41,465 bases of DNA from an archaeon. GTDB taxonomy: Archaea > Thermoproteota > Nitrososphaeria > Conexivisphaerales > UBA164. Both the position numbers and the translations under genes were made by a program. The notes beneath the pieces are model-generated. The model had not been told where the DNA came from and did no database searches. It saw only the letters and a program-made list of their open reading frames with translations. The stretch is from assembly GCA_021792955.1 (NCBI GenBank), contig JAJYTP010000008.1, forward strand, positions 1 through 41,465, read 5' to 3'. Positions 1-41,465 of the stretch are shown piece after piece (position 1 is the first letter of the stretch; each line of letters opens with the position of its first letter).

Positions 1-3
1 GTA

Positions 4-546
4 ATGCTTGAGTTCGCTGCCTACCTTATTGGAATGGCTTTCTATGGGCTGAGGGTCCTGATATATATGGTCCCCTCGGTCGTCATGTTCTCCGTATATA
101 TAGCGTTGGCAGTGAGGAAGAAGGGAAGGGAAACGCTGGCCCTGGCGCTTGGCTCCACCGCTCTAGCGACATTCTTCTTCGGCTTTTCAGCGCTGATGAA
201 CGCGTTAAGCCCTCTGGCCGTATCCGTCGGATTTTTATTTCTGATATATAATTTGGCTGAGGTCCTCTTTGTAGAGAGCCGGCTGAGTTTCAGGAAGGTG
301 GGCGGGCATGTCCCCCTGCTCGCCCTGGCGCCGGCGCTGCTGGTGCTTCTCCTTTACCCATGGTACTTCATTATCCCCATTATCGAGCCCTTCATCAAGG
401 CGTTGAGACGGCTGAACGGGGGGGACAAGGTTACCGGATATGAACAGGTATCAAGGCTGGGCAGGTCGGAGGCCATCAGATATGTTATATTCTTTATCCT
501 GTTGCTGCTGGTGGTAATGGCTTATCGGTATGGGTTTCATCTGTGA
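4..546 (+). CDS. Multi-pass membrane protein, uncharacterised
   Basis: 180-aa ORF with several long hydrophobic segments; no family recognised. Confidence 0.6.
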   Translation: MLEFAAYLIGMAFYGLRVLIYMVPSVVMFSVYIALAVRKKGRETLALALGSTALATFFFGFSALMNALSPLAVSVGFLFLIYNLAEVLFVESRLSFRKVGGHVPLLALAPALLVLLLYPWYFIIPIIEPFIKALRRLNGGDKVTGYEQVSRLGRSEAIRYVIFFILLLLVVMAYRYGFHL

Positions 547-636
547 TCCAGCCGGCCACACAGTTTGATCATGGGTCAATGTATTATGGGGGATTGCCGC
601 CCCCTTTGATGGATGATCGTTAGCGGCAGATGGATA

Positions 637-1152
637 TCACAGGGGCCTGGACAGTTCTAGCTTGGCCAGTTCAAAATAGCCCCTTGCGTCCGCTGATATG
701 TTTTCGATTTCCTTCTCGCTCACCTTTCTAATTATCTTTCCAGGGCTCCCAATCACCAGGCTGGCCTCCGGTATCACCTTTTTTTCCGGTATAATTGTTC
801 CCGCGCCGATGATTGAATTGGCGCCTATAATGGAGCCGTTCATGATTATCGCCCCCATGCCTATCAGCACATTATCTGAAATTGTGGCCCCATGAATTAT
901 AGCGTTGTGCCCTATTACCACTCCGTCTCCTACGTTGACCTGAATTCCATTGTCTGTATGTACTGTTACGTTGTCCTGCAAGTTGCTAAGCTTCCCTATA
1001 GTTATTGAATCCATATCGCCCCTGAGCACGGCGTTGGGCCATACGCTCGAATTTTCTCCAATATGTACGTCGCCTATTATCACGGCGGTATCGTGAACCA
1101 GCGCTCCTTTATCGAACCTGGGCTTCTTATTATTTAACGGATATATGTGCAT
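637..1152 (-). CDS. Gamma-carbonic anhydrase-like hexapeptide-repeat protein
   Basis: Left-handed beta-helix hexapeptides (VIIGDVHIGENSSVWPNAVLRGD, IGHNAIIHGATI, IGMGAIIMNGSIIG) and the usual C-terminal IGSPGKIIRKVSEKE. Confidence 0.88.
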   Translation of the reverse strand: MHIYPLNNKKPRFDKGALVHDTAVIIGDVHIGENSSVWPNAVLRGDMDSITIGKLSNLQDNVTVHTDNGIQVNVGDGVVIGHNAIIHGATISDNVLIGMGAIIMNGSIIGANSIIGAGTIIPEKKVIPEASLVIGSPGKIIRKVSEKEIENISADARGYFELAKLELSRPL

Positions 1153-1686
1153 TTATCCTGTCTTTGATGACCTGGGTATTTATGTATGGTGATCGATTAT
1201 ATCTGCCGTGGCCCATTGCTTCATATGTGTGAGAACGCCTCTGCCTGAAAGCCATTGACGCATTTTATCCATCCGAACGACGTATACCAGAATTTTCTAC
1301 ATAACTGAAGCGATATAGGTATCAGCGTGTTCATGCGCCCTGGTCGCCTGCCATGTACTTTTACCTCATGCGCCCCTTACAGTGCGGCCGCACCTGCAGG
1401 GGACCCAGATTTGAATGTGCAGCGGCACGATGGGGAGTTAGCCGGTTCCAGGCAAGTATCAGCCATCAAAACCGGGGCGGGCCGTTATTAAATGGGGATG
1501 GCCAGAGCCGCAGTGCCCTGCGCTGGGGCATTATACGATCTGTTCAATTCATCCTTCCTCCATAGATAGCCGTTCAGGAAGGCGTCCAGCAGAAGGGTTG
1601 GCGGAGGCTCTGGGGCTTGCATGCATAATGGTATTGCGACAACGGAAGCTTGCGCGCTTGCATAAAGGCGCATCATGCCTGCTCGC

Positions 1687-3759
1687 TCAGCCAAATTCGT
1701 CAAGGGTCATGCCCTTGGAATCAAATTTTGTGCCGAGCCCACGGTATATTGTGCCTGCGGCCTCCAGCAGGAGCATCTTGTACCGGTCGGCGTCATATCC
1801 GCCGTTTTCAGCCAGTTCAAGGGGCTTCACCCTTTCGTAAGGATCGGCGCTATCGCCGTTTACATAAACGAAGCTTATCTCGTCGCCGATCTCCCTTCCA
1901 AGGCCAGACAGTTGCGCCGCTGCAACGCGCTGGGCGGTGTTGTGTACATATGCCGAAAGCCTCTTCTTCAATCTCCTTTTGATGGCCAGAGATTCCACCG
2001 GCAAATCGCCGCCCCCGATCATCTTTAGGTTACTTTCGATGAACCTCAGGCCGTCGCGCATGCCGGCGCCGTATATATCACCCAGTGTGCTACGGTCAAG
2101 GATCAGGGCCACGAGCTCCTCCTGGAATTTCCTTATGAATGGGGGGACGTCAGATCTCCTCAATTCTATCCCCCTTGCAACCACTTCACCATCCGTGGTT
2201 ATACCGAAGTACTTCTTAAGGGCTGAAGTGCTTTCGTCGGACTTGAGAGGTAGAAACGACAGAAACCTGAAATGGTTGTCCAGGGACATGGGCAGCCCGG
2301 TTTCCGCCGCTATGGTCGCGGCGAGCGTTTCATAATCCTCCCTTTTTGCACCATCCCTCCTGACAAAGAGGGAATCGACGTCGCCGTAAACTATGGTGAA
2401 ACCGTGGGACTCGGCTATGGCCTTTGCCCTTATGATGGCCTCCCTGGACATCCTGTTTATCTCTTCGAACGTAACCATGTTGCCGAACCTGTTGCTGGCG
2501 CAGCCGGCTATGCCGTACTGGCTCACAAGTATATACTTGAGCGTGCTTATCCTCTCCTCACAGTAGATGCGCTCTGGGCTGCCCCTTTGGAGCGATCTTT
2601 TGATGCCTTTGAGCCACAGCCTCCTGCTCAGCCATGGGCCCATCACCGTGGGGATGAGCCGGAACAGATCATCCGATTCAGGCTCATAGCTGAGCCCTCC
2701 CTTCATTATCAGGCTGGGGTACTGAGAGTCGAAGTCCAGCGACGCCACGTTTTCGTGTAAACCGTGCAGCGGGGTGAAGGTTACGCCACCTCTGTCCCTT
2801 TCTACGAGGCTCATCAGGCTTCTGGCATACTCAAAGTACCCCTCCTCCGGTATCGCGTAGCCCCTGCTCATCAATTCAAAGCAGTTCCTAGAATCTATGC
2901 TCTTGTTGCTCAGCCACCTGGTGGCGAGGCCCATGGGCACAAAGGAGAACCTTGTCCTTTCGACGAGGCCGGCCATCCCCCATTCGTCCGCGCTGAATCC
3001 ATAGAACACGCTGCCCAGCACCACCCGGCCCGCAAGGGACCCCTGTGCCCTGAGCTGAGCACCATCAGCCGAGCACCTGCCGAGCTTTAAGAGCTGCCCA
3101 TCCACCTTAAATTCATCCTTACGCCTTTTGAAGACGATCAGATCGGGATCGGCGTCCGCCACCAGTTCAGCAAAGGAGGTGAGGACCGCTTCTATGCCGC
3201 CGCTGAACCTTTTCTCCACCCCGGCCGCTCTGGCATCCATCTCCATATCCCGCCCTTCAACATGAATACTATTCACGACCAGGGCCCTGAACTGCGGCGG
3301 CGCCAACTCGGCATGGTCGTCCAGCTTCCGCATCGACAACAGCCGGCCATCATGGTATTCTACCGATACCCTGGACGTAGGCTCTACCTTCAGCCTTGTG
3401 AAGAGATAGCGCTGTACGTCCAGCAGGTCCGAATCGTACAACCCCCTGACGAACCTGCTCCGCCTTAACCCATTCAGTATTCCCTTAAACAGGTGCGGTG
3501 GAGCTTCCACCCTCAGAAGCCGCTTCCTTGCAGAGCTACCCAGTGTCGTGCTCTTAGCCTCCACCTCAACGGTGCATCCGGCTTCGGTCAGCATATACAG
3601 GAGCTCCTGCTCAGCGGCCCGGTCCGCCGGCTCTACATAGAGGAACGGCCTGTAGCTGTCGATAAGCCTTAGCGTTTCGCCTTCGATGGTCCTGATCCAT
3701 ATTACCGCCCTTTCACCATCGACATACACGTCCAGCAACCAGCCGCTAACCGGATTCAA
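1687..3759 (-). CDS. Family B DNA polymerase, PolB2-like, apparently exonuclease-deficient
   Basis: Motif A LDFDSQYPSLI, motif B-like LKYILVSQYGIAG, motif C VYGDVDSLFV, and KKYFG/GIELRRSD thumb motifs. The exo region (ALVVNSIHVEG ... DPDLIVFKRRKDEF) lacks the DxE and NxxxFD acids. Confidence 0.9.
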   Translation of the reverse strand: MNPVSGWLLDVYVDGERAVIWIRTIEGETLRLIDSYRPFLYVEPADRAAEQELLYMLTEAGCTVEVEAKSTTLGSSARKRLLRVEAPPHLFKGILNGLRRSRFVRGLYDSDLLDVQRYLFTRLKVEPTSRVSVEYHDGRLLSMRKLDDHAELAPPQFRALVVNSIHVEGRDMEMDARAAGVEKRFSGGIEAVLTSFAELVADADPDLIVFKRRKDEFKVDGQLLKLGRCSADGAQLRAQGSLAGRVVLGSVFYGFSADEWGMAGLVERTRFSFVPMGLATRWLSNKSIDSRNCFELMSRGYAIPEEGYFEYARSLMSLVERDRGGVTFTPLHGLHENVASLDFDSQYPSLIMKGGLSYEPESDDLFRLIPTVMGPWLSRRLWLKGIKRSLQRGSPERIYCEERISTLKYILVSQYGIAGCASNRFGNMVTFEEINRMSREAIIRAKAIAESHGFTIVYGDVDSLFVRRDGAKREDYETLAATIAAETGLPMSLDNHFRFLSFLPLKSDESTSALKKYFGITTDGEVVARGIELRRSDVPPFIRKFQEELVALILDRSTLGDIYGAGMRDGLRFIESNLKMIGGGDLPVESLAIKRRLKKRLSAYVHNTAQRVAAAQLSGLGREIGDEISFVYVNGDSADPYERVKPLELAENGGYDADRYKMLLLEAAGTIYRGLGTKFDSKGMTLDEFG

Positions 3760-3770
3760 TTGGCCTGATT

Positions 3771-4058
3771 TTACCTTTTTTCCAGCGCGTGGAGCCTTTC
3801 TTGCAGCTCGAGCAGCTGCCTCCTAAGGTCGTCTATCTCAGCCCGGTTGTGAACGTTGGCAGTGAGATTTAGCGAATCAACGATGGTGGCCATCTCGGAA
3901 TTGGTCATGGCCGCGTGTTCCAGATCCCAGGCCTCGGCCACTAATTCTTCAAACGCCCTCCTGTCGCCGGAGTCCCTCAGGAGCTGCACATATCCCCTCC
4001 TTAACCTGCCCAGGACGTCCTTGTATTCCTCCCGGAACGCAGGGGTTACCCTTCCCAT
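3771..4058 (-). CDS. Small coiled-coil protein in the polB cassette
   Basis: The 134-aa ORF overlaps the upstream gene; the internal ATG (MGRVTPAFREEYKDVL...) at 4058 follows the upstream stop by a few nt. C-terminus is a predicted coiled coil (AEIDDLRRQLLELQERLHALEKR). Confidence 0.65.
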   Translation of the reverse strand: MGRVTPAFREEYKDVLGRLRRGYVQLLRDSGDRRAFEELVAEAWDLEHAAMTNSEMATIVDSLNLTANVHNRAEIDDLRRQLLELQERLHALEKR

Positions 4059-4062
4059 CCTG

Positions 4063-4887
4063 TCACCCCTGCCATCCGTCCAGCTGAGCATAGTCCCCAG
4101 GGATGACCATGGCGCTGCTGGGCGTCCTCTTCGAATGATGCTTGACGAGCTCGGCCTGGACCACGCCGGGGCCAACCTCGCGGAAGGCCACCATCACCCC
4201 CGCCGTATGCAGCATCATCGTGGTGGATATAGCGGGCCTTTCACCTACCCGGCAGTCCACCGTTATCACCATGGGGATCCCGTGTGCCGTGCATACGCGT
4301 TTTAGGAGCGATAAGGAAAGGTCGATGTTACCCACCCTCCGGTGGAGCCGGCCTCCAAGGAACCTGGAAAGCCTGTGAACCAGCACCAGGCTGGTGGAGC
4401 CGGCCTCTCGTTCGATCATCTCGGCCAGCGCCCTGGCCGCGTATGGCTGTCTCAATTCGTTATATGCGGCGGAAAAGTACACGTTCCTGAATACCATGAA
4501 CGGGTCCATGCCAATGGCCTTAGCATAGCGTGCCAGTTTATCGAGGTCTACAAACGTCTTGTCCGAATAGTAATCCGTGTTATTCATGTAGGCCACCCTT
4601 CCCATTGCGCTGCCCCTTACGAGGAGGCCGTGTATCATGTCATCAACGAACCTCTGGTTACCGTAGAACAGGTAAATCTGACCCTTCGCCAACCCCCCAT
4701 CCCCGATCAGCCTGTCCAGTTCGGGATAACCGGTTGAAATAACGCCGTCATTAAACAATAGCTCTGAAGCTTTAACCATTGAAACCGCTGGGTTTAGCCT
4801 GTAACCTCCCCCCCTCGCTTCCTTACTCATCGCTTCTCCAGCTTCTTCCGGGTTTTCTGCTGGGAACCGGCCTACCGACATCGCCAT
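4063..4887 (-). CDS. RadA/RecA-superfamily protein with degenerate ATPase motifs
   Basis: RadA/KaiC-like start (ISTGYPELDRLIGDGGLAKGQIYLFYGNQ...). GKT is absent from the P-loop position, and the Walker B position reads SLVLVHRLSRF instead of VDS. Confidence 0.75.
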   Translation of the reverse strand: MAMSVGRFPAENPEEAGEAMSKEARGGGYRLNPAVSMVKASELLFNDGVISTGYPELDRLIGDGGLAKGQIYLFYGNQRFVDDMIHGLLVRGSAMGRVAYMNNTDYYSDKTFVDLDKLARYAKAIGMDPFMVFRNVYFSAAYNELRQPYAARALAEMIEREAGSTSLVLVHRLSRFLGGRLHRRVGNIDLSLSLLKRVCTAHGIPMVITVDCRVGERPAISTTMMLHTAGVMVAFREVGPGVVQAELVKHHSKRTPSSAMVIPGDYAQLDGWQG

Positions 4888-4897
4888 CGGCCCTTGG

Positions 4898-5290
4898 TCA
4901 GCGGACGTTTGACGACTTCCTGCCGATCATGTTTATGATCCTGTACACTTCAGGTATGGCGTATGCAAACCCCACGTGAACGCAGTCGTTTGAATTGTCC
5001 AGATCGCATACAAGTTCACCGTTCCTGACCTTCACTTCGACTATCCGATCGAGCTTGGCATCCCTGAGGGTGACGCCGTCCTCGGTCATGCCCACTTCTG
5101 ATAGGAACGGAGCCTTGCTGGCGAGTACCCTGTCCGCCTCGATCACGTGCCAGATCAGGTCATTGACGAACCCCGTGAACGTGTTTATTCCAGCGTCCAA
5201 CAGCGGGTGCTTCTTCCTTTCATAGATCGCCCTTAATTCGTCGGCATATTCCTGCCGCAGCATGAAATTTGACCAGCCCTTTTGTGGCAT
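4898..5290 (-). CDS. Small conserved protein, possibly ribbon-helix-helix-like, first gene of the polB cassette
   Basis: 130-aa ORF, same strand and tightly packed with 4063-4887; N-terminal SNFMLRQEYADELRAIYERKKHPLLDAGINTFTGFVNDLIWHVIE pattern. Confidence 0.6.
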   Translation of the reverse strand: MPQKGWSNFMLRQEYADELRAIYERKKHPLLDAGINTFTGFVNDLIWHVIEADRVLASKAPFLSEVGMTEDGVTLRDAKLDRIVEVKVRNGELVCDLDNSNDCVHVGFAYAIPEVYRIINMIGRKSSNVR

Positions 5291-5323
5291 GTTATTACCG
5301 TCATCAAACCAGTTAATAAATTA

Positions 5324-5339
5324 TACTGTATAAACAGTA
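5324..5339. promoter_or_regulatory. TACTGT-ATAA-ACAGTA palindrome upstream of the polB cassette
   Basis: Perfect 6-bp arms with 4-bp spacer, overlapping a TATA-like GTTTATAC on the minus strand about 35-50 nt upstream of the ATG at 5290. Confidence 0.55.
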
Positions 5340-5409
5340 AATACTATACATCTGATTCCATATGCAAGCAAGTATGCCGATATGTTTTACAGGGACCCCA
5401 TGTCTGAGC

Positions 5410-5685
5410 CTAGGAAAGCGCGCCAGAGTTCAATTTTGATGGCCGATGATCTCCGTCCTCCATCCCCCTTTTTGTCCTGGGCCAAAATACAGCTATCAAA
5501 AGCACGTCGATAACAAGTAATACAAGTATTGCTGCTACGGACCAGCCCGGCGCCTCAGGCCCTAATCCAAGCGTGCTTACAAGGTAATAGAAGGTCAGGA
5601 AGGCAGCCGCCACCGAGCCCAGGGCCACTAGAACCAGGAAGACAAATAACATCCCTTTACTGCTAAGCCACGTCCTTGAACTCAA
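5410..5685 (-). CDS. Small membrane protein (two TM segments)
   Basis: 91-aa ORF, two hydrophobic helices and a charged C-terminus. Confidence 0.5.
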   Translation of the reverse strand: MSSRTWLSSKGMLFVFLVLVALGSVAAAFLTFYYLVSTLGLGPEAPGWSVAAILVLLVIDVLLIAVFWPRTKRGMEDGDHRPSKLNSGALS

Positions 5686-5751
5686 CTCATCTGCACCGGC
5701 GCACAGATGTTTTACGGGGCAGTTTTAATCTTTAGCGTATCCTGGAGAAAG

Positions 5752-5940
5752 TTAGGGGTTCAGGGGAAGCTGTAGAATTCTGACCTTCGGGGAGGGGGCA
5801 CGCGGGCCTCCTCAATTTTCTGCCTGCGAGCCCGCAGGGGATAGCCCTCAGGCAAGCTCACTCGCTTTAATATGGAAGGATGCCACCCGTTATCGTCATA
5901 TTCGGCAAGTGTCACCGGCGAGCGAAACCCTTTCCTCCGC
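5752..5940 (-). pseudogene. Degraded coding remnant (possible transposase/TnpB C-terminus)
   Basis: Frame-disrupted peptide ...SPVTLAEYDDNGWHPSILKRVSLPEGY / AGSQAEN; shares (W/R)HPxxLKRVSLP(E/D)GY...QAEN with 13249-13352 on the other strand. Confidence 0.35.
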
Positions 5941-5943
5941 TGC

Positions 5944-6588
5944 TCAATTTAAAATAAAATCTGCAATCTGCGTTAAACTCTTTACTTTTATAACGTTGTT
6001 CATCTTAATATTTATTTTATGCCCGTTGGTCAAAAGGAATCCCATCCTTGTCACCTTAAACATGCTGCCGTCATATTCCGTATCGCCGACAGAAAAACTT
6101 TCATGGGGATCAAGCCCGTTTTCCTTGAGATGCTTCAACACTATTTGATCCTTCTTTAGCGGTTCGACCGGCACTTCTCCCTCGCCTGTAAGGCAATAGT
6201 TTTCGTCGGTCTTGAGACGGTTGCAATATATATTCTCTATTTTAAGCTCCTCAGCTACCTTTTTTGCAAATATATCAAGCCCCGCCGTAACCATTACTGG
6301 AACTATATCATTTGAAATCAATTTATTCATGAGAGCTTTTGCGCCTTCCTTAACAGAAATTAAATCCGCCATGTTTTCTAACTCCCTGAGGCTCACCCTT
6401 CCCTTCACTGAAATCCAGCTTCCAACGTCCATCTTCATTAATTTATGATAGGAAATTTTTCCCATAAGGTACTTATCAAGCCAGCCTGAATCCCTGCATC
6501 CAAGCCTTCTATAGATTAGCTCCCATGTGTTCTCATTGATCAGGGTTCCATCCATATCGAAGAAACCCACGCGGTATTTTACGGGCAT
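5944..6588 (-). CDS. HAD-superfamily phosphatase (SerB-like)
   Basis: FFDMDGTLI motif I; VMVTAGLDIFAKKVAEEL; SVGDTEYDGSMF motif IV. Confidence 0.85.
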   Translation of the reverse strand: MPVKYRVGFFDMDGTLINENTWELIYRRLGCRDSGWLDKYLMGKISYHKLMKMDVGSWISVKGRVSLRELENMADLISVKEGAKALMNKLISNDIVPVMVTAGLDIFAKKVAEELKIENIYCNRLKTDENYCLTGEGEVPVEPLKKDQIVLKHLKENGLDPHESFSVGDTEYDGSMFKVTRMGFLLTNGHKINIKMNNVIKVKSLTQIADFILN

Positions 6589-6821
6589 ACTAAAAGCTTG
6601 ATTGAATTTGATCCGTTAATTAATGTTTCTAAAAGGTGGTTTGTGGTTATATATTATGTTATGTTATGCAGGTCTCACCATCAGCAGTTAGAGCCCTGAT
6701 TGGCCTTAAGGGGCTCTCGCCGCGCGCTGATTGAGATAAAATCGTTAGCCGTCGGATATGACGTGCCGGTATAGGAATTTAAATGTAAACCATATTAAAT
6801 TGGCATTTAAAGGCATCATCC

Positions 6822-8294
6822 ATGGAATATAAGTGGACGGTGTGGTCGGTCGTGGTCATAGGTAGCCTGATGGCCGCGGTGGATAGCACCATAGTGATCC
6901 TGGCCATCCTGCCCATCGCAGAGGACCTGAGGACCGATTATATAACCATAATATGGGTCATAGTGGCATACATACTCGTAAATACATCGTTAATGCTGAG
7001 CCTTGGAAGGATAGCCGACATATACGGAAGGAAGCGATTGTATAACTTCGGATTTATAGTATTCATTATTGGCTCCGCGCTTTCAGGCTTTTCGACTTCC
7101 GGGCTTATGCTAGTAGGGTTCAGGGCGGTACAGGGAATAGGTGCCGCCCTATTGACCTCCAACTCATTTGCCCTCATTTCCGAGGTCTTTCCTCCACAGG
7201 AAAGGGGTAAGGCCTTTGGACTGAACAGCATAGTATGGGGGACCGGCTCCGTCCTTGGCATAATTCTGGGCGGCCTTATAATAACGTACACTACATGGAG
7301 GATGATCTTCTTCATCAACGTGCCGATAGGCGCAGCTGGCACCTACCTTGCCTACCGGTTCATAAAGCGCAGCAACGGCAACGGCGGTAGAAGGGAGAGC
7401 TTCGATATAATAGCGGCCATTTCCTTTACCGGCGGACTTCTGTTCGCACTGCTGGGAGCTACCTGGGGGCTCCTCTATTCATGGACGGACCCCCTTACCC
7501 TTGCCTTTTTTATACTGTCCCCCATTTCATTTGCGATCTTCGCATTTTACGAGATGAGGCTATCGAAGGACCCCATCATAGATTTCAGGATGTTCAGGAA
7601 CAGGGTGTTTAGCTTTTCGGTTACGGTGGGGTTGCTTCAATCCCTTGCACTTTTCAGCGTCAACTATCTCCTGATGTTCTTCTTTGAAGGGATAGTGGGC
7701 CTCCCCATAATTACAGCGGCGTACCTTATACTACCCATGGCCCTGATGTCCTCCGTGATAGGCCCTTTCGCAGGCAGGTGGTCCGATAGGGTGGGAGCCA
7801 GGATAATAGGCACAGTGGGCCTTGCCATCCAGGCTGTAGCGCTGGTGCTGCTTGCCATGTTAACGTTACATACGTCCATATACGATGTAGCCGCTATAGA
7901 AGCCATCTACGGAGTTGGCGGCGGCATGTTCTGGCCTGCCAATACCAGCGCCATCATGTCCTCTTCTAGCAGGGAAAGGTACGGGGTTGCCTCTGGGGTG
8001 ATGAATACTTTCAGGAATACTGGCATGGTCATGAGTTTCGTACTGGCCCTGGTCGCTGCGACAAGCGTAATACCATCCGCCATAGTGTACAGGCTGTTTG
8101 TGGGGAACCTGTCAGGGAGGCTGAGCGTTTCGCTATCGATGGCGTACCTGAGCGGCCAGCGCTTTGCGTTTCTGATATCCACCGTGCTGCTTCTGGCGGC
8201 CGTGGCCATGAGCTCTGTTAGAGGGAAGCCTCTATACCAGGATGGTGGGGCGTTTAACCGGCAGGTATCGAATGCGTCATCCGATCATAAGTAA
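6822..8294 (+). CDS. MFS drug-efflux transporter (DHA2/EmrB-like)
   Basis: 490 aa, about 14 TM; AAVDSTIVILAILPIAEDL, LSLGRIADIYGRKRLYNFG, GFRAVQGIGAALLTSNS. Confidence 0.88.
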   Translation: MEYKWTVWSVVVIGSLMAAVDSTIVILAILPIAEDLRTDYITIIWVIVAYILVNTSLMLSLGRIADIYGRKRLYNFGFIVFIIGSALSGFSTSGLMLVGFRAVQGIGAALLTSNSFALISEVFPPQERGKAFGLNSIVWGTGSVLGIILGGLIITYTTWRMIFFINVPIGAAGTYLAYRFIKRSNGNGGRRESFDIIAAISFTGGLLFALLGATWGLLYSWTDPLTLAFFILSPISFAIFAFYEMRLSKDPIIDFRMFRNRVFSFSVTVGLLQSLALFSVNYLLMFFFEGIVGLPIITAAYLILPMALMSSVIGPFAGRWSDRVGARIIGTVGLAIQAVALVLLAMLTLHTSIYDVAAIEAIYGVGGGMFWPANTSAIMSSSSRERYGVASGVMNTFRNTGMVMSFVLALVAATSVIPSAIVYRLFVGNLSGRLSVSLSMAYLSGQRFAFLISTVLLLAAVAMSSVRGKPLYQDGGAFNRQVSNASSDHK

Positions 8295-8464
8295 GTAGGT
8301 TACGCTACCCGCAGTGATATCCGGGCTAGTGCGGCCGGCATCAATGGCCTTCTGTTTTCATATGTAGAAAGCCGATGCACCCAGTACAGGGGGCCGTGCC
8401 CGCAGGGCCAGTGCCTGCGCCATTTGCACCAGCACAAGATGATGCTGAACGGGCCCGAATTTAT

Positions 8465-8483
8465 CTCTATATATAATATAGAG
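8465..8483. promoter_or_regulatory. CTCTATA-TATAA-TATAGAG inverted repeat upstream of MFS gene
   Basis: Perfect 7-bp arms, followed by related CTATATAG/TATAGAG sequence, about 70 bp before the start at 8553. Confidence 0.35.
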
Positions 8484-8552
8484 CTAACTATATAGTATAG
8501 AGAATAAGTATATATATCTAGCAAAGTGGATTTGATGACAGGTAATTAAAAA

Positions 8553-10010
8553 TTGAGTGATGGTTCTGATAGCAGAAAGCTCATACTAAATAAGCTGAAT
8601 GAGGCCAATACGGCCGGGTTTCATTACAAAACATGGATAATGTCCGGCATGGGCTTCTTTACAGACGCGTATGACCTTTTTATAATAGGCGCGGTCCTTA
8701 CTTTACTGCCCCTGGCTGGATGGGGAGCACTGACCACATTACAAACTTCACTCCTGGCCTCCACCGCGTTGATAGCGGCCGTCCTGGGCGCACTGGTATT
8801 CGGCAGGCTGCTGGACCACCTGGGGCGAAAGGCAGTTTATGGCCTGGAACTGGTCATACTCGTGGTTGGCGCCCTTGGAAGCGCCTTCCTTACTCCTATA
8901 AATGGCGTCTACATATTGATGGCCTGGAGGTTCCTCCTGGGCATTGGGATAGGGGGCGACTATTCAACCAGTTCCACGATCATGGCAGAATACTCTAACA
9001 CGAAGAAAAGGGGGATGCTGGTTGGAATGGTATTTTCAATGCAGAGCATAGGTTTGCTGGCGGGGCCGCTGATAACGCTGGGCCTCCTCCTTGGCGGTGT
9101 CGCCCCGGCCCTAGCATGGAAGCTGCTTCTTGCCATAGGAGCGCTGCCTGCGCTCCTTGTAATCTACTGGAGGAGGCGCTTACCCGAGACGCCAAAATAT
9201 TCGCTGGGGGTAAGAGGGGACGTGAAAAAGGCGTCCTCAGACCTGAAGAAATTCACTGGAATAAACGCTGACGTCGACCCAGAGAAGGAAGTGCCGGTGG
9301 TAAGCGCGAAATGGTACCAGCTGCTGACAAACGGCAGGCTGCTTGCGCTCATCATAGGCACAGCGGGCACCTGGTTCCTCATGGATTGGGCCCTTTACGG
9401 CAATTCGATAATGTCCTCCACAATGCTTTCCTTCCTTGTCCCCAGCTCTATAACGGGAATCCATCACCTGATCATGACAACTGAGTATACGGCGCTGATC
9501 TTCGGCGTCGCCGCTTTTCCGGGATACTGGCTGGCCACCTTTACAATAGACAGGATAGGGAGGAAGCCTATACAGATGACCGGTTTTCTGGCCATGGCCA
9601 TTTCATTTGGGCTGCTTGGCCTCCTCCCAGGCATTATGAGCGCAACGGCGGTCGGCGAATTCCTGGCTTTATACGGAATAAGCTACTTCTTCATAGAGTT
9701 TGGGCCCAACGTTACGACCTTCATATACCCGCCAGAGGTGTATCCCGTATCAGTGAGGGGACTGGGGGCGGGGGCTTCGGCTGCAGGGGGAAAGATCGGA
9801 GCGTTCCTGGGCACACTGCTCAATCTGGTGATAATAGCCACGGTCGGGGAAAGCGGCCTGTTTCTGTTGCTGGCGCTCTTTTCCGTTGCTGGGCTTGCCC
9901 TCACCATGGTGCTCCTCCCAGAAACCAAGTTGCGCCCGCTTGAAGAGAGTTCCATGGAGGATGCGTTCATCCAGCGCCCCGTGCCCGTCATAAGGGAGGA
10001 ACAGGCATGA
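8553..10010 (+). CDS. MFS transporter (PHS phosphate:H+ symporter/sugar-porter-like)
   Basis: MGFFTDAYDLFIIGAV, FGRLLDHLGRKAVYGLEL, RFLLGIGIGGDYSTSSTIMAEYSNTKKRG, GPNVTTFIYPPEVYPVSVRGLGAG; TTG start. Confidence 0.85.
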   Translation: MSDGSDSRKLILNKLNEANTAGFHYKTWIMSGMGFFTDAYDLFIIGAVLTLLPLAGWGALTTLQTSLLASTALIAAVLGALVFGRLLDHLGRKAVYGLELVILVVGALGSAFLTPINGVYILMAWRFLLGIGIGGDYSTSSTIMAEYSNTKKRGMLVGMVFSMQSIGLLAGPLITLGLLLGGVAPALAWKLLLAIGALPALLVIYWRRRLPETPKYSLGVRGDVKKASSDLKKFTGINADVDPEKEVPVVSAKWYQLLTNGRLLALIIGTAGTWFLMDWALYGNSIMSSTMLSFLVPSSITGIHHLIMTTEYTALIFGVAAFPGYWLATFTIDRIGRKPIQMTGFLAMAISFGLLGLLPGIMSATAVGEFLALYGISYFFIEFGPNVTTFIYPPEVYPVSVRGLGAGASAAGGKIGAFLGTLLNLVIIATVGESGLFLLLALFSVAGLALTMVLLPETKLRPLEESSMEDAFIQRPVPVIREEQA

Positions 10011-10342
10011 ACAACCTTCTCCCGGAATTGACACAGCCTTGCATCACGGCAGGGCCCATGAAGATGATCGAAGACGAAGAACTGGATAGGCTGGGCCCTG
10101 TTGTGGCTGACGCCATCACGGGCGTCGAATTCACAGCAGCCCGACTATGGGACGTTCCAAACCCGCGCGCTGTGGAAGTGCTGTTAAACAGCAGGAGAGG
10201 AAATGAAGTGAGGCAACTGGTGCTCACCATCACCTCAGATAGACGCATCTATATCAGGAAAAGGGAGGATGGAAACGAAGCTTCATTTGTAAGCAGGGGC
10301 CCAGCACCCCTTTCATATCTCAACCTACTAATGAAACTGTAG
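10007..10342 (+). CDS. Hypothetical protein coupled to the MFS gene
   Basis: 111-aa ORF with ATGA overlap with the MFS stop; no family recognised. Confidence 0.55.
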   Translation: MNNLLPELTQPCITAGPMKMIEDEELDRLGPVVADAITGVEFTAARLWDVPNPRAVEVLLNSRRGNEVRQLVLTITSDRRIYIRKREDGNEASFVSRGPAPLSYLNLLMKL

Positions 10343-10611
10343 ATTGCGGCCCCCAGGAAGCCTTCCAGAGGCCAGGTCAGTCAGCACCCATCGGCCCTGA
10401 AGAGCGCCTTCACATTTTCCCCATGCGGCCACAGGCTGCCATATGTGAAGATAGGCGCCAGATCGATTTGCAATAAAACATGTCGTTCACGGACTGACCA
10501 GCCAGTGGACAACGGTATGATTTCATGAGGACGATATGATACAGCCTCTTGGTATCTACATATGTAAATATAATTGATAATATTTTTAAGCGGGCGGGCA
10601 ACACCGCAATC

Positions 10612-11046
10612 ATGGTACATCCAGATTCCGGAAGGGGTGGGGAAACGATTGAGCTTAACGGGTCCGTAAGGAGGCTCATCGATTCCGGCACCTGCTCGTA
10701 CAAGCACGTCAATAAATTTCTAAGTGAAGCAAAATGGCTATCGTCTCCTGAGACAACGAAGATGATAAGAAATACCGAAAGGCTATTTTCAATGATGGGC
10801 GATTCAAACAGGATCAAAATGCTTGTTCTCCTATCAAAGGAGGAGATGTGCGTGTGCGAAATCCAGCAGGCCCTCGGGCTTCCACAGCCGACGGTATCAC
10901 ATCACCTTACGCTATTGGAGCAATTTGACCTGGTCGAAAGGGAGAAGAAGGGGAGGTGGGCGTTTTACAGGGCAAAATCCTCTTCTTCAATTCTCAAATG
11001 CCTGGGCCTGATGATTGACCTGGGCCGGAAACGCCAGGGCCCCTAG
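10612..11046 (+). CDS. ArsR-family transcriptional regulator
   Basis: EEMCVCEIQQALGLPQPTVSHHLTLLEQFDLVEREKKGRWAFYRA; CxC in alpha3 as in classical As(III) sensors. Start uncertain (ORF extends to 10549). Confidence 0.85.
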   Translation: MVHPDSGRGGETIELNGSVRRLIDSGTCSYKHVNKFLSEAKWLSSPETTKMIRNTERLFSMMGDSNRIKMLVLLSKEEMCVCEIQQALGLPQPTVSHHLTLLEQFDLVEREKKGRWAFYRAKSSSSILKCLGLMIDLGRKRQGP

Positions 11047-11059
11047 TTCCCAGGCATAT

Positions 11060-12127
11060 CTAGCCGGGGCTCACCGGGGCCAATGGGCGCCCGTTATCGG
11101 TCTCAGCCGCTCCCGCCTTCATATCCTTAGCCGTATCTACCCTGAAGAGCCTCCTTACATATCTATCCAGATGGATGTATACTATGATCAGGACCGGCTG
11201 GATCATGGGGATGATCGCGGGGGCGAGGGCACCTATGGGTGTAAGCGCAAGTATGGCGATGGCCGCGGCGACGCTCTGGTTCTTACTGACCGATATGAAG
11301 GCCACCGCCTGGTGATCTTCATATGACGCGTGCATAGCCCTGCTTACAAACACGGATATGATGAGCAGGGATACGATGATCAGGGACTGGTAGCCTATGA
11401 CGGTGCCAACGAGGAAGGGCTTTTGAACCATCAGGGTTCCGACCTTCAGGACGAGTACGAAGATCAGGGCCAGCATGCCCATCATGGTTGCCGTTGATAG
11501 ATAGGGGTGGATCTTGACGTTTATGTGCTCGGCTCCCTTCATCTTCACCAGGGGATATCTCGTCAGCTGTCCGGCTATCATCGGGAGCACCAGGATGTAT
11601 ATGACAGAGGTTAATATGGGCGCTATAGGGATGCTCACGGAAACCTGTGAACTGTAAAGCCCGAGAAAGAACGGGATAAATGGCACCGCGATTATCACGC
11701 TTATGACGGCTAGCGCCGTGGCCAGCTCGATGCTCCCTCCTGCTATGAGCACGTAACCCAGGGAGGCGCTGGACGCGGGCACTACATTAGCTGTAACGAA
11801 GCCAACCCCAAGCTCCTGATTGCCTATGGTCGGTCCAAGCGCATATGCCATGAGGGGGGAAAAGATGAAGACGTACACTATGGAAATCGCTATCAGCTTC
11901 CATTTCCTGAACATCTTGAGCATGTTCTCGGTCTTGAGCTGAATCATGGATGGATAGATGGTTGAAATAGCGAGCAGGATGACCAGGTTGGAGATCAACG
12001 ACTTGTTCTCGGCCACCCATTTTCCATTTGCGTATCCTAGGGGGACGGCTATGACTATCATCAAAAGCGTGAACAGAAGAAGGTATTTGCGTAAGAATCC
12101 CGATATGGATTTTATCGAATGTTTCAT
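11060..12127 (-). CDS. Acr3/bile acid:sodium symporter (BASS) superfamily transporter, likely arsenite efflux
   Basis: About 10 TM; YPSMIQLKTENML and GVGFVTANVVPASSASLGYVLIAGGSIELATALAVIS; converges with an ArsR-type gene. Confidence 0.7.
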   Translation of the reverse strand: MKHSIKSISGFLRKYLLLFTLLMIVIAVPLGYANGKWVAENKSLISNLVILLAISTIYPSMIQLKTENMLKMFRKWKLIAISIVYVFIFSPLMAYALGPTIGNQELGVGFVTANVVPASSASLGYVLIAGGSIELATALAVISVIIAVPFIPFFLGLYSSQVSVSIPIAPILTSVIYILVLPMIAGQLTRYPLVKMKGAEHINVKIHPYLSTATMMGMLALIFVLVLKVGTLMVQKPFLVGTVIGYQSLIIVSLLIISVFVSRAMHASYEDHQAVAFISVSKNQSVAAAIAILALTPIGALAPAIIPMIQPVLIIVYIHLDRYVRRLFRVDTAKDMKAGAAETDNGRPLAPVSPG

Positions 12128-12519
12128 AAGGCCATTGCCCTCTCATTAAGCTTCTCCGTGCGATCAAAGCTCAAACCTTGCATAGCGGGCCATAATATGG
12201 CATATATTTAAATATATACATATATAATAAATAATTGATCGGCCAGCTAGCGGCATAGAGCGGGCTCATTTCCCACGCATATGCAACTGTGATCGCTGCC
12301 GTTTGACCGTCGTGGACTTGAGATGCGCGTCATACGGGCGGCCACAGTCTGGAACTGGTCCATGGACGAAGCAATTGATAAACGCAGGCCGCAATTAACG
12401 ATAGACTAACTATACGATCGCGCCCGCATTTTACACGCCGTGGCAACCTGCCTCAGCCGTTAAGCCGATGACCGGATATCCCTTCCCTTGTCGAAGATCG
12501 CGCATAGTTATCAGGCAAG

Positions 12520-12912
12520 TCACCTGACAGCGGTTCTCGAAACCCTCACATATTGGGATGGGTCGCATTCGTCGGCCCGTTTGGCGTATTCATCCTGCTT
12601 GCTCGCCCATATCAGAAGAGGTATGATGGCCTCCCTCAGATCCATCCCGGCATCAGTAAGCTTGTACTCAACCCTGGGCGGTATCTCCGGGAACGACTTC
12701 CTGCTGATCAGGCCCCGTGATTCTAATTCATGAAGTATTGAGGAAAGCGTAGAGGGGGAGATGCCCCTGAGCTCGCTATAGAGGTCCTTGAACCTTACGG
12801 AAGCGTGGTTCCCAATTGCGTTGATCGTAAAAATGGTCCATTTCTTGCCCAGAAGGTCCATCGCGCCCTCCAGCGCGCACACACAGATGTCCCCGTTGGT
12901 ATTGTCAGTCAT
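12520..12912 (-). CDS. HxlR-family transcriptional regulator
   Basis: ICVCALEGAMDLLGKKWTIFTINAI...FKDLYSELRGISPSTLSSILHELESRGLISRKSFPEIPPRVEYKLTDAG. Confidence 0.9.
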   Translation of the reverse strand: MTDNTNGDICVCALEGAMDLLGKKWTIFTINAIGNHASVRFKDLYSELRGISPSTLSSILHELESRGLISRKSFPEIPPRVEYKLTDAGMDLREAIIPLLIWASKQDEYAKRADECDPSQYVRVSRTAVR

Positions 12913-12970
12913 AGTTGCTACATAATCTCGAACTCACCAATATAAATACTTCGGTTTTTATAGCATTGGC

Positions 12971-13246
12971 ATGGAATATACGATTAAGTTCTGTGTAAGC
13001 TGCTACCTGCAGCATGCTGTGAATATGGCGGATGGGCTTTTGGAGAAACATGCCCACGACGAGGGATTCACCGTCAGGCTCATGCCGGGGGCGTCAGGCC
13101 AGTTCGATGTAGCCCTGGACGGCAAAACGTTATATTCAAAACAGGAATCAGGCAGACTTCCAACTGGTAAGGATATCGGATCAGAATTGGACGCTACAGA
13201 AATGACAGAAGCCGAAACCGATGACGACGGCGCATGCTGCTGCTGA
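12971..13246 (+). CDS. Rdx/SelW-like thioredoxin-fold protein with CxxC and CCC tail
   Basis: MEYTIKFCVSCYLQHAVNMAD...; C-terminal DDDGACCC. Confidence 0.65.
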   Translation: MEYTIKFCVSCYLQHAVNMADGLLEKHAHDEGFTVRLMPGASGQFDVALDGKTLYSKQESGRLPTGKDIGSELDATEMTEAETDDDGACCC

Positions 13247-13248
13247 TT

Positions 13249-13352
13249 CAGTGCGACATCCTCCAACGCTAAAGCGCGTGAGCTTGCCTGATGGCTATGC
13301 GGACCCGCAGGCAGAAAATGGAGGAGGCCTGTGTATCTCCCCTGAGGCCTGA
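13249..13352 (+). pseudogene. Degraded coding remnant related to 5752-5940
   Basis: Start-less frame SVRHPPTLKRVSLPDGYADPQAENGGGLCISPEA*; nucleotide similarity to the reverse complement of about 5810-5870. Confidence 0.35.
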
Positions 13353-13425
13353 GCCTGCTTGCTCAGATTTTGTAAGCCTCTAGTTTGAAAGGGATAACAA
13401 GCTGACAATCCTTATATATTCACAT

Positions 13426-13809
13426 ATGAGAATGTATGGCATGAGCGCAACAAAACCCTGGCATGGGATAAACCGGGCAGCATATGATTGGTTTCCAGCT
13501 ATAGATTATGATAAATGCACCGGCTGTGGTCTGTGCCTGCTTTCCTGTGGAAATAGCGTCTTTACGTGGTCTATGAACAATAACCTCCCCACGGTTCAGA
13601 ACCCGGGCAGCTGCGTGCTGGGTTGCACTACGTGCGGAAAGGTATGCCCTGAGGATGCGATAAGCTTCCAGGATGACCCCAAGAAGTTTCTAGCAAAGGT
13701 CATCAAGGACAATAAGATATTCCCGACGGTGAGGAAGGAGCTGCAGGCAAGGCTGGACAAGTTTCCCGACCATCGAATTTCGGAGGGTGCAAAGGTTGTC
13801 AGCGAGTAA
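13426..13809 (+). CDS. Ferredoxin-like dicluster 4Fe-4S protein
   Basis: CTGCGLCLLSC and CVLGCTTCGKVCPEDAISF. Confidence 0.85.
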   Translation: MRMYGMSATKPWHGINRAAYDWFPAIDYDKCTGCGLCLLSCGNSVFTWSMNNNLPTVQNPGSCVLGCTTCGKVCPEDAISFQDDPKKFLAKVIKDNKIFPTVRKELQARLDKFPDHRISEGAKVVSE

Positions 13810-14149
13810 CTTTGCTAAATGGCATGGCATCGAAAGGTCAGAGATACCATGGGGCCCCACCATAGACGAAGACAAATGCGTGGGCTGTGGGCTGTGCGTG
13901 GTAACATGTTCAGAGAAGAGAAACGTGTTCGGTTTCGATGAAAAGGAGAAGAAGGCCGTGGTGCTAAATCCGGATAACTGCATGGTTGGATGTAATAATT
14001 GCCAGGTGGCGTGCCTGTGGAACGCGATATCATTTCCCAGCGTCGCCGGCGTTAAGGACGCCGTCAGGAAATTGATGGATGAAGGGCAGATAAAAAAGGA
14101 ATTGGAGCTGAAGTTGGGCGCTGGCTATCAGGCTATAACGAAGAGCTGA
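13787..14149 (+). CDS. Ferredoxin-like dicluster 4Fe-4S protein, paralog of the preceding gene
   Basis: CVGCGLCVVTC and CMVGCNNCQVACLWNAISF; overlaps the preceding ORF, GTG start. Confidence 0.83.
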   Translation: MQRLSASNFAKWHGIERSEIPWGPTIDEDKCVGCGLCVVTCSEKRNVFGFDEKEKKAVVLNPDNCMVGCNNCQVACLWNAISFPSVAGVKDAVRKLMDEGQIKKELELKLGAGYQAITKS

Positions 14150-14378
14150 GCTCTCTACTCGGTTCTATTTTATCCCCTATTTTCTTTCCTTGTATCCGGG
14201 AGACCTTTTAAAGGCCGCACTGATATGGCCATTTAGAAATACCGTACGGCTGACCTCTCAAAGCCTGATGCTTCACCCTTGAGTATGCTTATGTATGGCT
14301 GCAGTAATCTAAACCCGGCATCCCTGATGTTGATGTGCAGCTTATCACGAGCACGGTCCTCATCATATATCAGCCCAT

Positions 14379-15371
14379 CTATACAGCCTTGAAGTTGTAC
14401 AGTATGCCGCCATGCCCCAGGGCTGCTATTTCCCCCCTGGTCAGCTTCATCCCTGCCATGAGCCTCGTAAACAGAAGGTCTATTGAATTAAAGTCGCTGT
14501 AGTATATTCCACCAGCTGAAACTCCAAGAATGGGTATCGCCCCCAGTTCTGCCACGACCGTCATGGTGGTTGGCTTGATCGGAACTCCATATGCTATGAT
14601 ATTCGCCCCCAGGTTGGCTATGGCTACTGGTGTCCTGTCAGTTGGGTCCACCGACATGCCACCGGTCACTATCAGCGCTTCTGACCCAGCATCAATGGCC
14701 TTTCTGATGCCGGCTTCTATCCTCTTTTCATCGTCCGGAACTATCTCCTTGTAAACCAGATTCCATCCGTATCTAGCGCATTTACCCTTTACCAGATCGT
14801 AATACAGGTCACCCTTTCTCCCTTCATAAATCTCCGTCCCCGTTATCACTACGCCCACATTCCTGTATTTGAACGGGGTTATGCTGATGATCGGCCTGGA
14901 TGCAGATGTTAACCTCTCCACTTCACTGCGCTGCATTGAAAACGGTATTACTTCTACCGTGCCAATGAAATCGTTTAGGCCCACGGCGTGCAATCTATCT
15001 CTGGTGATCAACAGCACCTTCTGGTTTAGGTTGAAATCGACCAGGGCCTGCACATTCACTTCAAGCAACCCGGGTTTCGACGAATACAGCTTGCTTGCGC
15101 CCTGTCTGCCCTGTACTATGGTTATGCTCTCTGTGTCAACGATGGACCTGGCTATGGTCGACGTAATCTCCCACTCAAAGAGAACGTCTCCACTGTCAGC
15201 CCCGTCCTCAACCCTGACGCTGTATACTCCCGAATCCTTCAACCTTTCCATGTCGATTGCCGTCAATTTCTTACCCCTTTGAAGGAGCACCGAAGCGCCC
15301 TCCTTTGTTACCAGGGTCGTATCATATGCAAGCGTCATTCCCAGAGCTTTATCCACGGGGACCTCTTTCAT
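14379..15371 (-). CDS. Molybdopterin-binding domain protein (MoeA/MogA-like)
   Basis: VVITGTEIYEGRKGDLYYDLVKGKCARYGWNLVYKEIVPDD...IVTGGMSVDPTDRTPVAI; N-term VDKALGMTLAYDTTLV. Confidence 0.82.
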   Translation of the reverse strand: MKEVPVDKALGMTLAYDTTLVTKEGASVLLQRGKKLTAIDMERLKDSGVYSVRVEDGADSGDVLFEWEITSTIARSIVDTESITIVQGRQGASKLYSSKPGLLEVNVQALVDFNLNQKVLLITRDRLHAVGLNDFIGTVEVIPFSMQRSEVERLTSASRPIISITPFKYRNVGVVITGTEIYEGRKGDLYYDLVKGKCARYGWNLVYKEIVPDDEKRIEAGIRKAIDAGSEALIVTGGMSVDPTDRTPVAIANLGANIIAYGVPIKPTTMTVVAELGAIPILGVSAGGIYYSDFNSIDLLFTRLMAGMKLTRGEIAALGHGGILYNFKAV

Positions 15372-16010
15372 TGTGAATCTGCATTACGCATTTGACCATA
15401 TATAAATTTTGACCACCACCAGGCCTCAGGAGCTGATTTCTGCCGGCCTTCCCGGCTGAAGGGGTTGCAATATGACACGGTAAAGAACGATTTGATGTAC
15501 AGCATGTACAATATATCTATCCCCTTGCAGGCGCATGGCTCTCCTGAACATCCTGTCAGCGGAAAGCCCGGCACAAGAGCTTTTCATCTGATGATCCTGC
15601 CATGGACAGCCCTGAGCGTGCTTGATAAAATACCGATTGTACCCCTCCACTTCAGGGATCAGTTCTAGGTTACTTGTATTTATTATCATACTGACCGTGC
15701 GTCCTAACCTATCCGCTATCAATGTCGGTCTTTCCCAAGGGTCACTCGAGGTATAGAGGGAGCTGGGCCCAGTCAAATGTGGAAATGACAGGTACAAACA
15801 AGGATAAATTCAGTATGAAGAGGGAGCTGGGCTGGACCTGAATTACTGTGTTCGGATAATCAACTTAGCGGACCTATGGCCAAGGAGGTCAATGGCCACG
15901 ATCTATGCATGCGGTATAAACCAGGGGGAGGCAATGACGATCGGTCCACAGAAGGGATGCTGATATAATATGTTTATAAACGGGAAGTAAGGTGATTAAT
16001 CCTGAACCCC

Positions 16011-16454
16011 TTGATAGACATATTGAGCCTCATGAATGATGCATTCGTCCCGATGGCCCTGATAACCGGTGTCGCGCTGCTGATACTTGGCATTAACGAA
16101 AGGTACTCAAACGTAATGGAACGAATAAGGAACCTGAACAGAGAACTTGTTTGCGATGAACTAAAAAACGGAAAAATAGAGGCTTCCTACAATAGGCAGA
16201 TCCTCAGCTTAATAAGAATGGCCAGAATACTTCGGAACGCGCTTCTTTCAATGTATTTTGCGGTATTCTTTGCTATAATTTCAAGCATTTCCACCATCAT
16301 CTCCATAATAGGTGGGGTGCAATTGACCGATCTGATGCTGATCTCCCTGGTCTTCAGCCTTTTATCGGTGTTCCTTGGAAGCATATTCATCATCTCGCAC
16401 ATAATACTTTCATTAAGAGCCATCGAAATAGATATTAAAAGAGAAAATTTATGA
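16011..16454 (+). CDS. DUF2721-like membrane protein
   Basis: Three TM segments with a basic cytosolic loop; TTG start. Confidence 0.6.
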   Translation: MIDILSLMNDAFVPMALITGVALLILGINERYSNVMERIRNLNRELVCDELKNGKIEASYNRQILSLIRMARILRNALLSMYFAVFFAIISSISTIISIIGGVQLTDLMLISLVFSLLSVFLGSIFIISHIILSLRAIEIDIKRENL

Positions 16455-16590
16455 AACTGGGTTAATTGGACGCGCGCCCATAAGCAGATGTCCCATTAAA
16501 AATACAGCGTAGCCGCTTCTCAGCTGGAGCGGCCTAAGGACATTCCATGGCGGCGTTCACCCAAGCCGCCAGATCGGTCATTTCGTTGGA

Positions 16591-16977
16591 TTATCCGATC
16601 ATCTGGGCTATTTCCTTTGCTATTCCGCCTTCCACATGCCTGGTCCAAAGCATCTCCGGCACATCAACTGCAAGGAACAGCTCACTGAGCAGAATGGTCT
16701 CCACCGCCGCTATTGCTATGTTCTTCAACAGCTTGCCTATTCCAATGTGCACCGTAAAGTCATCGGGCTGGCCAGCTATTACTATGGTAAAGGCTCGGTC
16801 TGCAGTAATTATATCCCTAAGAATGCCGGCCTTCTGCGCCTGAATTATGGTTCCTAACGGCGCAGCCGTAGATTGCACCTTATATCCATCAGCCTGAAGC
16901 TGCTGGACGACCTGCTGGCTTAATTGCCCAAGGTCCCTGTTTTTGTTCTGAAAATGCATAACCTTTTCTGATACCAA
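16591..16977 (-). CDS. Conserved hypothetical protein
   Basis: 128-aa ORF: NRDLGQLSQQVVQQLQADGYKVQSTAAPLGTIIQAQKAG... Confidence 0.6.
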   Translation of the reverse strand: MVSEKVMHFQNKNRDLGQLSQQVVQQLQADGYKVQSTAAPLGTIIQAQKAGILRDIITADRAFTIVIAGQPDDFTVHIGIGKLLKNIAIAAVETILLSELFLAVDVPEMLWTRHVEGGIAKEIAQMIG

Positions 16978-17513
16978 ATTATATCACCGTTCCTTTATCG
17001 GGCCGCATTATAACTCTTCTGTAAAAATATAGCCCATAGAGAAGCGCTTGCACAGGAACAGGTATCGCCCAATATGCTTGACTAAATCTTCGAAGTAATC
17101 AGCCATTGGCCGCGAGTACACAGCTTGGCCGCTCGATGCCCTTCCCAATGGCGCCGGTCAGGTTGGACTATCGTTGCATACCCCAGAGGCGGCGCATGTA
17201 TTTTACCAGCGGCCAGCAGCTACCCCGATGACCTTTTAGGTAGCTTACAGGGCCGGTATGCCAGGCCGTTAGCCCTCCTTTCCAAGCAAATCATAGATGC
17301 CCTTCAAGCGTTAGCCATAGTTGATGCCCCATGCCATCTCATACTACGAGGCTAGGGGGCATACCATCGCCAGTGAAGACACGTGCCGGGGATGGTTATT
17401 AGTTTTGGCTAAAACCCCTGACGACCCTGTCATTGATGTTAGGCTCCATCAACAGCTACCTAAAGCAAGACCAAAAACAAAAAAATGGGGAGGATGCGAG
17501 GGTGGAGAGCCCT

Positions 17514-17732
17514 CTACTTTGTCCATGCTCCGGATACTGTGGGCGGCGCATAATAGATGCATATCTTCGCTGCTTCGTCTGCCTTGAACGGCGCTGTTTC
17601 CTTGCCGTCCTCGGTAGGCGGGAACTGCGCCTGGATGCTCTGCATGTCCCTGAACACGAGACAGGTGGCCATGTGGGCGCACTTGAAACATGTGGCGTTT
17701 TGAAGGACGTATTCCTTCCCCTTAGGGTCCAT
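17514..17732 (-). CDS. Small cysteine-containing protein of the DUF932 operon
   Basis: 72-aa ORF overlapping the upstream stop; CFKCAHMATC...C pattern. Confidence 0.5.
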   Translation of the reverse strand: MDPKGKEYVLQNATCFKCAHMATCLVFRDMQSIQAQFPPTEDGKETAPFKADEAAKICIYYAPPTVSGAWTK

Positions 17733-18024
17733 ACTGAAGCATCTCCAGCCATGTCATTGGCGCCCTCTTGACGGTTACGAACCTGTGCTCCTCGAAGCCG
17801 TCCTTCTGGATCACATAGCCGCGCCCATCAAAGGTCAGCGCGAATATCCTGCTCCTGTACGCAAGCCCCTTCTTTCCGTTGGTGATTTCCAGCGTTGCCC
17901 TCATGTCGGGTTCCACGTCTTCAAAGTCGGCGTACTGAAAGCCCACGCCATCAAACATCTTAGCCACTCGTTGGAGCGCCTCTTCAAATTTGGCGTCATC
18001 CATCACCAGTTGGGACATGTTCAC
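17722..18024 (-). CDS. Hypothetical protein of the DUF932 operon
   Basis: 100-aa ORF tightly packed with neighbours. Confidence 0.55.
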   Translation of the reverse strand: MNMSQLVMDDAKFEEALQRVAKMFDGVGFQYADFEDVEPDMRATLEITNGKKGLAYRSRIFALTFDGRGYVIQKDGFEEHRFVTVKRAPMTWLEMLQYGP

Positions 18025-18310
18025 TCGACCTCCGCCAGCATTGCCTTCGCTGCCGTCCTGTGTTCAGCCATGATCTTACTGTATGCCTTAACGTTCATGT
18101 CGGCTGTGGATACGAAGCCGTACCGGTACCACTGGCCGGCGCAGTCGTACAGCGCTTTAAACGGGTGGTTGTCTTCCTTGTCCCTGTAGTCTGGCAATTC
18201 TGAGAGCCTCCACCGATGCTGTGAAGCATCGGTGAACTTGTTCAGATAGCCGGGCGCTATCCGGTCGAATTCGTACTTGGTGAGCTCTCTGCCAAACTCG
18301 ATGTCTGTCA
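18021..18310 (-). CDS. Hypothetical protein of the DUF932 operon
   Basis: The 117-aa ORF overlaps DUF932; likely TTG start (LTDIEFGRELTKYEF...) coupled to the DUF932 stop. Confidence 0.5.
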
Positions 18311-19276
18311 AAACGATCCCACCATCAGCAGCGCGTCGTCCATGGACCTGGCCCCGTTCTGGACCTCGGCCCACGTCTCTACCGCCCTGTTGAGCCTTGC
18401 CCTGAACCAGTCCCTGTGCCTCGCTTCAAGCTTCGTGTGTGTCAGCGGGTCGGTAATTTGGTTAAAGGCATCCCACACCGTCATGTGCTGGAAGCCAACA
18501 ACCGCCCTGGTTTTCTTTGCGAAGTCTATGAAGGGCAGGTACTTCTTCGGCAGCGAGACGGCGAGTATGTTTGCCAGCTGCATGTTCAGGTCTATCTGGG
18601 TCCACCGCCTGTAGGTCTCAAGCTGCTCCTCCATGCTGGCGAGCAGCGGTTCCATGGCTGCGTCCGCATCCCTGATCAGTTGCCCAACGTCGGCCGTCCT
18701 TGCCAGCGAAACCGTGTTCCTCCGTTCTGGCACGGTCATGCCGTTTGTACATGCAAGCCTCAGTGTGTAGCCGCTGAAGCGGTAGCCGGCCGAACCGTCT
18801 ATCGAGTTCTTCATCTGGAACCCGACGGCGACCAGGTCGCCCACCTTGACCTCCTTCGGCTTGTCGTTGCTGATGTAGCTGGCATAGACGGAAAGCCCGC
18901 CCTTGCCGTACTCCACCCTGTCCTGCTTGAAGCCATGCTTCTCGGCCACGGTGCTGGCCACTTCCAGAGCCACTTCGTTCGGTATCAACCTAAACGAGAG
19001 GCCCTTGACGATGGTCATGCGATTATGCCTCTGCGCGTTTGGCTCGATCTCCACGAGCTGGTACCTCTTCGGTGTCAGCCCGGCACGATCGAATGCCCCA
19101 ATCGCTGTGCGGATGCCGTAGCTCGCCCATGTGTTGTCAATGAATTCGCTTACGAATCCAGTGGTCTCCTTGCCCACTGGGGCCACTTTGTCATCGGGGT
19201 TGCGAAGCCCCGCTCTCCCGGATGGAGAGATATCCTCCCCTTTCGTTCCCAGTTCATTCAGTTCTATGTTTGCCAT
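18308..19276 (-). CDS. DUF932-family protein (plasmid/virus-associated)
   Basis: SFRLIPNEVALEVA...GYRFSGYTLRLACTNGMTVPERR...WDAFNQITDPLTH; ATG at 19276 (MANIELNELG) preferred over 19408. Confidence 0.7.
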   Translation of the reverse strand: MANIELNELGTKGEDISPSGRAGLRNPDDKVAPVGKETTGFVSEFIDNTWASYGIRTAIGAFDRAGLTPKRYQLVEIEPNAQRHNRMTIVKGLSFRLIPNEVALEVASTVAEKHGFKQDRVEYGKGGLSVYASYISNDKPKEVKVGDLVAVGFQMKNSIDGSAGYRFSGYTLRLACTNGMTVPERRNTVSLARTADVGQLIRDADAAMEPLLASMEEQLETYRRWTQIDLNMQLANILAVSLPKKYLPFIDFAKKTRAVVGFQHMTVWDAFNQITDPLTHTKLEARHRDWFRARLNRAVETWAEVQNGARSMDDALLMVGSF

Positions 19277-19343
19277 AGCGCCGGCCCATGCAGCCATTTG
19301 CTTAAAAGGAGAGCCAAGGGTTAAGGAGGAGGCCCTGGGCAGG
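19240..19343. repeat. About 100-bp direct repeat, copy 1 (promoter and 5' end of DUF932 gene)
   Basis: Near-identical to 25097-25197: tttgccatagcgccsgcccatgc...atttgcttaaaaggagrgccaagggttaaggaggaggccctgggcag. Confidence 0.9.
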
Positions 19344-19634
19344 AGCTCATAGACGTGGTACCAGGCGGGTGAAGACTCCATCACTGTCTCGGACCCATTC
19401 CTGAACACCTCGTCTTCAAAGAAGCTCAGTACCTCCCAACCCCCTTCGGTATCCTCTTGAGCGATTTTCTGCTATCGTTGAGTTAACCACTGCGGCCTGC
19501 ATGCAGTTCTTATACAGATCCAGCCCTGCGAACATGTGCCCGGTATCGTTTGTGTTTAGTTTATCCTCCAGTTCATATATAATAATTAATTTCAGGGTAC
19601 CACAGGGCTATAAATTGAGTTATGTTTTCCGTGC

Positions 19635-20408
19635 TCAGCATCTTCTTGTGGCAACGACAATAATTCGTTCTATTGTGCCCTTTTCTATAACCGGAACCCC
19701 TGGGAACTTGAATAGTATTGCTCTTGCTTTAGTTGGATCTCCTGAACTGTCCACTATATTAAAGGCCAGCGACTCATCTATCACCACAGTACATCCCTGG
19801 CCAGTAGTCTGTTCAAATCCGTTGATCATTTTGGCGTCGTGTTCATCTAATTTTCCACTCTTAACGGCATTCAATTTAATCGCTCTGTACTCTATTAATT
19901 TGACACGATTCTTGGAATCTGGCGGTTCGTCAGTAGGCCTTAACATGCAAACTAACCTAACACTTGCTCCATCTTTGGTGATATTTCTTGCCATCGATGC
20001 CACATGCTCAATATATGAATTCGGGTAGCCGCCGATCATAAAAATACTTGTGGATGCAGAATTTGCTAAATTCGATAATTGTATCCTTATAGCACCTCTC
20101 GCACGAAAAATCCAAGCCAATGCATCTTCTTTTTCTCTGTTTTCCAGAATCCTTGATTTGGAAAACTGTACTATTTTTTCAATGGCTTTTCTTTTTTCCT
20201 CGATAATCAGTGAAAGGATCTTTTCTATATCGTTTAGCTTAAACAGAACCGGCCGCCCTGGCTGAATTTCAACAAATCCTGAATTAGCGAGCCTTTCTAT
20301 AGTTTCGTATATTTTATTTCTTGGGGCATGTGTCTCACGGTGAAGTGGCGTACAGCTCTGGCAATATTTTGGCCAAAATTTCATTGGTCCTTCCTTGGGG
20401 ATTTTCAT
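19635..20408 (-). CDS. TrmB-family transcriptional regulator
   Basis: APRNKIYETIERLANSGFVEIQPGRPVLFKLNDIEKILSLIIEEKR; N-terminal part of the HTH looks short or aberrant. Confidence 0.65.
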   Translation of the reverse strand: MKIPKEGPMKFWPKYCQSCTPLHRETHAPRNKIYETIERLANSGFVEIQPGRPVLFKLNDIEKILSLIIEEKRKAIEKIVQFSKSRILENREKEDALAWIFRARGAIRIQLSNLANSASTSIFMIGGYPNSYIEHVASMARNITKDGASVRLVCMLRPTDEPPDSKNRVKLIEYRAIKLNAVKSGKLDEHDAKMINGFEQTTGQGCTVVIDESLAFNIVDSSGDPTKARAILFKFPGVPVIEKGTIERIIVVATRRC

Positions 20409-20563
20409 CTTGACGATGGGGCATGATATATATGCCTGCTCTTAAAAATCTCGGTCTTGGAAATACATCACTATCCTCTACCCCCTCGGTATCAGGGCAA
20501 TTTTATGAAAAGCAACAATGTTCATAGAAATAGTTTTCTAATGCTGGTCGAAAAATAATCTAT

Positions 20564-21352
20564 CTATATGTGTAAGACTACGCCATAATTCTGGTATATT
20601 ATGTATATCGCAACGACGATCACAATTATGGCAAATAACTGTGTCAGCCTCCTTTTCGGCACCCTGCTCGCATACCTTGCACCGACCCACCCACCTAGGA
20701 TTCCGCCTATGATGAAAAGAGCGGATATGATTATGTTGACGTCGCCGCTGATCGCATACCTTGCCGCTGTGACAACGCCAAAGGTTCCTACTGATAAAAG
20801 GGATGTGCCGACTGCCTGAATTATATTGAGGCCGCCTCCGAAGAGGAGGCCGGGGACTATGAGGAAGCCGCCGCCTATCCCGAAGTATCCTGAGGCGAAA
20901 CCCACGGCTGTGCCTGTGAGTATAAGGTTAAGATAGGATTTCGATACCTTTCGCTCCTTCTCCGATATATCGACGCACTTCCTCTTGAGCATGTATAGCG
21001 CTATCCCGATCATGAGGAAGCCGAAGAAGAAGAGCAGGAATGTACCTGGGGTTAGGAGACCGAGCTCAGATCCTGCGAGGACGCCTGCCACTCCAGGAAT
21101 CGTGAATAATGCGCCGGTCCTGTATCTGACGTTCCTCTTCAGCGTGTGCGGTATAAGGTTGAAGTATGCATTTATGCCGACAGCTAGTGCCGTCGTTCCT
21201 ATGACGAGGTGCGGATGATCGTATCCTACGAAGTATATAAGGAGAGGGATTGCAAGGATAGAGCCTCCGCCACCTATCAGGCCAAGGGAGAAGCCCACGA
21301 GTATGCCCGATATGACCGACAGCACTATTTGAAGATCTGTTATTGGATACAT
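20564..21352 (-). CDS. TauE/SafE-family sulfite exporter-like permease (copy 1)
   Basis: GLIGGGGSILAIPLLIYFVGYDHPHLVIGTTALAVG...GFASGYFGIGGGFLIVPGLL. Confidence 0.9.
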   Translation of the reverse strand: MYPITDLQIVLSVISGILVGFSLGLIGGGGSILAIPLLIYFVGYDHPHLVIGTTALAVGINAYFNLIPHTLKRNVRYRTGALFTIPGVAGVLAGSELGLLTPGTFLLFFFGFLMIGIALYMLKRKCVDISEKERKVSKSYLNLILTGTAVGFASGYFGIGGGFLIVPGLLFGGGLNIIQAVGTSLLSVGTFGVVTAARYAISGDVNIIISALFIIGGILGGWVGARYASRVPKRRLTQLFAIIVIVVAIYIIYQNYGVVLHI

Positions 21353-21364
21353 TGTAATGGCCTA

Positions 21365-21712
21365 TTAGAATGTTATTACAGTATACCCCTCATCTATTTT
21401 CCTATCGGTCTCCACACCGCCAAATACCATATCTATGTCAGGGAATATATCATCCTCTTTAAGGCCTTCACCCGCCATGCTCACCTTGCATATCCTTAAT
21501 GGTATGCCTTCAGCCTTGAGCATGTTGACCTGTTCTAAAAACTGAGGAGAATTCTTCTGATTTTTATTTGCAGCCTGGACTCCTCTCCCAAGGAAGAGGA
21601 GTTCGACTTCAGCCTTTGCGTTCTTCACCGCGTTGAACGCAAAACTGAATGCGACCATCTCGCTGTTTACGTCATCCTTTCCCGTGGTCAGCATTACAAG
21701 CATTTTGGACAT
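21365..21712 (-). CDS. DsrE-family protein (copy 1)
   Basis: 115 aa, single conserved Cys (LRICKVSM); about 60% similar by eye to 27187-27534. Confidence 0.8.
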   Translation of the reverse strand: MSKMLVMLTTGKDDVNSEMVAFSFAFNAVKNAKAEVELLFLGRGVQAANKNQKNSPQFLEQVNMLKAEGIPLRICKVSMAGEGLKEDDIFPDIDMVFGGVETDRKIDEGYTVITF

Positions 21713-21755
21713 ATCCTTTCAGCTCCACTTATATCAGTAAAAAGGAAGCGCATAT

Positions 21756-22001
21756 CTACTCTTCAGTCCCATCGTTTGAATACCCTGGGTACTTTGTCCT
21801 GTACCAGACCGCAGTCAGCAATACTGCCACTATTAATACAAAGCCGGTCAGCGCTACATAATTCGGATTTGGGTCGTATCCGTTATAGCTTCTGACGGTC
21901 AGCGCTGCTACCAATATGATCAGGATGGATATGGCTGCAACAAATGCCTTTACTCCCTTCTCACTCTTTCTCTTGTTTTCAATGGGTTTCTCATCTATCA
22001 T
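21756..22001 (-). CDS. Small two-TM membrane protein
   Basis: 81-aa ORF between dsrE-like and yeeE-like genes. Confidence 0.5.
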   Translation of the reverse strand: MIDEKPIENKRKSEKGVKAFVAAISILIILVAALTVRSYNGYDPNPNYVALTGFVLIVAVLLTAVWYRTKYPGYSNDGTEE

Positions 22002-22010
22002 TTTAATTAA

Positions 22011-23231
22011 TTACCTCCTCTTATAAAGGAACCAACCCATTACTAACAAACTTATCATCACGATGATGAGGAATTCTATACTGCTAACTGCCATTTGAAG
22101 ATCGCCACTCAATATATGCCCGGAAGCACACCCATCGGCCATTCTCGCTCCGAATAACACCATGAATGAACCGCCAAATACAGCGAATGCCCTTTTTAGC
22201 TCACTTCCACCATACCTCTTTTTCCATGTTCTTGGAACCCATTTATTAAACGCCTGAAATCTTCTGCTGATAAATATGGCCGCAATGAATGCCCCCAACA
22301 GTGTCCCTATATCGCTGAATGGCTCCCACCCAATGGTTGCAAAGACCAGTTTGCTGTAGTTATATCCAGGCAGCCAGAGATATCCAACTATCCAACTGTA
22401 AGTTGTAGACTCGCCAAATATTTGATGAAGAAACATTTCAAGCACAACAGTAGCGCCTATTATTGCACCGACAAATGTCAATAGCCATCTCAGATCGTTT
22501 TTTGGCGCCCAGTGAATATTTGCGTCCTTTGCTAATTTATCATTGGGGCCGATTGGCATGGCGCTACCCTCAATAAGCGTTTCCGTTGCTTCCCTATGCG
22601 CCGACAATTCGATTGGAGGCATTTTGTAATCAGAGTGTGTCCCGATATAAACGCAGCTTTTCCCACCTTTGAACCTTGGTAGGAAATATGCGATTGACAG
22701 CATAGCAGCTAGCCAGGCAATTGAGATGTAAAAACCGACAACTAGATTTGTAGCAACCTTTCCAGCCAGATAGATCTGGCCGAAGTTATATGTTGTTATT
22801 AGCCACTGCCCGACGGATGTTTGATATAAAAGTGTCCATGCTGCGGCCCCGAGTAGACCACCCGCAACAGCATAAATGGCTTCCCTTCTTCCTTCGCCAA
22901 GCGCCATCCACTCTGTTCCAGGAACATAACCGGAAATAGCGATGCCAGCACCAAATATGAGGGCGCCAATAGCAACGCCCACAACATAGTCAGGCTTAAT
23001 CCCAAAGTGGAATCCAATTCCCAACACAGAAAGTCCATAAAGCAGAACCCCGCCAACGCCTATCGCAATGGTAATACAGTTCACAAATAGCCTATCCTCC
23101 CACGTGGAGAGTTTAAGCAGGACATCAGCATTTGAAATTCCCCACAATTCAGCCACGCCACCAATAATCACCCCAATGAAGATTCCAATCCATAGAGGGG
23201 CTGTCACTGAAATCATTTTTTCGCCATTCAT
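22011..23231 (-). CDS. YeeE/YedE-family sulfur transporter (copy 1)
   Basis: GARMADGCASGHILSGDLQMAVSS and ISGYVPGTEWMALGEGRREAIYAVAGGLLGA. Confidence 0.88.
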   Translation of the reverse strand: MNGEKMISVTAPLWIGIFIGVIIGGVAELWGISNADVLLKLSTWEDRLFVNCITIAIGVGGVLLYGLSVLGIGFHFGIKPDYVVGVAIGALIFGAGIAISGYVPGTEWMALGEGRREAIYAVAGGLLGAAAWTLLYQTSVGQWLITTYNFGQIYLAGKVATNLVVGFYISIAWLAAMLSIAYFLPRFKGGKSCVYIGTHSDYKMPPIELSAHREATETLIEGSAMPIGPNDKLAKDANIHWAPKNDLRWLLTFVGAIIGATVVLEMFLHQIFGESTTYSWIVGYLWLPGYNYSKLVFATIGWEPFSDIGTLLGAFIAAIFISRRFQAFNKWVPRTWKKRYGGSELKRAFAVFGGSFMVLFGARMADGCASGHILSGDLQMAVSSIEFLIIVMISLLVMGWFLYKRR

Positions 23232-23270
23232 TAATTATCTATCTGTATATATAAATATTACTATTTGGTT

Positions 23271-24322
23271 CCTTTGTTGCACAAATTTGATAACACTGCA
23301 TAAAATTTTTGACTTCATAGTAATTTAACCAGGTTGCATAATGTCAAATTATGACAAACTGGCCGGAATACAACAAGAAGCTGGTTAATGAAGCAGTTGA
23401 CGTATTTGTAAGCACAGACCTGCTTGTGGACCAGGAGAAGCAGCTTAAACAGATGAACAAGGATAAGAGGGGTAGGCCTTATCGTTATCCTTATGCGCTG
23501 ATACTCATAATTCTTGCTGTAAGGGAATACTTCAGCCTGCCCTACAGGCAGACCGAGGGGTTTGCCAGGATGTTAGGCGGAATATGGGGGGCAAGGATAC
23601 CGTCTTACACGCAGATATGCAGGAGGCAGAAGGAAATCAATATACCTCCTGGTGTAAAATATGACAGGGATAAGCCTGTTGACATGGCATAGATTCTACA
23701 GGCATAAAGGCGTTCAACAGGGGTGAATGGATCAGGCAGAAGCGGGCTGTCAGGAGGGAATGGATAAAGCTGCACGTAACGTGTGATACAGCAAACAGCC
23801 TGATAACAAGCGTTCAGGTAATAGATGAGCATGAATCTGACGGGAAAGAGTTAGGCAAGCTTGCTTGTTGACGGAGCAAAGGATACTGTTGGAAAGCTAA
23901 GCAGGGTTTTTGGTGATTCGGCATACGATTCAAGGGTCATCTTCAATTACGCTGCAGGCGTAGGTCCCGAACCTGTTATCAAGCCAAGGATGAATTCCAC
24001 AGGCAGGTCCAGAGGATCTTATGTAAGGGCACAGACAGTCAGGGAATTCCTATCGGACCCGCAGGCATGGAAGGAGAAGCACAGGTACGGCCAGAGGTGG
24101 CAGGTAGAGACTGTGTTTTCCTCTTTAAAGAGGATGCTGGGAGAACACTTCACATCAGTACTAAACATTGGAATATACAATGAAATCATTTCCAAGGTGT
24201 TCACGTATAACATCGTGGAGGCTAACAGAAATGCGTGCAGGTTGTAGGGAACAGACGCTATAGATCGTTAGCGGACCCCCTTGGATGCAATAAAACGGAA
24301 GACTCAATTTATGCAACAAAGG
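23271..24322 (+). mobile_element. IS5-like DDE insertion sequence, decayed
   Basis: Terminal inverted repeats CCTTTGTTGCACAAATT (23271-23287) and reverse complement of AATTTATGCAACAAAGG (24306-24322), 16/17 matching, enclosing the transposase fragments. Confidence 0.85.
23351..24247 (+). pseudogene. DDE transposase with two frameshifts
   Basis: Fragments MTNWPEYNKKL... / IDSTGIKAFNRGEWIRQKRAVRREWIKLHVTCDTANSLITSVQVIDEHESDGKEL / VDGAKDTVGKLSRVFGDSAYDS...QVETVFSSLKRMLGEH lie in successive frames. Confidence 0.85.
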
Positions 24323-24377
24323 AGAAAAATATAAGTATTTTTATATAAGCCTATAGATAGAGGAAATTAGTGGGATC

Positions 24378-24590
24378 ATGAAAAAGAAAGCTGAAAGCCA
24401 ATATGATTATCTGATGAGCATCGGCAATAGGTTGGGGGAATACGCAGGCCTTTGGATAGCAATCGTAGATAACAAGGTAGTGGCCCAAGCTGAGAGTGGG
24501 AAGAAGGCTTACGATGAAGCAAAAACGCAGTATCCGCACAAGACGCCCCTGATAACGCAGATTCCGCGTGAGACCGTCCTTCTTATGTGA
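24378..24590 (+). CDS. DUF5678-family protein
   Basis: GLWIAIVDNKVVAQAESGKKAYDEAKTQYPHKTPLITQIPRE. Confidence 0.75.
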   Translation: MKKKAESQYDYLMSIGNRLGEYAGLWIAIVDNKVVAQAESGKKAYDEAKTQYPHKTPLITQIPRETVLLM

Positions 24591-25075
24591 GCGCATTGCG
24601 CGGGTTTCGAGCTAACTACAACACAATAACGTACAATTATCTATCCTACCGGCTTAAGATCGATGATAATTCAAAGGATATCAAAATACCACTTGTTCCG
24701 ATATTGCTGAAGCATCTTGATAATGAAACCGAGGCCACTGGGCTGATTGACTCCGGCTCCACGAACACATTTCTGCCATCGGATTTCGGTGAAATCCTAC
24801 AATTAAAGCCCCTTACAGGCAAGGAAGCCGTCCCGGGGAGGGGGGCTGGCGGTGTATTCCATACATACAGTGCCAGGCTAGATCAACTATCCATTCTGAA
24901 GGGGAGGGAAGTTATCCAAGAATACGGGAAGATAGAGGTCAATGTCCTGATAGAAAATGGCTCTATACCATACGTTATCCTAGGCAGGGACTACCTCTCC
25001 CGAACGTTCGACATCCGCTTTGACGAGAATAAGAACAACGTTGTACTAAGGAGATACTTTAGCACGAAGGCCTGA
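24587..25075 (+). CDS. Retropepsin-like aspartic protease
   Basis: ATGLIDSGSTNTFLPSDF catalytic D-S/T-G loop plus YVILGRDYLSRTFDIRFDE; GTG start overlaps the DUF5678 stop. Confidence 0.78.
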   Translation: MSALRGFRANYNTITYNYLSYRLKIDDNSKDIKIPLVPILLKHLDNETEATGLIDSGSTNTFLPSDFGEILQLKPLTGKEAVPGRGAGGVFHTYSARLDQLSILKGREVIQEYGKIEVNVLIENGSIPYVILGRDYLSRTFDIRFDENKNNVVLRRYFSTKA

Positions 25076-25096
25076 CAGGGTCATTTACGATATTCC

Positions 25097-25197
25097 TTTC
25101 CGTTCCCAGTTCATTTTCTATGTTTGCCATAGCGCCCGCCCATGCGGAGATTTGCTTAAAAGGAGGGCCAAGGGTTAAGGAGGAGGCCCTGGGCAGG
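25097..25197. repeat. About 100-bp direct repeat, copy 2 (remnant of DUF932 5' region)
   Basis: Matches 19240-19343; encodes MANIENELGTER... then loses similarity. Confidence 0.88.
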
Positions 25198-25423
25198 GCA
25201 AGGGGTGAAACACGTGTATATAGCAACGGCGAAATAGGAAAGATCGTAGTAATGAAAGTGCCCAACTAATCAAAGGGGCCGTTGAACACGCTTGCGTATG
25301 AAATGTCTCATGCCATACTTAAACACAATTACAACGACATGCCGAGATGGAAGGCTGATGCCGTAGCCCTAGCGAAGGTTAGGGCCCGAAAAACAAAAAT
25401 AATGAGTCGATCAGCAATGGGCC

Positions 25424-25720
25424 ATGGCAAAGTGCCTTTTATGTCATAAAGAACTTGGCTACGAACCCTTTACCAGGGATAAAGCGACGGGCGACATCCT
25501 CCTACCGGTGTGTGACCAGTGCTTTGAAACAGACCTAAAAAGGGCCAATGAAACGATGGCCACTGCTGCAAGCGAATGGATAGATGAAGTAATTGAAGCG
25601 TTAAAGGACTACTCAGATGACCCGGAAGCGCGCGAGGCCCTGAAGGAGATCAAAACCAAAACAAAGAAGGAAATCGATGATGTTAAGAGAGAAATTGAAA
25701 GGGTAGAAAGCGATAAATAG
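25424..25720 (+). CDS. Small zinc-finger protein with coiled-coil tail
   Basis: CLLCHKELGYEPF...LPVCDQCFE, then charged helix. Confidence 0.65.
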   Translation: MAKCLLCHKELGYEPFTRDKATGDILLPVCDQCFETDLKRANETMATAASEWIDEVIEALKDYSDDPEAREALKEIKTKTKKEIDDVKREIERVESDK

Positions 25721-25824
25721 GATTATCCTCGTATTGCCATTATAGGTTGGCTGGGAAAGCCATACGGTGGCTTCAACGCTTCGCGGGTTGGGATATGATC
25801 TACGCCATCGCAAAATGAGAACTA

Positions 25825-26097
25825 ATGATATCTTGCCTGCCTACCGCCTCTCTGACGGGCCGGGAACTTCAGGGTGGGCATAACCTCCAATTTCATGGGG
25901 AAAAAGTGGGGATAAAGTATGCCATCAGGTTGCCTTTAATCAGGACAGGCATCGTAGCAGGTAAAAGCATCCTCGCCACAATAAAGGATTCTGTATTCAC
26001 CATTAGTAAGGGTAAGAACAGGGTAAGCCTTGCAGAGAGGCCTTTAGCTTTGCAGGGGTTCTTGACATGGGCTCTTGACAATTTTAACCAGTATTAG
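25825..26097 (+). CDS. Hypothetical protein
   Basis: 90-aa ORF, C-terminal part protein-like; start uncertain. Confidence 0.35.
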   Translation: MISCLPTASLTGRELQGGHNLQFHGEKVGIKYAIRLPLIRTGIVAGKSILATIKDSVFTISKGKNRVSLAERPLALQGFLTWALDNFNQY

Positions 26098-26401
26098 ACA
26101 TACTCGTTACGGTATAATCCACAACCCGATAACAAACCAAAGTCGATATAAATTGGGAGTTGCCGATCTGAAAATGATAAGACCGAGGAAAGAGGATGAA
26201 GCAATCACTCCCCCCATAGCGGATATGTTATGGCGATAAGGAAGCGATGTTGGTCGTGGAAGTCTAGCTAACCGGCAGCTGAACGGCACCATATTATTAG
26301 GTAGGCAATCTTAAAATGACAAATATAATCTAATTAATTTAATATTTTTAATTATTATATGACTTTAAAGATACAAATTATTTAAAAAATAATATATTGA
26401 A

Positions 26402-27181
26402 TTAAAAGAATGCAGTGAGGTTCATAAATAGCATGTATATTGCGACCAGAATTATGATGATCGCAAAGATCTTTGTGAGTAATCTTTTGGACACTTTAGA
26501 AGCGTAATAAGTGCCGATCCAGCCTCCAAATATGCCACCTACAATATAAAGTGCTGAAATAATAAGGTTCACGTCACCATTCAATGAATATCTTATGGCT
26601 GTTACCACTCCGAATACTCCTACGGATACCAGTGAAGTCCCTACCGCCTGTATGATGTTTAATGCACCGGCATATATGAGCCCCGGCACAATCAAGAATC
26701 CGCCCCCGATACCAAAGAAACCTGAAGCAAATCCAACAAGTAATCCCATTGACAATAATTTCGCGTAAGACTCTTTGTGCGTTGGATTTACAGCTACGTT
26801 AATACATTTTCTTTTTAACATGTATATTGCTATTACAATCATAAGAATTGCAAAGATAAATAAAAGCTTGTTTCCTGGCGTTAAAAGCCCTAGCTCGGCT
26901 CCTATCAGCACGCCTATAACGCCGGGTATGCTGAACAATATCCCTTTCTTGAAATTCACATGCTTTTTTCTTGCATGAGGTACCAGATTCAAAAATGCGT
27001 TTATGCTCACTGCCAATGCGGTAGTACCTATCACTATGTGCGGATGGTCAAATCCTACAAAGTAGATGAGAAGGGGTATTGCAAGTATCGAGCCGCCACC
27101 GCCTATCAATCCAAGAGAGAATCCTACAATCAATCCAGAAATGACAGACAGAATTATCTGAATGCTGGTGAGGTCTAACAT
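26402..27181 (-). CDS. TauE/SafE-family sulfite exporter-like permease (copy 2)
   Basis: Strongly similar to 20564-21352 throughout (GLIGGGGSILAIPLLIYFVGFDHPH...). Confidence 0.9.
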   Translation of the reverse strand: MLDLTSIQIILSVISGLIVGFSLGLIGGGGSILAIPLLIYFVGFDHPHIVIGTTALAVSINAFLNLVPHARKKHVNFKKGILFSIPGVIGVLIGAELGLLTPGNKLLFIFAILMIVIAIYMLKRKCINVAVNPTHKESYAKLLSMGLLVGFASGFFGIGGGFLIVPGLIYAGALNIIQAVGTSLVSVGVFGVVTAIRYSLNGDVNLIISALYIVGGIFGGWIGTYYASKVSKRLLTKIFAIIIILVAIYMLFMNLTAFF

Positions 27182-27186
27182 ATTGC

Positions 27187-27534
27187 TCAGAACGTTATTA
27201 CGCTATATCCTTCTTCAACCTTCTGATTTGTTTCCACTCCGCCAAGCACTAACTTCACATCCGGAAACACGTCCGCTTCTGCCAATCCCTCGTTTTTTAA
27301 GCTTACAGAGCAAGCTTTTACAGGTATTCCCACCTTGATCGCATTTTCAATCTGCTCTCTGAACTGCGGCGCATTCGCCTGCTTTTTATTTGCAGCCTGC
27401 ACTCCCTGCCCCAAAAACAGCATTTCTACTTCTGCATGCGCATTTTTTACAGCATTAATGGAGAAATTAAAAGCTACCATTTCCGCTTGAATGTTGCTCT
27501 TTCCCGACAAAACCATAACCAACAACTTTGCCAT
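27187..27534 (-). CDS. DsrE-family protein (copy 2)
   Basis: MAKLLVMVLSGKSNIQAEMVAFNFSINAVKNAHAEVEMLFLGQGVQAANKKQ..., paralog of 21365-21712. Confidence 0.8.
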   Translation of the reverse strand: MAKLLVMVLSGKSNIQAEMVAFNFSINAVKNAHAEVEMLFLGQGVQAANKKQANAPQFREQIENAIKVGIPVKACSVSLKNEGLAEADVFPDVKLVLGGVETNQKVEEGYSVITF

Positions 27535-27601
27535 ATTATTTCACTTTTACCTTATATGTATCCTCAAATTTAAATTTTTACAAAAAAATAAAAAGAAGTT
27601 T

Positions 27602-28978
27602 TTACCGATACCCTCTCTTGTTAATTTTCAGTCTCAGCATTCCATATAACACAACCCAAGAGCTCAGCAGTACTACTATCATAAATACAAAGCTGGATAT
27701 GGCCATCTGTATGTTACCGCTCAGTATATGCCCGGAAGCGCAGCCATTTGCCATTCTCGCGCCGAATAATACTAGATATGTGCCTATGAACGCGCCTATT
27801 GCTCTCTTGTTCTTGCTTGTTCCAAACCTGTGTTCCCACACCTTCGGGATCTGTGGCTTGTATTTCATAAATCGTTTTGATATGATAGTTGCAGATATGA
27901 GCCCGCCTAAAAAGGTGCCCAGGTCTGAAAACGGTTCCCAGCCAATCTCGCTAAACGGATTGTTTATTGCCAATCCGTTTATTATGTGCATTCCTCCAAA
28001 AAGCTCAAAATAAGGATTTGAAGCGGCCCATGTTGGATTTACAATATATGATAACTGTGCGCCGATCCAGGAATAGGTAGTGGACTCTCCAAATATCTGG
28101 TGCAGCACTATTACAGCCACTGCCGCTATCGTGAATTCTGCCCCTAAAAATATTACGTATCTGGCGTTCCAGATACTGCTCTCATTTGTAATTCTTGTTA
28201 CAAAGGATCTTGCATGTGGATATTTTTCCTTTTCTTCTTTTATTAAGTCATCAAAGTGAACTACGTTCTTGCTCAATCCCAGTATATGAGACCCGCAAGA
28301 ATCTCTTACTTTCTCTCCCGGATACCGTGGCAATATCAAAAACAATAACAGTAATATTATCCCAAAGATCAATGCGACATCAAATATACCGATTTTAGAT
28401 GTTATTCCGAATATGCTGGCCCACGTAATAGGCCCATAGTTCAGAGTGTTCCAGAAAAACCATTTTACAGGGCCAAATATGACAGACCATGTAAATGCTC
28501 CTAGTAGCCCTCCTAATAATGCCCATATTGCATCTCTGCGCCCTTGCCCTAGCGCTATCCACACTGTCCCTGGAAAATAACCGGCTACTCCAACGCCTGC
28601 TCCGAAAATTATTCCACCTATTATTATTCCCGGCACGAAAAAATCCTTGATCCCGAAGTTTAGGCTTGGCACTATCAGGTTCAGTGCATAAAGCAATATT
28701 GCACCTACACCAATTGCAAACCCAAAACAGACCATCAAAAATCGGTCCTGAAAGGACATTACTCTATATAGCGTATCCGGATCAGAAAAGTTCCATAGCT
28801 CCAGAGGTATTGCCAGTAAAATACCCGCTACAATGCCAAGCAATAAAGGAGCTTTGTTCACATGCAGGATAACCTGCATGTATATTCCGCCAAAGACCAT
28901 AAACAAGGATACTGCGAATAGTATCGCTGTAGCCACTAAGAATATTCTTATATCTCTTTTTTCACTTTGAGAAGTCAT
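27602..28978 (-). CDS. YeeE/YedE-family sulfur transporter (copy 2)
   Basis: GARMANGCASGHILSGNIQMAISS; VAGYFPGTVWIALGQGRRDAIWALLGGLLGA. Confidence 0.88.
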   Translation of the reverse strand: MTSQSEKRDIRIFLVATAILFAVSLFMVFGGIYMQVILHVNKAPLLLGIVAGILLAIPLELWNFSDPDTLYRVMSFQDRFLMVCFGFAIGVGAILLYALNLIVPSLNFGIKDFFVPGIIIGGIIFGAGVGVAGYFPGTVWIALGQGRRDAIWALLGGLLGAFTWSVIFGPVKWFFWNTLNYGPITWASIFGITSKIGIFDVALIFGIILLLLFLILPRYPGEKVRDSCGSHILGLSKNVVHFDDLIKEEKEKYPHARSFVTRITNESSIWNARYVIFLGAEFTIAAVAVIVLHQIFGESTTYSWIGAQLSYIVNPTWAASNPYFELFGGMHIINGLAINNPFSEIGWEPFSDLGTFLGGLISATIISKRFMKYKPQIPKVWEHRFGTSKNKRAIGAFIGTYLVLFGARMANGCASGHILSGNIQMAISSFVFMIVVLLSSWVVLYGMLRLKINKRGYR

Positions 28979-29059
28979 AGACCTCAGACCTTAATATATA
29001 AATGGCATTTTATAAACTATTCTTTATTAAAATACAAAAACATGGTAAATTTTTGCATT

Positions 29060-29089
29060 GTTGCTGAAAATATGCATATTTTTTGCAAC
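29060..29089. promoter_or_regulatory. 30-bp near-perfect palindrome between divergent yeeE-like and regulator genes
   Basis: GTTGCTGAAAATATGCATATTTTTTGCAAC; two mismatched pairs in 15. Confidence 0.6.
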
Positions 29090-29148
29090 ATACTTACATT
29101 GGAATGCCCCTTAGAAAAATTAATTAATAGTCTAGACAATCGCCAACT

Positions 29149-29793
29149 ATGGAACACAGATATGCGATAACCATATTTAACAAGGAAGGAGACTATATCA
29201 TAAAACCCTTTTTTTCAAACATTCCAAAGATAGATAAGCTGATCATCATCTCCAATAAAGACTCAAGCGATGGCGGATTAAAAAGAAAGCTGGTTGATTT
29301 TCTGGAAACGGTCAATGTTACTGCTGATTTCGTATACGTGGACGATATCACGAATTTTTTTCAAACTTTTTTTACAGTTAAGGTTTTATGTATTCAAGAA
29401 GGCCCTCCAACGTGGGTTAACGTCTCATGCGGAAGTGGCATAGGAATGACTGCCTTGACGATACATGCGATTAAACATAACATACAAATGGTCGTCTATG
29501 AAAAGGATAGTGGCAAGACCGCTATAGTGGATGTTAAAAAATTGCAGAAGATCAATATATTTGACCCGCGATATTTGAATATAATAAAAGATATTTCAAT
29601 CGGGAAAAACACGATAACTAAGCTAGCGATTTCAAATGATATTGATAAATCTTTGGTTTCTAGACGGCTCAAAAATCTGATGTCAATTGAAATAGTTAAA
29701 AAACTTGATGATGAAAAGAAAATTAAGCCTTGCATATTTTCTTTAACGGAATTTGGAAAATCTATTTTGCAAATTCGTGGTGCCGTTCAATAG
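29149..29793 (+). CDS. CARF-like domain plus wHTH transcriptional regulator (Csa3/HFX_2341-like)
   Basis: Rossmann-like N-terminus with WVNVSCGSGIGMTALTIHAIKHNIQMVVYE, C-terminal wHTH ISIGKNTITKLAISNDIDKSLVSRRLKNLMSIEIVKK. Confidence 0.6.
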   Translation: MEHRYAITIFNKEGDYIIKPFFSNIPKIDKLIIISNKDSSDGGLKRKLVDFLETVNVTADFVYVDDITNFFQTFFTVKVLCIQEGPPTWVNVSCGSGIGMTALTIHAIKHNIQMVVYEKDSGKTAIVDVKKLQKINIFDPRYLNIIKDISIGKNTITKLAISNDIDKSLVSRRLKNLMSIEIVKKLDDEKKIKPCIFSLTEFGKSILQIRGAVQ

Positions 29794-30176
29794 TATATTG
29801 GTGGAATAATAGCGCAGAATACTCGCAAACGGTTACAACGTATAGTAGCGGGTTATATCAATATTCATTCAGGTACGTAGCTGGCATAAACTCACCATCA
29901 GCCGTTTTTAATATACAAGCAAGTTATTGGAAAAGTAGTTCCTAAATGTTCGGTAATCATTAAGCGCTTTTAACAAAAATTTCACCTTTAGCAAAAACGC
30001 TATTCACACCGGCAATATTATTTGCAATGATGTATATTGACATGTTACTGTTTGGCAGGATTATAATCGTTAGTGTATAGGGTGTTACACCTTGGGATGG
30101 CGAAAAGAGAAGCACCCAATTCAGAAATCGCTAAAAAGGCAGGTATAAATATGATATCCACATACCGAATTTGTCT

Positions 30177-31142
30177 ATGTCGTCGCTATTGGAGCAAATA
30201 GACGTTTCCGAAATAATGTCGGTTAAAATATATCCCATTTCGCCCGAACGGTCTGTAAGAGATGCGCACAGGATGATGAAGTCGAATCATGTAAGCGGAC
30301 TTCCAGTGTTGGAGGACGAAAGGTTGGTCGGGATAATAACTGGGAAGGATGTGCATGGTGTTCAGCGCGAAATGATGGATAGGACGAAGGTTGGGGATGT
30401 CATGACGAAGCAGGTGGTAACTGCCTACGCCGATAGCAAAGTTTCAAACGCGCTGGAAAGGATGGCGCGAGCCGGTCTATGGAGGATTGTCGTTGTTTCA
30501 AGGACAGGAGGGGTAATCGGGATCATAACGCGCTCCGACATAGACCGAGCATCAAAAATTCTTGAGGACCGAGGATATGGCGGTTCAGGACCCCTGAAAT
30601 GCCCGGGCTGCGGCGCGCCGTTGAAGGTTACGCTGAGCCATGTGGTTAAATGCGAATTCTGCGGGCTCCTCACCGTGTTCAATGAGAAGACGCTCCACGG
30701 GAGGCGCGCCAAGATTGTAAGAAGACGGGGTACGGCGATCGTGGAAACACCGAAGGGCATCATTCTTGTCGCTGGAAGAAGGGAAGGGCCATGGATTCTC
30801 CCGGGAGGCGGAGCGAAGAAGGGGGAGCGGCGTATGGATGCTGTGGTGCGGGAATTGAAGGAGGAGACGGGCCTAGTAGCAAAGGACTGTAAGTACCTGT
30901 TTTCCTATAATGACCCTGATGACGGCAGGAAGATCAGGAATCTGCATAAGGTATTCTTGATCAAAGCTGAAGGTATTCCAAGGCCCAGATCGGACGCCAG
31001 ACATATAGCCTATTGGAACGGCGGCTCCAACATTCAGCCGAGCAGGACGACACGGGCGCTGTTGGAGATGTACCTGAACTCAAGAGCCTCACGGCTATAT
31101 GGTATGGAGGGCGCCCATCAAAGTCATAACTATAAAACATAA
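30177..31142 (+). CDS. CBS-pair / zinc ribbon / NUDIX hydrolase fusion protein
   Basis: Two CBS motifs, CPGCGAPL...CEFCG, Nudix box GGGAKKGERRMDAVVRELKEETGLV. Confidence 0.88.
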   Translation: MSSLLEQIDVSEIMSVKIYPISPERSVRDAHRMMKSNHVSGLPVLEDERLVGIITGKDVHGVQREMMDRTKVGDVMTKQVVTAYADSKVSNALERMARAGLWRIVVVSRTGGVIGIITRSDIDRASKILEDRGYGGSGPLKCPGCGAPLKVTLSHVVKCEFCGLLTVFNEKTLHGRRAKIVRRRGTAIVETPKGIILVAGRREGPWILPGGGAKKGERRMDAVVRELKEETGLVAKDCKYLFSYNDPDDGRKIRNLHKVFLIKAEGIPRPRSDARHIAYWNGGSNIQPSRTTRALLEMYLNSRASRLYGMEGAHQSHNYKT

Positions 31143-31175
31143 TATTATTAAGGAGTTAATGATCAAAATATTAAA

Positions 31176-31439
31176 TTGGTAAGAAGGCGGTTTGCTCATA
31201 AAGAAATAGGGAGGGTAAGGAAAGGGCCCGGTGCTTACAAACTATATGCTAAGAACGCTAAAAAGCCAACTTACATCGGATCATCTGGCAACATCAGGAG
31301 GCGACTGATAGAGCACGAGGGAAGCCGCTATTATACCTTTGACGTCTTTCATACGAAGACCTTAGAACGAGCCAAGGAAAAAGAGAAACGGATGATAAGG
31401 ATAAACAAACCAAGAAGAAACAAAACATATATGCCTTAA
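31176..31439 (+). CDS. Stand-alone GIY-YIG domain protein
   Basis: GAYKLYAKNAKKPTYIGSSGNIRRRLIEHEGSRYYTFDVF...LERAKEKEKRMI; TTG start. Confidence 0.7.
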   Translation: MVRRRFAHKEIGRVRKGPGAYKLYAKNAKKPTYIGSSGNIRRRLIEHEGSRYYTFDVFHTKTLERAKEKEKRMIRINKPRRNKTYMP

Positions 31440-31602
31440 ATGGTTCAAGTAAATATTCCGAGTAAAGATATGGACATCCGGCATAAAGGTGCATTTAATA
31501 AAAGATGGAAGTACAAAGATAAGGCAGAGTGAAGGTTCAAACGTGAAAGGAGTTTGGATTTCCGAACCACCTTGTAGGATGATACTAGCTACTGGGGCCT
31601 GA

Positions 31603-31900
31603 CTATCCAGCTACGGTATTGATTATGACCGTTGCAGGACTATACGGAGCGGATATAGTATATCCACCGTCGTTGTTTATCTGTGCCTGACCAAAGTTGA
31701 ATGTGACCTCAAGACTATCCCCGGTAAAAATCTGAGGATAAGTTGACGTCAATTTAATCCCTCCGCTTATAGTGGCTTGGCTGTTAGCGCCAACTATAGG
31801 TGTATTATAGAACTCGACTGTAAAGCTATACGAGCTCCGGCGTTACGTTCCCACCCGCATCCGCAAGGTTTGTCGATACGGGTGCGAAGATTATCCGGGC
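31603..31900 (-). pseudogene. Frameshifted C-terminal fragment of a secreted/pilin-like protein
   Basis: IIFAPVSTNLADAGGNVTPEL, then one frame over SYSFTVEFYNTPIVGANSQATISGGIKLTSTYPQIFTGDSLEVTFNFGQAQINNDGGYTISAPYSPATVIINTVAG*. Confidence 0.45.
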
Positions 31901-32087
31901 TAAAGCCTTCCGAACCTTATTTCCGAAAAGAGCTTTTTGTAGGCCATGGCGCAGATCAACCACTTATCCAATATGCGTATGCATATCCAGAGCACAGCGC
32001 CCAAAGGGCACGGTTTATCGATCGATTGAGCAAGCAAATAATGTACGGTTGTTTACCGCTAAATTGAACGGGTCAAAATCCGAGGAA

Positions 32088-32128
32088 GGGGTTATGTAAA
32101 ACATTATCAGGATGCTTTACATAACCCC
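32088..32128. repeat. Perfect inverted repeat (13-bp arms, 15-nt loop)
   Basis: GGGGTTATGTAAA-acattatcaggatgc-TTTACATAACCCC. Confidence 0.9.
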
Positions 32129-32133
32129 AGTGC

Positions 32134-32325
32134 ATGGCCAGGTGTCCCCGGTGCGGTGAGGAGGGCAGCCTTCAGAGGAAGAGCGTCCTGAACCACCAGA
32201 AGGTCCCTTACTTCTACTGGTTTTTTGCCCACAGCCACGGCCGCGGGCATCTGACGTGGTGCTACATCGGGAAGGTCAGGCCTGAAATAAAGGGTACCGA
32301 GAGGGATCGGAAAAAGGCACGATAA
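32134..32325 (+). CDS. Small zinc-ribbon protein
   Basis: MARCPRCGEEGSLQRKSVLNHQKVPYFYWFFAHSHGRGHLTWCYIGK. Confidence 0.6.
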   Translation: MARCPRCGEEGSLQRKSVLNHQKVPYFYWFFAHSHGRGHLTWCYIGKVRPEIKGTERDRKKAR

Positions 32326-32532
32326 CGAAAGGGAATCAACCGCAAAAGGCTGGGCGTGAGAGAATGGTCTGCATCATCCGCCATTCAATACGGTGATAAA
32401 TGGAGGAGGAAATGGATGCAGAATGGCGCGCTACAGGGAACTGCTTGTCCCTGTGCGAAGCGCTAAGCTCTTGCTTTCAATTGGCTGGGTTATATGGATA
32501 ACCCATAGCCCGGGTAGGCAAATTTGGCTATT

Positions 32533-33210
32533 TCAAGTCAGCCATCCGCTGTTAACAAGGCCGGACCTAGTTACTATACCGCTCAGGCCTGCTACGAGTA
32601 TAGGCATCAGTACGATAAATGGAAGTATATCACCCACGAAATATCCTGCCCACCAGAACCAGAAGGCCCCCGGTGGAACAAGCCCTAACAGGTAACTGAA
32701 ACCCAGGCCCACTTCCGTGCTTACCGCGTTGATTATTATGCCGTTGATTATTATGAACCAGGCCCACGCACCCGCCCTTTTTGCCTTGACCCCATCTATT
32801 TCCTTAAATACCAAGTCCCTCCATAACGGGTCATATCCCCTTTTGGCCAAAAGGCCTCTGTATATCACAAAGGGCACCGCTGTGGCTATTATGGCCGAAA
32901 GCGCTGTCAAGAGCGAGGGAACGATACCCATTCCCACCAGTAGGCCGCCACCTATGACCAGCGCTAAATAGGACCCTATGACTCCCCATATCCCCCACCA
33001 CATGGTGAATAGCAATTCAAAACTGGCCACGAAGTAGAAAAAGGAAATGCCGGAATAACTCAACGGGCCTAGGAATACGATGCTAAGGTAAGCCAGTATA
33101 ACCAGGACCGCTATCTGTGTAACATAAAGCACATATCTGGTTGTACTTACCTTTCCACTGCCCCATTTAAGGGTATAAATACTCCAGGGGTATTTATTTT
33201 CTCCATCCAT
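32533..33210 (-). CDS. Multi-pass membrane protein, uncharacterised
   Basis: 225 aa, about 6 TM. Confidence 0.65.
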   Translation of the reverse strand: MDGENKYPWSIYTLKWGSGKVSTTRYVLYVTQIAVLVILAYLSIVFLGPLSYSGISFFYFVASFELLFTMWWGIWGVIGSYLALVIGGGLLVGMGIVPSLLTALSAIIATAVPFVIYRGLLAKRGYDPLWRDLVFKEIDGVKAKRAGAWAWFIIINGIIINAVSTEVGLGFSYLLGLVPPGAFWFWWAGYFVGDILPFIVLMPILVAGLSGIVTRSGLVNSGWLT

Positions 33211-33347
33211 AGCGCGCTATTTATCGTATTTGTATATAAACATTTGCTAGCAGTTCTTTGTTGTACAATATGAAGCGCTCGGTTGGAAACGTGGAAACGG
33301 CATCTGCTGGCTCGCCACATGGTTCAGGGAAAAACTTCGCCTGATAG

Positions 33348-33503
33348 ATCGAAACCTGGCCTGCCATAGCGCCAGCATTAACCGGGAGGCCGGAGGCCAT
33401 GCCTAGGGCCAGCGCCGTAAGCGAGCTCCTCCATGACCATGGCGGATTGGGGAAGGATAGTGGAGTGAAGCCATCACCTCAGCTAAGGCAGGAGAATGCG
33501 TAA
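33348..33503 (+). pseudogene. Start-less coding remnant, possibly transposase (TnpB-like) C-terminus
   Basis: ETWPAIAPALTGRPEAMPRASAVSELLHDHGGLGKDSGVKPSPQLRQENA*. Confidence 0.3.
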
Positions 33504-33614
33504 CTTCTACCCCGAAGGCGGGGATATTCACCGGACGATGCCTGCGTTATTTGTTTATGGCATGCTGTAGCTGCATAGGCCTGCTGGGCGATGAAGTTGA
33601 TGTCATGTGATTTT

Positions 33615-35393
33615 TCAGGAGGTAAACAGCTGGACCGGTTTAAAATTGACGGTATCGATCAGCCCCCTGTTAGTTATCCTGATCTCGGGTATGGCGGTAA
33701 GGGTCAAGCTGGAGAGATGGTTTCCGGGAGATTTAAGGTCGCAGCCCAGCGACTTCCAGGCATCTGCCATCCTTTCCTCCTTACCTATTACCTTGCTGGC
33801 CTCTTCGGCTGAGAGTATGCCGCCTATGGGAAGCTCCAGCTGTGCCACCACCCTACCGTCCCTTACCACCACCATCCCCCCCTGTATTTCTATAATCCGG
33901 TTCACAGCTAATGCCATATCGTCATCCGATGAACCCACAACTATTACGTTATGGGTATCATGGGAGAAGGATGAAGCCGCTGCTCCCCTTTTTGTTATGT
34001 TAAAACCGCTGACCAGGCCCAGGGCCACATCGCCCGATCTACCATATCTTTCAAACACGGCCACCTTGGCCAGTTCGCCGTCAAGGTCGACCTGCCCATT
34101 TACGACATTGACCTTCCTCTCCAGAAGCTTTGTGTGGCTGGTGCTTTCCTTTATCGCTATGACCCGCGCCCCTCTTTCAGATTTGCCATCGCCTGCGGGC
34201 AAGCTGAAGGCATCCTTGTTGACACCCTTAAGTTTTATGGAGTTCAACAGCTTATGTGGAACCTTGGTGGATGGCAATTTGACCACAAGCATTCCGTCCT
34301 TTGCGACCACCTTTCCGTTGGCTATAACGTATCTGGGTTTAGGAACGGTGATGTCGTTCAAAAGGATCATGTCGGCCATCTTAAAGGGGGCTATGGAGCC
34401 CAACGTATCGGCCATTTTATAATGAAGCGCGGTGTTGACGGTGGCCATCTGGAAGGCGGTGATCGGGTCCACGCCCTCTTCTATGGCTCGTGCCAGCACA
34501 TGGTTCATATGCCCTACGTTGTACATATCGCTGGCCGTTATGTCGTCCGTGCACAGCGACATATTTCGTGAGTCGATTCCGGTCTGGGTAACGGCCTTTA
34601 TGACCTCCTTAACGTTTTGCGATATGGAGCTCTCCCTTGCGTACACCATCATCCCCCTCCTGAGCTTTTCCAGCGCTTCGCCCATCGTCGTGCATTGATG
34701 ATCAGACGTTATGCCGGCATCCAGGTATGCATTCAAATCGTCATTACGAAGCGTTGGTGCATGCCCTTCCACGGCCTTGCCCCTCTTCAGCGTTTGAACT
34801 ATTTCACCCAGCAGCCTTCTATCCCCATTAAGCACATCCTGATAGTTCATTACCTCCCCCAGGCCGATTATCTCCGGCAGGTCGATGGTGGAATCCACGT
34901 CCTCAGCCGTTAACGCCGCCCCCCCGGTTTCAAATTCGGGCATAGGGGGCACGCATGAAGCCTCCGTTATGAATATCTTCAATGGGAGGACCTTTGCGGT
35001 ATCGACAAAATAGTTAAGGCCATCCAGCCCGCACGCGTTCTCTATTTCATGAGGGTCAGCGAAGATGGCGGTGGTCCCTGCCGGGAGGGCAAGTTTTGCA
35101 AAGTTGTCGGGGGTCAATAAGCTGGATTCGATGTGCATGTGGGGGTCTATCAGGCCCGGTCCAGTGTACAGCCCGCTTCCATCTATCGTGATGGTTTCTT
35201 CGCCCACAAGCTTATCCGCCTTGCCGACTGAAACGATCCTGTCTCCCTGCACGGCTATATCAACTCCCTCTTCAATTTCGTGGGTCAGCACGTTCACTAA
35301 CTTTGTATTGGTTATTACAAGGGACGCCTTCCTTCTACCTTCAGCGGTGTATACCAGCTCCCGCAGGGAATTAACGGTATAGGTGTTGAACAT
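33615..35393 (-). CDS. ade: Adenine deaminase
   Basis: GPGLIDPHMHIESSLLTPDNFAKLALPAGTTAIFADPHEIENACG; GHAPTL...ITSDHQCTTMGEALEKLRRGMMVYARE; CTDD. Confidence 0.93.
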   Translation of the reverse strand: MFNTYTVNSLRELVYTAEGRRKASLVITNTKLVNVLTHEIEEGVDIAVQGDRIVSVGKADKLVGEETITIDGSGLYTGPGLIDPHMHIESSLLTPDNFAKLALPAGTTAIFADPHEIENACGLDGLNYFVDTAKVLPLKIFITEASCVPPMPEFETGGAALTAEDVDSTIDLPEIIGLGEVMNYQDVLNGDRRLLGEIVQTLKRGKAVEGHAPTLRNDDLNAYLDAGITSDHQCTTMGEALEKLRRGMMVYARESSISQNVKEVIKAVTQTGIDSRNMSLCTDDITASDMYNVGHMNHVLARAIEEGVDPITAFQMATVNTALHYKMADTLGSIAPFKMADMILLNDITVPKPRYVIANGKVVAKDGMLVVKLPSTKVPHKLLNSIKLKGVNKDAFSLPAGDGKSERGARVIAIKESTSHTKLLERKVNVVNGQVDLDGELAKVAVFERYGRSGDVALGLVSGFNITKRGAAASSFSHDTHNVIVVGSSDDDMALAVNRIIEIQGGMVVVRDGRVVAQLELPIGGILSAEEASKVIGKEERMADAWKSLGCDLKSPGNHLSSLTLTAIPEIRITNRGLIDTVNFKPVQLFTS

Positions 35394-35609
35394 GTTTTAA
35401 TTAAGGGTTAGGCACTATTTTAATAACTTTAACTGATTAAATTCAGGCCAAAACGGCCCATTTTAGCGCTACAAGAAATATAGATAGAAGATGCATAATA
35501 GATAAAATCGATCTAGCCAGATGATCGTTCTACATATGCTGGATGATAAGTACCATTCCTTGAGGGTAAAGAATGGGAAGCGGGGGCCCTTAGGTTTGTG
35601 CCCCCCCAT

Positions 35610-35807
35610 TCAATTTGTTCCCTTGATACCGATAAGCGCAAAACCCCCCAGCATAAGCAGGATGCCAATTATAACTTCAGTGGTGCTTGGGGATCCATCT
35701 AAGAAAAGGGCTGGTAGGACGCCCAGGACAAATAGTGTGGCACCAATAAGGGCAACGAAGATGCCAACTAGGATCAGCCCGCCATTTCCTCGGCCTGATG
35801 GCGCCAT
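35610..35807 (-). CDS. Small membrane protein (two TM)
   Basis: 65-aa hydrophobic ORF. Confidence 0.5.
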   Translation of the reverse strand: MAPSGRGNGGLILVGIFVALIGATLFVLGVLPALFLDGSPSTTEVIIGILLMLGGFALIGIKGTN

Positions 35808-35848
35808 TGATCAGTTTGTGCCATAACGTTCTAATAAATTTTTTTGCT

Positions 35849-36292
35849 TTACATATTTCGCTTAAAATACTCAACTACCCTTGGCCTGGTAAGGTACCAG
35901 AGCAGCACTATGCCAATTATTGTTCCTATGGGGATGTCAATAAGTTCAATCACAGCGCCTATCATCACAAGTATTCTTGCCCAGTTTCTTCCGCCGAATA
36001 ATGCAACTGCAAATATAATGTTTAGAATAGGTACTATATAGAACAATACCCCTAGAACAGGTATTAAAAGAGCCAGAACAGTTGCAAGCGCTAGATTGAT
36101 AATCGCAAAAACAATCTGTAATGCAGCTAATATTGTAACCCCTGTGGGCCTGCTTAATCTGTTAGGCGGATTGGGCCCCGGCTGAACTGTCTGTGGAGCA
36201 GCATAGGTTGGGGTAAGGGGGTTCCCGCATTTGGTGCAAAATAGAGAGTCGTCATCATTTGGTGCTCCACATCTGGGGCAATATTTAGTCAT
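35849..36292 (-). CDS. Zinc-ribbon membrane protein
   Basis: YCPRCGAPNDDDSLFCTKCGNPL followed by TM segments. Confidence 0.78.
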   Translation of the reverse strand: MTKYCPRCGAPNDDDSLFCTKCGNPLTPTYAAPQTVQPGPNPPNRLSRPTGVTILAALQIVFAIINLALATVLALLIPVLGVLFYIVPILNIIFAVALFGGRNWARILVMIGAVIELIDIPIGTIIGIVLLWYLTRPRVVEYFKRNM

Positions 36293-36427
36293 TTACTTAT
36301 GAATGTATTTTAAGCCATATATAAATTATGGAATAACGTGGTCCCAGGTGGCATTTTCAAATGGGACAAGATACAACGGAAAAGAGGCCCATAAACTTAT
36401 TATTTAGCATGCGTTTAAAAAACATAT

Positions 36428-37231
36428 ATGAAAAGGGATATCAGGCCTTTAAGCACGCTTATTTCCTTTAAAGGGAAAAGGGCAGTTGTAACAGGCGCCG
36501 CGTCTGGAATTGGGAGAGCTATAAGTTATCGTTTTGCGGAAGCGGGGGCTAACCTTGACCTTGTTGATATAGATGAAACAAGCTTAAAAAATACGGCTTC
36601 CTTAATTTCAAAGTTTGAAGTCACCGCGGAAACTCACACGTGCGATCTGTCTAAAATGGAAGAAATCGACAGGCTTTGGTCCGAAATAAAAGACCATGAC
36701 CCGGATATTTTAGTCAACGATGCCGGGGTTTATATTTTTAAGGATTTTCTGGAAATGGGGAGGGACCTGCTTGAGAAAACCATGGGCATAAATACGTATG
36801 CGCCTTTGTGGCTCAGCCAGCACTTTATAAAACACAGGGATGGAAGGGATGGCGCAATCATTAATATTTCATCAATAGAGGCCGTTCTTCCCTTTGCGTC
36901 CGGATTGGTGCATTACGATATATCCAAAATGGGCATAATTGCATTGACAAGGGCACTTGCTCGCGAATACGGGAAAAGGGGAATCAGGGTAAACGCAATC
37001 ATCCCGGGCGGCATAGAAACTGAAGGGGTCAATAAATTAAAAAGGGAAACAATTTTCAAAATGAAGTTCGACACTATGAAAACCGGTATGAACTTTAGCG
37101 GCAGGCTGCCATTGGGAAGGATGGGGAACCCTGATGAAGTAGCTCTGGCGGTGCTGTTTTTAGCGAGCGATATGGCAAGTTATATTCAGGGTGCAATTTT
37201 ACCGGTTGATGGCGGGTTTTTATCCAACTGA
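36428..37231 (+). CDS. Short-chain dehydrogenase/reductase (SDR)
   Basis: AVVTGAASGIGRAISYRFAEAGANL, NDAG, SS...YDISK, GG.LPVDGGF-type end. Confidence 0.92.
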   Translation: MKRDIRPLSTLISFKGKRAVVTGAASGIGRAISYRFAEAGANLDLVDIDETSLKNTASLISKFEVTAETHTCDLSKMEEIDRLWSEIKDHDPDILVNDAGVYIFKDFLEMGRDLLEKTMGINTYAPLWLSQHFIKHRDGRDGAIINISSIEAVLPFASGLVHYDISKMGIIALTRALAREYGKRGIRVNAIIPGGIETEGVNKLKRETIFKMKFDTMKTGMNFSGRLPLGRMGNPDEVALAVLFLASDMASYIQGAILPVDGGFLSN

Positions 37232-37371
37232 TATCCCGTCGGTTATCACTAACTGAACTTGGGCAAAAATTGCTCCTGTTTTAGCTCTTGATGAGAGGGA
37301 CAAGGATACCAACACGTCTGCGCCCAGCCACCTGCCCATCTTCAGGACGGCTGAGATGAGAACCTCCCTGT

Positions 37372-37575
37372 ATGCAGGGCTGCGGCAATGGCTGCGTAGG
37401 GGAGCTGGTCAGCAACGATGGAAGGTATACTAGCAGAAAGGGCATACCGACGGTCGGCCTGGGCGTGATAGACGATGACAGCAACATTCATGGGCCCGAC
37501 GAGTTCGTCAGATTGAGCACAATGGAAAGGATAACCAGGATATTCAAACGCTTCTTGTCAAACCCTCTAAATTAG
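37372..37575 (+). pseudogene. C-terminal remnant of an M20-type peptidase
   Basis: SRKGIPTVGLGVIDDDSNIHGPDEFVRLSTMERITRIFKRFL. Confidence 0.5.
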
Positions 37576-37682
37576 GACGCAAGATCATGTTTCAATCCTG
37601 CTAGGGCTCGATCGAAATCTGGCATTAGCCCCTGGGTAACATCGGTTTCTCTCCTACGATATCAGGCAACAGCATCCATCCT

Positions 37683-38471
37683 TTAAAGCCCTTTTTGCAG
37701 CATCTCCACTGCTATGTCACTGACTAAAATATTTCCTTTCTTCATACTTTCAATATGTTCGTTTAAGGTTTCCTTCTCCTCCTCATTTGCGTATAGCAGG
37801 AATAGTTTTTTTAATCCCACCAGTTTATTCGCTATGATCATATCCGCTGCCAGATCATCGATATCTAATGAGTGAAGGAAATAGGAGCCGCGGATTTTAC
37901 CTATTTTATTAAACAGATCGCTATATTTGGCTGACACTGGGAAGGATAATACGAATGAACCATTTCTTTGATAATATCGCAGTTTCTCAGTATTCACAAA
38001 TATGCTTTCTACTTCTATGCTCTTTCCAACATTATTCTCATCTAACAGGTTTTTTATATTATCATATTGCATGGCTCTATTGATGATCTCAAGCTCTTTC
38101 AATGAATTAAAATTTTTTCCATTGAACTGCTCTACAAGGCTTTCATATATAACGGCATCATAGTGCTTATTTTCCTTTAATGCAGAGTAAACTATTTTCA
38201 TTGCTGCGCAATCGGAGTGGGGCATCAGTTTAATCCTCTTAACGCCCCCTTGTTTAATCATCCCTACTATGGAATTTCTTAATTCCTTTACATTGGCTCC
38301 CGCATTTCTCATTATGACAAACTTTTCATCATTACCATCAATTGCATCATCTATTGCATCCTGAATCCTGTAATCCATGCAACTTATTATCAGATTCGTT
38401 TTATCATTCATTATTATGCGGAATATCCATTTTTCATCGTATAAAAAGGCGCTGTTAACCTGATTGCGCAA
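37683..38471 (-). CDS. Beta-carbonic anhydrase-like protein
   Basis: ISCMDYRIQ (CxDxR), VIMRNAGANV, MPHSDCAAMK (HxxC). Confidence 0.72.
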   Translation of the reverse strand: MRNQVNSAFLYDEKWIFRIIMNDKTNLIISCMDYRIQDAIDDAIDGNDEKFVIMRNAGANVKELRNSIVGMIKQGGVKRIKLMPHSDCAAMKIVYSALKENKHYDAVIYESLVEQFNGKNFNSLKELEIINRAMQYDNIKNLLDENNVGKSIEVESIFVNTEKLRYYQRNGSFVLSFPVSAKYSDLFNKIGKIRGSYFLHSLDIDDLAADMIIANKLVGLKKLFLLYANEEEKETLNEHIESMKKGNILVSDIAVEMLQKGL

Positions 38472-38768
38472 TGCCAGCGATCAACAGATTCCAGATAGGA
38501 TTGGTTGGCATCTATCACTGCCCACCAGGGCCGGGCCGGTTACGGTCGTGAGCCTGAATCCCATAAGATGGGGATAAGATTATACAGATATAAGCTTATA
38601 CATGTTCGGGTCCTGCTGACTTCTGGGAATGAGCCCATCGAAAGCCTGGGGATTAAGGAATATATATCAAGCCATGGCACTTTTAAACTAAGATATGTCA
38701 TAGCTGACGACCCTCTTCGGAACGAAAAATAGCCAGCGGCAGCCCGTCATCATCTTTTTAAGCCCGTT

Positions 38769-39377
38769 TTGCCCAAGAAAAGGTGTATGCCTTTAGGTGC
38801 CAGAACGAGGGGGAAGGGCGTTAGCCGAATCGCGACTGCATTTGCGGTGGCGATAATAATCATAATCATTGCCGTAGCCGGATTTATTATATTTAGTGCT
38901 GGTGGGCTGGGCAACATTGGAATCGGAACTGGTGGAAACGGCGGCGGAGCCAACTCAAACGTGCCAGCGCAAATAGTTATTACTACAACTAATCCCACAC
39001 TTGAACAAAGCATTGCGCCTGCTGGTTCCGATTTTCTTTATTATAAGCCGCTTGTATTACAACCGAACATGAATTATACGTTCCCAATAACGATTAAAGT
39101 TGAAAATAGCGCAGGCAATGTACTGAATACATCTCTAGTATTACTTCCGATGAATTATACCTTTCGTTATCCAAAAGAAAATGTGCTAGTCTATATATCG
39201 CCTTCTTCTGGGATTTCGCCGTTTAATACAACTTTGGTTATTATTACAGGAAGTACCGTAAGTTTTGGCCGGAGTGCTGATGATAGTACAATCTTTAATT
39301 TTGAACCATCCATATTGGATAACGTAAATGTATCAGTACCTTCTATTCTTTTTACAAATTCAAGCTTCAAAACCTAG
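38769..39377 (+). CDS. Secreted/type IV pilin-like protein
   Basis: RGKGVSRIATAFAVAIIIIIIAVAGFIIF N-terminal hydrophobic segment, then Ser/Thr/Asn-rich ectodomain. Confidence 0.6.
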   Translation: MPKKRCMPLGARTRGKGVSRIATAFAVAIIIIIIAVAGFIIFSAGGLGNIGIGTGGNGGGANSNVPAQIVITTTNPTLEQSIAPAGSDFLYYKPLVLQPNMNYTFPITIKVENSAGNVLNTSLVLLPMNYTFRYPKENVLVYISPSSGISPFNTTLVIITGSTVSFGRSADDSTIFNFEPSILDNVNVSVPSILFTNSSFKT

Positions 39378-39401
39378 TTAACAAATAAATTAACTTACCC
39401 A

Positions 39402-41465
39402 TCAAGTATTAGGACTTGTAGCCGATATATAACCGCCATTCCCACCAAAAGCCGCGTTTGCGTAAGATATTCCCGTATTACCAATAGGATCGTTCACAGT
39501 ATAGGAGTAATACCCGCTGCTGGAGGTTACAGTATTCCCACTAGCTAATTTAACGCCTCCGCCACTATAGAAATATACAGTTAATGTTTGCCCTCCTAAT
39601 CCTGCGCCATTATCGGATGTAGTTAGATATCCGTAAATCGTGTATGTACCAACGCCAACGGTGAAGCCGGCACTCAATCCAGTTGGCGTGTAGTACGTAG
39701 CGAAAACGAATGTATCGCCGCCCGAACTCACTGGTACTGAAAAAGGTGCGCTGTATACACCCAAACCGTATTGTGAGTTACCATAAGAAACTGAATATGT
39801 GCCCGGCGCAACGTATTGCCCATCGGCCCCGCCAGACCACGTAATGCTCGTAGTTTCCGGGCCCGTGAAGGTAGCTGTAGAATACGCGTTCGCGTAAGTG
39901 CCGTAATCCAACGCAGAGTAAAACAATTCGCCATCCTCAGCGAAGTTTGCGCCGATAGAAGTTGGTGAGTATATGTTGAACTGGTATGGATTGCCGCCCG
40001 AAACACCAGTCCACGATGAAAAATACCAATCAGCAGATGGAGATGCCGTCACCGTCACCAGCGTACCCTCATTATACCAGCCCCCGCCAGATACAGAACC
40101 AGAGCCAGAATTTACATATGCATTAACGTAAAGCTGTGTGGTGTATGAGGCCGTGATGGTGGTGGAGCCGTAGATGGTTTGCGAGCCGCTCGAAGGATTC
40201 GGGTTCACATACTGCACACCAGAGCCGCCGCTGAAAGAGCTCCCGAAAGTATAAGTTATCGTGCTTCCGTAGTTCACCGAAACGCTGTAAGGCGTGGTTC
40301 CAGAGCCGTAATTCGTGGATACAGGCGCACCGCTAACCGGGCTTGACTGGAAAGTGACTGAGTAAGAGTTGATGCCAAAGTTTGCGCCGATGGAGTTGGG
40401 CCCGTTCATGGTGAACGAATAGGTTGAACCGGTATTGCCGTTAGTCCAATCGATGAAGTGCCATCCGCCCGCTGGAGATTCTGAGGCCGTGGCTGTGGAG
40501 CCAGCGTTGTACCAGCCGGAGCCGGATACGGAGCCGGAGCCACTGGCTACGCCCACGCTGAGGTAGTACTGGAGTTGGTATGTTGCGGTTATCGAGCCGC
40601 TACCGGTTACAGTGAACGAGCCGGATTGCGAAGATGATAATCCGTTAGTGCTTTCCCATACATATTGTGCTCCTGAGCCGCCTGAAACAGGGGATATCCA
40701 TGAGAATGAATGGGTTGTACCCTCCTGCCAGGTGAAGCTGATTGGTAATTGTGAATAGGTGTAAGAATTACCATCCACGGTTAGTACGGTTCCGCTAGCG
40801 CTTGAACTCATTCCTGTTTGTGTGAATGTTATTGTAGCGTATATTGGGTTGAATGTGGCGGCTTCTGTTATGTTAGACCACATATACACGGAGAACGTCT
40901 GATCCGAACCGCTGTAGCTGTACTGCCCCTTCCCTGTCCAGCCGCCCCACGAATAGTACTGCGCCGGTGCGGCGGTCACCGTGACCTTATCGCCGTAGGT
41001 GTAATAATATGTGCCCGGCGCCGGGTTGGTGGACCCGCCAGGGGTAGAAGTGATGGTTAGGGCGTACACATCAAGGGTCGGGTTGTTTATGTCAAAGGGG
41101 ATGTACCATTCATTGCCGTAGGACGTCAAAATCGCATACCGGTACGGCGTCTGCAACGTAAAGTTGTAGCTGGAGCCCGGGTACAGCGTTATGGATTCGT
41201 TGATGAATGTGGGCGGGCTGCCGGTGTTCGGGTTCCACTCCATTATCTGCGTTATCTTGGCTGTGTACTGCCCGCCGTTCGTGACCTCAAGGGTGGAGCC
41301 GCTGATGGCCATGGACAGGTACTCGGCGTCCTTGTAGTGCAGCATGTTTGTGGTCTGCTGTTCCTGATACAGGCTGCTGAAGATGCCCACGGCGAAGAAT
41401 GAAATGGCCAGCACACACGCTACGGCGATCAACAGCACAAGCAGGCCGGCGAGCATGGAGGAGAC
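39402..41465 (-). CDS. Large modular surface protein with InlB-type B-repeat-like modules, truncated at window edge
   Basis: Repeated GSGSVSGxGWYNxGxxxTxxxSPxxxWxFxxWTxxxxGxxYxFxxxxPxSIGANF; N-terminal hydrophobic segment SSMLAGLLVLLIAVACVLAI extends to the window end. Confidence 0.8.
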   Translation of the reverse strand, partial: VSSMLAGLLVLLIAVACVLAISFFAVGIFSSLYQEQQTTNMLHYKDAEYLSMAISGSTLEVTNGGQYTAKITQIMEWNPNTGSPPTFINESITLYPGSSYNFTLQTPYRYAILTSYGNEWYIPFDINNPTLDVYALTITSTPGGSTNPAPGTYYYTYGDKVTVTAAPAQYYSWGGWTGKGQYSYSGSDQTFSVYMWSNITEAATFNPIYATITFTQTGMSSSASGTVLTVDGNSYTYSQLPISFTWQEGTTHSFSWISPVSGGSGAQYVWESTNGLSSSQSGSFTVTGSGSITATYQLQYYLSVGVASGSGSVSGSGWYNAGSTATASESPAGGWHFIDWTNGNTGSTYSFTMNGPNSIGANFGINSYSVTFQSSPVSGAPVSTNYGSGTTPYSVSVNYGSTITYTFGSSFSGGSGVQYVNPNPSSGSQTIYGSTTITASYTTQLYVNAYVNSGSGSVSGGGWYNEGTLVTVTASPSADWYFSSWTGVSGGNPYQFNIYSPTSIGANFAEDGELFYSALDYGTYANAYSTATFTGPETTSITWSGGADGQYVAPGTYSVSYGNSQYGLGVYSAPFSVPVSSGGDTFVFATYYTPTGLSAGFTVGVGTYTIYGYLTTSDNGAGLGGQTLTVYFYSGGGVKLASGNTVTSSSGYYSYTVNDPIGNTGISYANAAFGGNGGYISATSPNT

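Follow-up and report, generated by a model that had tools for sequence, protein, structure and literature searches.

The window analysed here is a 41,465-nucleotide stretch of archaeal DNA whose minus strand carries, between positions 1687 and 5290, four tightly spaced open reading frames, all confirmed by an ORF check (Table 1). A first-pass annotation had described them as a candidate mutasome composed of a 690-aa family B polymerase, a coiled-coil protein, a RadA-like protein, and a 130-aa protein. The four packed genes are there and encode a 690-aa family B polymerase (PolB2), PPB2, iRadA, and the 130-aa protein, but as a mutasome candidate the set is not novel, because the three-gene operon iRadA-PPB2-PolB2 has already been published as the archaeal PolB2 mutasome (PMC4104785, PMC11791011). 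The cassette is this operon plus one extra gene, and as a mutasome it is therefore ordinary in kind. When the window was compared with a 93%-identical congener, dN/dS amounted to 0.19 for PolB2, 0.06 for PPB2, 0.26 for iRadA, and 0.04 for the 130-aa gene; all four are under purifying selection, arguing that they are real genes. Across genera of the class and phylum, iRadA and PPB2 adjoin PolB2, often as a single fused ORF. Co-conservation, which the first-pass annotation had named as a check on all four genes, holds for these three; the 130-aa gene is linked to them within the window's genus alone.

Table 1 Features of the PolB2 mutasome operon (positions in the window).
Feature	Position	Strand	Basis
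PolB2 DNA polymerase, 690 aa, TTG start; DxD-retaining clade, exonuclease-dead	1687..3759	-	Pfam/NCBIfam, tree, alignment, AlphaFold2 model
C-terminal GMTLDEFG, putative degenerate PCNA-binding-like tail	1690..1713	-	resembles SKGMSLEEFFGK, which ends another PolB of the order
Motif C, YGDVDS, residues 458-463, canonical DxD intact	2371..2388	-	alignments
Motif B, ILVSQYG, residues 410-416, Val for the usual Asn	2512..2532	-	alignment, PolB2-wide signature
Motif A, DFDSQYPSLI, residues 342-351	2707..2736	-	alignments
D(K/R) motif, D322-R323	2791..2796	-	invariant in a 15-sequence alignment
PPB2, 95 aa, MGRV start (family MGRT/MGRM arm)	3771..4058	-	phmmer/HMM matches to PPB2 halves of fused genes, alignment
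iRadA, RadA/Rad51 homologue lacking both Walker A and the N-terminal domain of RadA	4063..4887	-	Rad51 match, alignment
130-aa protein, probable ribbon-helix-helix-type DNA-binding protein with C....DCxH in its C-terminal half, putative regulator	4898..5290	-	alignment, RHH_5, AlphaFold2 model
16-bp palindrome TACTGTATAAACAGTA, possible operator (weak)	5324..5339	.	34 nt upstream of the 130-aa gene

The RadA-like protein of the first reading does match Rad51 (E = 3e-5), but its identity is iRadA: the P-loop signature GxxxxGK[ST] was sought in it and not found. Likewise, the presumed coiled-coil protein is a genuine gene whose product is PPB2. Its 134-aa ORF with a TTG start (3771–4175) is overlong, and the family-conserved MGR start gives a 95-aa protein that begins with MGRV at 4058. 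In the alignment, PPB2 corresponds to the C-terminal half of the iRadA-PPB2 fusions of sister genera; it is a small, presumably helical protein with the conserved MGR N-terminus, encoded by the adjacent gene. Only 4 nt separate the iRadA stop from the PPB2 start; since the same split occurs in all three congeners, a sequencing error is an unlikely cause.

The polymerase ORF matches Pfam DNA_pol_B at E = 1.5e-22, and its best NCBIfam matches are type B polymerase models, with scores under their curated cut-offs. For an AlphaFold2 model of the protein (pLDDT 82), the best PDB fold matches were archaeal family B polymerases (TM about 0.5–0.7). We placed it in a tree of 45 sequences that included five other (non-PolB2) PolB. 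All PolB2 split from these five at SH-aLRT 99 and the window polymerase lies inside PolB2. As to the active sites, the alignments bear out the earlier description of intact motifs A (DFDSQYPSLI) and C (YGDVDS), and of missing exonuclease residues: V.N is aligned against the canonical DxE at Exo I, Exo II is degenerate with its NxxxFD pattern gone, and the Exo III region is absent. The Val in place of Asn in motif B was also read correctly but is not peculiar to this polymerase; the column holds Val in all 41 readable PolB2 rows and Asn in all five other PolB, which makes it a signature of the PolB2 family. Ahead of motif A, a D(K/R) motif—modelled as touching the N-terminal arm of PPB2 (Timinskas 2025, PMC11791011)—is found in 39 of 41 PolB2 rows.

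Within PolB2, the window polymerase belongs to a 21-row clade (SH-aLRT 100) that mostly keeps the motif C DxD, with three rows (L040, L042, and L094) lacking the first Asp. The other PolB2 clade, of 19 rows, is without this Asp and includes two sequences, probably from Sulfolobales, with an IID motif (L112 and L115). Retention of DxD in some TACK PolB2 has been reported earlier (PMC11791011). Apart from PolB2, two genomes of the order (L061 and L062) encode a PolB that keeps the polymerase motifs NATYG and YGDTDS and has lost the Exo I–III pattern, so that, judged from sequence, a second kind of exo-minus PolB may be present in them.

Thermoplasmata, the taxon initially assumed, was rejected as the source of this DNA: the closest named match, with a 98%-identical polymerase, is a MAG labelled Nitrososphaerota, and the host is accordingly a Nitrososphaerota relative (TACK). 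Our scan of named genomes returned two loci for the cassette, both near-copies. The window's own genome (1.17 Mb, 70 contigs, 73% complete) carries a Y-family polymerase on contig C49; PolB2 is therefore not the sole candidate for translesion synthesis (TLS), and the insertion step may fall to the Y-family enzyme. Contig C13 encodes another PolB, with canonical motifs (L059, G000:C13), and an intein-like insertion is seen in its motif C between YGD and TDS. Elsewhere in the window, two ORFs at 23351–24247 resemble parts of a transposase by eye.

The 130-aa gene is the first in the operon, 10 nt from iRadA, and is found at the mutasome locus only in the window's genus. Of the 61 genomes of the class, 35 encode homologues of its product, some of these genomes being without a close PolB2 match, and outside the window's genus the homologues lie in other gene contexts. 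Its candidacy as a conserved mutasome part was rejected outside the genus, where it is absent from the locus. By eye, the alignment of the family has a strand-helix-helix pattern like that of ribbon-helix-helix (RHH) proteins in its N-terminal half, and the RHH_5 profile matched three of 16 members (best E = 3.5e-5), the window protein not being among them. An AlphaFold2 model (pLDDT 84) has a helix-helix N-terminus and several strands in the C-terminal half; in a PDB fold search it gave no match at E ≤ 0.001. Weak as this assignment is, the protein is probably of the RHH DNA-binding type, and because it is both limited to one genus at this locus and probably RHH-like, we consider it, with moderate confidence, likely to be a regulator rather than a subunit.

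The palindrome upstream of the 130-aa gene is present in all three congeners; at 5324–5339 it is the sole exact copy in its own genome, and a related sequence lies upstream of the paralogue on contig C2. Its significance in the window was p = 0.125, and among the 16 upstream regions only one gave a value under 0.02; we rejected it as a proven operator because it is not significant alone. Palindromes resembling GTACTTTAAAGTACGGTA are also seen about 15 nt upstream of several copies of the gene in one taxonomic family of the class (L088–L090 group), most of whose genomes hold one copy (L088, L089, and L090; near 4954–5388 in L090). The homologues there are close to genes that by eye look like amoA/B/C, a Dam-type methylase, and an HTH protein. 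The C2 paralogue and homologues in two relatives (L077, L079, L080) are divergent from a conserved gene, and a ParB-N-like gene was noticed by eye near the homologue in L079 and L080.

In relatives, the place in front of iRadA is taken by other genes. A RadA with an intact Walker A motif lies directly upstream of iRadA-PPB2-PolB2 in ten genomes (L039–L043, L048, L049, L095, L097, and L129). Eight of these, from the window's class, encode another RadA at a different place in the genome, as found by a RadA search whose scope did not extend to L095 and L097. In a RadA tree, most of these copies are placed outside the clade of housekeeping RadA; their union in one clean clade was rejected, as it appeared in 35% of bootstrap trees and a long row (L099) is without a P-loop. 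A divergent orc1/cdc6 gene adjoins the operon in L043, L045, L046, L047, L097, and L129, and in L045, L046, and L047 a conserved CCCCCCTCCCCCC run is seen between it and iRadA. Orc1/Cdc6 was found in the other 18 relatives searched and went undetected in all three MAGs of the window's genus (G000, G001, and G002), among whose listed matches there was likewise no second full-length RadA; as these MAGs are 73–82% complete, neither absence is proven. Searching the literature for an active RadA paralogue connected with PolB2 retrieved nothing—in the papers covered, orc neighbours and iRadA are described and we saw no mention of an active RadA in the operon—and we did not find a genus described that lacks the upstream RadA and Orc1/Cdc6 and has the 130-aa gene. 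It is possible, if rather doubtful, that the DxD-keeping PolB2 of Nitrososphaerota and of related Thermoproteota have an extended mutasome with a dedicated, ATPase-intact upstream RadA, functionally comparable to RecA in Pol V, and that the window's genus has lost both this RadA and the customary neighbour Orc1/Cdc6, control of the operon having passed to an RHH-type protein.

In the bacterial ImuA-ImuB-DnaE2 system, a RecA-like protein without ATPase motifs stands next to an error-prone polymerase, an arrangement that the cassette resembles. The analogy with this system, drawn in the first-pass annotation, holds at the level of function but not of gene identity: iRadA is a paralogue of RadA that has gone dead, and the polymerase is of neither the ImuB nor the DnaE2 kind. 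A C-family DnaE2 and a Y-family-like ImuB are both absent from the cassette, whose only polymerase gene is of family B. E. coli Pol V (UmuC-UmuD'2-RecA) similarly combines a polymerase, a RecA-family partner, and a small partner that is multimeric and has an N-terminal arm—a parallel to the PolB2 mutasome drawn in PMC11791011. It differs, however, in using a Y-family polymerase and an active RecA, and neither its polymerase nor its small subunit is homologous to the window's. With respect to UmuC/UmuD, the cassette is free of Y-family genes; the one in this genome is that on C49. The closest known system is the PolB2-PPB2-iRadA mutasome itself (arCOG07300 operon; Makarova 2014, Timinskas 2025), which shares with the window the three gene families and the order iRadA-PPB2-PolB2, along with the MGR arm, the loss of the P-loop and of the exonuclease, and the D(K/R) motif. 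The window deviates from it by the extra 130-aa gene at the front and by an intact motif C DxD, which is reported for some TACK members only, and from the fused iRadA-PPB2 of sister genera by its 4-nt split. Sulfolobus Dpo2 resembles the window polymerase in PolB2 membership, a dead exonuclease, and the motif B Val, seen also in L112 and L115; these two rows sit in the clade without the first motif C Asp, whereas the window polymerase is in the DxD-keeping one.

We consider it very probable that this Nitrososphaerota locus is a PolB2 mutasome operon, encoding a proofreading-free translesion complex with iRadA and a PPB2 trimer, and with the 130-aa RHH-like protein most likely as its regulator. 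Gene identities, active-site state, phylogenetic placement, and operon conservation, together with the published Sulfolobus Dpo2, support the initial idea of an error-prone or translesion polymerase with dedicated factors as far as PolB2, iRadA, and PPB2 are concerned, but not for the 130-aa protein. In S. islandicus, Dpo2 acts as the damage-inducible, mutagenic TLS polymerase and alone accounts for targeted mutagenesis (PMC7390963); Sulfolobus Dpo2 also lacks exonuclease and extends mispaired ends efficiently (PMC8764526). By analogy, the window polymerase is most likely a damage-induced, proofreading-free extender in translesion synthesis. The architecture of the complex is taken from structural models, namely the PolB2-iRadA-PPB2 heteropentamer with its PPB2 trimer (PMC11791011), and the extender and mutagenic activities from Dpo2; it is on the basis of PolB2 family membership that we infer the Sulfolobus mechanism, and with it damage induction and mutagenesis, for the host organism. 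Accordingly worded, the model would be that PolB2, its polymerase center intact and its exonuclease dead, joins iRadA and the PPB2 trimer in a translesion complex, which would take over the primer end when the replicative polymerase stalls and extend it beyond lesions and mispaired ends with no proofreading, so that survival would be gained at the price of mutations. The 130-aa protein, encoded by the operon's first gene, would most likely control it in the host; the same first position is held in relatives by the divergent orc1/cdc6, by the P-loop-intact RadA, or by both.

Different roles for the polymerase were weighed against this. Makarova 2014 proposed that PolB2 is inactivated and has an orc-linked role (PMC4104785), and the orc1/cdc6 genes that several relatives carry in divergent orientation to the operon would fit a scaffold without catalytic activity whose role is to regulate replication or the use of origins. 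We regard such a scaffold as highly unlikely here, given that the motif A Asp and both motif C Asp are intact and that Sulfolobus Dpo2 is active though its first motif C Asp is lost (PMC8764526). Intact polymerase motifs, a PCNA-binding-like tail, and the high fidelity with which Dpo2 copies undamaged DNA (PMC8764526) could be expected of an accurate repair or replicative enzyme; yet the exonuclease acids are lost, the protein groups with PolB2 and has the dedicated partners iRadA and PPB2, and the canonical-motif PolB on C13 is a separate enzyme, making this quite unlikely as well.

An origin in a mobile element or virus that brought its own polymerase appears scarcely credible: the cassette is patchy within the class and the window holds the transposase-like ORFs mentioned above, but the same operon recurs across genera among chromosomal-type neighbours, its polymerase is nested in cellular PolB2, and no integrase or capsid gene was noticed beside it. 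For the 130-aa protein only, a role as fourth structural mutasome subunit in the window's genus has to be considered. It shares the operon, at its short distance from iRadA, and is under the strongest purifying selection of the four genes; its RHH-like N-terminus and the many homologues in the class that lie in other contexts, including genomes without a close PolB2 match, weigh against a subunit, which we judge a minor possibility.

We thus regard the operon as a well-supported further PolB2 mutasome that comes with two leads, the upstream RadA of relatives and the 130-aa gene of the genus. With it, Nitrososphaerota gain a PolB2 mutasome whose catalytic motif is intact. Whether an active recombinase partner is required for archaeal TLS, as it is for Pol V, could be tested directly on the RadA paralogue that recurs upstream, and the swap of neighbours—orc1/cdc6 or RadA versus the 130-aa RHH-like protein—provides a concrete lead on the control of damage-induced mutagenesis in LexA-less archaea.
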